Assembly: GCA_944349905.1 (NCBI GenBank)
Contig: CALVNR010000004.1
Span: forward strand, 55,199 to 119,198
From: an uncultured Clostridia bacterium
GTDB taxonomy: Bacteria; Bacillota; Clostridia; Christensenellales; UBA1242
DNA length: 64,000 nt
Direction of reading: 5' to 3'
Shown here: positions 1 through 64,000 of the stretch, in pieces
Numbering within the stretch: position 1 is the stretch's first letter
Layout: each line of letters begins with the position of its first letter
Translations under genes and position numbers: made by a program
The notes under the pieces: model-generated
The model's input: only the letters and a program-made list of their open reading frames with translations
Database searches by the model: none
Told to the model about the DNA's origin: nothing

Positions 1-59
1 AAAAAAGCAATTGCTAGAACAGCCACTATTAATATAGATGTCATAAGTCTTGTTTTCAT
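1..59 (-). CDS. cdsA: Phosphatidate cytidylyltransferase, N-terminal fragment (runs off the window)
   Basis: Only the first 19 or so codons are in the window. They begin at an ATG that overlaps the uppS stop codon by four bases (ATGA), showing translational coupling. The visible residues start MKTRLMTSI and continue as a hydrophobic stretch, as expected for the first membrane segment of CdsA. CdsA makes CDP-diacylglycerol from phosphatidic acid in the membrane. The assignment rests mainly on the conserved order frr-uppS-cdsA in Firmicutes, because too little of the protein is present to show a catalytic motif. Confidence 0.6.
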   Translation of the reverse strand, partial: MKTRLMTSILIVAVLAIAF

Positions 60-757
60 TGTTTTATTCCTCCAAATCTTCGTTCTCTTTTGCTAAAAAC
101 TTTTAATGCTTTTAAAAGTTCTTTTTCATCAAAATCTGGCCATAAAACTTTTGGAAAATAAAGTTCGCTATAAGCCATTTGTAACAACATAAAATTTGAC
201 AATCTGTTTTCACCACTAGTTCTTATAACAAGTTCTGGGTCAGGCAAAAAGTTCGTATCAAAATTTTTTTCTAGTTCTTTATAATTTATTTCCTTTTTAT
301 CACTTTTTAATACTTTATTTACCGCTCTTACTATTTCGTCTCTGCCACCGTAATTTAAAGCAAAAGTTACTACTAAATTTTTATTTTTTTCTGTTTCATT
401 TTCTGTTTTTACAAGTTGATTTTTTAAGTCTTTTGGAAATGGTTTTAAATCTCCGATATGCTTTACACAAACACCTTTTTGTGTAAAATAATTTGGATTT
501 TCTTTTAAGTAATCTCTTAAAAGTTGAAATATTCCATCTATTTCTTCTTGATTTCTTTTCCAATTTTCTGTTGAGAAAGCAAAAAAAGTTAGATATTTTA
601 TTTTATATTTTAAGCAAGCATCAATTGTCCTTTCAATTGCTTTTATGCCTGCTTTATGTCCGAAATTTCTAGGCAATCCCCTTTTTGTAGCCCATCTTCC
701 ATTGCCGTCCATGATTATAGCAACATGGTCAAGTAAATTTAAATATGATTTTAACAT
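56..757 (-). CDS. uppS: Undecaprenyl diphosphate synthase (cis-prenyltransferase)
   Basis: This 233-residue enzyme condenses isopentenyl diphosphate units onto farnesyl diphosphate to make the C55 lipid carrier precursor for peptidoglycan. The N-terminal signature HVAIIMDGNGRWA (residues 11-23) carries the catalytic Asp17 and the substrate-binding Asn-Gly-Arg. The C-terminal block RERRFGG is the usual end of the family, and the length is normal. It follows frr by 16 bases and overlaps cdsA by four, so the three are likely one operon. Confidence is high from motifs and context. Confidence 0.95.
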   Translation of the reverse strand: MLKSYLNLLDHVAIIMDGNGRWATKRGLPRNFGHKAGIKAIERTIDACLKYKIKYLTFFAFSTENWKRNQEEIDGIFQLLRDYLKENPNYFTQKGVCVKHIGDLKPFPKDLKNQLVKTENETEKNKNLVVTFALNYGGRDEIVRAVNKVLKSDKKEINYKELEKNFDTNFLPDPELVIRTSGENRLSNFMLLQMAYSELYFPKVLWPDFDEKELLKALKVFSKRERRFGGIKQ

Positions 758-773
758 TTATATCCCTTTAAAA

Positions 774-1340
774 CTAAACTTCCATAATTTCTTTTTCTTT
801 CGTTTTAAAGATTTCATCAATTTTATCACAAGCATTGTCTATAATTTTTTGAACATCTTTTTCAGCAGAAGTTTGTTCATCTTCGCTAATTTGTCCTTCT
901 TTTTCTAAATCAGCAATCATATCCATCGCATCTCTTCTTGCGCTTCTAACTGCAATTTTTGTTTCTTCTGCAATTTTTTTAATGTCTTTTACAAGGTCTC
1001 TTCTTCTTTCTTCTGTCAACATTGGGAAAACTAAACGAATAACTTTTCCATCGTCATTTGGAGTTACTCCCAAATCTGCCATAGAGATTGCCTTAACAAC
1101 ATTTTTCACTTGTGTTTGGTCCCAAACAGAAACGCATAAAATCCTTGCTTCTGGAACTGTTATGCTTGCCATATTTTTTAAAGGCGTTGGAACACCATAA
1201 TAATCAATAAACACTTTGTCTAAAATATGAGGGTTAGCTCTTCCTGCTCTAACAACCATATATTCATTTGTTTGATGGTTTATTGCCTTTTCAATTTCAT
1301 CTTTACAAGAAAGAAAAATTTCTTCTATCATTTCATTCAT
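774..1340 (-). CDS. frr: Ribosome recycling factor
   Basis: This 188-residue protein splits post-termination ribosomes together with EF-G. The family hallmarks are the VRAGRANP segment near residue 30, the YYGVPTPL loop near residue 50 and LTEERRRDLVK near residue 110, followed by a long helical arm. A GGAG ribosome-binding site lies nine bases before the chosen ATG; a second ATG three codons in is possible. It has its own promoter (1363-1391). The uridylate kinase gene pyrH, which normally sits between tsf and frr, is absent here and replaced by about 280 bases of AT-rich DNA. Confidence 0.96.
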   Translation of the reverse strand: MNEMIEEIFLSCKDEIEKAINHQTNEYMVVRAGRANPHILDKVFIDYYGVPTPLKNMASITVPEARILCVSVWDQTQVKNVVKAISMADLGVTPNDDGKVIRLVFPMLTEERRRDLVKDIKKIAEETKIAVRSARRDAMDMIADLEKEGQISEDEQTSAEKDVQKIIDNACDKIDEIFKTKEKEIMEV

Positions 1341-1362
1341 ATATATATGCTCCTTGCAAATA

Positions 1363-1391
1363 AGTTTACACTAAAATGCTGATTTTTCCAA
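1363..1391 (-). promoter_or_regulatory. Predicted sigma-A promoter of frr-uppS-cdsA
   Basis: A -35 element TTGGAA (1386-1391) and a -10 element TAAACT (1363-1368) are separated by 17 bases, about 20 bases upstream of the frr ribosome-binding site. The -35 departs from TTGACA at two positions. The position, downstream of the tsf terminator, fits an independent start for the frr-uppS-cdsA unit. Confidence 0.55.
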
Positions 1392-1594
1392 ATGTTTTAA
1401 ATCATATAAAGAAATAATTTTTAATTTTATTAAAAAAAATAAAATTTCTTTTTCTTTTTTTATTTAGGATTTTGTTTATATTTAAGATTTCAATATATAT
1501 TTATAATTTTAGATTTTTATAAATAATAGAACATTAATCACTTTAAATATATCAAATTAATTTTAGCAAAAATTTAAAAACTAAAATTAACAAT
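1392..1594. other. AT-rich spacer in the usual pyrH position
   Basis: About 200 bases between the frr promoter and the tsf terminator hold no open reading frame with a ribosome-binding site on either strand and no clear RNA structure. In most Firmicutes pyrH occupies this place. I see no recognisable remnant of it. Confidence 0.6.
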
Positions 1595-1622
1595 AAAAAA
1601 ATGGCAATTAAGCCATCTTTTT
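1595..1622 (-). terminator. Rho-independent terminator after tsf
   Basis: Read on the minus strand, a short hairpin (ATGGC, six-base loop, GCCAT) is followed by a run of seven T. It starts within the last bases of tsf and ends the rpsB-tsf transcript. Confidence 0.75.
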
Positions 1623-2277
1623 AGTTAACACCTTTCATTTGTTTTTCAACTTCTTCTGCCAAATTGTCATTTCTCTTTTCAAGACCTTCGCCAAGTTCAT
1701 AACGAGTAAATCTTCTAATAGAAATTTTTTCACCAATTTGCAATGTTTTTTCGTTGATATATTGAGAAATTGTCATATTTGGGTCTTTAACAAAAGTTTG
1801 TTCCATAAGACAAACGTCTTGATAGAATTTTTTAACTCTTCCTTCAACCATTTTGTCAATGATTTGTGCAGGTTTTCCTTCATTAAGAGCTTGATTTCTT
1901 AATATTTCTTTTTCTTTTTCAAGTTCTTCTGCTGGAACTTCTTCAATTCTTACATATTTTGGAGCTGATGCAGCAATTTGAAGCGCAATGTCGTGTCCAA
2001 TTTCTTGGAAAGAGTCTGTTTTTGCAACGAAATCAGTTTCGCAATTGATTTCTACAAGAACACCAATTTTTCCACCCATATGAATATATGAAGTTACAAC
2101 ACCTTCTGATGCAATTCTAGATTGTTTTTTAGCAGCAGCAGCGATTCCTTTTTCTCTAAGCCAAACAATAGCTTTTTCAAAATCACCATCACATGCTGTT
2201 AAAGCTTGTTTGCAGTCCATCATACCTGCATTTGTTCTTGCTCTAAGAGTAGCAACATCTTTCGCTGTAAAATTCAT
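1621..2277 (-). CDS. tsf: Elongation factor Ts
   Basis: This 218-residue guanine-nucleotide exchange factor recycles EF-Tu. It opens with the UBA-like domain ([16 protein letters not shown], residues 11-26) and has the EF-Tu contact motif [10 protein letters not shown] near residue 80. At 218 residues it is shorter than the roughly 290-residue form, matching the compact single-core variants found in several bacterial groups. It begins two bases after the rpsB stop and is cotranscribed with it. Confidence 0.95.
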
Positions 2278-2279
2278 AA

Positions 2280-3167
2280 TTATTCTCCTTTATTTTCTTC
2301 TTTATTTTCAGTTTTTTCTGTGCTTTCGCTTTTTTCAACTTTTTTCTTTGTAGCTTTTTTCTTTGCTGGTTTTTTAGATTTTGTTTCTTCGCCAGCTTCT
2401 GCAATTTCTAAGTTAGGTTTTGTTTCAGCAAGCACTTTTTCAATATCAATTTCTTCATCATTGTTTTCTTCTTTTTTCATTGATACGCCTTCTCTTGCTT
2501 CAATTACAGCATCAGCAATAGCAGCTGCTATAAGTTTTACAGAACGAATAGCGTCATCATTTCCAGGAATAACAATGTTGATTCCATCAGGATTTCCGTT
2601 TGTATCAACAAGGCCAACCATAGGAATGCCTAAGTTTTTACATTCATTTACACAAATGTGTTCTACGCAAGGGTCAACTACGAATACAACTCCTGGAAGG
2701 TCTCTCATTTCTTTGATTCCTCCAAGGTTTTTTTCAAGTTTGTCTCTTTCTTGCTTTAAAAGAGTAACTTCTTTTTTAGGAAGAAGGTCAAATTCCCCTA
2801 CTTTTTCCATTTGGTTAAGTTTGTTTAATCTCTCTATTCTAGATTTGATTGTTTTAAAGTTTGTAAGGCAACCACCAAGCCAACGAGTGTTGATATAGTA
2901 CATACCACATCTTTCAGCTTCCTCTTTAACTGCATCTTGTGCTTGTTTTTTAGTTCCTACAAAAAGAACATTTTTTCCAGAAGCAACGATATCACGAACA
3001 AACAAATATGCTTTGTCAACCTGAGTTGAAGTATCTTCTAGGTTAATGATATGAATATCATTTCTAGCTGTGAAGATAAATTTTTTCATCTTAGGATTCC
3101 ACTTTCTTGTTTGATGTCCAAAATGAACGCCTGCTTCAAGAAGTTGTTTCATTGAAATAACTGACAT
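2280..3167 (-). CDS. rpsB: 30S ribosomal protein S2
   Basis: The start is placed at [13 protein letters not shown] because a strong AGGAGG site lies just upstream. A longer in-frame reading to 3218 would add 17 residues that do not resemble S2. The protein (295 residues) carries the S2 signatures [25 protein letters not shown] and PGNDDAIRS. After the S2 fold, from about residue 230, comes a tail of some 65 residues that is acidic and then rich in Lys, Ala and Glu. Similar low-complexity tails occur on YajC, DUF1292 and the acyltransferase-like protein in this window. The transcript begins at the promoter at 3345-3374 with a structured leader. Confidence 0.95.
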
Positions 3168-3338
3168 ATTTAATTCCTCCTTTTGTTTTTCTTCTTCCCC
3201 AAAGTTTTCAAGCTCCACATTGCGACCACAGAATAATGATGGTTATTCTTTATTGCAAAGCAATATAGTTTTAGGCTAAGCAACTTTTTGGCAACTGCAA
3301 GTGAATTTTCTTTGAGTGCAAATTTTGTCTTCAATGAC
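3168..3338 (-). promoter_or_regulatory. Structured 5' leader of rpsB mRNA
   Basis: The predicted transcript has a leader of about 170 bases. Three local hairpins are visible on the minus strand: TTGTC-loop-GACAA directly after the start point, ATTGC-TTT-GCAAT, and AGAATAA-loop-TTATTCT near the gene. Autogenous S2 control through rpsB leaders is known in several bacterial groups, so feedback regulation is plausible. I cannot match it to a named motif by eye. Confidence 0.4.
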
Positions 3339-3344
3339 AACGAA

Positions 3345-3374
3345 AGTATATCATATAATTTTTATTTTTGTCAA
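3345..3374 (-). promoter_or_regulatory. Sigma-A promoter of rpsB-tsf
   Basis: A perfect -35 TTGACA (3369-3374) and a -10 TATACT (3345-3350) are 18 bases apart. This is one of the strongest promoters in the window, as expected for a ribosomal protein operon. Confidence 0.85.
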
Positions 3375-3384
3375 GCAATTATAA

Positions 3385-3415
3385 CAAAAAAAGAATGATT
3401 AAACATTCTTTTTTA
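3385..3415 (-). terminator. Terminator after secF
   Basis: An inverted repeat (AAAAGAATG, six-base loop, CATTCTTTT) with a T run on the minus strand overlaps the secF stop codon. It separates the secretion genes from the rpsB promoter. Confidence 0.8.
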
Positions 3416-4486
3416 AACAAATTTTCTATTTTTCTTAACTGGTTTGTATACCATTCTGTAAAAGCCATTTAAAATAAATTGAGCACTAAACCAGCAAACT
3501 ATTGATGCTATAAATAATGTTAAAGCAAAATATCTAATTTGCATAGTAGTAACAGCAATAAGTAAAGCTGAAATTATCAATAAAGTTGAATACAAATATA
3601 AATTAAATTTTACATTACTTTTGCTAGTTTCGTTTGCTACTAAGCTTGCTTTAAATTTATCTACAACTCCACTTGTTGTTAATTCTTTTGATTTAGAATA
3701 ATACATAATTAAATTTATAATACTAAGAACAAATACAAAACCAACCGTTCCAACACAAGCTAATGTTAGTGGAATTCTTACTATCGCTAAGAGTGCCAAA
3801 GTAACCAAAATATCATGCAATATAGTTATAAATCCTGTAACGAAGGCTGCTTTTTCATATCTTAAAGAAAGATAAATAAGAGCAAAAACTACCGAAACAA
3901 CCAATGCTATTACAGCACTATAAATTACATCTAATGACTGATTATAATTGTTTATAGTCTCAACATTTGATACAGCATTTTCAATATTTACAGAATTTTC
4001 TTGAACATAACCAAATTTTTCTAAAAGTTGTGTTTTTAAGCTTGTATTAAATGAAGACAATTCTTCTTCTGTAAGAGAAGTATCATTATAAAATGTTACT
4101 TGAATCGCTTTTGCACTTTTTATATTTTTATCCAAAATATCAATAGTAGATTTTTCAACAGAAACAATGGAAGTATTGTTTTTGTTTAAAACACCTTCTA
4201 TGATTTCAACAACTTTATTGTAATCTTCTTTGTTGTCTATATCATAAGCGCTTATGCCATCTTCTATAATGTAATTTTCAGAATTTGTGTATATTTTAAC
4301 ATTGCTTAAACTTGCAAAATCAGAACCTAGATTAAATCCTAAAAAGCTAAAAATCATTACTCCAATAAAAATTATGACCAAAGAAATAATAGAGAAAAAT
4401 TTAAAATTTTTGCTAAAATCAAATTTACTATTTTGAAGTTTTCTGTCAAACTTTTGATTTATTGAAACTTTATTGTTTTTAGTCAT
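3413..4486 (-). CDS. secF: Protein translocase subunit SecF
   Basis: The start is set at MTKNNKV, where a GGAGG site lies eight bases upstream; the gene then overlaps the secD stop by eight bases. The protein of about 357 residues has one membrane helix near residue 35, a periplasmic-type domain to about residue 185, and five clustered helices at the C-terminus, the SecF layout. The membrane domain motifs are divergent but readable (FITILHDILVTLALLAI). With SecD it uses the proton gradient to help complete Sec-dependent export. It is the last gene before a terminator. Confidence 0.9.
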   Translation of the reverse strand: MTKNNKVSINQKFDRKLQNSKFDFSKNFKFFSIISLVIIFIGVMIFSFLGFNLGSDFASLSNVKIYTNSENYIIEDGISAYDIDNKEDYNKVVEIIEGVLNKNNTSIVSVEKSTIDILDKNIKSAKAIQVTFYNDTSLTEEELSSFNTSLKTQLLEKFGYVQENSVNIENAVSNVETINNYNQSLDVIYSAVIALVVSVVFALIYLSLRYEKAAFVTGFITILHDILVTLALLAIVRIPLTLACVGTVGFVFVLSIINLIMYYSKSKELTTSGVVDKFKASLVANETSKSNVKFNLYLYSTLLIISALLIAVTTMQIRYFALTLFIASIVCWFSAQFILNGFYRMVYKPVKKNRKFV

Positions 4487-5885
4487 TTGCTTGTCCTCCT
4501 TCAATAAAGTTTTTTGCTTTATCTTCTGGTATAATTTCTACATCTTCTTCTTTTATTTCTTTAACATTTGCTTCTCTATATAATTTTAACTTCTTAGGTT
4601 TTGTGCTGTTGAGAGGAAGATAAGAATTTACAAAGAATCTAAATAAAACATACAAACTAAACATAGAAACAATGCTTGCTATAAACATTACCCCACCAAA
4701 ATATGATAATTGTCTTATTCCAATTATAAGCATTAAAGTAGAAGTAACCAAACTTATAACATGCAAGTCAAACAATCTCCAAAAAGATTTTTTAAAACCA
4801 TTTTTGCAAGAAACATGAATTCTATTTCCGTTTGCGTATTCTTTTCCAATTCTTTCAAGTATTACAATCATACTCAAAAGGAACAAGACAACAGATAAGA
4901 ACATTGCAATAGCACCTGCAAGGTCTACTCTAACAAAAGGAATAGATTGCATAAAGAACATTTGCAAAACTACAAAGAATATCATTGCAAAATTAGCAAT
5001 AAGTCCTAAATCTCCATATCTTGTCCACAAGAAAACAAAGATTGCAATTAAGAAAATCAAAAAGGCAATTAAAGTTAGTGTCCATGCATTTGAACCAAGT
5101 TTTGGCGAAACAGTATCCATTGATATTTGAGACAATTCTATATCAAAAGTTCCAACAAAAATATTACTTGCTGTTTGATAAGCTGTTGAATAAGCCTCTG
5201 TTGTGTTTGATGCAGAAGATGAAGATATAAACATGTTTGTATCTTTCAATTTACTTACAGCAATAGTTCCAAAAGAATTTGAAGAAGAAATTTCGTCTAA
5301 GTAGATATAAACTGTGTCGCTAACAACATTATCGGCAGCAGTTTTTAAATTTTTAAGGCTGATTTTTCCTAAATTTGTAAGAGTGATATTTATTCCATAG
5401 ACACCTGATGTTTGGTCATAAGCAACTTCTGCGTATGATATATCTTTGCTTGACAAATAGTAATTAGGTGTTTTTTCATCTGATGCTTCTTCTACTGTGA
5501 AATATATTTTTTGTGGATTTTCAATCAAAGCAAGAATTGATGAAGAATATTGACTTTCAAGGACTTTTATTGAAAGTTTGTCATCTCCTTGTTTTGCTAT
5601 TTCATATTCGCTATACCCATGAAATGATAAAAATTTGCTTATATCTGAAAAAGAACCTTCTATAGATTGGTCAAGTGTAGTATAATTGCTTTGCGAAGAT
5701 TTTTCAGCACTATAAACAATAGAAATTCCATTTGAATAATCTAATCCAAGTGGAATTGAATTTATAAATCCGTTATAATTTGTTGTTGTATAAGGAATTG
5801 TAAAAGAACATAAAGTCAATAAAATTCCAATAATGGCAACAATAGTCATAAAAACAAATCTTGTAATTGAACGTTTTTTTACCAT
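4479..5885 (-). CDS. secD: Protein translocase subunit SecD
   Basis: This 468-residue protein has an N-terminal membrane helix (residues 8-30), a large extracytoplasmic region, and five helices from about residue 265. The GLDYSNGISIVY block near residue 47 corresponds to the family's GLDLxGG motif and is diverged. The C-terminal tail is charged. It lies in the order yajC, YrzE-like gene, secD, secF, which is typical of Clostridia. The separate secD and secF genes here contrast with the fused secDF of Bacillus. Confidence 0.9.
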   Translation of the reverse strand: MVKKRSITRFVFMTIVAIIGILLTLCSFTIPYTTTNYNGFINSIPLGLDYSNGISIVYSAEKSSQSNYTTLDQSIEGSFSDISKFLSFHGYSEYEIAKQGDDKLSIKVLESQYSSSILALIENPQKIYFTVEEASDEKTPNYYLSSKDISYAEVAYDQTSGVYGINITLTNLGKISLKNLKTAADNVVSDTVYIYLDEISSSNSFGTIAVSKLKDTNMFISSSSASNTTEAYSTAYQTASNIFVGTFDIELSQISMDTVSPKLGSNAWTLTLIAFLIFLIAIFVFLWTRYGDLGLIANFAMIFFVVLQMFFMQSIPFVRVDLAGAIAMFLSVVLFLLSMIVILERIGKEYANGNRIHVSCKNGFKKSFWRLFDLHVISLVTSTLMLIIGIRQLSYFGGVMFIASIVSMFSLYVLFRFFVNSYLPLNSTKPKKLKLYREANVKEIKEEDVEIIPEDKAKNFIEGGQAND

Positions 5886-5976
5886 GTAAGTCCCCTTTTT
5901 TATAAAAGCAAATAAAAATAATATTTACTTGACTATTATATAAGAACTTGCACCAAACTGTCAATTAATTTTTAGA

Positions 5977-6393
5977 TTAGTTTATAGATTTTTTTAAATT
6001 TACGCAAATTATTCCGCAGATTGCACCCATAACTCCACCAAATAGAATATCGGTCAAAAATGTTATATCCAATTTAAATACTCCACCTAGGCAAGCAAAA
6101 ATTAAAAATGCAATGATTGTATAGAATAATCCAATTAGTAAACCATTTAAAAGTCCAAGTTCTTTGCTTTTTTTAAGTCCAACAAAAACACCTATAAATA
6201 TTGACAATCCTTTTATCACTTGATTTACAGGCATTATTGTGCTTTCAGGAATGTTTGTAAATTTTAGTAAAAATGCGAAAACTAAAACAAGTATTAAAGA
6301 CACACAAACCGCCGTCAAAGTACCTTTTGTAATATTAAAGAATAAAGAATTGTTTGATATTTTAAGCCCACTTTTTTTTGCTTTCAATTTCAT
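5977..6393 (-). CDS. TIGR04086/YrzE-type four-helix membrane protein
   Basis: This 138-residue protein has four predicted membrane helices with small-residue motifs (FIGVFVGLKKSKELGLLNGLLIG and a C-terminal GGVMGAICGIICVN). That pattern and its place next to yajC match the TIGR04086 family of Clostridia and Bacilli. Its function is unknown; proximity to yajC-secDF suggests an envelope role only by association. About 90 bases separate it from secD and a similar gap from yajC. Confidence 0.75.
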   Translation of the reverse strand: MKLKAKKSGLKISNNSLFFNITKGTLTAVCVSLILVLVFAFLLKFTNIPESTIMPVNQVIKGLSIFIGVFVGLKKSKELGLLNGLLIGLFYTIIAFLIFACLGGVFKLDITFLTDILFGGVMGAICGIICVNLKKSIN

Positions 6394-6486
6394 GATTGAC
6401 TCCTTTTAAAAATTTTATACAATTTTCAAGATAACTTATGAATTTTAGGCAAAAAAAATTACAATAAAAGAAAATTTACTACAAAT

Positions 6487-6516
6487 AAAAAAGAAGGATT
6501 TATTTTCCTTCTTTTT
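6487..6516 (-). terminator. Terminator at the 3' end of yajC
   Basis: A hairpin with stem AGAAGGA/TCCTTCT flanked by A and T runs overlaps the last codons of yajC on the minus strand. Confidence 0.75.
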
Positions 6517-6955
6517 CAGTTGATTTGTTTTTCTTCGTTTTTGTTGCATTTTTCTTTTCAACTACTTTTTCTTCCTTGTTTTCTTCCTTATTCTCTGTTT
6601 GAGCAGTCTTTGTTTCTTCTACTTTGTTGTCCTTTTCCACTACTTTTACATCTTCTGGAACAACACTTTGTTCATTGATAACTGTATAGATTGCATATGC
6701 ATCTATTGCCATGTAACCTTTTGTTTTTCCATATCCAGTTTCAATAGTAACAATTTTTCTTTCGCCTTCTTGGTGCAAATCAACAACAGTTCCAAATATG
6801 CCACTTGTTGTCATTACTTTGTCACCGCGTTTTAAAGAATTTGTTTGTTCATCAAGTTTTTGTCTTTCTTTTTTGTTTCTAGAACTTACTAAAATTGGGT
6901 AAGCTACTATAAGTAAAAGTATAACTACAATTAATATGATTTGAGAAATATCCAT
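6500..6955 (-). CDS. yajC: Preprotein translocase subunit YajC
   Basis: The 151-residue protein has a single N-terminal membrane helix (residues 5-23), then the YajC core: a KRGDKVMTTSGIFGTVVD segment near residue 43 and an AIYTVI strand near residue 87. The last 50 residues are a low-complexity tail of Lys, Glu and Thr, longer than usual. YajC associates with SecDF in the membrane. Its AGGAGG ribosome-binding site overlaps the stop codon of the upstream 25-residue microprotein, so the two are probably translated in sequence. Confidence 0.92.
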   Translation of the reverse strand: MDISQIILIVVILLLIVAYPILVSSRNKKERQKLDEQTNSLKRGDKVMTTSGIFGTVVDLHQEGERKIVTIETGYGKTKGYMAIDAYAIYTVINEQSVVPEDVKVVEKDNKVEETKTAQTENKEENKEEKVVEKKNATKTKKNKSTEKEGK

Positions 6956-6967
6956 TTAAAAAACCTC

Positions 6968-7045
6968 CTATTTTTTCATAAAAACGAAAATAAACAAAAA
7001 TGCAAAGAATATGACTGCTATTGCAATAAAAACTCCATTTGTCAT
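6968..7045 (-). CDS. 25-residue single-pass membrane microprotein upstream of yajC
   Basis: A 25-codon frame starts at an ATG preceded by GGAGG at good spacing and ends at a TAG inside the yajC ribosome-binding region. It encodes MTNGVFIAIAV, an unbroken run of hydrophobic residues, then MKK at the C-terminus: one membrane helix with a positive tail. A predicted promoter (7070-7097) lies just upstream. I do not recognise a family. The strong ribosome-binding site and coupling to yajC argue that it is translated and may act in the translocase. It is not SpoVM, which is amphipathic. Confidence 0.6.
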   Translation of the reverse strand: MTNGVFIAIAVIFFAFLFIFVFMKK

Positions 7046-7069
7046 GTTTTTCCTCCATAGTTTAGCATA

Positions 7070-7097
7070 ATTATATTTATTTTCAAAACGAAATCAA
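7070..7097 (-). promoter_or_regulatory. Predicted promoter of the microprotein-yajC unit
   Basis: A -35 TTGATT (7092-7097, overlapping the thrS stop) and a -10 TATAAT (7070-7075) are spaced by 16 bases, ahead of the microprotein's ribosome-binding site. Confidence 0.55.
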
Positions 7098-8866
7098 CTA
7101 TATTTTTTGTTTTTTATTTCAGTTTGTAATCTTTCGATAAAATCAGACAATATAAGACCTGATTTGTTTTCAAAACCCCTACCTCTTATTGAAATAGTTT
7201 TTGTTTTTTCTTCTTCGTCTCCAACTATAATTAAATAAGGTATTTTTAAAGCAGATGCTTCTCTTATTTTATAACCAATTTTTTCATTTCTTATATCTAA
7301 ATCCACTCTTAACCCTAAATCAAAAAGTTGGTTTCTTATTTCAGTAGCATAATCATTGTTTCTTTCGGTAAGAGACATAACTCTTACTTGTTCAGGAGCA
7401 AGCCAAAGTGGAAAAGCACCAGCATATTTTTCAATAAGATAAGCAAGCGTTCTTTCATAGCAACCAATGCTCGTTCTATGAATAATATAAGGAGTTTTCT
7501 TTTGACCATCTTTATCTGTGTAAACCATACCAAATTTTTCAGCAAGCATTTGGTCTATTTGAATTGTTATTAAAGTATCTTCTTTTCCAAAAACATTTTT
7601 TATTTGTATATCAAGTTTTGGTCCGTAGAATGCTGCTTCACCTACTCCGACAACATAAGGAATTTGCAAATGGTCAAGAATTTTTTTCATAGTAGATTGT
7701 GCTTCATCCCATTGCTCTTTTGTTCCAATATACTTTTCTCTATTATTTTCATCCCATTGAGAAAAACGATAAGATGCGTCTTCGTATAGTTCTAATGTTT
7801 TTAACATATAAATAGCAAGTTCCAAACAGCCTTTAAATTCTTCTTCGAGTTGATCAGGTCTGCACATTAAATGACCTTCTGAAATTGTAAACTGTCTAAC
7901 TCTAATAAGTCCGTGCATTTCACCACTTGCTTCATTTCTGAAAAGAGTTGAAGTTTCATCATATCTTATAGGCAAATCTTTGTATGATCTTGCTTTGTTT
8001 AAATATGCTTGATATTGGAAAGGACAAGTCATAGGTCTTAAAGCATAAACCTCATCGTCTTTTTCTTCATCTCCAAGAACAAACATTCCGTCTTTATAGT
8101 GGTCCCAATGTCCGGAAATTTTGTATAAATCGCTTTTAGCCATAAATGGAGTTTTTGTAAGTTGCCAGCCTCTTTTTGCTTCTTCATCTTCTACAAATCT
8201 TTGCATAATTTGTACAATTTTTGCTCCTCTTGGTAAAAGAATTGGCAAACCTTGACCAATATAGTCAACAGTTGTAAAAAGTTCAAGCTCTCTGCCTAAT
8301 TTATTGTGATCTCTTTTTCTAGCTTCTTCAAGCATTGAAACATAATCTGCAAGTTCTTTTTTTGATTTGAAAGCATAACAATAAACTCTTTGCAACATTT
8401 TATTTTTTTCGTTTCCTCTCCAATATGCACCATTTACGCTATGAATTTTAAAACCATAATTTTGAAGTCTTCTTGTGCTGTCAACATGAGGACCTCTGCA
8501 AAGGTCAAAAAAGTCATTTCCTAGATAGTATATTGAAACTTCTTCATTGTCTGGAAGCTCATTAATAATTTCTGTTTTATATTGATTGTTTTCAAACAAT
8601 TGAAGTGCTTTTTCTTTTGAAACAACTTCTTTTCTAAATTCCTCACCCTTGTTTATTATTTCTTGCATTTTTTTCTCAATAGTTTTAAATTCATCAGGTG
8701 TTATAGATTGTTCAAGGTCTATATCATAATAAAAACCATCTTCAATAGCAGGGCCAATAGTTAATTTTGTTTGTGGATATAGTTGCATAAGTGCTTTTGC
8801 AAGCACATGAGCAAGTGAGTGTCTTGATTTTTCTAATTCTTCATCTTTAACATTTTTAATTTCCAT
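7094..8866 (-). CDS. thrS: Threonyl-tRNA synthetase lacking the TGS domain
   Basis: This class II synthetase charges tRNA-Thr. The 590 residues begin directly at the editing (N2) domain: HSLAH at residues 16-20 and CRGPH near 120 provide the deacylation site that removes mis-attached serine. The catalytic core has RPMTCP with the zinc cysteine, motif 2 (LFRNEASGEMHGLIRVRQF) and motif 3 near IIHRTSIGCYERTLAYLIEK. The anticodon-binding domain closes the protein. The N-terminal TGS domain of about 60 residues is missing. A GGAG ribosome-binding site supports the start, and a T-box controls expression. Confidence 0.95.
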   Translation of the reverse strand: MEIKNVKDEELEKSRHSLAHVLAKALMQLYPQTKLTIGPAIEDGFYYDIDLEQSITPDEFKTIEKKMQEIINKGEEFRKEVVSKEKALQLFENNQYKTEIINELPDNEEVSIYYLGNDFFDLCRGPHVDSTRRLQNYGFKIHSVNGAYWRGNEKNKMLQRVYCYAFKSKKELADYVSMLEEARKRDHNKLGRELELFTTVDYIGQGLPILLPRGAKIVQIMQRFVEDEEAKRGWQLTKTPFMAKSDLYKISGHWDHYKDGMFVLGDEEKDDEVYALRPMTCPFQYQAYLNKARSYKDLPIRYDETSTLFRNEASGEMHGLIRVRQFTISEGHLMCRPDQLEEEFKGCLELAIYMLKTLELYEDASYRFSQWDENNREKYIGTKEQWDEAQSTMKKILDHLQIPYVVGVGEAAFYGPKLDIQIKNVFGKEDTLITIQIDQMLAEKFGMVYTDKDGQKKTPYIIHRTSIGCYERTLAYLIEKYAGAFPLWLAPEQVRVMSLTERNNDYATEIRNQLFDLGLRVDLDIRNEKIGYKIREASALKIPYLIIVGDEEEKTKTISIRGRGFENKSGLILSDFIERLQTEIKNKKYS

Positions 8867-8896
8867 AAAATTACTCCTTTTATTTTAGGCATTTTT

Positions 8897-9098
8897 TAAA
8901 TAAAAAACGCCCTTAAAAATTTAAGGACGATTTAATCAACTAAACCGCGGTTCCACCTTAATTGCAAAAGTGCCACTTTAAATATTTTACCCTTCAACAT
9001 AACAGTGGTTTCATTTGTATCATAGCCAAGGTTTTTCACCAACCAACCCTTCTCTGTGCGCATCTGGTATAAACTACTTGTCTGTTACTCCAAGTTAC
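8897..9098 (-). promoter_or_regulatory. T-box riboswitch (tRNA-Thr sensing) upstream of thrS
   Basis: The leader on the minus strand contains the near-invariant T-box core AAGGTGGAACCGCGG (about 8945-8959), which pairs with the uncharged tRNA acceptor end. A terminator hairpin follows (8902-8930). Further upstream an ATGAAACCACTG context places ACC, a threonine codon, at 9007-9009 as the probable specifier. Uncharged tRNA-Thr should favour antitermination and raise thrS expression. Confidence 0.93.
8902..8930 (-). terminator. Regulated terminator of the T-box leader
   Basis: The stem pairs CGTCCTTAAA with TTTAAGGGCG and is followed by six T on the minus strand. It is the alternative structure to the T-box antiterminator. 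Confidence 0.88.
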
Positions 9099-9104
9099 AA
9101 AACA

Positions 9105-9133
9105 ATTATATGAGATTTTTTTTTATAAGTCAA
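9105..9133 (-). promoter_or_regulatory. Sigma-A promoter of the T-box/thrS transcript
   Basis: TTGACT (9128-9133) and TATAAT (9105-9110) are 17 bases apart, immediately before the T-box leader. Confidence 0.85.
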
Positions 9134-9151
9134 TGGTTTTGCAAAAAAAAT

Positions 9152-9913
9152 TTAAAATTTAGCAACTTCGTTTAAAATATTTTTGCTTTTATCAGTTATA
9201 CGGTCTTCATATAAACAATGAAGAAGATTGATAGCCCTGCTGTCTTCGTCGCAATATAAATTTATTTTTTGTGGAGATAGGTCTATAATTGAAGACACTA
9301 AACTATCTTCTGAAAAAACCTTGTTTTGATATAATTTATCGCTGATTAAAATTTGATAATTTTTTTGATTATCTTTATAAATACTTATTTCTTCTTCGCA
9401 AATTTCTAAATTATCTACCAAAAATTTTAACAAATCAATAAAACTTTCACTTGATGTCAAATACTCTCTGTTTTCATTTGCAAGAGTAACAAGTTCTTTC
9501 CATTTTCCTTTCAAAATTGGAAGTCTAAACATATAAAAGCTTTCTAAAAACAAATCTTTCTCTAAATCCAAACACTTTTTTACCAAGTATCTATCAGTTT
9601 CTTTATCAAAATTTAAGAGTGCTTTTTTAAAAGCATTCATCCCCAATTTGTCTTGCAAAGGTAAATATAAATTGCTGTCTAAATAGTTTGATTTAAAAAC
9701 TGTACAAATTACTTCCACTATGCAATTTTTCAAATAAGACTGCAAAAATTCTTTATACTTATTATCAACAGCAATAAGTATTGAAATAAATCCATTTTGT
9801 TCAACTGATGTTACAACAGCTTTCCACTTTTTTGTGTTTAAAGAAAAATTGTTATATAAAAATTTTGCAAGTTCAAAATTTTCAGTTTTCATGTTTAGTG
9901 AAAATTCCCACAT
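9152..9913 (-). CDS. ytxC: Putative sporulation protein YtxC
   Basis: This 253-residue protein has no catalytic motif that I can see. The gene order ytxC-thrS is conserved in Bacillus and many Clostridia, and the protein has the expected size, charge pattern and mixed alpha/beta N-terminal half with a C-terminal block (SPQKINLYCDEDSR) like that family. YtxC is annotated as sporulation-associated, but its biochemical role is unknown. An alternative start at residue 8 (MKTENFE) is possible. The assignment relies mostly on context. Confidence 0.6.
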   Translation of the reverse strand: MWEFSLNMKTENFELAKFLYNNFSLNTKKWKAVVTSVEQNGFISILIAVDNKYKEFLQSYLKNCIVEVICTVFKSNYLDSNLYLPLQDKLGMNAFKKALLNFDKETDRYLVKKCLDLEKDLFLESFYMFRLPILKGKWKELVTLANENREYLTSSESFIDLLKFLVDNLEICEEEISIYKDNQKNYQILISDKLYQNKVFSEDSLVSSIIDLSPQKINLYCDEDSRAINLLHCLYEDRITDKSKNILNEVAKF

Positions 9914-9990
9914 ATAAACTCCTTACAAAAAATATTCTATGCAAGGTTTTAAAAATTACTCAAAAAAAGATATTAATTATTGCAAATAAT

Positions 9991-10020
9991 TTGACAAAAA
10001 ATAAAAAATATTGATAATAA
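9991..10020 (+). promoter_or_regulatory. Predicted promoter of the lipoprotein gene
   Basis: TTGACA (9991-9996) is followed by either GATAAT (10013-10018, 16-base spacing) or TAATAA (10015-10020, 18-base spacing), close upstream of the lipoprotein ribosome-binding site. Confidence 0.55.
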
Positions 10021-10038
10021 TAAGTGAAAGGATTGATT

Positions 10039-10800
10039 ATGAGAAAGAGTTTAAAATTGTTTTTGTTAATGATTTGTCTTATCCCACTTGCATTACTCTC
10101 TGCTTGTGGTATAACTCAATATTATACTATATCCACAATTTCTAGTTCTCTTGATTTTGGAACAGCAAATGGTGGCTCATTAAGCGCAATGGCAGAAGGA
10201 ACGGAAGTTACTTTAACTGCAAGTGAAAAAAAACCAGAAACAAATCCTTTTGTTTGCTGGATAAAAGATAATAGTCAAATTGTGTCTTTTGATAAGTCTT
10301 ATTCTATGACTTACAGCGCAAATACAAACGGAAAATATACTGCTCTTTTTCAAGAATCATTAAACACAATAAACAAGACTAGATATGTAACTATTTCAAA
10401 TGTTGAAATAACAAATGTAGATAGTGGTAATTTAAAAATAAATTATGCATATAGTTCAAATACTCAAAATAAAATTTTATTAGAAGATTTAACAATAGAA
10501 AATGGTACCACAACAACAGAGAAAAAGAACCTACTTTATTTTGGAACAGACAATGAAATAAAATTTAATTTATATGCAACACTTTCTATTACAAATGGTT
10601 CTGCTGTAACTACAACAACAATTTCATTTGATAAAATTTTGGTAGACTATTATAACAATCTTGCTGGAACTGGAAATTATGTAACATTTGATGACGAAGG
10701 AAATTGCACAATGGAATCAAAACCAAATATAGAAAATATTGTAGTGAAAATCACCTTTTCAAAACTTAATTTAGGTTTGTACAATCAAGTTGATGCATAA
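10039..10800 (+). CDS. Secreted lipoprotein with a repeat-type beta domain
   Basis: The start is set at MRKSLKLF, seven bases after AAAGGA; a GTG five codons earlier would overlap the ribosome-binding site. Residues 1-22 form a lipoprotein signal peptide ending in the lipobox LLSAC, so the mature protein should be anchored outside the membrane by a diacylglyceryl cysteine. The next 75 residues (GTEVTLTASEKK, then a tryptophan-bearing FVCWIKD and a closing KYTALF) look like one bacterial surface-protein repeat of the InlB-B/Flg_new type. The rest is Thr/Asn-rich and beta-like. The ligand is unknown. Confidence 0.7.
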   Translation: MRKSLKLFLLMICLIPLALLSACGITQYYTISTISSSLDFGTANGGSLSAMAEGTEVTLTASEKKPETNPFVCWIKDNSQIVSFDKSYSMTYSANTNGKYTALFQESLNTINKTRYVTISNVEITNVDSGNLKINYAYSSNTQNKILLEDLTIENGTTTTEKKNLLYFGTDNEIKFNLYATLSITNGSAVTTTTISFDKILVDYYNNLAGTGNYVTFDDEGNCTMESKPNIENIVVKITFSKLNLGLYNQVDA

Positions 10801-10811
10801 ATGAATAAAAT

Positions 10812-10842
10812 AAAAAAGAAGGTTTAATTAACCTTCTTTTTT
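10812..10842. terminator. Bidirectional terminator
   Basis: A palindrome (AAGAAGGTTTAATTAACCTTCTT) with A and T runs on both sides lies between the plus-strand lipoprotein gene and the minus-strand 46-codon gene, and can end both. Confidence 0.85.
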
Positions 10843-10851
10843 GGTTGAAAA

Positions 10852-10992
10852 CTACTTAGAGCAATTTTTACTTTCTTGTGATTTACAAGCTCTTGAATTG
10901 CTTGATTTTGCTTCATTAGAACATTCTACATTATTTTTTGCTGATTTAGCAGATTTAGCAGATTTGTTCATTTTGGAATTTCTACCAAACAT
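10852..10992 (-). CDS. 46-residue cysteine-containing basic peptide
   Basis: The frame starts at an ATG seven bases after GGGAGG, one of the best ribosome-binding sites in the window, and ends just before a terminator, so it looks like a complete single-gene unit. The peptide begins MFGRNSKMNKS, contains the triple repeat KSA-KSA-KSA, and has three cysteines (residues 24, 36 and 44) in a Lys/Ser/Asn-rich background. It has no signal peptide or membrane helix. I do not recognise it. The composition suggests a disordered nucleic-acid- or metal-binding peptide, a modified-peptide precursor or a spore-associated small protein; none of these is proven. Confidence 0.6.
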   Translation of the reverse strand: MFGRNSKMNKSAKSAKSAKNNVECSNEAKSSNSRACKSQESKNCSK

Positions 10993-11002
10993 AGTTTTCA
11001 CC

Positions 11003-11030
11003 TCCCGTTTAATCAAGGCGTAATCACCTT
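11003..11030 (-). other. Short inverted repeat in the leader of the 46-codon gene
   Basis: CAAGG, an eight-base loop and CCTTG lie about 15 bases before the ribosome-binding site of the small gene. It could be an RNA hairpin or operator. I find no clear housekeeping promoter upstream. Confidence 0.35.
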
Positions 11031-11086
11031 GTAATAGTAGTGTTTCCTATGTTAAAAAAAATATACAATAATAAATGAAAAAATTT

Positions 11087-11119
11087 AAAAAAAAGTGCTA
11101 TTAGTTAGCACTCTTTTTT
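11087..11119 (-). terminator. Terminator after the DUF1292 gene
   Basis: The stem AGTGCTA/TAGCACT with a five-base loop is followed by an uninterrupted run of T on the minus strand. Confidence 0.85.
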
Positions 11120-11130
11120 GTTGTTTTTGT

Positions 11131-11568
11131 TTATGTCTTTTTGCCAGCTGTTTTTGTAGTCTTCTTAACTGCTGGTTTTTCGGCTGATTTTGTAGAAGCC
11201 TTTTTTGCAGCTTTCTTTTCTTTTGCTTCTGCCATTTCTTCTTCAAGAAGGTCGTAGTATTCATCAAAAACATCAATTGCAATATCTTCATCTTCTTCAA
11301 TTTTTAAAATTGTATTGCCATCTTTGTCTTGATCAACCAAGAAAACAATTGCTTCATTTTCTCCAAGTCCTTCAATTTTGTCAACTGGTTTCAAAATTGC
11401 ATATAATTTCTTTTCTTTCTTCACTTCGTGAACAATCATAGCAATTTGTTCAAAAGAAATTTGTTTTCCTTTTTCATCCATAAGTGTGATTGGATCTTTG
11501 TTATCTTTATCTAAAAGTATATCAAGAAGATCTACTTTCTCTTCTTTATTTTCAACTTTATTTTCCAT
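11131..11568 (-). CDS. DUF1292 (YrzB-like) protein
   Basis: This 145-residue acidic protein has the DUF1292 core at about residues 20-100 (ITLMDEKGKQISFEQIA, then YAILKPVD and EAIVFLVDQD). A Lys/Ala-rich tail of about 40 residues follows. DUF1292 genes commonly sit directly downstream of ruvX/yrrK, as here with a two-base gap. Function is not established. A second frame over the tail region is a shadow created by its repetitive codons. Confidence 0.85.
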   Translation of the reverse strand: MENKVENKEEKVDLLDILLDKDNKDPITLMDEKGKQISFEQIAMIVHEVKKEKKLYAILKPVDKIEGLGENEAIVFLVDQDKDGNTILKIEEDEDIAIDVFDEYYDLLEEEMAEAKEKKAAKKASTKSAEKPAVKKTTKTAGKKT

Positions 11569-11570
11569 AA

Positions 11571-11996
11571 TTAACCCCTTTTTGTTTGATTGAGAAATGT
11601 CTGCAAAATAATTTGTGCGGAAATTTTATCAATAAGTTCCTTTCGCTTTTCCCTTCGTACTCCGCTTTGAATTAAAATTTCTTCTGCTTCTGCCGAGGTT
11701 AAGCGCTCATCTATAAAATAAACCTTTACACCAGAAAAATCTTCAAGTGCTTTACCAAATTCTCTATGAAGTTTTGCTCTTTCCCCTTCGCTTCCATCCA
11801 TGTTAAGTGGTAGTCCTACTGCAACTTCATCAACATTGTTCTCTACTATCAATTTGTTGATATGCTCAATAGATTGTTGCATTGAGTTGTTGATAAAAAC
11901 TTCATATGGACTTGAAATAATGCATAAAGCATCAGTTAAAGCAATGCCTATTCTTTTATCGCCATAATCTATGCCCATTTTTCTTGTATATCGCAT
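11571..11996 (-). CDS. ruvX: Putative Holliday junction resolvase RuvX/YqgF family
   Basis: The RNase H-like protein opens MRYTRKMGIDYGDKRIGIALTD, whose MGIDYGxxRIGIA block carries the first acidic residue; VGLPLNMDGS and FIDERLTSAEAE supply the other family motifs. Bacterial YqgF proteins are linked to 16S rRNA 5' end maturation as well as proposed resolvase activity. Two adjacent ATG codons precede the conserved sequence; the second is chosen because GGAG is too close to the first. The promoter at 12012-12041 implies an unusually short leader. About 141 residues, normal length. Confidence 0.9.
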   Translation of the reverse strand: MRYTRKMGIDYGDKRIGIALTDALCIISSPYEVFINNSMQQSIEHINKLIVENNVDEVAVGLPLNMDGSEGERAKLHREFGKALEDFSGVKVYFIDERLTSAEAEEILIQSGVRREKRKELIDKISAQIILQTFLNQTKRG

Positions 11997-12011
11997 CATA
12001 ACTCCACATAT

Positions 12012-12041
12012 AATATAACCTTTTTTTATCAATTAAGTCAA
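12012..12041 (-). promoter_or_regulatory. Predicted promoter of ruvX
   Basis: TTGACT (12036-12041) and TATATT (12012-12017) are 18 bases apart. Counting seven bases from the -10 places the mRNA 5' end at about 12005, right at the GGAG sequence, giving a leader of under ten bases. Confidence 0.55.
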
Positions 12042-12066
12042 ATAAATGAAGATGTTTTTTTATTTT

Positions 12067-12753
12067 TTATTCAAAATTTATATATTCTTCTATATCTTCC
12101 AAATTATTTGATGATAAAATACAATGATTCCATATTTTTTTGTCAGTGTAATTTGCTTTATTAGGATTTATACAAATTGTTTTTATTCCAGTTTTATATG
12201 CATCTTCATCATTTTTATCGTTTCCAATAAAAACAATTTCATCTTTTTTTAAATTATATTTATCCTTAATATAATTTACATAATTGCTCTTATCTTCAAC
12301 ATCCAATTTGGGCATAGTAACATTGTTTATTATGCCATTTTTATCATATTCAAAAAAATATGCTTCTATATCTTCAATATACTTTAAGATTTTTTTCAAT
12401 TTAATTTGAATTATATTGCCAATACCACCAGACAATATAAAAATTTTGATATTGTTTTCATATAGATTTTTTAATGTTTTTTCTGCGTTAGGTATAAGCT
12501 CCGTTTCATTTGCAATTTCAGTAAAAGTTGAAATTGAAACATTACTGTCTTTGTAAACTTTAAATATTTCTTCCAGCCACTGATTAAATGTTAATTTGTT
12601 TGTTTGAAAAAGATTATAAAGTCTTTCATCTTCATCAAGTTTATCTATTTTTGCCCATGTTCTTTCCCAAGAACTTTCATATTTGTTAGGTTTTGTAAGT
12701 GTTCCATCAAAATCAAAGATAACAGCTTTTGTTTTTAAATTATTTGCATTCAT
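12067..12753 (-). CDS. HAD-family phosphatase
   Basis: The start is MNANNLK, which overlaps the end of polA and has GAGGTGA upstream within polA; an earlier in-frame start lacks a site. The 228-residue protein has the HAD motifs: FDFDGTLT (nucleophile and acid Asp), ILSGG (motif II) and VFIGNDKNDEDA (motif IV), with an alpha-helical cap between motifs I and II. This is closest to phosphoserine-phosphatase-like HADs, but the substrate is not evident. It appears translationally coupled to DNA polymerase I. Confidence 0.8.
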   Translation of the reverse strand: MNANNLKTKAVIFDFDGTLTKPNKYESSWERTWAKIDKLDEDERLYNLFQTNKLTFNQWLEEIFKVYKDSNVSISTFTEIANETELIPNAEKTLKNLYENNIKIFILSGGIGNIIQIKLKKILKYIEDIEAYFFEYDKNGIINNVTMPKLDVEDKSNYVNYIKDKYNLKKDEIVFIGNDKNDEDAYKTGIKTICINPNKANYTDKKIWNHCILSSNNLEDIEEYINFE

Positions 12754-15229
12754 ACAAATTTTCACCTCTTCCTATTGATACTTTTAATGGAATTTTTAGA
12801 TTTATTATTTTTTCCATTTCATCTTTTAATATTTTTTCAACTTTTTCTTCTTCACCAGGATAACAATCAACAATCAGTTCGTCATGTATTTGTAATATTA
12901 ATTTGCTTTTTAATTTGTTATCTTCAAGGTCGTTTGAAATCTTTATCATTGCAAGTTTTATTATATCTGATGCAGTTCCTTGCAATGGCATATTCATTGC
13001 AACTCTTTCAGCAAAACTTCTAACCAAATATTTTGAAGAATTTATATCATTTATCCATCTTCTTCTTCCAAATTTTGTTATAGCATAGCCATGTTCTTTT
13101 GCAAATTTAACATTATTATCCATAAATTCTTTAACTTTTGGATATCTTTCAAAATAGGAATCTATATATTGTTTTGCATTTGCGCGAGATGATTTTATAT
13201 TTTGAGATAAACCATAATCACTTATTCCATATATTATGCCAAAATTAACTGCTTTTGCGTCCCTACGCATTTGTGATGAGACTTTTTCAACTGGAACTTT
13301 AAATATTTCAGAAGCTGTTATTGTATGTATATCCAAATCGTTGTTGTATGCTTCAATAAGTTTTTCTTCTCCTGACATATCAGCAAGCAATCGTAATTCA
13401 ATTTGGTTGTAATCGGCAGAAATAATAGTTCCTTTTTCATACTTAGAAACAAATAATTTTCTAAGTTCTTTTCCTTCATTGTCTCTTGTTGGAATATTTT
13501 GTAAATTTGGCTCACTGCTAGAAAGTCTGCCAGTGTTTGTCAAAGACTGGTTAAATGTTGTATGAATTATATTGCCATTATTTTTGCAAATTTCTTTGTA
13601 TACATCAATGTAAGTATTTTTAAGTTTTGCCATTTTTCTATATTCCAAAATATATGCGACAATAGGAATATAATCTAAATCTTGCAAAACATCTTTTGAA
13701 GTAGAACGTTTTTTATTGTTAAAGGCCTTTATTCCAAGTTTGTCAAATAGAATAGTTGCTGTTTGCTGTGTTGAATTTACATTAAATTCTTCACCTGCCT
13801 CTTTAAAAATATTATCTTTTAAGTTTGATAATCTTTCTGTAAAAGTTGTGTTAAGATTTTCTAGTTTTTCTTCGTTGATTTTAAAACCCTCTTTTTCCAT
13901 TTTAAACAAAATTTCAATAAGTGGCATTTCAATATTGTTAAATACAAATTTTAATCCCTCGTCCATTTTGTTTAAGCAATTATTTAAAAAACTTTCATAT
14001 TCTTCTATTTGCAAATTTTTGTTTAAGTTTCCCCCAACATTTAAAACATAATTAGCAATATTTACATCAACATAATTTAATAGTTTTATATCAAGTTTAT
14101 CTAAAATGTGAAGGTCGTTTTTTGCTGTTGTTGTTATTTTTAAAATATTTTTATTTTCAAAAATGTTTTTTAAATTTAAACATACTTGTTCAAAAGTCAA
14201 TCCACAATCAAACATTTGAAAATTCTGTTCCAAAAAATATATTTTGTTTTCATATAAAAATTCAATATTTTTTAGATTATAAACAAATGTATTAATATTG
14301 CTTTTGGATATTTTATCAATAATATCTAAACTTAAAGGTTCTTTTTTTATTATCTTAATTTCTTCTATTTCAACATTATCAAAAAGGTTTTTGTTTTTTA
14401 GTAAAGATGAGAAATCCCACTCTTTAAAAAAGTTGTATGCTTTTTGAGAAAGTGGCAAATTAAATTTTAATTTTTCACTGTCGCTATCAATATCACAATC
14501 GCATTTTATTGTTGCAAGAGTTTTTGACATAAAAGCTTTATCTTTGTCTACTTCAAGTTTTTCTTTTAATTTTCCCTTTATGCTTTCTATATTTTCATAA
14601 ATATTTTCAACGGTTTGATATTCATTTAGAAGGTTAAGTGCAGTTTTTTCACCTACTCCTGACACACCTGGAATATTATCCGAAGAATCTCCCATAAGAC
14701 CTTTTAAATCTATGATTTGAGATGGAGTTAAATTAAAAAGTTCCATAAGTCTATTTTTATCAACTTTATCTATTTCTGAAACTCCTTTTTTTGTAAGATA
14801 AACTGTCGTATTTTCATTAATTAGTTGCAACAAGTCTCTATCCCCAGAAAGGAGTATTTTTTGTCCGTTGAGATTTTTTGCTAATGTACCTATTATGTCA
14901 TCTGCTTCAATTCCGTCTTTTTCAAATATAGAAATTCCCATATCTTGAAGCATTTGTTTGATAACTGGAAATTGTGCAATAAGTTCTTTTGGAGTTTCTT
15001 TTCTTTGCGCTTTATAATCTTTGTAAATTTCTCTGCGAAATGTTTGCCTACTATGGTCAAAAGCAACTGCAATGTGAGTGGGATTCAACTCATTTATTAT
15101 TTTTATTAAAATATTTGCAAAACCAAAAACTGCACCAGAAGGTTTGCCTTCATGATTGCTTAAAAAAGGCAAAGCATAAAATGCTCTATTTGCAATGCTA
15201 TTGCCATCTATTATTAAAATTTTATTCAT
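12740..15229 (-). CDS. polA: DNA polymerase I
   Basis: The 829-residue protein has an N-terminal 5'-nuclease domain (DGNSIANRAFYAL, then AFDHSRQTFR and SGDRDLLQL), a middle 3'-5' exonuclease-like domain, and a C-terminal polymerase. Polymerase motifs are complete: SADYNQIELRLLADMSG (A), RRDAKAVNFGIIYGISDYG (B) and QIHDELIVD (C). The middle domain lacks clear exonuclease acidic motifs, as in many Gram-positive Pol I enzymes, so proofreading is probably absent. It fills gaps and removes primers in repair and lagging-strand synthesis. Confidence 0.96.
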   Translation of the reverse strand: MNKILIIDGNSIANRAFYALPFLSNHEGKPSGAVFGFANILIKIINELNPTHIAVAFDHSRQTFRREIYKDYKAQRKETPKELIAQFPVIKQMLQDMGISIFEKDGIEADDIIGTLAKNLNGQKILLSGDRDLLQLINENTTVYLTKKGVSEIDKVDKNRLMELFNLTPSQIIDLKGLMGDSSDNIPGVSGVGEKTALNLLNEYQTVENIYENIESIKGKLKEKLEVDKDKAFMSKTLATIKCDCDIDSDSEKLKFNLPLSQKAYNFFKEWDFSSLLKNKNLFDNVEIEEIKIIKKEPLSLDIIDKISKSNINTFVYNLKNIEFLYENKIYFLEQNFQMFDCGLTFEQVCLNLKNIFENKNILKITTTAKNDLHILDKLDIKLLNYVDVNIANYVLNVGGNLNKNLQIEEYESFLNNCLNKMDEGLKFVFNNIEMPLIEILFKMEKEGFKINEEKLENLNTTFTERLSNLKDNIFKEAGEEFNVNSTQQTATILFDKLGIKAFNNKKRSTSKDVLQDLDYIPIVAYILEYRKMAKLKNTYIDVYKEICKNNGNIIHTTFNQSLTNTGRLSSSEPNLQNIPTRDNEGKELRKLFVSKYEKGTIISADYNQIELRLLADMSGEEKLIEAYNNDLDIHTITASEIFKVPVEKVSSQMRRDAKAVNFGIIYGISDYGLSQNIKSSRANAKQYIDSYFERYPKVKEFMDNNVKFAKEHGYAITKFGRRRWINDINSSKYLVRSFAERVAMNMPLQGTASDIIKLAMIKISNDLEDNKLKSKLILQIHDELIVDCYPGEEEKVEKILKDEMEKIINLKIPLKVSIGRGENLYECK

Positions 15230-15247
15230 AAAATCCCCGATAAATTA

Positions 15248-15547
15248 TTAAATTTTTATAAAAGAAGTGTTTTCAACTATAATTCCAAAAAGGCTTCTAA
15301 AAGTATCTGGCATAACAGCAGTAAGAATAAGGAATACTGTTGCCAAAATTAACAAAATAAAGAAAGCAATTTTAAGTGGGTTGCCAAAAAAATTTATTGC
15401 TGCATACAAAAGCATTATCGCAAGTCCCCCATAATTTGCTATATATTGAATTGTTTGATTAATTTCAACTGCAATATTGCAATAGCATAACAATCCAATA
15501 TAACCAATAGTTAAGACAGCAAGAATAAAATATAAAATAGTTTTCAT
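15248..15547 (-). CDS. Small three-helix membrane protein, unknown
   Basis: The 99-residue protein has three predicted membrane helices (about residues 3-23, 37-55 and 58-80) and no polar motif that suggests catalysis. A GGAGG site precedes the ATG. It lies between the acyltransferase-like gene and polA with its own short leader. I cannot place it in a family. Confidence 0.6.
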   Translation of the reverse strand: MKTILYFILAVLTIGYIGLLCYCNIAVEINQTIQYIANYGGLAIMLLYAAINFFGNPLKIAFFILLILATVFLILTAVMPDTFRSLFGIIVENTSFIKI

Positions 15548-15627
15548 TATTCCTCCATTTATAAATTAATGTTATCATAAATAAAATAATAATACAAACA
15601 TTTTTAGAAAAAATAAGAAAGAAGAAA

Positions 15628-16716
15628 TTATTTGTTTTCTTCTTTCTTTTCTGCTTTTTTATCTTTTTTCTTTTGTTTATGCAATTGATGTTTAATTCTT
15701 TTTTCTTCCAATTTTTTTTCTTTGTTAGCTTTGGCAATCGCTTTTTTTGCCTCAGCTTTTTCTTTGTTCTTAAGTGGTTTGATTTTTTTGCTTAACTTTG
15801 ATTTTTTTTCTTTTTTAACTTTTTTTGTTTTTTTCTTAAATTTTGAAATTTTTGTCGCTTTTTTAGGAATAGTTCCATCATCTGGAAGCGCAGTTTTTAA
15901 ATTGTCTGGATTTGCAATATAATCTTTAAATAATCTTAAACTTTTGCCCATATACAAGCCATCAGCAACTCTTTCATCAAGACTCATACCCATTGTTAAC
16001 ATTTTTGCAATTTTAAGTTCTTTATTATTTTCAACATAAGGTTCAACTTGTTCTTTTCCCAAAGAAACAAAAATTGTAGTAGTTCCAAAATTATACAAAT
16101 GGTGAAATATATAATTCAATTTTATAGATTTCAAATTTGTTATAAAACAACTTGTATGGAAAGGACTTGCCTTAATAAGAGATTTTGGTAGCATTCCATG
16201 TTTATCTAAAAATCTAGCAAAAGCCATAAACCATCTAAATAAAAAGTCTGGTAATTTGACAAGTTTTCCCGCTGTTTTTGTCGTTTGATGAACTTCATCT
16301 ACGCTTAGATTTTTTGCTATTTCATCATCAATTATTTTCTTTATTTCTTCAAGACTCTCTCTACCTGTGAAAAACATTTTTAAAGTAACTTGCTCGCCTT
16401 CATCTTCAAGTTTCTTTTTTATATCCATTGAAACAGAAATTGTATTTCTTTGATATATTGAACCTCTCATAATAAAGCGATTAAGTTTTTTCCTAATATA
16501 TAAAATTCTTACAATAGCGGCAATTACAATGTGCATATAACTATATGAGATTCCGTTTTTTCTTTCCCTTGCAATAAATTCGTCAATAGTATCGCATTTT
16601 ACTTTTACAGTTGTATAATTTACAGCATCAATTCTTTGTGGCATAAAAAAAGGTTCTGCTTTATCAATAATATTCATATTTTTAACCTTTTTTCCGTCAC
16701 TTCTTAAACCAAACAT
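15628..16716 (-). CDS. 2-oxoacid dehydrogenase acyltransferase (E2) catalytic-domain-like protein
   Basis: The first 260 or so residues resemble the chloramphenicol-acetyltransferase fold of E2 subunits: YSYMHIVIAAIVRIL, IYQRNTISVSMDI, ITNLKSI and the C-terminal MGMSLDERVADG. In classical E2 proteins that last motif is DHRVxDG with catalytic His; here Glu replaces His, so acyl transfer by the usual mechanism is doubtful. There is no lipoyl or E1/E3-binding domain. The last 85 residues are a strongly basic Lys-rich tail. The gene starts two bases after rarA stops and is likely cotranscribed with it. Confidence 0.7.
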   Translation of the reverse strand: MFGLRSDGKKVKNMNIIDKAEPFFMPQRIDAVNYTTVKVKCDTIDEFIARERKNGISYSYMHIVIAAIVRILYIRKKLNRFIMRGSIYQRNTISVSMDIKKKLEDEGEQVTLKMFFTGRESLEEIKKIIDDEIAKNLSVDEVHQTTKTAGKLVKLPDFLFRWFMAFARFLDKHGMLPKSLIKASPFHTSCFITNLKSIKLNYIFHHLYNFGTTTIFVSLGKEQVEPYVENNKELKIAKMLTMGMSLDERVADGLYMGKSLRLFKDYIANPDNLKTALPDDGTIPKKATKISKFKKKTKKVKKEKKSKLSKKIKPLKNKEKAEAKKAIAKANKEKKLEEKRIKHQLHKQKKKDKKAEKKEENK

Positions 16717-16718
16717 TT

Positions 16719-18014
16719 TTATAAATCCCCTTGTATTTTATTTTTAAATTTTTTTCTTATTAAATTTTTCTCTTTACCATTTTTGCTAGGTTTATAGTAT
16801 ATCCTTTCTTTCAAAGAATCAGGCATATATTGTTGTTCTACATATCCACCAAAGTCATGAGGATATTTATATTTTCCATGTCCATCATAATTTGTTGATG
16901 GATGATTTTTTAAATGGTTTGGAACTTTATTTTCACTATAGTTTAAGGCGTCCTCTCTTGCCATATTCAAAGCAGTTATAACTGAATTTGATTTTTCTGC
17001 TTCACATACATAAATAATTGCATGAGATAAAGGAATTAATCCTTCTGGGACACCCATTTTTTCAAGAGCATACATAGCACTTGTTGAAAGAAGCAATGCG
17101 TTTGAATCAGCCATGCCTACATCTTCCGATGAGTGTGCAACCAATCTTCTAGCTATAATCATAGGGTCGCAACCTGCATTTATAAGTTTTTGACTATAAA
17201 ATAATGCTCCTTCAACATCACTACCTCGCAGTGATTTGCAAAAGGCAGATAAAATATCATAATACATGTTTTCATCTATGCTAAGTGCTTTTCTGTCTGT
17301 TGATTGTTCTGCAATCAATTTTGTAATATGTATCATTTTGTCTTTACCAGCAGGAGTTGTCATTACTGCAAGTTCAAGAGAGTTTAGTGCGTTTCTAAGG
17401 TCACCAGCACTGGCAAAAGCAAGATATTCAAAAGCTTCTTCATCAATTTTAACATTCAAATTTCCAAGACCATTTTCTTTGTCAAGAGTTGCTTTTTTTA
17501 AAGCTGAAACAATGTTGTTTGAAGTTAGTGGCTTAAATTCAAAAATTCTACATCTTGAAACAATTGCTCTTGTCATAGAAGTATAAGGATTTTCAGTTGT
17601 AGTGCCAATCAAATATATATCACCATTTTCAATTGCTTCCAAAACACAATCTGATTGTGCTTTGTTCCATCTATGGCATTCATCTAAAATAAGGTATGTG
17701 TCTTTGCCTAGCATTGCTTTGTCTGTCTTTGCTCTTTCAATAACAGCCTTTGCATCAGCAACACCACTGGTTACTGCATTTAATTTTATATAATTTGCTC
17801 TTAATGTTTTTGCTATTATATTGCCAAGTGTTGTTTTTCCTGTTCCAGGAGGACCAAAAAAAATACAACTTCCAAGTGTGCCATATTTAATAGCACGGTA
17901 AAGCAAAGTGTCTTTTCCAACGATGTGTTCCTGCCCTACAAAATCTTCAAATGATTTTGGACGCATTCTTTCTGCTAAAGGTATTCTTGTTTCCATTTCA
18001 AGAGTATTATACAT
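16719..18014 (-). CDS. rarA: Replication-associated recombination protein A (MgsA/RarA AAA+ ATPase)
   Basis: The 431-residue clamp-loader-like ATPase has RPKSFEDFVGQEH near the N-terminus, Walker A GPPGTGKTTL (about residues 54-63), Walker B with LDECHRWNKAQ, and sensor 1 LIGTTTENP. The C-terminal half has the tetramerisation block (DVEGALFYSQKLINAGCDP and EDVGMADSNALLL). It acts at stalled replication forks. Length and motifs are normal. Confidence 0.95.
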   Translation of the reverse strand: MYNTLEMETRIPLAERMRPKSFEDFVGQEHIVGKDTLLYRAIKYGTLGSCIFFGPPGTGKTTLGNIIAKTLRANYIKLNAVTSGVADAKAVIERAKTDKAMLGKDTYLILDECHRWNKAQSDCVLEAIENGDIYLIGTTTENPYTSMTRAIVSRCRIFEFKPLTSNNIVSALKKATLDKENGLGNLNVKIDEEAFEYLAFASAGDLRNALNSLELAVMTTPAGKDKMIHITKLIAEQSTDRKALSIDENMYYDILSAFCKSLRGSDVEGALFYSQKLINAGCDPMIIARRLVAHSSEDVGMADSNALLLSTSAMYALEKMGVPEGLIPLSHAIIYVCEAEKSNSVITALNMAREDALNYSENKVPNHLKNHPSTNYDGHGKYKYPHDFGGYVEQQYMPDSLKERIYYKPSKNGKEKNLIRKKFKNKIQGDL

Positions 18015-18016
18015 AC

Positions 18017-19243
18017 TTATTTGTCAAATGACAAGTATATTTCATTGTTTTTTTTAAAAATTTCTTTTGTAAGCAAAAAAAAGTTAAAATATTTTGTATT
18101 GTCAGCATACATATATCTTGCACCATTTCTTAATATAAAAATGCGTTTCCACCTTTGATTTCGGTACATATAGACTTCTTTTAATCCTTTAAAGTTTTCT
18201 TGAATTTGCTCACCTTTTTCGCATTTTTTTACTATACTATTTTTAATTTTTAACCAATTTTTTTCACTTTCTTCATCATGGGTGTTTTTTTGCCAGTTTT
18301 CCCAGATTTTTTCGGGCAAATAGCGATTAAAATTGTAATCAAAATCACTATCCTTAGTTTTTATCTTTAAGTCAAAAATTTCAAACATTTTTTCTTGACT
18401 CATATTAAAAAATTCTATCATTTCCAAACTATTGTATAAGCAATATTTTTCATCACCAAAATTAAAATATATTTTCTTTTGCTCTTTTGGCATTAATTTT
18501 ATTTTTGTTTCAAAATTAATACAAGCAAAAGATGAAAATTCAATTCCATCTACATTAGAAAAAGTAAATTTAGCATCTTTACAATAATAATTAAAGTAAG
18601 CAATATCCTTATTTGTTAAATTTTTTATTTGTATACAGTTTTTTGTTTTGCTAAAAAAATAGTATCCCCTTGGCAATGGTAAATTTAACTCTACTTTTAT
18701 TTCTTCACAGCATGTATGTGTATTTGCTAAGTATATTAAAAAATTTTTACCATTACATAGAAACTCTTTTATATCTACAATTATTCCGTTTTCTTGAAAT
18801 TTTTTACCTAAATAATAAGGTTGAAATTGAAGTTCTATTGCTTTGTCATTTATAGCTAAAAATGGTTCTTTATACTTCACTTTAAAATTACTAGATGAAG
18901 GATAATTTATATTTAAAGCATCTAAGTTGTTATAAAAACTCAGCCCTACCTCTTCTTCTGGTAGCAAAAATGTATTAGGTAATTTTACAACCTTCTTTTC
19001 AGCAATTTCGCTTTTTTTTGTTAAAATCAAATTAAATTGGCAAGTTTTTTTGGCTTTTTTAAATGCACTAAAAAAGATTTTATTTAATGGTTTTTTAAAA
19101 ATAAAAACAGGCAAACTTGTGTCAATATTCAAAACTTTTAATATTTCATAGTCAACATTTTCACTTGTTAAATTTGGTGCGTGATATTTGATTTTATTAA
19201 AAATTAGTTGTGACAACTTTTCTATATATTCTTTCTTCTTCAT
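18017..19243 (-). CDS. Conserved-looking protein of unknown function (408 residues)
   Basis: No signal peptide or membrane helix is visible. The central 200 residues are predicted beta-rich, with alternating aromatic strands (LPLPRGYYFFSK, then KLMPKEQKKIYFNFGD) that resemble the beta-sandwich of carbohydrate phosphorylases or similar sugar enzymes. No catalytic domain follows, and the C-terminal 130 residues are helical and rich in Trp, Lys and Asn. It sits two bases from rarA and beside rnpB. Function is unknown; the sugar-enzyme resemblance is weak. Confidence 0.5.
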   Translation of the reverse strand: MKKKEYIEKLSQLIFNKIKYHAPNLTSENVDYEILKVLNIDTSLPVFIFKKPLNKIFFSAFKKAKKTCQFNLILTKKSEIAEKKVVKLPNTFLLPEEEVGLSFYNNLDALNINYPSSSNFKVKYKEPFLAINDKAIELQFQPYYLGKKFQENGIIVDIKEFLCNGKNFLIYLANTHTCCEEIKVELNLPLPRGYYFFSKTKNCIQIKNLTNKDIAYFNYYCKDAKFTFSNVDGIEFSSFACINFETKIKLMPKEQKKIYFNFGDEKYCLYNSLEMIEFFNMSQEKMFEIFDLKIKTKDSDFDYNFNRYLPEKIWENWQKNTHDEESEKNWLKIKNSIVKKCEKGEQIQENFKGLKEVYMYRNQRWKRIFILRNGARYMYADNTKYFNFFLLTKEIFKKNNEIYLSFDK

Positions 19244-19278
19244 AGTCCAATTATTGCCTTAAAAAAAAATATATAAAC

Positions 19279-19307
19279 AAAAAAAGATGGCATTAGCCAT
19301 CAAAAAT
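19279..19307 (-). terminator. Terminator of rnpB
   Basis: The hairpin GATGGC-TAAT-GCCATC followed by seven T on the minus strand ends the RNase P RNA transcript. Confidence 0.88.
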
Positions 19308-19632
19308 CAGTTATGTTATAAGCCGAGTTCTGTATTTGACAATCATCTATCTAGTTTTGCAGTTGCCTGCAAAATCAAGCGGTTTGAAGAACGCGAGAGA
19401 ACAAGCGCTTTTTTGTTCTTCCCTTGCATCAGGTGGGGTTTACAGAGCACAAATTATCTCCAATTTGCCGGTAGTCTCTTACACTACCTTTCCACCCTTA
19501 CCAAAAATTTGGCGGTTTATTTCTGTTGCACTATCCTTAGGGTCGCCCCCACAGGTCGTTAACCTGCACCCAGTTCTCTTGATGCTCGGACTTTCCTCAT
19601 CATTATAATGATGCGATTGTCTGCATAACTGA
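19306..19632 (-). ncRNA. rnpB: RNase P RNA
   Basis: The catalytic RNA that removes tRNA 5' leaders is recognised on the minus strand by its 5' core GAGGAAAGTCCGAGC (about 19593-19607), by the GGTGCAGGTTAACGACC and GGGCGACCC segments that follow, and by a 3' end close to GAACTCGGCTTATAAC. The roughly 327-base span is normal. Its ends are estimated from the promoter and the terminator. Two plus-strand reading frames across it are spurious. Confidence 0.95.
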
Positions 19633-19639
19633 CATATTT

Positions 19640-19668
19640 ATTTTAATATAAATAATAATTTTTGTCAA
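19640..19668 (-). promoter_or_regulatory. Sigma-A promoter of rnpB
   Basis: TTGACA (19663-19668) and TAAAAT (19640-19645) are 17 bases apart, giving a start point near 19633. Confidence 0.85.
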
Positions 19669-19715
19669 GTTTGAAATTAATAATTATAATATTTTATAAT
19701 TTGCAAAAAATAATA

Positions 19716-19744
19716 TTGACAATAATTTGAAATAGTGTTATTAT
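19716..19744 (+). promoter_or_regulatory. Promoter predicting a leaderless transcript
   Basis: TTGACA (19716-19721) and TATTAT (19739-19744) have the ideal 17-base spacing. The usual start point seven bases after the -10 falls on the ATG at 19751 itself. No Shine-Dalgarno sequence can fit. Confidence 0.65.
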
Positions 19745-19750
19745 AAAAGC

Positions 19751-20152
19751 ATGATAAAAATGTTGAATAAAGTAGAATTTAATAAAAATTTGTTATCGCA
19801 AACTCCTGAATATAAGGCTTTGCAGTCTTTGTCAGTAACAAAAGAAAATTTAAAACTTGTTTTAAAGAAATTAAGAGAGTTTATAAATGATGGATTTTTA
19901 ACAGGCAATATAGAAATTGCAAATATAATTGAAAGTATCAAAAAAATAGATAAAAATGGGGATATAGATTTCTTTAAACAAAAGTATATTTTAGGTTTAA
20001 AAAACAAGGATTATTCAATTGTTGATTATATGATAAGAGACTTAAAAAGAAAAGATTTGTGGCAATATTTTGATATTGAAGAATGCTTAGAAATTGAGCA
20101 AATTGCTAAATCTTCAAAAGCTAAAAGATATTCAGAAAAAAGCTGGGAATAA
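19751..20152 (+). CDS. Unknown protein, first gene of a two-gene plus-strand unit
   Basis: The 133-residue protein is predicted mostly helical and charged, with no signal peptide, membrane helix or motif that I recognise. The promoter places the mRNA 5' end at its first ATG, so translation may be leaderless; the alternative is the ATG three codons later (MLNKVEF). Two bases separate its stop from the next gene, indicating coupled expression. The pair runs against the surrounding gene direction and ends at a shared terminator. Confidence 0.6.
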   Translation: MIKMLNKVEFNKNLLSQTPEYKALQSLSVTKENLKLVLKKLREFINDGFLTGNIEIANIIESIKKIDKNGDIDFFKQKYILGLKNKDYSIVDYMIRDLKRKDLWQYFDIEECLEIEQIAKSSKAKRYSEKSWE

Positions 20153-20154
20153 AT

Positions 20155-20715
20155 ATGGAAATCTCAAAAATACCTTTAAAAAAGATTGATGGAAAATGCT
20201 TTCTTGATAAAAATAAAATATCATTTGATTGTTCAATAAAAAATGCAAGAATTGCTTTTACTGTTGCGACAACTCGTCCATATGAATTGAATCAAAATTT
20301 AATAAATAAGATAGATAAATTGATTATTAAAACAATTAAATTATATAAAGAATTGAAATTTTCAGTACTAAACTGTATTCAGTATATCCGTGTTTTGGAA
20401 GAATATGGTTATTCATATAACAAAGATTTTTATCTTGATAAGATAGCGCAGGAATTGATAAAATATCATAAATTTTCAGTAGAAAATGAAAAGGTTTTTA
20501 AAGGTCAAAAAGAAAGTTTGTTTGATTTTATGGCAAGAATAGTTAAACAATACGGCAAACCAGATGAATTGAAAATAATAAGTGAAAAATACATTGAAAA
20601 AAGAAATAAAGAAATTGAAAAAGAATATAAAGATCCTTACTTTCCTGCACAATTGTTATATATGGCAGACATGAAAAACAAGATAAACAAAGAAAATAAT
20701 GAAAAAGATTTTTAA
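20155..20715 (+). CDS. Unknown protein, second gene of the two-gene unit
   Basis: This 186-residue protein has a short beta-like N-terminus (DGKCFLDKNKISFDCSI) and a long helical, lysine- and glutamate-rich remainder. No catalytic motif or membrane segment is visible. It starts two bases after the upstream stop with little room for its own ribosome-binding site, so it probably depends on coupling. The pairing of a small and a medium unknown gene in opposite orientation to the neighbours could mark an acquired module, but no toxin or phage signature is present. Confidence 0.6.
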   Translation: MEISKIPLKKIDGKCFLDKNKISFDCSIKNARIAFTVATTRPYELNQNLINKIDKLIIKTIKLYKELKFSVLNCIQYIRVLEEYGYSYNKDFYLDKIAQELIKYHKFSVENEKVFKGQKESLFDFMARIVKQYGKPDELKIISEKYIEKRNKEIEKEYKDPYFPAQLLYMADMKNKINKENNEKDF

Positions 20716-20720
20716 AAATA

Positions 20721-20751
20721 AAAAAAAGACTTAATTTAAAAGTCTTTTTTT
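20721..20751. terminator. Bidirectional terminator
   Basis: AAAAGACTT, a short AT-rich loop and AAGTCTTTT form a symmetrical hairpin between convergent genes. Confidence 0.8.
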
Positions 20752-22120
20752 AACCAACGGTAAATAAAACTTTTGTTTTGCCGTTCTTTTTATCACTGTA
20801 AAAAGCAGTAAGGTTTCCATCTTGTGAAATTTTAATAGAAATACCATATTTAGCAAGAGTTGAAGCCGCTGCAAGTCTTCCCCCACCTTCACTACCTGCT
20901 TCTATTTTAATTATCGCTCCAATAGCAATAATGTTTCCATCATTATCAATTATTGTTGCACCATCCATGCTAACAAGTTCTTGTCTTAATTTTCTGCTAA
21001 GTTCATGGAAAGGTTTGCCTGAAATAATTTTTTGCAATGCTTGAACTTTATAACATTTTTCTTGTTGTAAGAATATTGAATATGGAACTTGGAAGGTTTT
21101 CTCAACAGTTGCCAATCTTTGGTAATTGTATAGCTTGTTTGCTTCGTCCAATTCTTGTTGCTTTTTAATTTCAAAATATTTTTCCATGATTATATCATGA
21201 GCATCAATGTGAGTTAATGCTTGTTCTACCATATCTTTGTTTAAATAAACAAGGCAACCTCCTGTATAGGCAAAAGAAGTATCCAAAGCAGTAAAATATA
21301 TTGACCTTCTTATATCTTTTAATGAATAACTACCTTTATTTAGCAAAAGTTGAATAACTTCATCATGTGAAAATACAATCCATTTACCTTTTCTTTTTGC
21401 AAATAAAAGCGTTCTATTCTTAAAAATCAAAAAGTCACCATTAGCAGTTAACACAATTCCTATTCTTTTATCAGAACAATATTTTGCAACTGCCTCAAAC
21501 TTGTATGGAGAAAGTGCCTGCGTCCCCTTTCTAGACAGCATTTGATTATAACCAATCAATATTCCATTTTTATCAAATTCAATAGCAGAAACTTCTCCAT
21601 CTGTAAGAAGAGCAAAAAAGTCTTTATTCATTAAATCATTATAATAAATAGAATTTTCGCTATTTCCTAAATCTGTTTGTTGGTTTAAAATAACGCAAAT
21701 AGGAACCTTTTTTCCTTCATATGTTCTTGTTGCCCATTGTTCAAGTTCATTTAAAAGACCTAGCATAACAAAAACAGTTTCTTCTTGTTCGCACAAACTT
21801 TTACATATTGATTTTTCAATAGCATGAGATTGTAAAATATTTACATAATTTATGTCATTTAGATTTAATTGCGAGATTGTTTCTATCTCTAATAAAATTG
21901 ATTTTAACAATGCTATTTCAAATGGTTGAAATGCTTGTCCTCTTTTTAAAACCAATCTATATTCATCTTGTTTTGAAGGTTTTAAAAGCAACGAATTTTT
22001 TTTGCCAAGAGCAACTTCGTTGTCTCTTGGAGAAGACAACTCTTCTCCTTCAATATAAGAACCTGTAAAAAGAGGTAATACCAATTTTTGCAGCACATTG
22101 TAAAATTCTATTTTATCCAC
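20750..22120 (-). CDS. Protein with C-terminal diadenylate cyclase (DisA_N/DAC) domain
   Basis: The start is a GTG preceded by GGGGG. Residues 1 to about 280 form an N-terminal region of unknown type, probably sensory. The last 150 or so residues match the DAC domain that makes the signal molecule c-di-AMP: MDGATIIDNDGNIIAIGAII carries the DGA motif (residues 386-388), but the second catalytic motif, normally GTRHRAA, reads GGGRLAAA (residues 412-419). The Arg-His-Arg that contacts ATP phosphates is therefore altered. It may be a divergent active cyclase family or a nucleotide sensor. No DNA-binding DisA domain is present. Confidence 0.75.
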   Translation of the reverse strand: MDKIEFYNVLQKLVLPLFTGSYIEGEELSSPRDNEVALGKKNSLLLKPSKQDEYRLVLKRGQAFQPFEIALLKSILLEIETISQLNLNDINYVNILQSHAIEKSICKSLCEQEETVFVMLGLLNELEQWATRTYEGKKVPICVILNQQTDLGNSENSIYYNDLMNKDFFALLTDGEVSAIEFDKNGILIGYNQMLSRKGTQALSPYKFEAVAKYCSDKRIGIVLTANGDFLIFKNRTLLFAKRKGKWIVFSHDEVIQLLLNKGSYSLKDIRRSIYFTALDTSFAYTGGCLVYLNKDMVEQALTHIDAHDIIMEKYFEIKKQQELDEANKLYNYQRLATVEKTFQVPYSIFLQQEKCYKVQALQKIISGKPFHELSRKLRQELVSMDGATIIDNDGNIIAIGAIIKIEAGSEGGGRLAAASTLAKYGISIKISQDGNLTAFYSDKKNGKTKVLFTVG

Positions 22121-22240
22121 TATATTACCCCCTTTTACTTATAATTTTTTAATTAACTATTTTAAATATTATAAAACTTTTTTTTAATATTCCAAACATT
22201 TTACAAAAATAATTTTCAAAATAAAATATTTTTTTAAAAT

Positions 22241-22948
22241 TTATTGTTTAAAATTTTCTTCTATCGGCATTTTGCTTCTTATAATTGAAAGTGCTTTTGT
22301 TTCTATTCTTGAAACATAAGAACGAGAAATATTAAACATTTTTGCTATTTCTTTTTGTGTTAAAGGTTCTTTTTTGTTAAGTCCAAATCTATAAATTATA
22401 ATCTGTTTTTCTCTTTCTGTTAAATTTTCATTAATAATTTTTACTACATCTTTAATAAAACATTTTCTTTCTACTTCTTCAAAAACTTCGTCACTATGGG
22501 TATCACAAATTACCTCAAAAAGTTCTATTTCATCTCCCTTGTTATTTCCTGGCAATATTGTATTGTATGATATTGTGCAATTATGTTTCTTAGAAGCTCT
22601 AATTGCCATTAATATTTCATTTTCAATACACCTAGATGCATATGTTCCTAATTGCACATTCTTTTTTGAGTTGAAAGAGTCAACAGCTTTTATAAGACCT
22701 ATTGTTCCAATAGACAACAAATCATCAATTTCAAGTGTTCCTGAAAACTTTTTGACAATATGTGAAACAAGTCTTAAGTTATGAGTTATAAGTTTTTCAC
22801 GAACTGATTTATCTCCGTTTTCATAGGCTTCTACCAATTTTTGTTCTTCCTCTTTTGATAAAGGTTTTGGAAAACCCTGAACCGTTCCAACAAAAGAGGT
22901 AAAATTAGAAATTTTACCAAAAACCGTTAACAGACTTTCATAAAACAT
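22241..22948 (-). CDS. sigK: RNA polymerase sporulation sigma factor, pro-sigma-K type
   Basis: The start is placed at MFYESLL, five bases after GAGGG; a GTG four codons earlier would contain the site. The 235-residue protein has region 2 (NLRLVSHIVKKF, then DLLSIGTIGLIKAVDSF) and a region 4 helix-turn-helix (LTQKEIAKMFNISRSYVSRIE). It most resembles sigma-K, the late mother-cell factor. About 25 hydrophobic and uncharged residues precede the FPKPLS block, a pro-sequence like that of Bacillus pro-sigma-K. The gene is intact, not split by a skin element. A SpoIVFB protease is encoded at 36860-37723. Confidence 0.88.
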   Translation of the reverse strand: MFYESLLTVFGKISNFTSFVGTVQGFPKPLSKEEEQKLVEAYENGDKSVREKLITHNLRLVSHIVKKFSGTLEIDDLLSIGTIGLIKAVDSFNSKKNVQLGTYASRCIENEILMAIRASKKHNCTISYNTILPGNNKGDEIELFEVICDTHSDEVFEEVERKCFIKDVVKIINENLTEREKQIIIYRFGLNKKEPLTQKEIAKMFNISRSYVSRIETKALSIIRSKMPIEENFKQ

Positions 22949-23022
22949 AACTACCCTCACAAAAGAAAAATTTTGTTCTTTTCTTTTATATGTAGAAAAA
23001 TGTCTAATTTTGCTTGTCTATT

Positions 23023-23061
23023 AAAAAAACAGCCTAAATTTTTTTCTTTAAGCTGTTTTTA
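23023..23061 (-). terminator. Terminator after ftsY
   Basis: Stem AAAACAGC/GCTGTTTT with inner TTAAA/TTTAG pairing and a T run on the minus strand follows the ftsY stop. Confidence 0.75.
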
Positions 23062-23080
23062 AATTTAAGTTTTAATTATA

Positions 23081-23977
23081 TTAAATTATATTATTTATAA
23101 AATCTTCGCTGTCAAATTTCTCTAAATCGTCTTCTCCTTCTCCAACTCCTACAAAAACAACAGGAAGGTTGTATTCTTTTTCTATTGCTATAACAACCCC
23201 ACCTTTTGCAGTGCCATCAAGTTTTGTTAAAACAATACCATCAATTTTCACATATTCATCGAAAGCGGATATTTGAGACAACGCATTTTGACCAGTTGTG
23301 GCATCTAAAACAATAAAAGTATATTTGTGAGCATCTGGATACTCGCGATTTATAATTTTATCAATTTTTTTCAATTCTTCCATTAAGTTTGTTTTTGTGT
23401 GTAATCTTCCAGCAGTATCAACCAAAACGACATCTGTATTTTTTGCTTTTGCACTTGATATACCATCAAAAACAACAGCACCAGCATCAGCACCTTCACC
23501 TTGTTTTACAATTTTTGTCTTTGTTCTTTGTGCCCATTCATTTAGTTGATTTGTTGCTGCTGCTCTAAAAGTATCGCCAGCAACCAACAATACATCTTTG
23601 TGTTGATTTTTAAAATATTTTGCCATTTTGCCAATAGTTGTTGTTTTTCCAACACCATTTACACCAATAATAGTGATTATGGCAGGATATTGAATGTCAA
23701 TATTTCCAATATTTTCAAAATCTTCTTTTAAAACAGTTCTTAATTGATTTTTGACTTCTTCGGCAGTTCTAATTTTATTTTTCCTTGCTTGTAAACGCAA
23801 ATTTTCAACAATGTCAATGCTTGTTTTTACTCCAACATCACAAGAAATCAAAATATCAGTTAAATCATCATAAAAATCGTCATTAATTTCACCATGACTT
23901 AACAAAGCATCAATTTTTCTTGCAATTGCTTCTCTTGTTTTACGCAAAGCATTGCCAATTTTTTTAAAAAGTCCCAT
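23081..23977 (-). CDS. ftsY: Signal recognition particle receptor FtsY
   Basis: The 298-residue protein is essentially only the NG GTPase core. Motifs are GVNGVGKTTTIGKMA (G1), DTAGRLHTKTNLMEEL (G3) and TKLDGTAKGG (G4), and the N-domain four-helix bundle occupies the first 90 residues. The long acidic A domain found in some bacteria is absent, as is common in Firmicutes. It docks SRP-bound ribosomes at the membrane. It follows smc by two bases. Confidence 0.96.
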   Translation of the reverse strand: MGLFKKIGNALRKTREAIARKIDALLSHGEINDDFYDDLTDILISCDVGVKTSIDIVENLRLQARKNKIRTAEEVKNQLRTVLKEDFENIGNIDIQYPAIITIIGVNGVGKTTTIGKMAKYFKNQHKDVLLVAGDTFRAAATNQLNEWAQRTKTKIVKQGEGADAGAVVFDGISSAKAKNTDVVLVDTAGRLHTKTNLMEELKKIDKIINREYPDAHKYTFIVLDATTGQNALSQISAFDEYVKIDGIVLTKLDGTAKGGVVIAIEKEYNLPVVFVGVGEGEDDLEKFDSEDFINNII

Positions 23978-23979
23978 TA

Positions 23980-26900
23980 TTAATTCTCCTGAGCATGCCT
24001 GATAGCATCTGATAATTGAACAGAAACAATTTTAGAAACACCTTTTTCTTCCATTGTTACACCGAATAAAGCTTTTGCGTATTCCATAGTAGGTTTTTTG
24101 TGTGTAATCAATATGAATTGAGTTTCATTAGACAATTTTTTAAGATATTTGTCAACAATTTCAACGTTGGAATCATCGAGAGCCGCTTCAACTTCGTCAA
24201 ACAAACAGAATGGAAGAGGTTTTATTCTCAAAATAGCAAAGATTACTGCCATAGCAGTTAATGACTTTTCTCCACCAGAAAGTAAAGTCATATTTTGAAT
24301 TTTTTTGCCAGGAGGCTGTGCGAAAATTTCAACTCCTGATTCTAGTGGATCTGCTTCGTCACATAATGCAAGTTTTGCTGTTCCACCACCAAACAATTCT
24401 TTAAATGTTAATTTAAAACTTTCATTTATTTTGTTTAGTTCATTATTAAACTTTTCAATCATTATACCAGACAAATCTTTAATTATTTTATTTAAGTCAT
24501 CTTGTGCTTTTTCAAGGTCTTGTGCTTGTGTATTAAGGTCGTCATATCTTTCATACAGAGCTTTACAATCTTCAATAGCATTTACATTTACATAACCAAG
24601 AGCATTGATTGATTTTTTAAGTTTTGATATTTCAGGCATTGCAATTTCTATATTAAAATCTGCTCTTCTCAAATCTTGACAAGTTGTGTAAGTCAATGAA
24701 TACTCTTCATAAATTCTTTCTTGCATTGCTTCAAGTTCACTATCAACTTTTGAAAGATTCATTTCTTCCCTAAATTTTTTGTCATGTAATCTTGTTAATT
24801 CATCCATTAATCCAGCTTTTTGAATATCGAGCTGTTTGATTTTCTCATTGATAACTTGTTTGTCATTTTCAATTTTGTTTTTATTTTCAACATTTGCTTC
24901 AAGTTCTTCCTTTTTAGCTGATGATGGAGCAGATGCCAATTTTTCTTTAATCATATTTTCGCAAGATAAGATAAATTCATCATTTTTTGCAATTTGTTGG
25001 TCAATATCAATCATTAAAGTATTTAATCTACCCTCTTCATTTTCAAGTCTCAATTTTTCATTTTGAGCATTTGAAATTTTAGTTCTTATTTGGGCGATTT
25101 CTACTTTTACTGTTAAAATGTTTTCATTGATTTGGTCTCTTTGTTTTCTCAATACTTCAAATCTTTCTTTTTTCTCTTTAACCAATTCGTCAGCATCTTC
25201 CTTGTTTCCAGACAAAGCACTTTCAATTTTTTCTGCTTTTAAAAGTTCTTCATCAATCAAATCAAGCTTGTTTTGAACAGTTTTAGATTCCATTTCATTT
25301 ACTTGCAATGTATCAGCAAGTTCAATAATACTTTGGTCATATTGTTGCAATTTTTCTTTATCTTTGGCAATTTCAATTTCAAGTTGTTTGATAATATTTT
25401 GTTCTTCTTTCAATTTATTTTTTCCATTTTCGTTTTCAGTCAAAATATTTTCAATATCTTTTGAAATTTGTTCAAGCCTTATGTTAAGCTTAACAATATC
25501 ATCTCCAAGCGTTTCAATTTCTCTTTCTCTTCCCATAATGTTTGAAGATTCAGTTTTTTTGCTACCACCTGTTAAAGAACCTTGTGGATTAACTACATCA
25601 CCTTCAAGCGTAACAATTCTAAAAGCATATCCATTTTCTTTTGCAAGGGCAACAGCAATTTGTAAATTTTCAACAATCACAGTAGAGCCCAAAAGATTTG
25701 AAACTACATTGTCTATTGATTTATCAAAATCAACAAGTTTGCTGGCAATACCAAAAACTCCATTTTTGTTTTTTATATTTTTTTCATCAATATCGCGTCT
25801 TTTCATTGAAGATATAGGCAAAAATGTTGCTCTACCAAAAGCGTTGTCTTTTAAGAATTTAATCAAATCTTTTGCTTCATCTTCGTTGTGTGTAACAATA
25901 TTTTGAACAGCACCACCCAAGGCAACTTCCACAGCAGTTTCAAATTTTTGTGGAACTTTTAAAAGAGAGGCAATAACACCTACTATTTTAGACTTGATTT
26001 GAGGTTTTTTATCGCTTTCTTTTAACAATTTTTTTACAGCATAAGCATAACCTTCATAATCATTTTGTAAGTCAGTCAAAAGTTTTCTTCTATTTTCATA
26101 GACTTTTATTTGAGTTGTAATATTTGCTTTTTCATTTTCTAAATCTTTGAGTTTTCTTTCAGTCAAAAAGCTTGCACTTGCAAGTTTATCGCAATCATTT
26201 TTTAAGCTTAAAAATTTTTCTTCTTTATTTTGTAAAGCTGTCTTTGCCTCTTGTGCAATTCTCTTATTTTCTTCTTGCTTAGCTGATAAATTAGTATTGT
26301 CATTTTTAAGATTTTTTAAACTTCCACTTAGCAAATCTTTTTCAGCTTTAAGCCTAGAAACACTACTTTTAACATCAGAAAGCGAGCCCAAAGTTTCAAT
26401 AATCTTTTGTTGACTTTGTCCAGCTTCGTCTTCACTTGCTGTAAGTTCATTTGCTAGGTTTAGATACGATGTTGACAATTCATCAAAAGTATTTTCCAAT
26501 ATTTTTAAATCATCTTCAAGTTTTTCAAGGTTACTTTCAATTTTTTGTTTTTCATCTTTGCAAGCTTCAAGAGCAGTTTGACTATTTGTTTTATCAAGAT
26601 GAAGTCTATCATTTTCTTTGTATGTAAAATTTATTCTTTCTCTTGCAAGTTTTGTTTCGCTTTCCTGTTTTTCAAGACCAATAGTCAAATCTAAAATGCG
26701 TTGGTTTATTTGAGCAAGTGTTTTATCAAAATTATCTACATCTTCCATGCATTTGTTATAATCTGAATTTGCTTTATCAAAATCAAATTGGCGAACATCA
26801 ATTTGTTTGTTCACTGCATCTAATTTAAGTCTAATTTGTTCTTTGGTGTCATTTGCATTTTCGTATTGGTATATATAGGCGTTGACTTCCAAATCTTTTA

Positions 26901-27564
26901 ATTGCCCTTTATATTCCAAATATTTTTTTGCATTTTCTGCTTGCTTTTTAAGTGGACCCATTTGTCTATCAATTTCAGACAGAATATCTTTAACTCTCGT
27001 TAAATTATCAGTAGTTCTCTCAAGTTTTCTTTCGGCCTCTCTCTTGTCGTTTTTGTATTTTGAAATACCAGCAGCATCTTCAAACATTGCCCTTCTACTT
27101 TCAGGTTTTGCATCTACAAGTTCTGTAACTTTACCCTGACTTACAACAGAATAACCATTTTTGCCAAGACCACTATTATAAAGAAGATTTGTTATATCTC
27201 TTAAATGACAAGTGTTTCTATTGATTAAATATTCACTTTCGCCCGAACGATAAAGTTTTCTTGTTATAGCAAGCTCATCATAATCAAAATTAAAAAAGCG
27301 ATTTGAGTTGTCAAAAGTCAAGGTAACTTCGCAATAAGAAAGGCTTTTTCTTTTTTCTGTTCCATTAAAGATAACATCCTGCATACTATCGCCACGCAAA
27401 GTTTTTGGACTTTGTTCACCTAAAACCCAACGAATAGCATCAGAAACATTACTCTTTCCACACCCATTAGGGCCAACGATAGCAGTAAAATTATCATTAA
27501 ACTCAATTACCGTTCTGTCAGCAAATGATTTAAAACCAATCATTTCAATTTTTTTAAAAATCAT
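23980..27564 (-). CDS. smc: Chromosome segregation ATPase SMC
   Basis: The 1194-residue protein has an N-terminal ATPase half with Walker A GPNGCGKSNVSDAIRWV (about residues 31-47), a long coiled coil, the hinge around residues 510-680 (GVIASLLKVPQKFETAVEVALGG and PQGSLTGGSKK), the returning coiled coil, and the C-terminal half with signature LLSGGEKSLTA and Walker B CLFDEVEAALDD. It forms condensin with ScpA and ScpB, encoded at 37927-39386. The order rnc-smc-ftsY is typical of Firmicutes. Confidence 0.97.
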   Translation of the reverse strand: MIFKKIEMIGFKSFADRTVIEFNDNFTAIVGPNGCGKSNVSDAIRWVLGEQSPKTLRGDSMQDVIFNGTEKRKSLSYCEVTLTFDNSNRFFNFDYDELAITRKLYRSGESEYLINRNTCHLRDITNLLYNSGLGKNGYSVVSQGKVTELVDAKPESRRAMFEDAAGISKYKNDKREAERKLERTTDNLTRVKDILSEIDRQMGPLKKQAENAKKYLEYKGQLKDLEVNAYIYQYENANDTKEQIRLKLDAVNKQIDVRQFDFDKANSDYNKCMEDVDNFDKTLAQINQRILDLTIGLEKQESETKLARERINFTYKENDRLHLDKTNSQTALEACKDEKQKIESNLEKLEDDLKILENTFDELSTSYLNLANELTASEDEAGQSQQKIIETLGSLSDVKSSVSRLKAEKDLLSGSLKNLKNDNTNLSAKQEENKRIAQEAKTALQNKEEKFLSLKNDCDKLASASFLTERKLKDLENEKANITTQIKVYENRRKLLTDLQNDYEGYAYAVKKLLKESDKKPQIKSKIVGVIASLLKVPQKFETAVEVALGGAVQNIVTHNEDEAKDLIKFLKDNAFGRATFLPISSMKRRDIDEKNIKNKNGVFGIASKLVDFDKSIDNVVSNLLGSTVIVENLQIAVALAKENGYAFRIVTLEGDVVNPQGSLTGGSKKTESSNIMGREREIETLGDDIVKLNIRLEQISKDIENILTENENGKNKLKEEQNIIKQLEIEIAKDKEKLQQYDQSIIELADTLQVNEMESKTVQNKLDLIDEELLKAEKIESALSGNKEDADELVKEKKERFEVLRKQRDQINENILTVKVEIAQIRTKISNAQNEKLRLENEEGRLNTLMIDIDQQIAKNDEFILSCENMIKEKLASAPSSAKKEELEANVENKNKIENDKQVINEKIKQLDIQKAGLMDELTRLHDKKFREEMNLSKVDSELEAMQERIYEEYSLTYTTCQDLRRADFNIEIAMPEISKLKKSINALGYVNVNAIEDCKALYERYDDLNTQAQDLEKAQDDLNKIIKDLSGIMIEKFNNELNKINESFKLTFKELFGGGTAKLALCDEADPLESGVEIFAQPPGKKIQNMTLLSGGEKSLTAMAVIFAILRIKPLPFCLFDEVEAALDDSNVEIVDKYLKKLSNETQFILITHKKPTMEYAKALFGVTMEEKGVSKIVSVQLSDAIRHAQEN

Positions 27565-27596
27565 AATACACTTCCTTGTTAATAGTTTTCATAAGT

Positions 27597-28232
27597 TTAT
27601 AATAAAAACAATTTTTCAATAGCTTTTTTTGCAGTGTTTTGTTCTGCTTCTATTTTACTAAAACCTTCTGCCGAGGCGATAGCATCTTCATCCATATAAA
27701 AAGTTGATTTAAAACCATTATTACATGGCAAAGTAACATATTGCATATGGCATTTAAAACCACTTTGAACAAGTTCTTGAAGTTTTGATTTGTAATTATC
27801 ATCAACCACTTTTGAAAAATCTTCAAGTTCAAAATGTTTTAAAACAAATTCTTTTGACTTTTCAAGCCCACCATCAAGAAAAATTGCAGCAATGATTGCT
27901 TCTATTACATCACCTTTGATAGATTTTGAGATTTCACCTTGGCAACTTTTACCTAAAATAACATTTTCTGTCAAGTTTAATTTATTAAAGATTTTGCATA
28001 GATAATTTTCAGAGACATAATGACTTCTTAAAACAGTGAGTTTGCCTTCTTTTTCTTTTGTGTTTTTAAATAAATATTCACCTACTATGAAATCAAGTAT
28101 TCCATCTCCTAAAAATTCAAGTCTTTCATAATTTTTTTCACTTTTAGAACTATGTGTCAAAGCTTGTTCAATAAGTAATTTGTTGTTAAATTGATAACCA
28201 ATTTTAGATGTTAACAAATCAAAATTAATCAT
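27597..28232 (-). CDS. rnc: Ribonuclease III
   Basis: The 211-residue double-strand-specific RNase has the catalytic signature ERLEFLGDGILDFIVGEYL near residue 36, GDVIEAIIAAIFLDGG near 105, and a C-terminal double-stranded-RNA-binding domain (YKSKLQELVQSGF to the end). It processes rRNA precursors. It overlaps the plsX stop by eight bases. The acpP gene usually found between plsX and rnc is missing here. Confidence 0.95.
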   Translation of the reverse strand: MINFDLLTSKIGYQFNNKLLIEQALTHSSKSEKNYERLEFLGDGILDFIVGEYLFKNTKEKEGKLTVLRSHYVSENYLCKIFNKLNLTENVILGKSCQGEISKSIKGDVIEAIIAAIFLDGGLEKSKEFVLKHFELEDFSKVVDDNYKSKLQELVQSGFKCHMQYVTLPCNNGFKSTFYMDEDAIASAEGFSKIEAEQNTAKKAIEKLFLL

Positions 28233-29238
28233 TATTATTCACCTTTTCCAATGCTTCAAGAGATTTTTCAATTTTTTCAACCAAATTGTTTTTATGCAAA
28301 AGCATTGTTTGTTCTATTGATGCACAGATATTATATCTTCTACAAGAACCATGGTTTTTTACTACAAGTTTTTTACATCCAAGCAATGGACTTCCAGCAT
28401 GCTTTTTAAGAATATCAATTCTTTCTTTCAATTCTTTAAAAGTTTTTTTCATAAACAATGCACCAATTTTGCTAAGTGTATGAGATTTGATACTCTTTTT
28501 TAAAAGAGAAAGCACAGCACCAACAGCACCCTCTGTTCCTTTTAATAAAGCGTTTCCAGCAAATCCGTCAGCAACCATAACATCAACTTCGCCACTCATA
28601 AAATCTCCACCTTCTCTATTGCCAATGAAATTGATTGGAGCATTTTTTAACAAAGAGTGTGATTCTTTTACAAGTTCATTACCTTTTTCTTCTTCTATAC
28701 CATTACTCAAAAGAGCAACTTTTGGATTTGCTTTATTGTAAATAATTGAATAGTAAGCACTACCCATCAAAGCAAAGTGCAAAAGATTGATAGGTTTACA
28801 ATCAATGTTTGCACCACTATCAATAATAATAACATCGCTATCAAGTTTTGTAGGTAAAATTGGAGCAAGAGCAGGTCTTGAAATACCTTTAATTCTACCA
28901 ATTTTCATGATTGCACCAGCTAAAACTGCCCCTGTACTTCCAGCACTTACAAGTCCAACAACATCTTCTCTTTCTTTTAAAATATCATAAGCTTTAACCA
29001 AAGATGAATTTGTCTTATGTCTTATAGCCTCGGTAGGTTTATCATTGTTTGTGATAACTTCATCAGCATCAACAATTTCTATTCTTTCAGTTCTGCCATT
29101 TAAAATATTTTCAATTTCTTGTTTTTTTCCTGTTAAAATAACACTTAAATCTTTATTTTTCTCTATTGCTAAGACAACACCTTCAACTATTTCAAGAGGT
29201 GCATTATCTCCTCCAAAAGCATCAACAACAACTTTCAT
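28225..29238 (-). CDS. plsX: Phosphate acyltransferase PlsX
   Basis: The 337-residue enzyme converts acyl-ACP to acyl-phosphate for phospholipid synthesis. Characteristic blocks are VVDAFGGDNAP at the N-terminus, GLVSAGSTGAVLAG near residue 95, LPTKLDSDVIIIDSGAN near residue 130 and VMVADGFAGNALLKGTEG near residue 220. A GGAG site precedes the ATG. An unusual inverted repeat lies upstream at 29368-29400. Confidence 0.95.
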   Translation of the reverse strand: MKVVVDAFGGDNAPLEIVEGVVLAIEKNKDLSVILTGKKQEIENILNGRTERIEIVDADEVITNNDKPTEAIRHKTNSSLVKAYDILKEREDVVGLVSAGSTGAVLAGAIMKIGRIKGISRPALAPILPTKLDSDVIIIDSGANIDCKPINLLHFALMGSAYYSIIYNKANPKVALLSNGIEEEKGNELVKESHSLLKNAPINFIGNREGGDFMSGEVDVMVADGFAGNALLKGTEGAVGAVLSLLKKSIKSHTLSKIGALFMKKTFKELKERIDILKKHAGSPLLGCKKLVVKNHGSCRRYNICASIEQTMLLHKNNLVEKIEKSLEALEKVNNND

Positions 29239-29367
29239 TATAAATCTCCTTTAATAATAAAACATAATTTACTATTATATAATAACAAAATATCAAGAAT
29301 AATCAAAACAAAATCTTATATTTTATAAAATAATTTTGAAGTTAAATTTACAAGTATAATATCAACA

Positions 29368-29400
29368 TGTAGTATTATGTATGTGTTGCATAATACCACA
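29368..29400. promoter_or_regulatory. 12-bp inverted repeat upstream of plsX
   Basis: TGTAGTATTATG and CATAATACCACA are complementary at 11 of 12 positions, separated by nine bases. It lies between the rpmF terminator and plsX. A TATACT-like -10 sits about 15 bases further downstream on the minus strand, so the repeat would cover the -35 region, as an operator would. It does not match the FapR consensus that I know. Confidence 0.45.
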
Positions 29401-29414
29401 TATTTTATTATAAT

Positions 29415-29450
29415 AAAAAAAATTGTGCAAAAATAATCACACAATTTTTT
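29415..29450 (-). terminator. Terminator after rpmF
   Basis: AAATTGTG, a 12-base loop and CACAATTT, followed by T and A/T runs on the minus strand. Confidence 0.75.
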
Positions 29451-29460
29451 ATATTAAAAC

Positions 29461-29652
29461 TTATTTAGTTTTTTCTTTCTTTTCTACAATGGTTTCACCT
29501 TTATAAGTTCCACACTTTTTGCAAACTTCATGAGGTTTTTTCATCTCGTGACATTTTGGACATTCAACAAGTGTTGGTGCTGTCGCTTTAAAATTTGCAG
29601 AATTTCTTGTGTTTCTTCTAGCTTTTGAAACCTTACCCTTTGGAACTGCCAT
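29461..29652 (-). CDS. rpmF: 50S ribosomal protein L32
   Basis: The 63-residue protein starts MAVPKGKVSKARRNTR, the L32 signature, and has four cysteines as two CxxC pairs (CPKC and CKKC) for zinc. A strong AGGAGG site and a near-perfect promoter lie upstream. The DUF177/yceD gene that often precedes rpmF is absent. Confidence 0.96.
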   Translation of the reverse strand: MAVPKGKVSKARRNTRNSANFKATAPTLVECPKCHEMKKPHEVCKKCGTYKGETIVEKKEKTK

Positions 29653-29681
29653 TTCTTCCTCCTTTAATATCTTGCTTTACA

Positions 29682-29710
29682 AGTATATAGATTTTTTTTG
29701 TAAATGTCAA
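29682..29710 (-). promoter_or_regulatory. Sigma-A promoter of rpmF
   Basis: TTGACA (29705-29710) and TATACT (29682-29687) are 17 bases apart, matching the ideal promoter. Confidence 0.87.
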
Positions 29711-29746
29711 GTGTTTTTGTATTTTTTGTTTATTTTCTAGGTTTTA

Positions 29747-30946
29747 TTATTTTTTTATTAATTCAAGAGTATCTCTTGCAATCAAAAGTTCTTCATCAGT
29801 TGGTATTCTAAATACTTTTGTTTTTGATTTTTTAGCACTTATGAGTTCTGCTGTTCCTCTTGGTAAGTTATTGTTTTTCTTTACATCCAAAACAATGCCA
29901 AAATTTTCAAGACCAGCAAGAGCTTCTTCTCTTAAATCTTCTTGGTTTTCACCTACACCACCAGTAAATACTATTGCATCTACTCTGCCAAGAACGGCCA
30001 TGTAAGAACCAATATATTTTTTTGTTTTATATTTGAGTATATCAAGTGCAAGTTTTGCTCTTTCATTTCCTTTTGCAATTGCAGTGTTAAGTTCTCTTAA
30101 ATCGCTAGATACTCCACTAACTCCTTGCAAACCACATTCTTTATTGAGATATTGAACTACTTCTGTTGCAGTTTTATTTTTCTTTTCTGCAAGATATGAA
30201 ACAACGCTAGCATCTATATCACCAGATCTTGTTCCCATAATCAAACCTTCAAGAGGTGTAAGTCCCATTGATGTATCAATACTTTTGCCGTTTTTTATTG
30301 CTGTTATTGAAGAACCATTTCCAGCATGAACTGTGATTATATTTAAGTCTTCAAGTTTTTTCTTCATAAGTTTTGCGCATTCATTTGCTACAAATCTATG
30401 ACTTGTTCCATGAAAGCCATATCTTCTAATATGGTATTTTTGAGCATCTTCATATTTAATTCCATAAGTATATGCTTTTTCTGGCATTGATGCATGGAAA
30501 GATGTATCAAAAACCAAAACTTGTGGAACTTTTGGCATAACTTTTATGCATCCATTTATACCAGCCATGTTTGCTTTTGCATGCAATGGTGATAAGTCTG
30601 ACAATTTTTCAAGGTCTTTTAAAACCTTTTTATTTACAAGAACACTTTTATCAAAAATCCAACCACCTTGAACTACTCTATGACCACATGCAGATATTTC
30701 TTTAAGGTCTTTTATAACGCCTTCTTCTTTATCAGTCAAGATTTTTAAAACATTTGCAAGTGCTTCTTCATGGTTTTCCATTTTTACAGAAACTTCTTTT
30801 TTGTCTCCTATTGTTTTATATCCAATAAAAGAACCAGCAAGTCCTATTTTTTCGCAATTTCCTTTTGCTATAACTTTTTCATTGCTCATATCAAACAATT
30901 GGAATTTTAATGATGAGCTTCCTGCATTAATAACTAAAATTTTCAT
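29747..30946 (-). CDS. ackA: Acetate kinase
   Basis: The 399-residue enzyme makes ATP from acetyl phosphate. Family motifs are VINAGSSSLKFQLF at the N-terminus, FDTSFHASMP near residue 146, RRYGFHGTSHRFVA near 172 and HAGNGSSITAIKNGKSIDTSMG near 205. It follows pta by four bases, forming the standard acetate-producing pair that supplies ATP in fermentation. Confidence 0.97.
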   Translation of the reverse strand: MKILVINAGSSSLKFQLFDMSNEKVIAKGNCEKIGLAGSFIGYKTIGDKKEVSVKMENHEEALANVLKILTDKEEGVIKDLKEISACGHRVVQGGWIFDKSVLVNKKVLKDLEKLSDLSPLHAKANMAGINGCIKVMPKVPQVLVFDTSFHASMPEKAYTYGIKYEDAQKYHIRRYGFHGTSHRFVANECAKLMKKKLEDLNIITVHAGNGSSITAIKNGKSIDTSMGLTPLEGLIMGTRSGDIDASVVSYLAEKKNKTATEVVQYLNKECGLQGVSGVSSDLRELNTAIAKGNERAKLALDILKYKTKKYIGSYMAVLGRVDAIVFTGGVGENQEDLREEALAGLENFGIVLDVKKNNNLPRGTAELISAKKSKTKVFRIPTDEELLIARDTLELIKK

Positions 30947-30950
30947 ATTT

Positions 30951-31928
30951 TTACTCCTTTTCTGCTTGTAATGCCGTAATGGCAGTTATTGTAACTATAT
31001 CTTCAACAGAGCAACCTCTTGATAAGTCATTGATAGGTTTATTTAAACCTTGTAAAATAGGTCCAACTGCATTAAGCCCACCTATATATTGAATTGCTTT
31101 GTAACAAATATTTCCACTATTTAAATCAGGGAAAATTAAAATATTTGCATCACCCTTTATTGGACTATTTGGTGCTTTTTGTTTTGCAACTTTTTCTACC
31201 ATAGCTGCGTCAAATTGAAGTTCACCATCACAGCAAATTCCTGTTTTCTTGAATTTTTGATATGCTGATGCAACCTTTTCAACGCTTTCGCTTTTTGCAG
31301 AACCTTTTGATGAATATGATAAGAACGCAACTTTTGGTTCTGAAAGTCCCAAGCTTTTATATGTTTTTACACTATCCACCGCAATTTGAGTAAGTTCATC
31401 AGCGCTAGGATTTGGTAAAACCCCGCAATCTGACAAAATCAAAGATTTATCTTTTAAAAATTTGTTTTTGCCATAAACGAAGAAACAAGAACTTACTACA
31501 CCACCTTTTTTCTTTGCTTTAATTATTTGCAAAGCCGGCCTAACTGTGTTTGCAGTTGAAGCTTCTGCCCCCGCTACCATACCATCAGCATAGCCTTCTT
31601 CAACAAGTAATGTTGCAAAGTAATATGGATCAAGAGTTAATTTTTCAGCTTCTTCCAAAGACATACCTTTTTCTTTTCTTTTGTTGTAAAGACATTTTGC
31701 TAATTTATCTTTATGTTCAAATGTTTTTGGATTTATAATTTGAAAGCCAAGCAAAGATTTATCTCTTAAAATAAGACCGCTTTCATCTCCAATTAAGATA
31801 GGAACAGCAATTTTCTTTTTTGCAATAATTTTTATTGCATTTAAAGTTCTTTCACTAAATTCAGCTTCTGGAAAAACTATTGTTTTTTGAAGATTTCTAG
31901 CTTTTTTATAAATTGATTTAATTTTCAT
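30951..31928 (-). CDS. pta: Phosphate acetyltransferase
   Basis: The 325-residue short-form Pta interconverts acetyl-CoA and acetyl phosphate. Blocks YADGMVAGAEASTANTVRPA, ILSDCGVLPNPSADELTQIA and KGDANILIFPDLNSGNICYK are diagnostic. It is first in the pta-ackA operon, with a strong promoter (32010-32038) divergent from ylbJ. Confidence 0.96.
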   Translation of the reverse strand: MKIKSIYKKARNLQKTIVFPEAEFSERTLNAIKIIAKKKIAVPILIGDESGLILRDKSLLGFQIINPKTFEHKDKLAKCLYNKRKEKGMSLEEAEKLTLDPYYFATLLVEEGYADGMVAGAEASTANTVRPALQIIKAKKKGGVVSSCFFVYGKNKFLKDKSLILSDCGVLPNPSADELTQIAVDSVKTYKSLGLSEPKVAFLSYSSKGSAKSESVEKVASAYQKFKKTGICCDGELQFDAAMVEKVAKQKAPNSPIKGDANILIFPDLNSGNICYKAIQYIGGLNAVGPILQGLNKPINDLSRGCSVEDIVTITAITALQAEKE

Positions 31929-32009
31929 TTTTACCTTCTAAAATATTTATTTTTTGAATAAATTGTTTTATAAAATAAAAAAACAATTAGATTTTTAAAA
32001 CCTAAAAAA

Positions 32010-32038
32010 ATTATAATAATATATGCTTTTTTTGTCAA
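32010..32038 (-). promoter_or_regulatory. Sigma-A promoter of pta-ackA
   Basis: TTGACA (32033-32038) and TATAAT (32010-32015) match consensus with 17-base spacing. Confidence 0.88.
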
Positions 32039-32055
32039 ATGATTGGAGAAAAAAA

Positions 32056-32994
32056 ATGCAAAAAATAAATAAAAATAACTTTGTTTCTAATTTACTCGCA
32101 ATTTTTATTATATACATCTTGATAAATATGGTTATTTTCCCAAAATTTTATATACAACAAACTTTTAATGGTATATCTGCTTGGGCATTAAATGTATTAC
32201 CAAGTATATTACCCTTTATATTTTTTACTAAAATTTTAAGCACTACAAATTTTCTTGAAAAGTTTACAAAAATATTTAAAAACCCTTTTGAAAAATTTTT
32301 CAAAGTTCCAGCAATATCTTCTTATGTTTTTTTATCTAGTATAATTTCTGGTTATCCTATTGGCGCGAAGGTAACAGAAGAATTATATCTATCAAACAAA
32401 ATTTCAAGAAATGATGCTTGCAAAATTCTTTCCTTTTCCTCCACTTCTGGTCCAATGTTTATTATTGGTGCTGTTGGTGCTGTTATGTTCAATAATATAA
32501 CTGCTGGTTATATAATATTTTTCTCTCATGTTTTAGGTGCTTTTTTAAATGGATTTTTATATAGAAATATTAAAGTAAAAGAATTTAGTTCAAAACCTAC
32601 CGCAAATCAAAAAAACAATATTGATATGAATTCAATTGTTTTAGATAGTTCTTTAAGCGTGATTTCAGTTGGGACTATTATTGCTGTATTTTTTGTTGTG
32701 ATAACTTCTTTGACACCTATATTTTCAATTTTACCAAACTTTGTTGCTATATTTTTGAGCGGTATAGTTGAAATTACAAAAGGTTGTTTAGATATTACCA
32801 CTTATTTACCTTTGTTTTGGGCAACATTGCTTGCAACATTTATTATAAGTTTTGGTGGCATATCAACTATAATTCAAACAAAAGCTATGACAAAAAATAT
32901 AAAGTTGCCAGTAAAACTTTATGTATTACAAAAATTCACACATGCAGTCATTTCAACTATAATTGCATTTTTGTTTTGTATAATTTGTTTTTAA
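32056..32994 (+). CDS. ylbJ: Sporulation integral membrane protein YlbJ
   Basis: The start is set at MQKINKNN, after GGAG; the reading frame extends 11 codons upstream over the pta promoter. The 312-residue protein has about eight membrane helices of the nucleoside-recognition (gate) type. SGYPIGAKVTEELY and FSSTSGPMFIIGAVGAVMF are the typical YlbJ blocks. In Bacillus YlbJ is needed for proper spore formation. Placement next to pta-ackA is common in Clostridia. Confidence 0.88.
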   Translation: MQKINKNNFVSNLLAIFIIYILINMVIFPKFYIQQTFNGISAWALNVLPSILPFIFFTKILSTTNFLEKFTKIFKNPFEKFFKVPAISSYVFLSSIISGYPIGAKVTEELYLSNKISRNDACKILSFSSTSGPMFIIGAVGAVMFNNITAGYIIFFSHVLGAFLNGFLYRNIKVKEFSSKPTANQKNNIDMNSIVLDSSLSVISVGTIIAVFFVVITSLTPIFSILPNFVAIFLSGIVEITKGCLDITTYLPLFWATLLATFIISFGGISTIIQTKAMTKNIKLPVKLYVLQKFTHAVISTIIAFLFCIICF

Positions 32995-33026
32995 CAAAAA
33001 AACATCTTTTTCAAGATGTTTCTTTG
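32994..33026. terminator. Terminator between convergent ylbJ and the DUF378 gene
   Basis: AAACATCTT and AAGATGTTT form a nine-base stem with a four-base loop. The T run is stronger on the minus strand but imperfectly present on both. Confidence 0.75.
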
Positions 33027-33257
33027 TTACACTGCTGGATTGTTTGCTATTTGCGATAACAAAATTCCGCCGTCAATTATGCAAGCAATGATTAAATATA
33101 AAGTTGCAATTAAAACAAGAATATAAATAATTCTTTCTACAATTTTGCTTCCCATACTAAGCCATGCAACTAAATTAAAATTAATTAAACCTATAAGTCC
33201 CCAATTTAATCCACCTATCATTAAAATAATAAGTGCAATATAGTTTGCAATAATCAT
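33027..33257 (-). CDS. DUF378 small membrane protein
   Basis: The 76-residue protein has two membrane helices and the DUF378 signature GGLNWGLIGLINFNLVAWL. Function is unknown. It is monocistronic, with a GGAGG-type site and a terminator directly after the stop. Confidence 0.85.
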   Translation of the reverse strand: MIIANYIALIILMIGGLNWGLIGLINFNLVAWLSMGSKIVERIIYILVLIATLYLIIACIIDGGILLSQIANNPAV

Positions 33258-33321
33258 TTTTAACCTCCTAATTTTATCTTTTCCAATTAAAGAAAAAAAT
33301 ATTCTTATAAGGTCAAAATAA

Positions 33322-34398
33322 TTATTTTTTAAAACTGCTATCTATAATTCCACCACCCAAGCAAATCCCGTTTTTATCATACAAAACGACAAATTGTCCT
33401 GGTGTAATAGCTCTTTGTCTTTCTTTAAAATTTACTTTAATTTTTTTGTCTTCCAAAATTTCTACTTCAACTTCTTGGTCTGGTTGACGGTATCTAAATT
33501 TTGCAAAACATTGAAATTTGTTTGTATCAGGCTTTTTAGGAATCCAATTCATTTCATGTGCATATAATCCATCTGAGAATAACAAATCGTCTTCGCCTTG
33601 GCTTACTATTAATTTATTGTTTTTCAAATCTTTGTCAAGAACAAACCATCTTTGGCCATTACCACCAGCTAGTCCTCCAATATTTAAGCCTCGGCGTTGT
33701 CCTAATGTATAATACATAAGTCCATCATGATGCCCTACGACATTTCCTTGTAAATCAACTATTTCACCAGGTTGCGCAGGAAGAAACTCTTTTAAAAATT
33801 TCTTAAAATTTCTCTCTCCAATAAAACATATACCAGTGGAATCTTTTTTTTCAGCAGTAGACAAACCGAGTTTTTTTGCTATTTCTCTTACTTTTGGTTT
33901 TTCAATATTAGCAAGTGGAAATAAAACTTTTGATAATTGAAATTGATTTAATTGATTTAAAAAATAAGATTGGTCTTTATTCAAATCATCTGCTTTTGCT
34001 AGATAAAATAATCCGTCTTTTTCAATTTTTTTTGCGTAATGTCCAGTAGCAATCATATCAGCACCAAGTGCTAATGCTTTTTCCAAAAAAGGACCAAATT
34101 TAATTTCTCTATTACAAAGAACATCTGGGTTTGGAGTTCTTCCTGCTTTATATTCAGACAAAAAATATTTAAATACTCTATCGTAATATTCTTTTGCATA
34201 ATTAACAGAAAAATAAGGTATTCCCAATTTGTTACATACTCTTTTTACATCTTCAAAATCTTCTTCTGCTGTGCAAGCGCTGTCTTTTTCTTCCCAATTA
34301 ATCATAAAAAGACCAATGACATCATGCCCTTGTTCTTTTAGCAAATATGCAGCAACTGAGGAATCAACGCCCCCACTTATACCAACAACAACTCTCAT
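33322..34398 (-). CDS. mnmA: tRNA-specific 2-thiouridylase MnmA
   Basis: The 358-residue enzyme thiolates U34 of tRNA-Lys, -Glu and -Gln. It has the PP-loop [15 protein letters not shown], the catalytic nucleophile cysteine in [13 protein letters not shown], the second active-site cysteine in [15 protein letters not shown], and a C-terminal beta domain. It overlaps the start region of the downstream-oriented zinc-ribbon gene's stop by four bases, so the two are cotranscribed. Confidence 0.96.
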
Positions 34399-34904
34399 TT
34401 TTCTCTTTCATCCTTTAACATAAATTCATCATTTTGTAAATCTATTGCAATAGGCACTTTAAATTTTTTAAATGCGACCATAAAAATATCCCAAATCCAA
34501 GCTAACATAATAAAACCAGAAATTGTAGACAAAGCACCAAGCAAAGTTTGGCTGTATGCAAAAATTTGAGCATTAAATACAACAAGAAAAATGTCTAAAA
34601 TAAAATTTATAAGTAACATTGATGCTCTTAAATATCTTCCTACATAAAAGCAATGACCACCAAAAATGCCAGTAAAAATTGTAAGACATAGAAGTTTAAC
34701 ATAACTAACATCACTAGGCAAAGAAGCAGTATAAATAATAAAATCTTTTTCGCCTCTTTTTTTCAAACTCTTCGCGTCTTTATTGGTAGCAATATTTAGC
34801 CTTGAAAAAATAAGTCCACAATCATTGCAAACTTCTGCTGATTGTGCAACTTTTATTCCACACCTAGGGCATATTTTCTTTTTTTCAAAATCACCTTTTC
34901 TCAT
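34395..34904 (-). CDS. Zinc-ribbon plus TM2-domain membrane protein
   Basis: The frame reads back to a GTG at 34922, but that codon is next to the promoter -10 box, so the ATG at 34904 (MRKGDFEKK) is preferred. Residues 12-31 hold a zinc ribbon (CPRCG and CNDCG). From about residue 65 two or three membrane helices contain the TM2 pattern [10 protein letters not shown]. The protein is about 169 residues, has no ribosome-binding site, and its mRNA is predicted to start two or three bases before the ATG. TM2 proteins have no general known role. Confidence 0.7.
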
Positions 34905-34912
34905 CAATGATG

Positions 34913-34942
34913 ATTTTAACACTAATTAATAAATATTGTCAA
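34913..34942 (-). promoter_or_regulatory. Promoter predicting a near-leaderless transcript
   Basis: TTGACA (34937-34942) and TAAAAT (34913-34918) are 18 bases apart. The start point falls near 34906, next to the ATG at 34904. Confidence 0.65.
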
Positions 34943-34953
34943 GCATTGTAAAA

Positions 34954-36327
34954 TTAATTTATAGTTTGTTTGCATTTATTAAAATAAACAAAACTTGCTT
35001 TATCACTTGCATTGCTTTTTAATATATCTTCAAAAATCAATTGTGCTCTTGATAATTGTCCTTGATTAAAAAATATTATTGCTTTTTCAAAAATTTGTTT
35101 GTTGTTGTCAAGTAGTTCTCTTTTTCTTCTGCCAAATATTTCAATGCTTTCAAATAATTGTATATTGTCATTAAAGTTTAAGTTGCCAATATATCTATAT
35201 TTCAAAAAATAATTTGCTGGAAGATGGTTTAAAATGTTTTGTGTAAAAATTAATTTGCAGTTTAACAATTTGCCAAAATCTACAATTTTTTCATTAAACA
35301 TTTTGTTGTTATCTTCTACTTTTATTTTTCCATTTGTTCCTTTCACCATGCCTATTTCTAAAAAATCAACCGATATAAACACTTCAATATTTATATCTTT
35401 CAAATGTTTGGTTTTAATTTTTATTGCTCTATAAATTGCATGGGCACAATCTAATCCCTCTTCACTTTTAAAAAATATACCAAACAAAACGTTTTTTGAT
35501 GAGTCGTCACAATATCCACCAAATTTTTTTATAAGTGGATTGATTATGTTTAGGTATAAGTCAAGCAATTTGTAATTGTTTGTTATAGACGATGTATTAC
35601 CCTTTTCAATTAATTGACAAGTTAATAAGCAAACTTTGTTGTTTATTGTTTCTCCTTGATTCAACTTTAAAATTTTTTCTTCTGCAAGGTTTTTTTGAAA
35701 AATTTTTGGAGTGTCTTTTGTAGAATAAACGATATCGTTGCTTAAATTTAAATTTTTATAATTGTTGTTTATTTTAAGTAAAGAATGCCCTATTTGTGAA
35801 AATTGCTTTCCACCACCTATATTGAATTTTTTATCTTTTATCTTTCCATCGCCCAATCTTTCAAGAAGTTTTTCCATACGAAAAATAGGTTTTGTAACAA
35901 AAATGTAGACTATAAAAAGTACTAAAATATATATAATAGTCAATAAAATTGCCCACAAAAAAGTATTGTATTGGTTTTCTTTTGATATATTTAAAATATT
36001 TTTTACAGAATTTATTGTAGCATTGTCATATGAGTTGATAGAAGCAATGAAGAATAATAAAGCACCATATATTAGCGTGAAAGGCAATGTTGAAAAAAAT
36101 AGAACTTTGTTTATTGATAAAGTTTGCAAAAATCTAAAATAAAGTATCAAACCAAACAAAACAGAAAACACTATCAAGGCTAATGTTATATAAGATAAAA
36201 CTGTAAAATTAAATAAAAAAGTTTTTCCATCAAATGCGATAGCTGATGTTATATTAGGAAAAAGAACTACCGAAGAAATTGATGTAATAGCAAATAATAT
36301 TAATATAATTTTTGTTGAAGTTTTCAT
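34954..36327 (-). CDS. Membrane protein with degenerate class III nucleotidyl cyclase domain
   Basis: Four membrane helices (about residues 7-29, 41-65, 76-96 and 122-147) are followed by a HAMP-like linker (VTKPIFRMEKLLERLGDG), a domain of about 150 residues with the secondary-structure order and sequence echoes of adenylate/guanylate cyclases (CLLTCQLIEKGN, then NVLFGIFF and AIYRAIKIKTKHL), and a TPR-like C-terminus (KAIIFFNQGQLSRAQLIFEDIL). Both metal-binding aspartates of class III cyclases are replaced, so catalysis is unlikely. It may serve as a sensor or scaffold. The family link is an inference from layout. Confidence 0.55.
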   Translation of the reverse strand: MKTSTKIILILFAITSISSVVLFPNITSAIAFDGKTFLFNFTVLSYITLALIVFSVLFGLILYFRFLQTLSINKVLFFSTLPFTLIYGALLFFIASINSYDNATINSVKNILNISKENQYNTFLWAILLTIIYILVLFIVYIFVTKPIFRMEKLLERLGDGKIKDKKFNIGGGKQFSQIGHSLLKINNNYKNLNLSNDIVYSTKDTPKIFQKNLAEEKILKLNQGETINNKVCLLTCQLIEKGNTSSITNNYKLLDLYLNIINPLIKKFGGYCDDSSKNVLFGIFFKSEEGLDCAHAIYRAIKIKTKHLKDINIEVFISVDFLEIGMVKGTNGKIKVEDNNKMFNEKIVDFGKLLNCKLIFTQNILNHLPANYFLKYRYIGNLNFNDNIQLFESIEIFGRRKRELLDNNKQIFEKAIIFFNQGQLSRAQLIFEDILKSNASDKASFVYFNKCKQTIN

Positions 36328-36430
36328 ACCTTTATTTTTTGCAAACTTTTTTAAAAATATGTAAATTCAAATCATTATAATTTAGAATAATTATTAAAAA
36401 AATGCACATTAAAATTAAAGGAGGATTTTT

Positions 36431-36883
36431 ATGCAAGAAAATAATAAAAACGAAGCACTTGAAAATTACTTAAACGGAGTATACCAAAATATTAAGACGG
36501 CGGTTCAATCAATTGAAGATTTGTTACCAAAAGTAACAGACAACAATTTAAAAAAAGAACTTGCATCTCAACAGGATTATTATATTGCACTACAAAAAGA
36601 ATGTGAAGTTTTTGCACAAAGCGAAAAAATTGAAAAAATTAAGGATAATAATTGGTTGGAAAAAGCAAAATTGTGGTCAAGTATAAACTTGTCTACCCTT
36701 ACAAACAAAACGACTAGACATTTAGCAGAGATGATGCTTTTTGGAACTTTTATGGGGTATATTACATGTATTAAAGATTTGTCTGACCATAAAAATATTT
36801 CAAATGAAATAGATGAAATTTTGACAAAACTTAAAGACTTTGAAAGAAAAAATATTGATTCACTTATTCCTTATTTGGTCTAA
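36431..36883 (+). CDS. Helical-bundle protein, unknown
   Basis: The 150-residue protein is predicted to be entirely helical, with heptad-like spacing in several segments (NIKTAVQSIEDLLPKV, EIDEILTKLKDFE), resembling a ferritin-like or DUF2383-type bundle without conserved metal ligands. A perfect AAGGAGG site precedes the ATG. Its 3' end overlaps the oppositely transcribed spoIVFB by 24 bases. Function is unknown. Confidence 0.6.
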   Translation: MQENNKNEALENYLNGVYQNIKTAVQSIEDLLPKVTDNNLKKELASQQDYYIALQKECEVFAQSEKIEKIKDNNWLEKAKLWSSINLSTLTNKTTRHLAEMMLFGTFMGYITCIKDLSDHKNISNEIDEILTKLKDFERKNIDSLIPYLV

Positions 36884-37723
36884 GACTTTTTCTATCGGTA
36901 ATGTTACAGGAAAAACAAGTGCTAATGAAAGCACTTTTTTTTCATCTAAAAAAATAATTTTTTCACCATTATCAACAGCAAATAATGTGAATTTTCCATT
37001 GTCAATTTTTTTTATAACTTTTAATAAAGGTGTTGTTTGATTTATAAACAATATTCTTACTTTTGAAAAATTTTTCGTTTTTTTGGTAAATGATGAAATC
37101 AATTTATATTTTGATTTTGTATTACCCTCAACTAATCCTAAAATCATAAAAATACCAGCAAGAACAAATGTTGGATTAAAATCATTGATACAAGATATTA
37201 TAAACAAAATAAAAAATATAGCAGAAAAAAATATGTTGAACATAATTAAAATCTTTACTATTTTTTTTCTATCAACATTTTGAGAAAACAAATTTAAAAA
37301 AATTCTTCCACCATCAAGAGGATAACATGGCAACAAATTGAATATTGCAAACAAAAAAGATTGGTTTACAATAGTACTAGTATAATTATAAATTTCAGGA
37401 AAAATCCACCACAACGAAGCCATTGCTATACCTAATATTATATTTATTAATGGTCCCGCAAGCGAAATATATATTTCATCTTTGCTATCAAAAGTTTTTT
37501 CTTTATAATTTAAAGAAGCGCCATAAGGTGTCAAAAAGAAATTGTCTAATTTATAGCCCAATCTTTTTGCCGTCCAAGCATGCGCAAATTCATGAATTAA
37601 AACTACAAAAACAAAAATAAAAAAGCTTTCAATTCCATTGCAAACAACTAGATATAAAAACAAAAGAAAAAAAGATGGATGTATGGGAAATTTTTTAAAA
37701 ATGTTTAAAACCCTATTGCCCAT
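36860..37723 (-). CDS. spoIVFB: Intramembrane metalloprotease SpoIVFB (site-2 protease family)
   Basis: The 287-residue protein has the zinc motif HEFAH at residues 44-48 and the partner motif NLLPCYPLDGGR with Asp at about residue 137, spaced as in Bacillus SpoIVFB. About six membrane helices are predicted and there is no PDZ domain. In Bacillus this protease removes the pro-sequence of sigma-K within the mother cell; a pro-sigma-K gene is present at 22241-22948. A small membrane protein overlaps its start. No spoIVFA is visible. Confidence 0.85.
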   Translation of the reverse strand: MGNRVLNIFKKFPIHPSFFLLFLYLVVCNGIESFFIFVFVVLIHEFAHAWTAKRLGYKLDNFFLTPYGASLNYKEKTFDSKDEIYISLAGPLINIILGIAMASLWWIFPEIYNYTSTIVNQSFLFAIFNLLPCYPLDGGRIFLNLFSQNVDRKKIVKILIMFNIFFSAIFFILFIISCINDFNPTFVLAGIFMILGLVEGNTKSKYKLISSFTKKTKNFSKVRILFINQTTPLLKVIKKIDNGKFTLFAVDNGEKIIFLDEKKVLSLALVFPVTLPIEKVLDQIRNK

Positions 37724-37854
37724 AATACCCCCAATACTATTTCAGCAACAAGGACAAAAAAAAGAAAAATATTAAAAATTATTCCTTTTGCAAAACGGTA
37801 TTTGACTTTGTTTTGATTGTATTTTTCTCCATATACTTTTATTTTTCTTTGCAT
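37705..37854 (-). CDS. 49-residue single-pass membrane protein overlapping spoIVFB
   Basis: The ATG at 37854 (MQRKIKVYGE) is preferred over an upstream TTG that overlaps the scpB terminator. The product has a basic N-terminus of about 24 residues and one membrane helix (residues 25-46). Its end overlaps the spoIVFB start by 19 bases, so the two are coupled, and the spoIVFB ribosome-binding site lies in this gene. The slot is that of spoIVFA in Bacillus, but there is no sequence resemblance that I can show. Confidence 0.5.
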   Translation of the reverse strand: MQRKIKVYGEKYNQNKVKYRFAKGIIFNIFLFFVLVAEIVLGVLWAIGF

Positions 37855-37889
37855 AAAACATAATATTAAATTTTTTATTAATTTATGCA

Positions 37890-37919
37890 AAAAAAAGAAG
37901 ACTCAATCTTCTTTTTTTA
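37890..37919 (-). terminator. Terminator after scpA-scpB
   Basis: AAGAAGA, a short loop and TCTTCTT followed by eight T on the minus strand. Confidence 0.82.
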
Positions 37920-37926
37920 TTTTAAA

Positions 37927-38613
37927 TTAAGCTATTGTGTCAGGAATTGAACTATCTGCTGTAATTTGTTCAACTTCTTCACCTTTCAAAAAGTCTGGCA
38001 ATTCTTCATTAAATTCAAGGTCTTCAACATTTCTAAATAATGTATCTTGCTTTTGCTCATCTTCTTCTTGTCTTATAGTTTTAATTCTTTCAAGCAAAGA
38101 TTCATAATCAGGCAAATCATTTATATCATTTAAATTAAATCTTTTTAAGAAGTTTTCAGTAGTTCCAAAAAGCAAAGGCTTTCCAACTGCATCTTTTCTT
38201 CCAACTACTTCAATCATATTTTGGTCAACTAAAATTTGAACTGCATAGTCTGAATTTACCCTTCTTATATCTTCAACTTCAAGTTTTGTAATTGGTTGTT
38301 TGTATGCAATAATTGCCAATGTTTCTAATGCTGCCCTTGTAAGAGATTTTTCTCTTATAGGATTTAAAACATCAGATATGTATTGAGCATAATTTGGGTT
38401 TGATGCAAGTTGAACTTTGTTTTTATATTCAATCAAATGAACACCCTTTTCATTACAAAGTTCTTTTTTTAATTCATCTATTGCTTTGTCAACTTCTTTT
38501 TGACTAACTTGCAATTTGTCTGCAATAAAAGACTTTTCAATTCCATCGCCAGCGACAAAAAGGACAGAATAAATTACATCTTTTAAATTATAAACAGTGT
38601 CAATTGTACTCAT
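37927..38613 (-). CDS. scpB: Segregation and condensation protein B
   Basis: The 228-residue winged-helix protein has the ScpB blocks AALETLAIIAYKQPITKLEVEDIRR (about residues 93-117) and VGRKDAVGKPLLFGTTENFL. The C-terminal 60 residues are an acidic extension. It bridges ScpA in the SMC complex. It starts two bases after scpA. Confidence 0.95.
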   Translation of the reverse strand: MSTIDTVYNLKDVIYSVLFVAGDGIEKSFIADKLQVSQKEVDKAIDELKKELCNEKGVHLIEYKNKVQLASNPNYAQYISDVLNPIREKSLTRAALETLAIIAYKQPITKLEVEDIRRVNSDYAVQILVDQNMIEVVGRKDAVGKPLLFGTTENFLKRFNLNDINDLPDYESLLERIKTIRQEEDEQKQDTLFRNVEDLEFNEELPDFLKGEEVEQITADSSIPDTIA

Positions 38614-38615
38614 AA

Positions 38616-39386
38616 TTAAACCTCATTTGAAATAATGTTTATTTGTTCAAAAATACCAGATTGTTCAACTCTTACAGTTTGAAGTTTCAATAATTCAAGC
38701 AAAGCCAAGAAAACATTTATCATTTCACTTTTTGTCATATCAGATGTATAAAGTTCTTCAAAAGGAAATCTTTTATGAACTCTTGCGTAAGAAGAAATTG
38801 AAACAATTTTTTCAGCCACAGTAAAGCGGTCTTTTACAATTTTTTTAGGTTCTTCCTTTTCCTTCCCCCTTGCCTCTGCTTTTGCAAGCAAATTTGCAAA
38901 TGCATCAAGCAATTTGTCTAATACCATGTCTTTTAAAACAATCTTGACTTTTTCAGTCTCTTTTCCAGGAGCACGATAAAGTTTGTTTATATCTTCAATT
39001 TCTTTCAATCTTTTGCCTGTTTCTTTAAATAATTCATATTCTTTCAACCTTTCAAGTAAAAGTGCTTCACTATCTTCTTCATCTATTACATCGTCTTGTT
39101 CAACAGGTAAAAGATGTTTTGATTTGATTTCTATCAAAGTTGCAGCTACTGTAATAAATTCGCTTGCCCTATCCATATTAATAGAATCTATATCTTGCAT
39201 GTATTGAAGATATTGCTCTGTAATATCAGCAAGTTTAACAGTCATAATATCCATTTTTGCGTCTTTAATTAAATGCAACAACAGGTCAAGTGGACCTTCA
39301 AAGTTTTCTAGTTTAAAACGATATTTGTCATCAACAAAACTCATTTGTTCTGTTGCTATTACTTCTTCATTTGCTATTTCTTCCAT
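38616..39386 (-). CDS. scpA: Segregation and condensation protein A
   Basis: The 256-residue kleisin has the N-terminal YRFKLENFEGPLDLLLHLI block that binds the SMC neck and a C-terminal winged helix (MINVFLALLELLKLQTVRVEQ) that binds the SMC head. It is upstream of scpB in one transcript from the promoter at 39479-39507. Its start has an upstream GGGG site. Confidence 0.95.
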   Translation of the reverse strand: MEEIANEEVIATEQMSFVDDKYRFKLENFEGPLDLLLHLIKDAKMDIMTVKLADITEQYLQYMQDIDSINMDRASEFITVAATLIEIKSKHLLPVEQDDVIDEEDSEALLLERLKEYELFKETGKRLKEIEDINKLYRAPGKETEKVKIVLKDMVLDKLLDAFANLLAKAEARGKEKEEPKKIVKDRFTVAEKIVSISSYARVHKRFPFEELYTSDMTKSEMINVFLALLELLKLQTVRVEQSGIFEQINIISNEV

Positions 39387-39478
39387 AAATTCCCCTTTAC
39401 AACGAGTTTTGCCTGCGACTTTTATTTTGTTTAAGCTAAAATCTTACAGTGGATTAAAAAGACCTTTCAAACAAATAA

Positions 39479-39507
39479 ATTATAATTTAATTGCACATAA
39501 AAATCAA
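39479..39507 (-). promoter_or_regulatory. Sigma-A promoter of scpA-scpB
   Basis: TTGATT (39502-39507) and TATAAT (39479-39484) are 17 bases apart. Confidence 0.7.
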
Positions 39508-39522
39508 GTAAATAATAAAATT

Positions 39523-40149
39523 TTATTTTATTACAGATACATTAACAGTAAAATTGTAATCTACAAAAACAAATGTTATAGTACCATTTTCTTTGACTGT
39601 CAATAAGTAATTAAAAGCAGTCTTCTTTATTGTAAGATTTTCATCTACGTTAATTATAATATTTGGATTTACAACTTTATTGCCAAAATCATCAACAAAT
39701 GATATAGAGAATTGACAAGTATCTTCATAAACAGTCAGTTCTTTATTTGTATAACTACAACCTATACTTGGCAATATTTCAAATTGGCAAGAAGAATATT
39801 TTGCAGTATAATAAAAATTACAAATAGATTTTGTGCCATTTTTAGTAGCTGTTATGGTTACAGCAGTAACACCAGGTTTAAGACCAATAATTTGATTGTT
39901 TGCAATTTGAGCAATAGATTCATCATATATTTTAAATTCAAGTTGAACATCTTGCTCAGAAGTCTTAACTGGAATATCAACCCAATTGTCAATATAACCT
40001 GTCATGTTTTCGCATGATACATAAAAATCAGAAGAACTTTCATTGCTTTTGTTAAACAAAGAAAAATAAATGACAACGGATATGATACTTGCCACAATTA
40101 AAATCAAACTTGTTATTAAAACTATAAGACTATTTTTCTTTGTCAACAA
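39523..40149 (-). CDS. Membrane-anchored protein with a Big2-like domain
   Basis: The 208-residue protein has one N-terminal membrane helix (residues 8-31) with no cleavage site, then an extracytoplasmic region. Residues 50-110 resemble a bacterial Ig-like group 2 domain (IAQIANNQIIGLKPGVTAVTITA), and a second beta-rich region follows. It starts with a TTG codon; a second TTG directly after fits the AAAGGTGA site better. It may be a cell-surface protein; the ligand is unknown. Confidence 0.6.
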   Translation of the reverse strand: MLTKKNSLIVLITSLILIVASIISVVIYFSLFNKSNESSSDFYVSCENMTGYIDNWVDIPVKTSEQDVQLEFKIYDESIAQIANNQIIGLKPGVTAVTITATKNGTKSICNFYYTAKYSSCQFEILPSIGCSYTNKELTVYEDTCQFSISFVDDFGNKVVNPNIIINVDENLTIKKTAFNYLLTVKENGTITFVFVDYNFTVNVSVIK

Positions 40150-40218
40150 CTCACCTTTATCTACAATATTTCTTATATAATAACAAAAAATGCCAAATTT
40201 ACAAAATTTTTTTACAAA

Positions 40219-40250
40219 TAAAAAAGAAACTTAAATAAGTTTCTTTCTTT
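40219..40250 (-). terminator. Terminator after dacF
   Basis: AAAGAAACTTA and TAAGTTTCTTT form an 11-base stem with a T run on the minus strand. Confidence 0.78.
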
Positions 40251-40271
40251 TAATATATATTATTTTAATTT

Positions 40272-41423
40272 TTACCATTTATTTGCAATTCTATCAAAAC
40301 AGTCTTTGACAGATAAACCTTCAATAGATTCATTTAAAATCAAATCAATTTCTTTTATAACATTTCCATCTTTTGACAAAATGGCTTTTCCTATTACATC
40401 ACCTTGTCTTGCAGGAGCAGATATTTTTTCTGGAATATCATACAAAACTTCTATATTTGCATTTTGTCCTTTTTTTGTTGTAACAGAAAAATCTTCTTTT
40501 GCAAAAATATCAATATTATCGCATTTTCCTTTGTTTACAGGTAGAGATTTTATTGCTTTTGTGCTATCTAACAAAACTCTATTTTCAAAATTTGCAAATC
40601 CATAATTAAAAAGTTTTGAACATTCATTAAATCTTGTTTGAGAATTTTTTGCACCTACAATAACAGAAATTAGTCTCATATTATTTCTTTTAGCTGTTGC
40701 ACTTAAACAACATCCTGCTTCATTTGTAGAACCAGTTTTACCACCATCACATCCATCATAATACTTAACCAATCTGTTTGTATTTACAAGTTCAGTTTTT
40801 CTACCTGATGGATGTATAAGCTCATCCATCCAAGTAGTTGAAAATTCATGGTACTTATCAAATTTTGAAACTTCTTTTAATACTATTGCACAATCTTTTG
40901 CGCAAGAATATTGTTCAGGTGCAGGAAGACCAGTACAATTTACATAATTTGTATCATTCATGCCAAGAGCTTTTGCTTTTTCATTCATTTTTACAACAAA
41001 ACTTTCTTCACTTCCGCTTATATGCTCAGCAAGAGCAACAGAAGCATCATTTGCGGATGCAATGATAACACTTTTAAGCATATCTTTTGCACTATAATCA
41101 ACATAAGGGTCTATAAACACTTGGCTTCCTCCCATTGATGAAGCATTTTCGGAAGTAGTAATTTTTGTTTCATCAGTCAAATTTCCATTTTCAAACTCTT
41201 CAAGTGTTAATAAAATAGTCATCATTTTAACCATACTTGCAACTGGCAAATGCTCGGTAGAATTTTTTTCATACAAAATTTGACCAGAAGCAAAATCAAC
41301 AAGACAAGATGATTTGCTGGTCAAGTCTATTGCATTATCTGCATAAACAGACATTTGCATACTAGCACAAAATGTTGTAGTAAGTATGCATATCAACATA
41401 CAAAATATAACAAATCTTTTCAT
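40272..41423 (-). CDS. dacF: D-alanyl-D-alanine carboxypeptidase (DacF-like penicillin-binding protein)
   Basis: The start is MKRFVIFC, after GGAGATATT; an ORF extension upstream lacks a site. A signal peptide (about residues 1-28) is followed by the active-site motifs SxxK (VASMVKMM), SxN (ASANDASVA) and KTG (GGKTGSTNEAG), the complete low-molecular-weight PBP set. A C-terminal beta domain closes the 383 residues. It trims peptidoglycan pentapeptides. The DacF assignment to spore cortex work is inferred from its spoIIM-like neighbour. Confidence 0.87.
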   Translation of the reverse strand: MKRFVIFCMLICILTTTFCASMQMSVYADNAIDLTSKSSCLVDFASGQILYEKNSTEHLPVASMVKMMTILLTLEEFENGNLTDETKITTSENASSMGGSQVFIDPYVDYSAKDMLKSVIIASANDASVALAEHISGSEESFVVKMNEKAKALGMNDTNYVNCTGLPAPEQYSCAKDCAIVLKEVSKFDKYHEFSTTWMDELIHPSGRKTELVNTNRLVKYYDGCDGGKTGSTNEAGCCLSATAKRNNMRLISVIVGAKNSQTRFNECSKLFNYGFANFENRVLLDSTKAIKSLPVNKGKCDNIDIFAKEDFSVTTKKGQNANIEVLYDIPEKISAPARQGDVIGKAILSKDGNVIKEIDLILNESIEGLSVKDCFDRIANKW

Positions 41424-41483
41424 AGAATATCTCCTTTTGATTTTTAGTTTTATCAAAAAAGATATTTCTATGCACTAAAATGA

Positions 41484-42095
41484 TTAAATTACTAAAATTA
41501 CATTTGCACTCAACAATAAAAGCAAAAGTGATTCAATAAGGCATACTAAAAATATTGATAAGAAAAAGAATAAAAACAATACTGACCTTTGTTTAGGCAA
41601 TCTATATCCCCCAAAATTGCAATAATCTTTTCTTGTTCTTAATATTAAAATATAAAATAAACATAAAATTAAGATTGCCAAAATATGGCAAGGAATAATT
41701 ATAAAAAGAGATAATATTACACCAGACAAACCATAAAGTATTATCATAAAACAAATATTTAATCCTAACAAATATGCTCTGTATGCTATAAGTAAAACAC
41801 CTATTGGAAACAGGTATTTACAAAAAGATAAAAGACAAAGCAAAGCAAATATAACAATTAAGGATAGTAACCTTGAAAAAAATGAACTTGTAATAATTTT
41901 AAAAGTTCCTTCTTTTAAAGCAAAACCAAAAATATTGTCAGGGCTAGAAGGTCCAGCAGTAATTGCAACAATAATTCCTATAATAAACATTGCCAATGAA
42001 AATGAAAATATAATTATTGTTTTTATTCTATTTTCTCTTAAACTTTCAAGCAAAAAATCTTTTACAAAGAAAAAGCGTCGTGAATTGTTTTTCAT
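41484..42095 (-). CDS. spoIIM: Stage II sporulation protein M-like membrane protein
   Basis: The 203-residue protein has about five membrane helices with the SpoIIM/DUF95 layout, including FLLESLRENRIKTIIIFSFSL at the N-terminus and GLNICFMIILYGLSGVILSLFIIIPCHILAI in the middle (shown in part: GLSGVILSLFIIIPCHILA). SpoIIM is part of the engulfment peptidoglycan machinery with SpoIID and SpoIIP. It lies 60 bases upstream of the carboxypeptidase gene in the same orientation. Divergent, so the call is moderate. Confidence 0.65.
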   Translation of the reverse strand: MKNNSRRFFFVKDFLLESLRENRIKTIIIFSFSLAMFIIGIIVAITAGPSSPDNIFGFALKEGTFKIITSSFFSRLLSLIVIFALLCLLSFCKYLFPIGVLLIAYRAYLLGLNICFMIILYGLSGVILSLFIIIPCHILAILILCLFYILILRTRKDYCNFGGYRLPKQRSVLFLFFFLSIFLVCLIESLLLLLLSANVILVI

Positions 42096-42132
42096 ACTTT
42101 AATTTATGACAAACAATAAAAAAAAGAACTGC

Positions 42133-42167
42133 AAAAAAATAATGCATTTAAATTAACGCATTATTTT
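42133..42167 (-). terminator. Terminator after ynbB
   Basis: AATGCGTTAATTTAAATGCATT with a following T run on the minus strand. Pairing is AATGC(G/A) type and slightly imperfect. Confidence 0.65.
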
Positions 42168-42198
42168 AATATAATCAATCAAACTTTTAGCCAATATT

Positions 42199-43407
42199 CT
42201 AATATATTTCATTTAACTTCTCAGCCAATATTTTGACATGTTCGTATGTTAAACCACCTTGAAAATAAGCTATATAAGGCTTTTTTATTGGACTATCACA
42301 GGACAATTCGATAGAAGCTCCACCTACAAATGTTCCAGCTGCCATAATAACTTGGTCATTATATCCTGGCATATCCCAAGGCATAGGAACTATAAAAGAA
42401 TCTATTGGAGAAATTTTTTGAACTAATTGTACAAATTTTATAAGTTCATCGGCAGTGTTAAAAACAACAGATTTTATAATATCATCAGGTTGCTCTTGAT
42501 TTGTTGGTATTATCTTGTAGCCTTTGCTTTGCATCACTTCCCCTACAAGCATAGCACCTTTCAAAGATTGAGCTACTACATGTGGAGCCATAAATAATCC
42601 TTGATAAAACAAACGATAACCCATTTCATAAGAACCAACTTCAAGCAAAAGTGATGGAGATGTAAAACGAGTTGAAATCATGTCTATTGCTTTTTCATTT
42701 CCACAAATATAAGCACCAGTAGGAGCAAGCCCACCTCCTGGATTTTTTATTAACGAACCTACAATAACATCTGCACCAACCTCTGTTGGCTCTTTTTTCT
42801 CAACAAACTCACCATAACAATTATCTACAACTATAAAAGGTGCTTGTTTTAAAGATTTTATACTTTTAAATATTTCTTCCATTTGAGATATTGAAAGAGC
42901 TTTTCTACTAGTATAACCTCTTGACCTTTGAACAAAAACTACTTTTGGTTTTAATTTTTTTATAGATTTTAAAATTAATTCAAAATCAAACTTATCATCT
43001 TTAAGTTCAATTTGTTTGTATTTAATTCCAAAGTTTTCGAGAGAACCATTTTTTTTTCCAAACAAAGTATCATGTAATGTATCGTACAAATTTCCACTTA
43101 TAGATAAAATAGTATCACCTGGCCTTAAAAGTCCAAAAAGCACGATGGATATTGCATGAGAGCCACAAGTAATTAATGGCGAAACAATAGCTTTTTCTGT
43201 CTTGAATACACTGCTATAAACATTTGCAAGTTTATCTCTACCTTGGTCATCATAGCCATAACCAGTTGTCCCTGAAAAACATTGAGAAGTAATTTTACAA
43301 TCTCTAAAAGCGTCTAAAACTTTTTTTTGATTAAAAAAAGATATTTCATTTATTTTTTCAAACTGATTCTCTAATTTTTTTTCAAATGTTTTTAATTTTT
43401 CAGCCAT
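42199..43407 (-). CDS. ynbB: YnbB-family PLP enzyme (methionine gamma-lyase / 'aluminium resistance' family)
   Basis: The 402-residue type I PLP enzyme has SGTTGYGYDDQGRD, an Asp in PFIVVDNCYGEFVE, and the Schiff-base lysine in GSLIKNPGGGLAPTGAYICG. This family is annotated as Cys/Met metabolism but its physiological substrate is not settled. It overlaps miaA by 16 bases and ends the miaB-mutS-mutL-miaA-ynbB run, its usual place in Firmicutes. The hfq gene often found near it is not present. Confidence 0.88.
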   Translation of the reverse strand: MAEKLKTFEKKLENQFEKINEISFFNQKKVLDAFRDCKITSQCFSGTTGYGYDDQGRDKLANVYSSVFKTEKAIVSPLITCGSHAISIVLFGLLRPGDTILSISGNLYDTLHDTLFGKKNGSLENFGIKYKQIELKDDKFDFELILKSIKKLKPKVVFVQRSRGYTSRKALSISQMEEIFKSIKSLKQAPFIVVDNCYGEFVEKKEPTEVGADVIVGSLIKNPGGGLAPTGAYICGNEKAIDMISTRFTSPSLLLEVGSYEMGYRLFYQGLFMAPHVVAQSLKGAMLVGEVMQSKGYKIIPTNQEQPDDIIKSVVFNTADELIKFVQLVQKISPIDSFIVPMPWDMPGYNDQVIMAAGTFVGGASIELSCDSPIKKPYIAYFQGGLTYEHVKILAEKLNEIY

Positions 43408-44297
43408 TTTTCTATCTCCATTTCTATTTCATTTTTAGCATCAGTAAATACATCGCAGTCTATCCATTTCACATCATTAATACTTTTTATAAATGTAATT
43501 TGTCTTTTAGCATAATTTCTTGAATGTTGTTTGATAAGTTCTATCATTTTTTCTTTTGAATATTCGTTTTTCAAATATGGCAAAACTTCCTTGTAGCCTA
43601 TCGCTTTAAAAGGTTGAACATTTTCACCATATTTTGTTAACAAGAATTTTACTTCATCAATTAAACCTTCTTCAATCATTAAATCTACTCTTTTGTTTAT
43701 TTGAGAGTAAAGTTCACTTCTATCTTTGTTTAAAGCAAAAATCAAACAATCATATTCTGATTCTGCTTTTGATTTTTTATTGTTTGATAAAGCAATTTCA
43801 AGAGCACGCACTACTCTTTGAGAATTGTTTTTATCAATTGTTTTTGCAATTTCAGGGGACAAATATTCAAGTTTTTCAAAAAGATAATCAAGACCTTTTT
43901 CTTCTAATTCTTTTTGCAAAAGATTTCTAACTTCGTTGTTTTTCTCAACTCCACCAAAATTATAATTTTCAATTAACGACTTAATGTATAAAGCCGTTCC
44001 ACCAACAAATATAGGCAACTTGTTTTTTGAAATTATTTTATCTATCAAAATTTTTGCATTGCTTACATAATCAAATGCAGAAAATTCTTGCGAAGGCAAT
44101 ACAACATCAATTAAATGATGTTTTACTCCTTGCATTTCTTCTGGTTTGATTTTTGCTGAGCCAATATTAAAATTATAAAATACTTGCACAGAATCAGCAG
44201 AAATAATTTCTCCATTATATTTCTTTGCAATTTCTATACCCATTTTTGATTTTCCTACACCAGTTGGTCCTAGTATAACTATAATCTTAGGTTTCAT
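43392..44297 (-). CDS. miaA: tRNA dimethylallyltransferase
   Basis: The 301-residue enzyme adds a dimethylallyl group to A37 of tRNAs reading UNN codons. It has the P-loop ILGPTGVGKSKMGIEIA, the ISADSVQVF block and GGTALYIKSLIENY. MiaB, which methylthiolates the product, is encoded in the same operon. The length is normal for Firmicutes. Confidence 0.96.
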   Translation of the reverse strand: MKPKIIVILGPTGVGKSKMGIEIAKKYNGEIISADSVQVFYNFNIGSAKIKPEEMQGVKHHLIDVVLPSQEFSAFDYVSNAKILIDKIISKNKLPIFVGGTALYIKSLIENYNFGGVEKNNEVRNLLQKELEEKGLDYLFEKLEYLSPEIAKTIDKNNSQRVVRALEIALSNNKKSKAESEYDCLIFALNKDRSELYSQINKRVDLMIEEGLIDEVKFLLTKYGENVQPFKAIGYKEVLPYLKNEYSKEKMIELIKQHSRNYAKRQITFIKSINDVKWIDCDVFTDAKNEIEMEIEKWLKN

Positions 44298-44314
44298 TGT
44301 TCTCCTATTTATTT

Positions 44315-46252
44315 TTACAATGTTCTTTTAAACATTTTTTCAAAATCTTTCTTTGTTAACACAAGCGTTATAGGTCGTCCATGAGGACAGAGCATAACCC
44401 CTTCCCTTACTTTTTCTATAATATAAGCACATTCATCAATCGTAATGCTATCACCAGCTTTTATAGCATGTTTGCATGCAGACTGGCAAAGTTTATTATG
44501 CAAAAAGTCGCTATTTTTTTTGTCCCAATTAATACCTTCTCTTAAAATTTCATCAACAAAACAATCCAAAGAAATATTAGATAAAATAACTGGAACAGAT
44601 TTAATAGAAAATTCAAAGTTGTAATCTTCAATTTCAAAGCCCAAACTATTTAATTCTTTAATCATAAGTGATAAAGTTTCATATTCCTTTGAGTTAACTT
44701 TAAATTTGTATGGCAATAGCAAGTCTTGTTTAACTAATATTTTTGCATTGTCAACTTGCTGTAACAATTTATCATAAAGCAATCTTTCATGTGCAGCATG
44801 TTGGTCAATAAAATAAAGGTTGTCATTATATTCAATAACAATGTAGGTTTTAAAAACAGTTCCAAGAATTTTCATTTCGTCTCTTACGCTTGCTTTAATA
44901 AAACTATCAACATTGTTTTTTATTTCTGTTAAATGAGTAGTTTGGTCTTGGTCAAAAAATACAACATTATTTCTTCTATTATCCGGTACCTCTCTTTTAT
45001 TTAACTTTATATTTTCAAAATCAGGTATTTTTGTGTTTTTAACAATATCAGTATTCAAGCTTTCAAAATCATTAACTTCTACTTCTTTGTTAATATTATC
45101 AACTACATCTACGCGAGTTGAAAAACTTTGTCCTTCATTTTCAGTTAAAGGTTTATTAAAAATATCCAAAACAATATTAGATTTTTTTATATCTCTTTTA
45201 TTATCAAAAATTTCAGTTTGTCTTGCATTGTTTTCAAAATTTGATGAAAGAAAACTATTAACTTGATTTTCAGATAATAGTGCATTTTCAACAGCTCTTC
45301 TTACCATTGAAAATATTCTATTTGAATTTTCAAATTTAACTTCTTTTTTTGATGGGTGAACATTTACATCTACACAATCTGCTGGCAAAACAAGATTTAA
45401 TACATAAAAAGGAAATCTTCCTTTCATTAAAAAACTTTCAAAAACACTTTGCACTGCAGAAGATACAATATAATTTTCAACATATCTTTTGTTTACAAAA
45501 AAAGTTTGGTAAGACCTATTAGATTTTGAATAAGAAGGTTTTGTAACAAAACCTTCAAGTAAAAAATCATTTTCTTTATAATCAATTTTAATCAAATTGT
45601 CATAAACTTCTCTTCCGTATATAGTATATATTATGTCTTGCATACTACAAGTAGTTGTATTATAAATTAATTTCCCATCTACAAAATATTTAAAACTAAT
45701 ATCACTTCTTGACAAAAGAAATTTTTCAATTAAATGAGTTATTTCACTTTCTTCAATTTTTGTTTTCTTCAAAAATTTTGCTCTCACGGGTGTATTAAAA
45801 AACAAGTTGCTACAACTTATAGTTGTACCTTGACTTCTTGCAATTTGCTCTACTTCTGATGCTTGTCCCCCATCAACATGTATTACAAACCCCGTTTGAC
45901 TATCTGAGGTTTTAGATGACATTTTCACTTGACAAACCGAAGCAATACTTGCAAGAGCTTCACCTCTAAATCCGAGACTTTCTATATTGTCCAAGTCTTC
46001 AACATCTTTTATTTTGCTTGTAGCATGTGGCAAAAAGGCAAGTGGTAAATCTTCTTTTGATATTCCTATACCATCATCAGATACAGTGATATTTTTTTTG
46101 CCACCTTCTTCTATTTCTATAGTTATATTCTTTGCTCCTGCATCAATACTATTTTCAACAAGTTCTTTAACAATAGAAGCAGGTTTTTCAACAACTTCAC
46201 CAGCACTTATTCTATTAAAAACTTTTGGATTTAGAATATTTATTTTGCTCAT
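44315..46252 (-). CDS. mutL: DNA mismatch repair protein MutL
   Basis: The 645-residue GHKL ATPase has NRISAGEVVEKPASIVKELVENSIDAG, DDGIGI and LGFRGEALASI at the N-terminus, and a C-terminal endonuclease domain with DQHAAHERLLYD, ACKHAIKAGD and MLCPHGRP. The metal motif reads DQHA(X)2E(X)4D, with Asp where most MutL endonucleases have Glu. It nicks the new strand after MutS finds a mismatch. It abuts mutS with a one-base overlap. Confidence 0.96.
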   Translation of the reverse strand: MSKINILNPKVFNRISAGEVVEKPASIVKELVENSIDAGAKNITIEIEEGGKKNITVSDDGIGISKEDLPLAFLPHATSKIKDVEDLDNIESLGFRGEALASIASVCQVKMSSKTSDSQTGFVIHVDGGQASEVEQIARSQGTTISCSNLFFNTPVRAKFLKKTKIEESEITHLIEKFLLSRSDISFKYFVDGKLIYNTTTCSMQDIIYTIYGREVYDNLIKIDYKENDFLLEGFVTKPSYSKSNRSYQTFFVNKRYVENYIVSSAVQSVFESFLMKGRFPFYVLNLVLPADCVDVNVHPSKKEVKFENSNRIFSMVRRAVENALLSENQVNSFLSSNFENNARQTEIFDNKRDIKKSNIVLDIFNKPLTENEGQSFSTRVDVVDNINKEVEVNDFESLNTDIVKNTKIPDFENIKLNKREVPDNRRNNVVFFDQDQTTHLTEIKNNVDSFIKASVRDEMKILGTVFKTYIVIEYNDNLYFIDQHAAHERLLYDKLLQQVDNAKILVKQDLLLPYKFKVNSKEYETLSLMIKELNSLGFEIEDYNFEFSIKSVPVILSNISLDCFVDEILREGINWDKKNSDFLHNKLCQSACKHAIKAGDSITIDECAYIIEKVREGVMLCPHGRPITLVLTKKDFEKMFKRTL

Positions 46253-48855
46253 TATTCCTCCTCTTTTGCCTTTTTAACTAAATCATTTAACAATTCAAAA
46301 GCATACATAGGTGAAACTTTATTAATATCAATATCTTTTAATGTGTTTAGAAGAGATATTCCCAATTTTGTATTGTTTTCTGCTTTTTCTTTTTTGCTAT
46401 CAAATATATTTAAGTCAAGTTTTGTATTTATTGTTTCAAGCGATTTAGAAATCTCTTTTGCTCTTATCAAAACTTCTTTTGGCAATCCTGCAAGTCTTGC
46501 TACTTCAATACCAAAACTTCTATTTGCTCCACCTCTTACAATCTTTCTCAAAAATACTATATTCTCATCTATTTCTTTAACTGCAATTTTGTAATTCTTT
46601 ACACCCTCAATTATTCCTTCCAATTCTGTTAACTCATGATAATGAGTGGCAAAGAGAGTTTTTGATTTAAAGTTCTTAGCTAAATATTCAACTACTGCCC
46701 ATGCTATACTTAGTCCGTCAAAAGTTGAAGTTCCTCTACCTATTTCATCAAGTATTATCAAACTCTTATCCGTTGCATTTGCTAGTATTAGTGCAACTTC
46801 ACTCATTTCTACCATAAATGTGCTTTGACCATAAGCAAGGTCATCACTTGCACCAACTCTTGTAAAAATTCTGTCAGTAATTGAAATTTCTGCACTTTTT
46901 GCAGGGACAAAACTTCCAATGTGAGCCATATAAGTTATGATTGCTGTTTGACGCATATATGTGCTTTTCCCTGCCATATTTGGACCAGTTATAACCATCA
47001 TCTTGTTTTCTTCTTGGTCAAGGAATGTGTCGTTGGCAACAAATTGACCATTTTTTAAGTATTGTTCAACAACTGGATGTCTGCCATCCTCAATTTTTAT
47101 ATGTTTAATATTTGAATTAATTTTAGGTTTTGTATAGTTGTTTTTTACAGCAACTTCTGCTAGTGAAAGTAAGGCATCAATTTGTGCTATACTTTGAGAA
47201 ATTTGTTGGAACACTGTTAAATAGTTTTGTAAATAATTTTTAAGTTGGTCATAAATTTCACTTTCAAGTTTTAATGCTTTTTCCTCAGAATTTAATACAA
47301 CATCTTCAATTTCCTTTAAATCAGGAGTGATAAATCTTTCGTTGTTTGCTATTGTTTGTCTTCTTTTATAATGCAAAGGTACATTTTCTGCTTGACTTTT
47401 ACTTACTTCAATATAATAACCAAAAACTCTATTAAAACCAATTTTTAAATTTTTTATGCCAGTTGCTTCAATTTCTTTTGCTTCCAAATCTTTTATCCAT
47501 TGATTTGCAGATTTTTTTGCATCTCTTAAATTGTCAAGTTCTTTATTAAAACCATTTTTTATGTAACCACCGTCTTTTGTAGAAGTTGAAGCATCTTCAC
47601 AAATTGCTTTATCCAAAATATTGCAAACATCTGTAAGGTCTACAAGATTTTGATTGCATAATTTTATTTTTTCGCTTTGGCAAGATGAAAGAATTTGTTT
47701 CAATTGTGGAATAACTTGTAATGATGTTTTAAGGCCAAGCAATTCTTTTGGCGATATTGAACCATAGCCAATTCTTCCAGCAATTCTTTCAATATCATTT
47801 ACTGAATTCAAAATCTGTGATAGTTTGTCTCTTATAATAAGTTTTGATATGAGTTCTTCAACGGCATCAAGTCTTGCGTTTATTTCTTTGCTATCTTGCA
47901 ATGGTTGGTCAAGCATGTTTCTTAACTTTCTTCCACCCATAGAAGTTTTTGTTTTATCTAAAACCCAAAGTAAAGAGCCAGTTTTCCCCCTATCTCTTAA
48001 ATTTTCAACTATTTCAAGGTTTCTACGCGAATTTACATCAATGGTTAAAAATAAATCATTTTTTATCACTTGAATTTTGTTTATACTTTTTAAAAGTCTT
48101 TTTTGAGTTTCTTTTAAATATTCTAAAATTGCACCAGCACTTGAAATAAGTTCTTGATTTTTAATTTCAAATACTGCTTGATAATTTTGACCAAATTGTT
48201 GAATCAAATTTTCATCTGCTCTTGATTTTGAAAATGCCCATTCATAGTAAGTGTAATATTTACTTAATAAATTTCCCCTTTCTTCTTTTAATTCATTTAA
48301 AAGTATTTTTGCTTCTTCATTACAAATTACTTCAGAAGGATTGATTCTAGCAAGCAAGTCGCATAAATCTCTTTGATAATTTTTTTCAAATGGAACAACA
48401 GCAAATTCACCAGTAGAAATATCTACATAACTTACTCCCAACTTTTCAGCATTTTTATAAATTGACATCAAATAATTGTTTTTGTTCCCTTCGAGCATTC
48501 CATCTTCTACAACTGTTCCCGGAGTTATTACCCTTACAACATCACGCTCTAACATTTTAACACCTTTTTGAGGAGTTGTTGTCTGTTCACAAATTGCAAC
48601 TTTGTATCCTTTTGATATAAGTTTTGCTATATAATTTTGGCATGCATGATATGGAAGTCCACACATTGGAGCTTTTTCTTCCAATCCACATTGTTTTCCC
48701 GTTAAAACCAAATCTAATTCCTTCGAGGCAACCAATGCATCATCAAAAAACATTTCATAGAAATCACCCATTCTATAAAATAAAATACAATCTTTATAAT
48801 TTTCTTTAATTTGCAAATATTGTCTCATTGCAGGTGAAATTTGGTCAATATTCAT
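46252..48855 (-). CDS. mutS: DNA mismatch repair protein MutS
   Basis: The 867-residue mismatch sensor has the N-terminal mismatch-reading domain (FYRMGDFYEMFFDDA, with the Phe that stacks on the mismatch), core and clamp domains, Walker A TGPNMAGKSTYMRQ and Walker B DEIGRGTSTFDGLSIAWA. It starts within the miaB stop (ATGA, four-base overlap), so it is translationally coupled to a truncated miaB. Confidence 0.97.
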   Translation of the reverse strand: MNIDQISPAMRQYLQIKENYKDCILFYRMGDFYEMFFDDALVASKELDLVLTGKQCGLEEKAPMCGLPYHACQNYIAKLISKGYKVAICEQTTTPQKGVKMLERDVVRVITPGTVVEDGMLEGNKNNYLMSIYKNAEKLGVSYVDISTGEFAVVPFEKNYQRDLCDLLARINPSEVICNEEAKILLNELKEERGNLLSKYYTYYEWAFSKSRADENLIQQFGQNYQAVFEIKNQELISSAGAILEYLKETQKRLLKSINKIQVIKNDLFLTIDVNSRRNLEIVENLRDRGKTGSLLWVLDKTKTSMGGRKLRNMLDQPLQDSKEINARLDAVEELISKLIIRDKLSQILNSVNDIERIAGRIGYGSISPKELLGLKTSLQVIPQLKQILSSCQSEKIKLCNQNLVDLTDVCNILDKAICEDASTSTKDGGYIKNGFNKELDNLRDAKKSANQWIKDLEAKEIEATGIKNLKIGFNRVFGYYIEVSKSQAENVPLHYKRRQTIANNERFITPDLKEIEDVVLNSEEKALKLESEIYDQLKNYLQNYLTVFQQISQSIAQIDALLSLAEVAVKNNYTKPKINSNIKHIKIEDGRHPVVEQYLKNGQFVANDTFLDQEENKMMVITGPNMAGKSTYMRQTAIITYMAHIGSFVPAKSAEISITDRIFTRVGASDDLAYGQSTFMVEMSEVALILANATDKSLIILDEIGRGTSTFDGLSIAWAVVEYLAKNFKSKTLFATHYHELTELEGIIEGVKNYKIAVKEIDENIVFLRKIVRGGANRSFGIEVARLAGLPKEVLIRAKEISKSLETINTKLDLNIFDSKKEKAENNTKLGISLLNTLKDIDINKVSPMYAFELLNDLVKKAKEEE

Positions 48856-49976
48856 TTTTTACCTGTCTCCTTTTGTATATCTTTTTCAAGATTTAAAAGT
48901 TTGTTTACTCTTCTGTGTTTTTCAATTTCTGGAACTTGATCATTCATTTTGCTCGCAACAGTTCCTTCTCTTGGAGAATACATAAAAGCAAAAATACTGT
49001 CAAATTGTACTTGTTTAACTAAACTATAAGTATCTTCAAATTCTTCTTCTGTTTCACTAGGAAATCCAACAATAAAATCAGATGTTATTCTGCAATTTGG
49101 AATTTTTTCTCTTATTTTGTCAATAATAGACAAATATTTTTCTCTTGTATATTTTCTATTCATAAGATTTAAAATTCTGTTGTTTCCGCTTTGAGCTGGA
49201 AGATGAATGTATTTTTCTATTTTGTCTTCATTTGCAATAACATCTATTACTTCATCAGTCAAATCTTTTGGATGTGAAGTCATAAATGAAATTTTAAAAT
49301 CGCCTTCAAGCTTGCATATATCTTTTAACAATTGAGCAAATGAAACAGGCGGATTTAAGTCTTTTCCATATGAATTAACATTTTGTCCAAGCAGTGTTAT
49401 CTTGTTATATTTTTTTTCGCTTATAATTTGTTTTATTTCATTTAAAATATTTTCTTCACTTCTAGATTTTTCTCTTCCCCTAACATAAGGAACTATACAA
49501 TAGGTACAAAAATTATTGCATCCTTGCATAATGTTGACCCAAGCATTATCGCCACTAGTTCTCTTGTAAGGTAAAACTTCATCAATATCGCCTTCTTGCC
49601 AAATTTCAAGTTGTCTTCCATCTTTTACTTGTTTTATATAATCAGCTAGTTTGGGTAAATTAAAAGTTCCAATGACAATATCAACAAAAGGAAAAGTTCT
49701 AAGCATCTTTTTGGCTGTTTCTTCTTTTTGAGTCATGCATCCACAAAGAACTATAATAAGGTCTTTATTCTTTTTTTTTAACTTTTTTAAGTTTCCTACA
49801 TTACCAAAAACTCTATCTTCTGCTCCTTCTCTAATTGCACAAGTATTAAAAACAATAATATCAACATCTTCTCTTTTTTCTGCACAACTATATCCTAGTT
49901 TTTCAAGAATTGCTGCTATTTTTTCTGATTCATGTACATTCATTTGACATCCGTAAGTAACTATAAAATATTTCAT
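48852..49976 (-). CDS. miaB: tRNA-2-methylthio-N6-dimethylallyladenosine synthase lacking the TRAM domain
   Basis: The 374-residue methylthiotransferase has the N-terminal UPF0004 domain with three cluster cysteines (YGCQMN, NTCAIREG, CGCM) and the radical-SAM CNNFCTYCIVPYVRGREKSR motif. It ends at about the residue where the usual C-terminal TRAM RNA-binding domain of some 65 residues should begin. The stop overlaps the mutS start. The catalytic parts are complete, so the enzyme may still work. RimO in this window keeps its own C-terminal extension. A promoter lies at 50023-50051. Confidence 0.92.
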   Translation of the reverse strand: MKYFIVTYGCQMNVHESEKIAAILEKLGYSCAEKREDVDIIVFNTCAIREGAEDRVFGNVGNLKKLKKKNKDLIIVLCGCMTQKEETAKKMLRTFPFVDIVIGTFNLPKLADYIKQVKDGRQLEIWQEGDIDEVLPYKRTSGDNAWVNIMQGCNNFCTYCIVPYVRGREKSRSEENILNEIKQIISEKKYNKITLLGQNVNSYGKDLNPPVSFAQLLKDICKLEGDFKISFMTSHPKDLTDEVIDVIANEDKIEKYIHLPAQSGNNRILNLMNRKYTREKYLSIIDKIREKIPNCRITSDFIVGFPSETEEEFEDTYSLVKQVQFDSIFAFMYSPREGTVASKMNDQVPEIEKHRRVNKLLNLEKDIQKETGKK

Positions 49977-50022
49977 ATTTATCCTTTATTGTTAAAATTA
50001 AATTTTTTTAAAATTCAATAGT

Positions 50023-50051
50023 ATTATACAATACATTAAATAAATTTTCAA
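50023..50051 (-). promoter_or_regulatory. Sigma-A promoter of the miaB-mutS-mutL-miaA-ynbB operon
   Basis: TTGAAA (50046-50051) and TATAAT (50023-50028) are 17 bases apart. Confidence 0.72.
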
Positions 50052-50104
50052 ATAAAAAATTAATTAAGCAAATATTTTTTTTAATTGTTGCCATAATAAA
50101 AAAG

Positions 50105-52333
50105 ATGAGAAAATTTTTTAAGTGGTTTTTTATAATTTTTACATTTGTGTTTTTAGGTATTTTAATTGCCCTTTCTTTTTATATTGGTTCAATTTATACA
50201 AATGCATTGAAAATTGATGTAGATAACGCAAAATTAGAAGCACCTTATACTTCTATACAAATATTTGATAAAGACAACAAACCGATACATGAAGATAACA
50301 CTATTAATGAAAATTATGCTGAAATTTCAACTCTTTCCAAAGACACTTTAAACGCCTTTGTTTCAATAGAAGATAAAGATTTTTACAATCATCATGGAGT
50401 TAATTATAAAAGAATTGTAAAGGCTATGGTTAATAATATAGTAGCAAGAAAATTTAAAGAAGGCGCATCAACAATAACTCAACAATTGATAAAAAACAGT
50501 CATCTAAGCAGCAAAAAAACTTTTGAAAGAAAAATAACTGAAATAGCATTAAGTCAAAAATTGGAAAAGCAACTATCAAAAGATGAAATTTTAGAGAGAT
50601 ACTTAAACATAATTTACTTTGGTAATAATTGCTATGGTATAGAAAATGCAAGCCAATATTATTTTTCAAAAAACGCAAGCGATTTATCCTTAGAAGAAAG
50701 TGCACTGCTTGCAGGTCTTATAAAATCTCCTTCGAAATATTCGCCAGTTAAAAATCCAGAAAATGCGAAAAGCAGAAGAAACATTGTTTTAAATGAAATG
50801 GAAAAAGATGGCAAAATTTCAGCAGAAGAATGTTTGCTTGCAAAAAGCAAAGAAATACAATTAAATATAAACAACAAACAAAAAAATAAGCTAAACTCTT
50901 ACAGCCAAGCATCTATTGATGAAGCAGAAGAAATTTTAAACTTACCTGCTCAGCAAATTGCACTGCAAGGATACAAAATATATACATATCAAGATTCAAA
51001 AATCCAAAGTGATATTGAAACTGCAATATCAAACATTTCACCTACTTGCAACTATGCTTCCATTGTTATTGACAACAAAACTCATTCTGTTGTTGCTTAT
51101 AATGGAAATGGGAATTATAAAATATTAGAAACAAAAAGACAACCCGGTTCATGCATAAAACCTATTTTGGTTTACGCTCCTGCATTAAACGAAGATATCA
51201 TATATCCTTGCACACAAGTTTTAGATGAAAAAACGGATATTTCAGGTTTCTCTCCAAAAAATGTTGGAAATGTCTATCACGGTTATATTTCTGCAAGAGA
51301 AAGTTTATCAAAATCTGTAAATATTCCTGCTGTTAAAATTCTAAGTTATGTTGGAATAGAAAAAGCGAAAAAATATGCAGAAGATTTAGGATTAGAATTC
51401 GTAGAACAAGATGAAGGTTATTGCTTAGCGCTTGGTGGAATGACTTATGGTGTCAATATAAAGCAACTAGCAAATGCATATTCAACTTTTGCAAATAATG
51501 GGAAGTATAGTCCTGCCAAATTTGTTTCATTTATAGTTGATAAAAATGGAAAAATTGTTTATATAAATAAATCTCATGAAGAACAAGTATTGAGAGAAGA
51601 CAGTTGCTACCTTTTAACTGACATGTTAAAGACTTGTTCACAAACTGGAACAGGTAAAAAATTGTCACAACTTGATACAGAGATTGCTACAAAGACAGGA
51701 ACTGTTGGCAAACCAAATTCAAAACAAAATCTTGATGCTTGGAACATCTCTTACACGCCAGAATTAACTTGCGGTGTTTGGCTGGGAAATCTTGACAATA
51801 GTCCAATAGATTACACAGGCGGAAATCAACCTACTCAAATTGTTAAAGATTTTTTTGAAAAGAATAAAAGCAATATTAATTTTGAAAAACCATCATCAAT
51901 AGTTGAAAAAGAAATAGACATGATAGAACTTGAAAACAATCATAGAGTTATTCTTGCAAATGAATATATGCCTGAAAGATATACAAAGAAAGAACTTTTT
52001 TCAATATTTAATTTGCCAAAGCAATACTCTGATAAATTTGCCACATTACAATCACCGCAAATTGAAAGCAAGGTTGAAAACAATAAGGTTTATATAACTT
52101 TTTTTGCAAATGATTATCTTACATATCAGTTCTATAATGGCAAAACTTTATTAAATGAAATTGAAAATAAAAATGGAGAACAAAATATAATATTGCCATT
52201 TGATGAAGAAAAAGAGACTATAACTTTAAAAACATTTTATACTCTAAATCCAGAACTACAAGACATAAAAGAATTAAATTTTATAAAGTCAAAACAAGAA
52301 AAAATATATAATAATAAAAAATGGTATATATAA
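50105..52333 (+). CDS. Class A penicillin-binding protein (PBP1A type)
   Basis: The 742-residue bifunctional peptidoglycan synthase has a membrane helix (residues 8-30), a glycosyltransferase domain with catalytic Glu in IEDKDFYNHHG (residues 88-98) and GASTITQQLIKN (120-131), and a transpeptidase with SxxK at Ser349-Lys352 (GSCIK), SVN, and KTG at 530-532. A C-terminal beta region of about 120 residues follows. The start has no clear Shine-Dalgarno sequence; a CATAAT box sits seven bases upstream but without a convincing -35. It is transcribed away from miaB. Confidence 0.93.
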   Translation: MRKFFKWFFIIFTFVFLGILIALSFYIGSIYTNALKIDVDNAKLEAPYTSIQIFDKDNKPIHEDNTINENYAEISTLSKDTLNAFVSIEDKDFYNHHGVNYKRIVKAMVNNIVARKFKEGASTITQQLIKNSHLSSKKTFERKITEIALSQKLEKQLSKDEILERYLNIIYFGNNCYGIENASQYYFSKNASDLSLEESALLAGLIKSPSKYSPVKNPENAKSRRNIVLNEMEKDGKISAEECLLAKSKEIQLNINNKQKNKLNSYSQASIDEAEEILNLPAQQIALQGYKIYTYQDSKIQSDIETAISNISPTCNYASIVIDNKTHSVVAYNGNGNYKILETKRQPGSCIKPILVYAPALNEDIIYPCTQVLDEKTDISGFSPKNVGNVYHGYISARESLSKSVNIPAVKILSYVGIEKAKKYAEDLGLEFVEQDEGYCLALGGMTYGVNIKQLANAYSTFANNGKYSPAKFVSFIVDKNGKIVYINKSHEEQVLREDSCYLLTDMLKTCSQTGTGKKLSQLDTEIATKTGTVGKPNSKQNLDAWNISYTPELTCGVWLGNLDNSPIDYTGGNQPTQIVKDFFEKNKSNINFEKPSSIVEKEIDMIELENNHRVILANEYMPERYTKKELFSIFNLPKQYSDKFATLQSPQIESKVENNKVYITFFANDYLTYQFYNGKTLLNEIENKNGEQNIILPFDEEKETITLKTFYTLNPELQDIKELNFIKSKQEKIYNNKKWYI

Positions 52334-52362
52334 AAAAATAGTGATTTTATCACTATTTTTTA
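52333..52362. terminator. Bidirectional terminator
   Basis: AAATAGTGA-TTTTA-TCACTATTT with A and T runs on both sides lies between the PBP gene and recA. Confidence 0.85.
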
Positions 52363-53352
52363 TATTTCATATTTTTCTTTAACTTTTTGCATTATTTCAT
52401 CAAACAATTCCTTATTATTCTCAAGAAATTCTTTTACATTTTCTTTACCTTGACCTATTTTTTCATCATTGTAAGAGAACCAAGAACCTGATTTTTGTAT
52501 TATATCAGAAGCAATTGCAAGATCAAGTATACATCCAGATTGAGAAATACCTTTTCCATAAATTATATCAAATTCAGCTGTTTTAAATGGAGGAGCAAGT
52601 TTGTTTTTTACTACTTTAACAACTGTTCTATTTCCAACAATATTTACTCCGTCTTTGATTGTATCTTTTTTACGAACATCAAGTCTTATGCTTGCATAAA
52701 ATTTCAAAGCTTTTCCACCGGTTGTTGTTTCTGGTGAACCAAACATTACCCCAACCTTTTCACGCAATTGGTTAATGAAAATTACAGTAGTATTACTTTT
52801 ATTTATCACACCTGTAAGTTTTCTCAAAGCTTGACTCATCATTCTAGCTTGCAAACCTACATGAGAATCTCCCATTTCACCATCAATTTCTGCTTTTGGT
52901 GTAAGAGCAGCAACAGAGTCAACTACCACTATGTCAACAGAGCCAGATTTAACAAGCGTTTCACAAATATTAAGAGCTTGTTCTCCATTGTCAGGTTGAG
53001 AAACCAACAAATCGTCTAGTTTTACACCCAATTTTTCTGCATAACTTGGGTCAAGAGCATGTTCTGCATCAATAAAAGCAGCAGTACCACCAAGTTTTTG
53101 AGTTTCAGCAATAATATGCAATGAAACAGTAGTTTTACCGGAAGATTCAGGTCCATAGATTTCAATTACTCTACCACGAGGTATTCCACCTATTCCAAGA
53201 GCAATATCCAAAACTAAACATCCTGTTGGAATAACATCAATTTTTTCGTGCACCCTATCTCCAAGTTTCATAATAGAGCCTTTTCCATATTGTTTTTCAA
53301 TTTGCAAAAGCGCTTGTTCAAGTGCTTCTTTCTTTGCATCTTTTTTATCCAT
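52360..53352 (-). CDS. recA: Recombinase RecA
   Basis: The 330-residue recombinase has Walker [11 protein letters not shown], Walker [10 protein letters not shown], and the MAW-type loops [13 protein letters not shown] and [15 protein letters not shown]. The usual acidic C-terminal tail is short. It follows a CinA-like gene in the standard pgsA-cinA-recA order. Confidence 0.97.
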
Positions 53353-53391
53353 AAATTTCCCCTTTTATGATTATATTTTATCATTAAATTT

Positions 53392-54375
53392 TTAAAAAAC
53401 AAAATCATTTTGTCGTAATTTTTTTACAACATGATAAAGTAATGTGTTTTTTGCCATCTCAATAGAATCATCTATTTTCCCGGTGAAATTGCATTTATAA
53501 AAATGAACTTCTTTTTTATCAGCAATGGTAAAATTAAAATTAAAAACATTTTCCTCAAATTTACCATTTGTGACAATCGCTATATCACTTTTGCTTTCTT
53601 CTAGTAATTTTGTAGACTCTTTATGTAAAAGGTCATTGTCAAATTTTTCAAAAAACTTAATTTGACCAAATTTTAAAACATTATCAAAACCTGTATTCTT
53701 TTCAATAAGGGAAGATAATATTTTCCCTTGTGTTACATTTTCACAAATAGCCAAACTTAAATTTTTCATTTTTAAAAGTTGAAAAATGATATTTTCCAAG
53801 TTTAAGTCATTTTCGCTAAAAATGTTATTTTTAAAAATTGAAGCAATCTTTACCTGTTTGTCATCAATTAAATTTTCTTCTCCTTGATAAGAGACATAAA
53901 CATCACTAAGAATATTGTCTGATAAAACTTTATATTTCAAATCTTGAATTTCATTTTTTAACATTTCAAGTTTGTTTATTATATCATTTTTATCAATACC
54001 AAAAAGATGAAATTTACATATTTTATTTTCTTTAAGTTCCAAAATTTTATATAGCAAATTCATATCACTTTCAAGAGGTATAAAAATAGTTTGATTTTCT
54101 CTTTTCTTGAAAATTACTATTTGTTCATCAACAATTTCTTTTTCACTACCCAACTGAGAATAATGTTGAATTATTAAATTATCTATATTGTCATTTTCTG
54201 AAAATATAATATTGTTTCCGTCATTTACAAAAGAATTTGATAATTTCATTGGTAAGATGTTAAAACTATCCATATCAACAAAACAATTTGCAAAAATATA
54301 ATTTAATTTTTGCAAATTAAAATTTGTTGTGCCTTTTAAAATATTATCAGAAAAAACAAAAACTTTAAAATTCAT
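53392..54375 (-). CDS. Degenerate CinA-like protein
   Basis: The 327-residue protein sits exactly where cinA lies in most Firmicutes, two bases after pgsA and upstream of recA. Residues 95-150 echo the CinA linker region (IFIPLESDM for the LPGVPxEM block, HLFGIDKNDIINKLEML for the FGIGESxLExxL block), and residues 205-270 echo the C-terminal deamidase domain, but the ESCTGG active-site motif reads ENVTQG. The N-terminal MoaB-like domain is barely recognisable. The protein is shorter than the usual 410 or so residues. Enzyme activity is unlikely; it may be decaying or repurposed. Confidence 0.6.
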   Translation of the reverse strand: MNFKVFVFSDNILKGTTNFNLQKLNYIFANCFVDMDSFNILPMKLSNSFVNDGNNIIFSENDNIDNLIIQHYSQLGSEKEIVDEQIVIFKKRENQTIFIPLESDMNLLYKILELKENKICKFHLFGIDKNDIINKLEMLKNEIQDLKYKVLSDNILSDVYVSYQGEENLIDDKQVKIASIFKNNIFSENDLNLENIIFQLLKMKNLSLAICENVTQGKILSSLIEKNTGFDNVLKFGQIKFFEKFDNDLLHKESTKLLEESKSDIAIVTNGKFEENVFNFNFTIADKKEVHFYKCNFTGKIDDSIEMAKNTLLYHVVKKLRQNDFVF

Positions 54376-54376
54376 T

Positions 54377-55063
54377 TTATTCCTCTGTTTCTTCTATATT
54401 TTCTTTTTTTGTTTTTTTACTTTTTGTTTTTACAATTTCTTTTTTTTCTTCCTTAAACACAAATCTATTTTCTACTAAATAGTGTATTCCAGAATAAATA
54501 GTTAAGACTGTTGCACAAGCAAGTATAATCATCAAAATCAACCCAATTATTCCTGTTGCTTTTTCTGCTGCAACTTTTTCTATTGAAGGATAAATTTCTG
54601 TTAAGAAAAAGGCATAGAACATATACAAAGAAATAGAAACGAATTGTAAAGTAGCTTTGATTTTTCCACTCATATCAGCTGCCAATACTTTTCCTTTTTT
54701 AGCAGCAAGTTGTCTAAGAGCTGAAATAATAAACTCTCTTGCTAGCATTGCAATAACGCAAACTACCCCAAGCCATGCAGGCCATACAACAGGAGCTGAA
54801 CCCGTAACAGGAACTGCAACAATTAAAATAAATCCTGTCATAGTAAGAACTTTATCAGCTATTGTATCAAAAAATTTGCCCAAATCTGTAACTTGATTTG
54901 TTGCCCTTGCAATTTTTCCATCAACAAAATCTGTTAATGATGCAACAGCAAATAAAATAGCAGAAACAAGTTTTCCGTAAGGTATAAATGATGCTATGTA
55001 AAAAAATACTATTAAAGGTATAAGTAACAACCTTGAAAGAGTAATTTTGTTTGGTGTATTCAT
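54377..55063 (-). CDS. pgsA: CDP-diacylglycerol-glycerol-3-phosphate 3-phosphatidyltransferase
   Basis: The 228-residue membrane enzyme makes phosphatidylglycerol phosphate. It carries the CDP-alcohol phosphotransferase motif DGKIARATNQVTDLGKFFDT plus IADK (residues about 47-71), and five or so membrane helices. It overlaps the rimO stop by four bases. A charged C-terminal tail of about 25 residues is extra. Confidence 0.95.
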   Translation of the reverse strand: MNTPNKITLSRLLLIPLIVFFYIASFIPYGKLVSAILFAVASLTDFVDGKIARATNQVTDLGKFFDTIADKVLTMTGFILIVAVPVTGSAPVVWPAWLGVVCVIAMLAREFIISALRQLAAKKGKVLAADMSGKIKATLQFVSISLYMFYAFFLTEIYPSIEKVAAEKATGIIGLILMIILACATVLTIYSGIHYLVENRFVFKEEKKEIVKTKSKKTKKENIEETEE

Positions 55064-56382
55064 AATAATTCTCCTTTTAAATAACTACCATCAAAATCAT
55101 AAATTTTCACTTTTACAAAAGTAGAAATTTCAATACTTCCATTATCTACAAATCTTACAGCAAAGTCAACTGTTGGAGAGAGTTTTTCGCTATGACCAAC
55201 AAATTCACCAGTATCTGAGTCAAAGTAGTCTACAAGTACATCAATTTCTTTATCCATCATTTGTGTTATATTTTCTTGCATAATCTTCTGTTGCAACTTA
55301 TTTATTTTTTTAGCTCTTGATTTTTTTATAAAATTTGATACTTGATTTTTCATATAAAATGATGCAGTATTTGGTTCTTTTGAATAAGGGAAAAATCCAG
55401 CATAATCAAATTTTGTTTTGTTTATAAAATCATACAATTTTTTAAATTGAGCTCTTCTTTCTCCTGGATACCCCACAATAAAAGTGGAACGCAATGCAAA
55501 ATCAGGATATTCATTTTTTATTTTTTCAACCAAGTTTAAAGTATTTTCTTCGCCAAGTTTTCTTCTCATGCTTAACAAAATTTTGTCATCAATATGTTGG
55601 AGAGGGATATCTAAATATTTGCACATTTTTTCATTATTTTGCATGAAAGTAAGCAATTGGTCTGTAACTTTTTCAGGATACAAATAATGAAGCCTAATCC
55701 ATTTTATTGTTTTAATTTTACAAAGTTTTTCACAAAGTTTAATTAATTTATTTTCACCGTATAAATCTTCACCATATCTTGTTGTATCTTGTGCTACCAA
55801 AATAAGTTCTTTTATTCCTCTTTCTGCCAAAAGCTTTGCTTCCTCAACTAGTTCGTCCATTGGAACGCTTTTATATCTTCCCCTAATTCTAGGTATTGTA
55901 CAATAAGAACAAACATTGTCACAGCCATCTGCTATTTTTAAATAAGCATAACTATAACCACTAGTCAAAACTCTGTTTTTTGAGTTTTTGATTTTGCTTA
56001 TTTCAACATCATACAACTGTTCAATCTTTTGACAAATTGAATTATTTTCTCTTAATCTCATAAATAAATCAATAGTTGGAAAATTTTCTTTCATGGAATC
56101 ATAATGTCTTTCAGGAAAGCATCCTGTAACAATTATTTTTTCAATAATACCATTTTCTTTCAACTTTTCCATCTCAATAATATTTGCAATAGCTTCTTCT
56201 TGTGCAGGTTGAATAAATGCACAAGTATTGATTATTACAATATCACAATCATGTACATCATCTACAATTTGAAAACCATAATCTTGCAACAATCCCAACA
56301 TTTTTTCAAGGTCAACTTTATTTTTATCGCAACCTAAACTTATTGCAGAGACTTTCTTTTGCAACAACTCTTTTTTATTCAT
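55060..56382 (-). CDS. rimO: Ribosomal protein S12 methylthiotransferase RimO
   Basis: The start is MNKKELLQ, eight bases or so after GGAG; 21 further upstream codons overlap ftsK. The 440-residue enzyme has the UPF0004 domain (SLGCDKNKVDLEKML), the radical-SAM motif CDNVCSYCTIPRIRGRYKS, and a C-terminal TRAM domain (EIDVLVDYFD to the end). It methylthiolates Asp of S12. RimO is told from MiaB by the CDKNxVD block and the short loop between domains. Confidence 0.94.
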   Translation of the reverse strand: MNKKELLQKKVSAISLGCDKNKVDLEKMLGLLQDYGFQIVDDVHDCDIVIINTCAFIQPAQEEAIANIIEMEKLKENGIIEKIIVTGCFPERHYDSMKENFPTIDLFMRLRENNSICQKIEQLYDVEISKIKNSKNRVLTSGYSYAYLKIADGCDNVCSYCTIPRIRGRYKSVPMDELVEEAKLLAERGIKELILVAQDTTRYGEDLYGENKLIKLCEKLCKIKTIKWIRLHYLYPEKVTDQLLTFMQNNEKMCKYLDIPLQHIDDKILLSMRRKLGEENTLNLVEKIKNEYPDFALRSTFIVGYPGERRAQFKKLYDFINKTKFDYAGFFPYSKEPNTASFYMKNQVSNFIKKSRAKKINKLQQKIMQENITQMMDKEIDVLVDYFDSDTGEFVGHSEKLSPTVDFAVRFVDNGSIEISTFVKVKIYDFDGSYLKGELL

Positions 56383-59227
56383 AAGTATCTCCAAAAATTT
56401 GATAAAATTCTTCAATAGTAATATATACGCTACGCTGTTTTGCACCTTCTGCTGATGAAATATATCCTCTTTCTTCCATTTGGTCTATAATTCTTGCAGC
56501 TCTTGGATAACCTATTGACAGTTTTCTTTGAACCATGGTTGTGCTTGCAACACCATTGTCAATACAAATTTTAAGAGCTTGTGGAAGCAATGGATCCATG
56601 CTTGAATCTTCATTTCCACCATGGTTACTTTTCCCTGGACTATTGATAGCATTATTTGCCTCTTCATCAAAGGTCTCTTCATTGTTTTGAATAATAAAGT
56701 TTACAATATCTTTTGTTTCCGGAGTATCTATAAAGCAACCTTGCAAACGAATTGGAGAAGAATCCGCAGGTTTATATAACATATCGCCATAACCTAAAAG
56801 TTTTTCTGCGCCGGTAGAGCCCATAATAACTTCGCTATCTACTCTACTTGCAACCTTAAAAGCAATTCTAGCAGGCAAATTTGCCTTCAAAGTTCCGGTA
56901 ACCACATCGGTAGAAGGTCTTTGAGTTGCCAAAATCAGGTGAATACCAGCCGCTCTGGCTTTTCCTGCAAGTCTTCTAATCTTGTCTTCAATTTCATTTT
57001 TAGCAATAGCCATAAAATCAGCAAACTCATCAAATATAATTACAATATAAGGCATTTTCTTAATCTTTCTTTGCAATACTTTTTCCGATTTATTGTATTC
57101 ATCAATGTTACGCACTCTTTCTTCTGAAATTAGTCTAAACCTTCTCTCCATTTCATCAACTGCCCACTGCAATGCATTAACAGCTTTTGTAGGGTCAGTC
57201 AAGACTTTTGGAACAACCATGTGTGGCAAACCTTCGTACATTGAAAGTTCAACTTGTTTTGGGTCAATCATAATAAATTTTACTTCATCAGGCGAAGATT
57301 TGTAGAGAAGAGATGTAATAATTGTATTTAAGCAAACACTCTTACCAGAACCAGTTGTTCCAGCTACTAATAAATGTGGCATTTTTTGAAGATTGCAAAC
57401 TTTTACAGTCCCTGTAATATCTTTACCAAGAGCAAATGTCAAAGGTGATGGTGAGTAAGAAAATTCTTTTGAAAGCAAAACATCTTTTATGCTTACTTTG
57501 GCAACTTTATTGTTTGGTACTTCAATACCAACCTTACTTCTGCCTGGAATAGGTGCTTCAATTCTTATTTGCCCTTTTGCTGAAAGAGCATATGCAATAT
57601 CAGCATCAAGCGACAAGATTTTTTTTACAGAAATACCTTCTGGCATTTCTATCTCATATCTTGTAACAGTTGGACCAATAACAACATTTTGAACTTTTGC
57701 AGGAACACCAAATTTTTCAAGAGCATTTTCTAGCGCAACTCTTTTCATTGGAATTTCTTCGTTAAACATAGACAAATCATCTGATTGAGTGGTAAGCAAA
57801 TCAATAGATGGTCTTGTATAATTGTATGGTTTTACAACTTGTTGTTTTTCTTCACCATCAAGTTCTACAAACTTTTTCTTTCTTTCATCGTTAAAAGTTG
57901 ATGTGCTGTTGTCAAAAATTCTTCTATCATGATTTTCATTTGAAGTGTTGTCTCTTGTCAACAAATTATCCCTTCTTTCACTTTGCGTAGAAATAATATC
58001 TGCTCTGTTTCTTGCAAGTTCATTTCTATCTCTAGAAAAGTTTTCTTCCCTAGCAAAGTTATCTCTATTGTTGTAATTTTCATTTTGGTTAATTGAAGAA
58101 TAATCAATAAAGTTGTCATCATCTCCAATTTCATTTTGAATTTGACTTATTTCTTCTTTAACAACTTCTCTTATAATATTTTCTGCTTCTGATGTAATTT
58201 GCTCTGGTTTTATTTCTGGCAAATTTCCCCTTCTAATTTCTGGTTGAGAAAAATCGTAACTTTCTTCGTGAACATATGTTGATTGATTGATTTGATTGTC
58301 ATTTTTCAAATCATTAATTGCCCTATTCATATCATTATTGTTAAAATTTGAAATAGGTTGAAGTTGTCTTCTATTTTTGTTTTCCATAAATTTATTCATA
58401 TCAACTTTTGGTGGAGAAAGCAGATAATCTCTAACTGACATACCTTCTGGAATTTTTGGTTCATCTTCTCTTTCTTTTGGTAATTTAATATTTTGATTTT
58501 CACTATTGATTTTTTTGAAACCACCAGCAAGACCAAGTTTTTCTCTCGCTGTAAGTTCTCTTTGTTCATTTTCTTGCTTTTCGGCATCAAACATAATATT
58601 AACATCTTCTTTTGGTGTTAATATCTTTGCAAGTTTTGGTGATTTATCAAATACAATTTTATTTTGAGTTGATGATTTTTCTTTGATATTCAATTTGACA
58701 GGCTCAGATTGCTGTTGGTTTTTTCTTAAAGATAAAATTGTTTCTACAAAAAATGCAACGCATACAACAAAAGCAAGAGAAAGCAAAATGTATGTTGAAA
58801 CTGCCCCCATTAAATATGCAAGCGTAGTTGGAATAAAACCTATTATCATTCCACCAGCAGTAAATTGTTTAGTGTAATTTAAAATAATATATTTTCCATA
58901 ACTCAAATCACCTGGCAAACCTACAATAATAAGTTGAATTATAGCAAGAAATAAATATAATGACAACAAAAGAAAGACTGCATATCTTTTTGGCATTACA
59001 TATTTTTTATTATTCAAAAGCGCAAGTGATAATATCATGCAAAATACTGCTAGTGGATAAACAAAAATACCTAATATACCTAAGAAAAATACTTTAAGAG
59101 CAGGCACCAAATTTGTAACTGAAAATAAAAACATAAAGGTAGACAAAGCCAATAAAACTCCACCTACTATTTTCTTTTTGTTTTTCAAAGGTTTTTTGTT
59201 TTTATTTGAAATTTGAAAAGTAGCCAT
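56375..59227 (-). CDS. ftsK: DNA translocase FtsK/SpoIIIE
   Basis: The 950-residue motor has an N-terminal membrane region (four or five helices in the first 165 residues), a disordered Asn/Arg-rich linker (about 170-450), the RecA-like motor with Walker A AGTTGSGKSVCLN and Walker B IVIIFDEFADFM, and a C-terminal gamma winged helix (STTMVQRKLSIGYPRAARIIDQME, shown in part as STTMVQRKLSIGYPRAARI). It pumps DNA through septa in division and sporulation. One such gene usually serves both roles in Clostridia. Confidence 0.95.
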   Translation of the reverse strand: MATFQISNKNKKPLKNKKKIVGGVLLALSTFMFLFSVTNLVPALKVFFLGILGIFVYPLAVFCMILSLALLNNKKYVMPKRYAVFLLLSLYLFLAIIQLIIVGLPGDLSYGKYIILNYTKQFTAGGMIIGFIPTTLAYLMGAVSTYILLSLAFVVCVAFFVETILSLRKNQQQSEPVKLNIKEKSSTQNKIVFDKSPKLAKILTPKEDVNIMFDAEKQENEQRELTAREKLGLAGGFKKINSENQNIKLPKEREDEPKIPEGMSVRDYLLSPPKVDMNKFMENKNRRQLQPISNFNNNDMNRAINDLKNDNQINQSTYVHEESYDFSQPEIRRGNLPEIKPEQITSEAENIIREVVKEEISQIQNEIGDDDNFIDYSSINQNENYNNRDNFAREENFSRDRNELARNRADIISTQSERRDNLLTRDNTSNENHDRRIFDNSTSTFNDERKKKFVELDGEEKQQVVKPYNYTRPSIDLLTTQSDDLSMFNEEIPMKRVALENALEKFGVPAKVQNVVIGPTVTRYEIEMPEGISVKKILSLDADIAYALSAKGQIRIEAPIPGRSKVGIEVPNNKVAKVSIKDVLLSKEFSYSPSPLTFALGKDITGTVKVCNLQKMPHLLVAGTTGSGKSVCLNTIITSLLYKSSPDEVKFIMIDPKQVELSMYEGLPHMVVPKVLTDPTKAVNALQWAVDEMERRFRLISEERVRNIDEYNKSEKVLQRKIKKMPYIVIIFDEFADFMAIAKNEIEDKIRRLAGKARAAGIHLILATQRPSTDVVTGTLKANLPARIAFKVASRVDSEVIMGSTGAEKLLGYGDMLYKPADSSPIRLQGCFIDTPETKDIVNFIIQNNEETFDEEANNAINSPGKSNHGGNEDSSMDPLLPQALKICIDNGVASTTMVQRKLSIGYPRAARIIDQMEERGYISSAEGAKQRSVYITIEEFYQIFGDTYE

Positions 59228-59278
59228 ATCCCTTTCCTTTTGTTTTTATATAATTATATATATAAATATATCATAAAC

Positions 59279-59314
59279 AAAAAAATATCTCAACTATCAA
59301 AGAGATATTTTTTG
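59279..59314 (-). terminator. Terminator after the deacetylase gene
   Basis: AAATATCTC and GAGATATTT form a nine-base stem followed by T on the minus strand. Confidence 0.75.
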
Positions 59315-59344
59315 TTTTAACTTGTATTTTTTTAAAAAATATTG

Positions 59345-60091
59345 TTAAGATTGTGTGCTTTGACTTGAAGAATTGTCAATGGTGTTTGAAACTGTTGTCA
59401 AATTGAAACCATTATCTTTAAACCATGAAATAATTTTAGGAAGAGCCTCCAATGTCTTTTCTGTTGGATGCATTAAAATTAAATCTCCTCCTTGTGCATT
59501 TTTTATTGCCCTAGAATATATTAAGTCTGCATCTTTATCTCTCCAATCAACAGTATCACGAGTCCACATAATGGTTTTATAACCAAGTGATGAAGCACAA
59601 GAAACAGTGGTTTTGTCATAAACACCACTTGGTGGCGCAAACAAAGTCATTTCATAATTTAAAAGTTCTTTTATAATAGAATGTGTTGTAGAGATTTCAT
59701 TTAAGTTGCCCTGTTCATCAAGTTTGTCATGGTCTTTGTGATGATATCCATGATTTGCAATTTCATGTCCATCATTATATATTTTTTTAAGAATATCTTC
59801 ATTTAAAACTGCCCATGTCCCACCAATAAAGAATGTTGTTTGCACATCATTTTCTTTTAACACTTTAAGCATATCATCAAGGTATTCTGTTCCCCAGTAT
59901 ACATTAATCATAAGACTTACATTTTTGGTATTTTTATTACCATTGTAATAAACACCACTTACACTAGAAGAACTTGAAATAACGCTTCCACCCCAAAAAG
60001 CGAGAGTAGAAATAACCGCCAAAAGCAAAACAATAAAAGAATTAACTATCCATTTTCTAAACTTGAAAACTTTAAAATGTATTTTTTTCAT
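59345..60091 (-). CDS. Polysaccharide deacetylase-family protein (YlxY-like)
   Basis: The 248-residue protein has an N-terminal membrane anchor (residues 15-35) and a NodB domain: DVQTTFFIGGTWA, EIANHGYHHKDH (metal histidines), FAPPSGVYD and LILMHPT. The first catalytic motif, usually TFDDGP, reads MINVYWGTE, so the catalytic Asp is missing, as in YlxY/PdaB-type sporulation proteins. It lies upstream of ftsK, consistent with ylxY. Activity is doubtful; a cell-wall or sporulation role is inferred. Confidence 0.8.
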   Translation of the reverse strand: MKKIHFKVFKFRKWIVNSFIVLLLAVISTLAFWGGSVISSSSSVSGVYYNGNKNTKNVSLMINVYWGTEYLDDMLKVLKENDVQTTFFIGGTWAVLNEDILKKIYNDGHEIANHGYHHKDHDKLDEQGNLNEISTTHSIIKELLNYEMTLFAPPSGVYDKTTVSCASSLGYKTIMWTRDTVDWRDKDADLIYSRAIKNAQGGDLILMHPTEKTLEALPKIISWFKDNGFNLTTVSNTIDNSSSQSTQS

Positions 60092-60125
60092 AGTATAAAA
60101 TATGACATTAAAATATTTTTATGAC

Positions 60126-60172
60126 AAAAAACAAAAACACACAAGATTATTTTTACTCTTGTGTGTTTTTTA
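60126..60172 (-). terminator. Strong terminator after the zincin-like gene
   Basis: AACACACAAGA and TCTTGTGTGTT form an 11-base perfect stem with a ten-base loop, followed by T on the minus strand. Confidence 0.85.
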
Positions 60173-60174
60173 AT

Positions 60175-60732
60175 TTACATTTCACTTTCTTCAATTTTTT
60201 CTTGATAATAGTTTAAAACAAAAAGTTTTTCCCAATTTGTAAGTTGTGAAAAGTTTTGTTCAATTTTGTTTGATAAAGCCAAATTCAAATATCTTTTTTT
60301 ATAATTTTTCTCGCTTTGTTTATCACCAACAATATAGTCAAAAAGACCTTTTACTGTTTCTTCAACTTTTTTTGAAAATTTACCATTTCCTATAATTGCA
60401 TCAATAACGATTTCATTATCTAAAATTCCATTTTCAATATCTTGTTCACTGTAAAGTCCTGCATATCTTACAAAATAATATCTATATAACTGCCCTTTTT
60501 CTTTTGAGGATAAAATTTTTAAAATTAGATCTTTTGCAATTTTAAATTTTTCACTCTCTTCAAACATATGCAAAATTTCATGTTTGTTTGTTTTTTCCAA
60601 ATCGTTTGGATAAAATTCATTTAAAAAAATTGTGCCATTTTCATAATATCCAAGAATATCATTTGGTAAGCCAAAAAAAACAGTTTTTATTCCTAATTTT
60701 TTATTGTTTTCAATAATCTGTTTTTTTGTCAT
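60175..60732 (-). CDS. Zincin-like protein with HEILH motif
   Basis: The 185-residue cytoplasmic protein has TNKHEILHMFEESE around residue 50, a HExxH zinc-protease motif followed by acidic residues. The preceding strand (GTIFLNEF, from an ENGTIFLN context) is like that of ImmA/IrrE-type and other minigluzincin peptidases. The remainder is helical. It overlaps the upstream 54-codon gene by four bases (ATGA), forming a pair. No helix-turn-helix repressor partner is seen. Substrate unknown. Confidence 0.6.
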   Translation of the reverse strand: MTKKQIIENNKKLGIKTVFFGLPNDILGYYENGTIFLNEFYPNDLEKTNKHEILHMFEESEKFKIAKDLILKILSSKEKGQLYRYYFVRYAGLYSEQDIENGILDNEIVIDAIIGNGKFSKKVEETVKGLFDYIVGDKQSEKNYKKRYLNLALSNKIEQNFSQLTNWEKLFVLNYYQEKIEESEM

Positions 60733-60893
60733 TTTTTATCCTCTTCTTTCAATTTCTTTTGTATTTCTTCTAACGAAAAACCATCTTTTTGCCAATTTTT
60801 TATTTTTTTTTGGTTTGCTTGAAATTTTGACAAGTCTTCTTCTTTGATACGCACAATATTTCCATCAAAAGACTTAACAGAAAAAAATTTCAT
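60729..60893 (-). CDS. 54-residue protein coupled to the zincin-like gene
   Basis: A GGAGTG site and a near-consensus promoter (60912-60940) precede the ATG. The peptide begins MKFFSVKSFDGNIVRIKEED and ends in a short helical region with the pattern WQKDGFSLEEIQKKLKEE. It is charged, has no membrane helix and could be a regulator, antitoxin-like or inhibitor partner of the protease. I do not recognise a family. The stop overlaps the next start by four bases. Confidence 0.65.
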   Translation of the reverse strand: MKFFSVKSFDGNIVRIKEEDLSKFQANQKKIKNWQKDGFSLEEIQKKLKEEDKK

Positions 60894-60911
60894 GTTACAC
60901 TCCTTATCTTA

Positions 60912-60940
60912 ATTTTATATAAATTCAAAGATAAAGTCAA
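60912..60940 (-). promoter_or_regulatory. Promoter of the 54-codon/zincin pair
   Basis: TTGACT (60935-60940) and TAAAAT (60912-60917) are 17 bases apart. Confidence 0.72.
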
Positions 60941-60953
60941 TACTAAAAATATA

Positions 60954-60984
60954 AAAATAAAACATATAAAAAATATATGTTTTT
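60954..60984 (-). terminator. Terminator after the mTERF-like gene
   Basis: AAAACATATA and TATATGTTTT pair around a five-base loop on the minus strand and are followed by a T-rich run. Confidence 0.7.
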
Positions 60985-60985
60985 A

Positions 60986-61939
60986 TCAAGCAATAAAATT
61001 ATTTTCTCTATTTGTTTCAATTTTATTATTTATTTTGTCAAATTCCTTATTTATAAATTCAATATCTTCATTTTTAAATGGATACAATTTTAGCAATTCT
61101 TCTTTACTAATTTTAAACTTATTTTCAAATCTTCCATTTTGTTTTATCAATATTTTATAATTTAAAAATTCTGGATAATTTTTTTTCAAAAATTGATATT
61201 TCGCCCAGTCCAAATCAAAAGATTGAACAAACCAATTAGATTTAACAAAGTCGAATCCCCTGTTTACAATTGCAAATAACTTAAATTTATTTTCAAGTTT
61301 TTCAAGAGGAGCAGAAAAAATTATAAAATTAAGTTTTATAAATTCATCATCTACCCCTAATTTATTCAACAAAGCTTTTTTCTTTAACACAGAATTTTTG
61401 TCCAATGTCAAAACTAGATATGAATTTTTTATCAACTTAGTTATCTCTTTATTATCAACTTTAAATGAGTTTTTCAACGATTCAATTTTTTCCAAGATAT
61501 TTTCTTTTTTAAAGCACAAAATATTTGGATATTTTGTTATCATTTTAATAAAATCAAACGCTGATAAGTTTAATAAATCTTTATAAAATGATTTTTTATT
61601 ATCAATTTCTTTTACATCATAACCTAACAAAGCTGGTGCATTTATAATTACATGTTTAATTTCTTGATTTGATAATTTAAAAGTATTTTGAATAAATTTA
61701 ATTGAATTTAAAATGTGTTGTTCACTATAAGTAAAAATTGCTGGTGAACGCTTAAACATTTTGCCATAATCTTTTTTGTCAACATTTAACAAATTTTCAA
61801 AAAATTTTACTTTATTTAAAATGGTTTCAGAATTTAACTCTAAAATTGTAGGATATTTTAAACATGCTTTTTTAAATGTTTTATCATCTAATCCTGAAAA
61901 ATCTAAATAATATTTAATTCTTTTTTCAATCTCTTTCAT
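60986..61939 (-). CDS. mTERF-like helical repeat protein
   Basis: The start is MKEIEKRIKYY, after GGAG; the longer reading frame would run into the promoter. The 317-residue protein contains six helical repeats whose conserved Pro-x-hydrophobic-hydrophobic anchors fall at residues 30 (PTIL), 66 (PAIF), 102 (PALL), 138 (PNIL), 174 (YLVL, Pro lost) and 211 (PLEKL), a spacing of 36, 36, 36, 36 and 37. Each anchor is followed by a pattern like hydrophobic-x-hxxLxxKIxFxxxxF. This is the arrangement of mTERF factors, nucleic-acid-binding proteins of mitochondria and chloroplasts, rarely described in bacteria. It has its own promoter and lies just downstream of the 16S rRNA gene. Confidence 0.7.
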   Translation of the reverse strand: MKEIEKRIKYYLDFSGLDDKTFKKACLKYPTILELNSETILNKVKFFENLLNVDKKDYGKMFKRSPAIFTYSEQHILNSIKFIQNTFKLSNQEIKHVIINAPALLGYDVKEIDNKKSFYKDLLNLSAFDFIKMITKYPNILCFKKENILEKIESLKNSFKVDNKEITKLIKNSYLVLTLDKNSVLKKKALLNKLGVDDEFIKLNFIIFSAPLEKLENKFKLFAIVNRGFDFVKSNWFVQSFDLDWAKYQFLKKNYPEFLNYKILIKQNGRFENKFKISKEELLKLYPFKNEDIEFINKEFDKINNKIETNRENNFIA

Positions 61940-61956
61940 TTTATTACTCCAAAAAA

Positions 61957-61985
61957 AATATATCACAATTGGGTTTATCTGTCAA
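61957..61985 (-). promoter_or_regulatory. Sigma-A promoter of the mTERF-like gene
   Basis: TTGACA (61980-61985) and TATATT (61957-61962) are 17 bases apart; the leader before the ATG is only about 11 bases and includes GGAG. Confidence 0.78.
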
Positions 61986-62042
61986 TACATGAATTAAACA
62001 AATAGAATAATGAAATATTTTAATAATAAAGTTGTAAATAAA

Positions 62043-62080
62043 CAAAAAAAAATCTATGCTTAGTTGCATAGACTTTTTTT
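62043..62080 (-). terminator. Terminator downstream of the 16S rRNA gene
   Basis: TCTATGC-AACTAA-GCATAGA is followed by a run of T on the minus strand. It lies about 110 bases after the 16S 3' end and before the next promoter. Confidence 0.85.
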
Positions 62081-62192
62081 ATCAATTAAATAGAAAATGT
62101 ATGTTATTGAGTCTTTAAGACGGGTATTTTTTTAAGGTTAATTTCTTAACCCTCAATGTAGATTTTCTACATCGTCGACTGTCTTTCTCTTT
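62081..62192 (-). other. 16S rRNA 3' flank with hairpins
   Basis: Two hairpins can form in the trailer: ATGTAGA-AAA-TCTACAT and GGTTAA-GAAA-TTAACC followed by A and T. There is no tRNA and no 23S start. The second hairpin is followed by AAAAAAA, not T, on the minus strand. Confidence 0.5.
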
Positions 62193-63730
<1,538 letters not shown>

Positions 63731-63895
63731 ATATCTTTATTTAAAAATATTTCTAGGTTAGTTTGCACGTACACTTCGTGCGTTTGTCTCTTAGCTCAAT
63801 AACTTTAAGTAAATTGACTTTGTTTTTTCAATTCTTGTACTTTCTATTTAATTTTCATGGTTCTTTGCTATACCCTTTTCTAGGTTAGCGAGTAT
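63731..63895 (-). other. 16S rRNA leader with a 12-bp direct repeat
   Basis: The transcribed leader of about 160 bases has the sequence CTAACCTAGAAA twice, at 63750-63761 and 63877-63888, and a hairpin GCACG-loop-CGTGC between them. No clear boxA is seen. The repeats could mark processing or antitermination sites. Confidence 0.5.
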
Positions 63896-63925
63896 ATATT
63901 ATCACATATATCTCTCTATTGTCAA
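63896..63925 (-). promoter_or_regulatory. Promoter of the 16S rRNA gene
   Basis: TTGACA (63920-63925) and TAATAT (63896-63901) are 18 bases apart. The start point would be near 63889, at the first leader repeat. Only this promoter is visible; the sequence from about 63960 to 64000 is more GC-rich and not identified. Confidence 0.75.
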
Positions 63926-64000
63926 CACTTTTTTACATCTTTTTTTACTTTTTTTATACTTTTTTTACCTTATCCGCGATACTCCCTACCCCGTTGTTGT

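Follow-up and report, generated by a model that had tools for sequence, protein, structure and literature searches.

The 64,000-nucleotide stretch of DNA analyzed here (the window) carries a bacterial gene of the mTERF superfamily, whose product is probably a sequence-specific double-stranded DNA (dsDNA)-binding regulator or roadblock of the pTERF kind, a reading to which we assign a probability of roughly two in three. The protein is a short, solitary solenoid of six predicted mTERF motifs and a helical C-terminal region, which would wrap along the major groove of a specific dsDNA site. Its prolines would line the groove, and sequence choice would fall to residues at offsets of -2, +1, +4 and perhaps +5 from them; the chromosome-bound protein would act as a local transcription regulator or roadblock. 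The readings weighed below overlap, and their probabilities need not sum to one.

The gene runs from an ATG at 61939 to a stop codon at 60986-60988, and its 317-residue frame on the minus strand is as the sequence-only reading had placed it (60986-61939). The mechanical ORF instead starts at GTG 61966, giving a 326-aa form on which the pI of ~9.4 was computed; the ATG is the start preceded by GGAG. A promoter of its own had also been proposed and called strong. The site exists, matching 11 of 12 consensus positions, but 27 promoter-like sites came out of the same scan where shuffles gave 15.9 +/- 4.2, and "strong" therefore reduces to a consensus match. The gene had been described as lying downstream of the 16S terminator, and a terminator-like hairpin (62080-62045) does separate it from the 16S gene (Table 1). 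The downstream 54-aa ORF shares 4 nt with the gene of the 185-aa HEILH protein, and the two perhaps make up a small two-gene unit. Elsewhere in the window, an RNase P class A RNA lies at 19303-19632 on the minus strand.

Table 1. Features at and around the mTERF-family gene (window positions).
Feature	Position	Strand	Basis
mTERF-family protein (pTERF/mTERF type), 317 aa	60986..61939	-	PF02536, AF2, Foldseek
Six mTERF motifs, residues 1-209	61313..61939	-	model helices, motif check, periodicity
C-terminal helical region, residues 210-317	60989..61312	-	alignments with relatives, model helices
Ribosome-binding site GGAG before ATG 61939	61947..61950	-	read from sequence
Sigma-70-like promoter match, TTGACA-N17-TATATT, 11/12, TG before second hexamer	61957..61985	-	consensus scan only
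Terminator-like hairpin, between 16S and mTERF gene	62045..62080	-	sequence scan
54-aa ORF, downstream of mTERF gene	60729..60893	-	no family above cut-off
185-aa protein with HEILH motif (motif by eye)	60175..60732	-	no family above cut-off
Polysaccharide deacetylase, conserved flank of 16S locus in relatives	59345..60091	-	
16S rRNA gene, only copy found in assembly	62194..63729	-	RF00177 1505.7 bits

The assembly, G000, comprises 1.03 Mb in 12 contigs and is 98% complete; one copy of the mTERF gene was found in it. The gene sits on a 119-kb bacterial contig that terminates at the right edge of the window and also holds rimO, an ftsK-like gene, the deacetylase and the 16S gene. These neighbors, the length of the contig and the completeness of the bacterial assembly rule out a contaminating eukaryotic contig, which is also countered by the presence of kin in many genomes. 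The gene is not a nuclear gene with an organelle-targeted product, a trait that belongs to the eukaryotic members known so far and does not define the fold family.

Membership of the mTERF family, proposed from the sequence alone, is now strongly supported by profile, sequence and fold matches. Pfam PF02536 (mTERF) matches at 83.8 bits (E 1.3e-23; curated cut-off 23.1), and the only other Pfam match listed is a chance one at E 2.5. Searched against the PDB by sequence, the protein matches human MTERF3 (1.3e-7), the Tetrahymena mitoribosomal protein mS93 (7.5e-5) and MTERF1 (2e-4), and with a 17-row profile these values become 9.9e-20, 1.5e-17 and 7.1e-18, respectively. The AlphaFold2 model (mean pLDDT 91.3, pTM 0.81) is built of three-helix repeats, each with one long, one intermediate and one short helix, and is predicted to form a triple-helix solenoid with a superhelix like that of MTERF1 and MTERF3. 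When this model was compared with PDB structures by Foldseek, a check that the sequence-only reading had put forward, ranks 1-9 were all human MTERF3 and MTERF1, with MTERF3 first (E 2.6e-7) and DNA-bound MTERF1 at TM 0.62. The mS93 chain follows at rank 10 and chains from MTERF4 entries at ranks 11-16. Once mTERF, mitoribosomal and designed chains are set aside, the highest-ranked natural protein is a TALE (4osw, E 0.56). None of TPR, HEAT, TALE or ankyrin gives the best profile or fold match in Pfam or in Foldseek against the PDB. The outcomes named beforehand as fatal to the assignment, a model other than a helical-repeat solenoid or a profile match to TPR or HEAT, did not appear.

The 36-residue repeat is genuine. 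Over residues 1-215 the BLOSUM62 self-score reaches +0.63 at lag 36, a value equalled by none of 1000 shuffles when lags 28-41 were scanned. In the AlphaFold model the short third helices begin at residues 30, 66, 102, 138, 174 and 205, and the anchor residues at these points are Pro in the first four, Tyr at 174 and Phe at 205. The sequence-only reading had placed its six anchors at 30, 66, 102, 138, 174 and 211; the first five stand, but Pro211 (in P-L-E-K) is misplaced, since the short third helix of motif 6 begins at Phe205 and the final step is therefore 31 residues rather than 37. The rule of hydrophobic residues at P+3, P+10 and P+17, as quoted for mTERF motifs in PMC11417379, holds at five of the six anchors tested, the failing one being the misplaced 211. 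In motif numbering this rule reads Pro-8 with hydrophobics at 11, 18 and 25; the hydrophobics fit at 30, 66, 102, 138 and 174, the last with Tyr in place of Pro. The repeats have diverged and are not homogenized, with a mean identity of 0.26 over four motifs. The C-terminal region aligns with a segment of its relatives that reads ...RYM...W..TSEKKTWAR...F..KYGI...L..KYP....

A 2021 review calls mTERFs eukaryotic (PMC7909791), and the sequence-only reading likewise considered them mainly so. That view has been overtaken, as Hu et al. described bacterial "pTERF" proteins in 2024, listing 46 homologs (5, 14 and 27; PMC11417379); bacterial mTERFs were thus already known, and the window protein is a further, divergent one. 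According to the same source, pTERF1, from a Clostridia MAG, binds the dsDNA ACTNNNAGTC with a Kd of 1.87 nM, and pTERF2 specifically binds another dsDNA motif. The specific dsDNA binding reported for these two relatives counts in favor of a DNA-binding regulator, and we infer DNA binding and a regulatory role for the window protein with this precedent in view.

Occurrence was counted as PF02536 matches at E <= 1e-3 in overlapping samples, each of which includes the window's own genome. Genomes with a match number 22 of 101 in the genus sample (16 scoring above the cut-off), 47 of 247 in the family sample (42 above it; 16 of 42 genera), 6 of 297 in the order sample (5 over), 10 of 391 in the class sample (6 over, the strong ones in two other families) and 6 of 398 in the phylum sample (2 over, one being the window's own). 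None of 14 control genomes yielded a match by the same profile and threshold. Across the window's phylum and these controls, the gene is therefore patchy but concentrated in one family. Searching named genomes with a peptide pattern gave ten loci, seven titled "uncultured Clostridia bacterium" and the others "Firmicutes bacterium", "Christensenella sp." and "Spirochaetaceae". In the last case (locus L065) the gene lies on a 3.6-kb contig binned as Spirochaetaceae, with the same mTERF match profile as the Clostridia locus L066, and may reflect a binning error or transfer.

From 60 regions around matches, searched with a bacterial profile, we obtained 60 main mTERF genes of 200 aa or more, counting that of the window. 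The duplicates L062 and L065 were left out, as were G003, G031, G033, G034 and G057, weak Pfam rows in frames of 800-900 aa; the bacterial profile did not confirm G003, G033 and G034, and G031 and G057 were not fetched. The weakest main gene, L050, scores 25.9 bits and the next weakest 70.9. A family tree was built from the C-terminal parts of 58 rows, without the two duplicates and without L132 and L136, which are cut by contig ends. The window protein has no supported placement in this tree and sits on a long branch (1.66). Six pairs of mTERF genes gave dN/dS values of 0.21-0.50.

The commonest repeated setting of the main genes is near cluster c2, whose member at L036 is lepA. This setting recurs at 16 loci in six genera, and six of these loci are also near cluster c13, whose member at L037 is rsmD. 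The lepA-linked members without a partner gene (see below) have dN/dS of 0.30-0.35. We read the recurrence near lepA in six genera as a sign of long residence of the mTERF fold in these bacteria, but the copies do not form one clade in the family tree, so the lepA spot may also have been filled repeatedly. Such proximity to translation and rRNA genes would also fit a protein that acts mainly on RNA, through stability, processing, translation or ribosome assembly, in the manner of MTERF3, MTERF4 and plant mTERFs. MTERF3 is the best match of the window protein by both sequence and fold, MTERF4 and mitoribosomal chains are among the matches, and the action of these other mTERFs on RNA or ribosomes counts against the dsDNA-regulator reading. 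However, gene neighborhood is weak evidence, the two bacterial relatives assayed by others bind dsDNA specifically (PMC11417379), and the positions that change between near-identical repeats match DNA-reading positions of MTERF1. We judge a mainly RNA-directed function to be unlikely, if far from negligible.

The mTERF gene starts ~255 bp past the 3' end of the 16S gene on the same strand, and from this position the sequence-only reading had guessed at a role in rRNA transcription or ribosome assembly. The protein might then serve its neighbor, either by terminating or insulating rrs transcription or by aiding 30S assembly. The assembly gave one 16S match and one 23S match on different contigs, the 23S at G000:C3:74157-77092 (L153), and no tRNA or 16S was found in the 12 kb around the 23S, so the two rRNA genes look unlinked. 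Mammalian mTERF has, moreover, been proposed to act immediately downstream of mitochondrial rDNA (PMC2955023). Against this, homologs were not seen to stay near rrs. In the stretches searched, no 16S gene adjoins any of the other 59 main mTERF genes. Flanks of 3 kb or more are present on either side in 40 of these, and the remaining 19 allow no full judgement; at L130 a 16S 5' end lies ~9 kb from the mTERF gene. As a linkage marker in MAGs the 16S gene was set aside as weak, since no more than 6 of the 41 genomes searched contained one.

The locus itself was then compared among relatives through its other flank, the deacetylase, which is matched in 100 of 101 genomes and marks a conserved locus. 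We fetched 20 relatives with this flank from the 99 with a match, mostly the closest; in these the deacetylase lies near a contig end. No mTERF gene was found in the assembled part of the 16S-deacetylase gap in any of the 20. The 16S 3' end is visible in four (L163, L169, L170 and L173), 196 to 3859 bp from the deacetylase, and L157 matches the window's terminator region; the other 15 stop before the 16S or terminator mark, so the gap may be incomplete there. The gap instead holds an ankyrin protein in L157 (983-2242), DUF4116 proteins in L158 (427-1635) and L173 (1454-1957), or 196 bp only in L163. The 16S-deacetylase gap is thus a variable slot (window 60175-61939), of which the mTERF gene is one occupant among species. 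Because the position beside 16S was not seen repeated in relatives, and with a terminator-like hairpin already present, the proposed rRNA role is not supported and we regard it as very improbable. The 16S gene is a neighbor that we do not count as part of the mTERF system, and its placement looks accidental.

The ankyrin and DUF4116 repeat proteins in the same slot of relatives, together with the small genome (1.03 Mb), could instead point to a repeat effector of eukaryotic type whose target would lie in a host cell or host organelles and not in the DNA of the bacterium itself. No signal peptide is seen by eye in the sequence, and many relatives occur in tight pairs with a small gene, which makes an effector barely plausible.

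This small gene encodes a three-motif protein, here termed mini-mTERF, and follows 27 of the 60 main mTERF genes on the same strand, at spacings from a 98-nt overlap to a 44-nt gap. By mechanical starts the mini-mTERFs are 92-132 aa long. The weakest of the 27 scores 29 bits (L149) and the others at least 69; two more of ~35 bits, lying at a greater distance downstream in L112 and L113, which are distant relatives, were left out of the count. Among 14 aligned mini-mTERFs, E87 is common to all, P27, P50, N61 and P62 occur in at least 90%, and in most the end resembles "PFxI". Their profile alone finds MTERF1 first in the PDB (E 5.7e-9), and an AlphaFold model (pLDDT 95.4) shows helices in the mTERF pattern. 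The best 17 Foldseek matches are chains of mTERF entries or mS93, the short length of the protein limiting their E values to 0.08-2.1. Of seven partners measured, six are acidic (pI 4.0-4.6) and one (pI 8.9) is taken to bear a spurious N-terminal extension; among eight big mTERF proteins measured, seven are basic. In three pairs of partner genes dN/dS is 0.15-0.72.

No mini-mTERF was found in the window's genome by a search run without a positive control, and the 54-aa ORF downstream of the window gene is not one. The window gene could therefore be an accessory relic of a two-gene mTERF system, a drifting copy whose partner was lost. It is short, its repeats are divergent and its branch is long and unplaced, as such a relic might be. 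However, the copy retains an open frame, a ribosome-binding site, a promoter match and a fold predicted with high confidence, and 33 of the 60 genes have no partner within 300 nt, including the lepA-linked members under constraint noted above. We consider a decaying relic improbable, and a functioning solitary DNA-binding protein the better account.

Several further observations concern the surroundings of the mTERF/mini-mTERF pair. At L040, L041, L122 and L126, proteins of clusters c21 (one member is Cys_rich_CPCC, PF14206) and c72 occur near the pair, and at L122 and L126 a protein of cluster c68, HNH-like by eye, occurs there too. The arrangement resembles that of cargo islands. The mTERF genes of L040 and L041 are 95% identical and share the same 66 bp upstream; beyond ~80 bp upstream no ungapped likeness remains and the neighbors are not the same, a pattern that would fit transfer of promoter and gene pair together as one cassette.

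Some relatives contain near-identical repeat arrays, namely L124 (8 units at 82%), L120 (7 at 81%), L123 (9 at 79%) and L033 (10 at 61%). These four arrays and L044, treated as five independent cases, were used to ask which of the 36 repeat positions change fastest, excluding arrays of mean repeat identity below 0.45. With the motif proline as 0, the fastest nonsynonymous positions are +5, +1, +4 and -2, at 1.63, 1.35, 1.14 and 1.09 times the overall synonymous rate, respectively. In MTERF1 the prolines line the groove, and R162, R202, R251, R350 and R387 read bases (PMC4705650). Mapped through the PDB sequence alignment (index = residue number minus 72), with W383 standing for proline as in PMC4705650, these arginines fall at -2, +1, +9, +1 and +4. 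As a check on the mapping, the numbering reproduces the five Arg as well as P277, Y288, F322 and W383, and residue 243 is Ala, as expected in the mutant chain.

For the set {-2, +1, +4, +9} the exact P is 0.012 with five arrays, 0.013 with seven and 0.009-0.020 leaving one out, although it treats positions as exchangeable when buried ones cannot vary and so overstates the case. It weakens to 0.024 once Y288 (+11) is added. R251 (+9) and Y288 (+11) fall on slow positions, the fastest position (+5) is absent from the listed MTERF1 contacts, there is variation at -10, -7 and -1 too, and the ranks taken by -2, +1 and +4 within individual arrays span 1 to 29. Whole arrays have pN/pS of 0.34-0.59, with no overall sign of positive selection, and 3 of the 25 differences between L041 and L040 fall at +1 or +4. 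That three of the four fastest positions (-2, +1 and +4) are base-reading positions of MTERF1 hints at a TALE-like readout; the candidate positions are a lead, not a code. In the window protein the residues at -2/+1/+4/+5 are K/T/E/L, R/A/T/Y and N/A/G/Y in motifs 1-3, and K/N/C/F and N/L/T/L in motifs 4-5. As this protein lacks homogenized repeats, any reading rule for it is carried over from its relatives.

More broadly, small-genome Clostridia might possess a home-grown, TALE-like form of mTERF DNA reading at -2, +1, +4 and +5, diversified there by repeat duplication and accompanied by the mini-mTERF as partner or restrainer. We offer this tentatively, as a possibility that we would sooner doubt than assert; within it, the window protein would be a solitary offshoot.

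An origin from phages or plasmids was considered and rejected. Viral contigs searched with the relatives' alignment gave 77 pattern matches, none of them confirmed, and no relatives were found in plasmids searched with the window protein or in phages searched with one relative's protein. Counting against this rejection, the repeat-rich L123 matches a PHROGs family of unknown function at E 1.1e-9 over ~20 residues; the window protein gives E 0.045. Membership of a known defense system was likewise discarded: in PADLOC the window protein reaches E 0.056, and a Cas2b match of L123 (2.1e-4), in which no stretch passes alone, is taken as chance.

Within its family, the gene of the window is a modest and divergent example. 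mTERFs matter for organelle gene expression, and if the long bacterial residence of the fold is true, the picture of mTERFs as a eukaryotic invention would need revision. A wider bacterial reservoir with near-identical repeats would make two questions testable, how repeats choose sequence and where the fold originated. If the reading positions hold, bacterial mTERFs could provide a compact programmable DNA-binding scaffold beside TALE. The portions of the open-access literature searched, supplements excluded, make no mention of the mini-mTERF partner, of agreement with the base-reading positions of MTERF1, of copies linked to lepA or of the variable 16S slot. In that literature from 2023 on, no other paper is on the subject of "pTERF" by title besides PMC11417379, whose main text by word search, and section 53, mention neither a partner nor gene neighborhood. 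The partner and the agreement between fast positions and MTERF1 reading positions thus seem unreported.

Among known systems, the closest in kind are pTERF1 and pTERF2, described as mTERF-like helical tandem repeats from bacterial MAGs, mostly Bacillota (PMC11417379). The window protein is likewise a bacterium-encoded mTERF-like repeat protein, its six motifs fall within the 3-11 tandem units given there although they have diverged, and by description the predicted three-helix repeat is common to both. pTERF1 is described in the same source as lacking the Pro-8 and heptad features, whereas the window protein has heptad hydrophobics in five motifs and Pro in four, and may therefore belong to another subfamily. 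Its own relatives reach 10 units with a strict period, in contrast to its diverged six. Human MTERF1 (3mva) shares the fold (TM 0.62), the motif layout, the groove-lining proline and the candidate reading positions; the window protein differs in being bacterial and shorter, with other residues at those positions. Human MTERF3 (3m66) is its best sequence and Foldseek match, at 16% identity in the structural alignment, and is a human mitochondrial protein where the window protein is bacterial. TALE and PPR proteins are alike in outline to the bacterial relatives, with homogenized repeats that differ at few positions. Their fold and repeat are different, with the weak match to 4osw the only one to a TALE.
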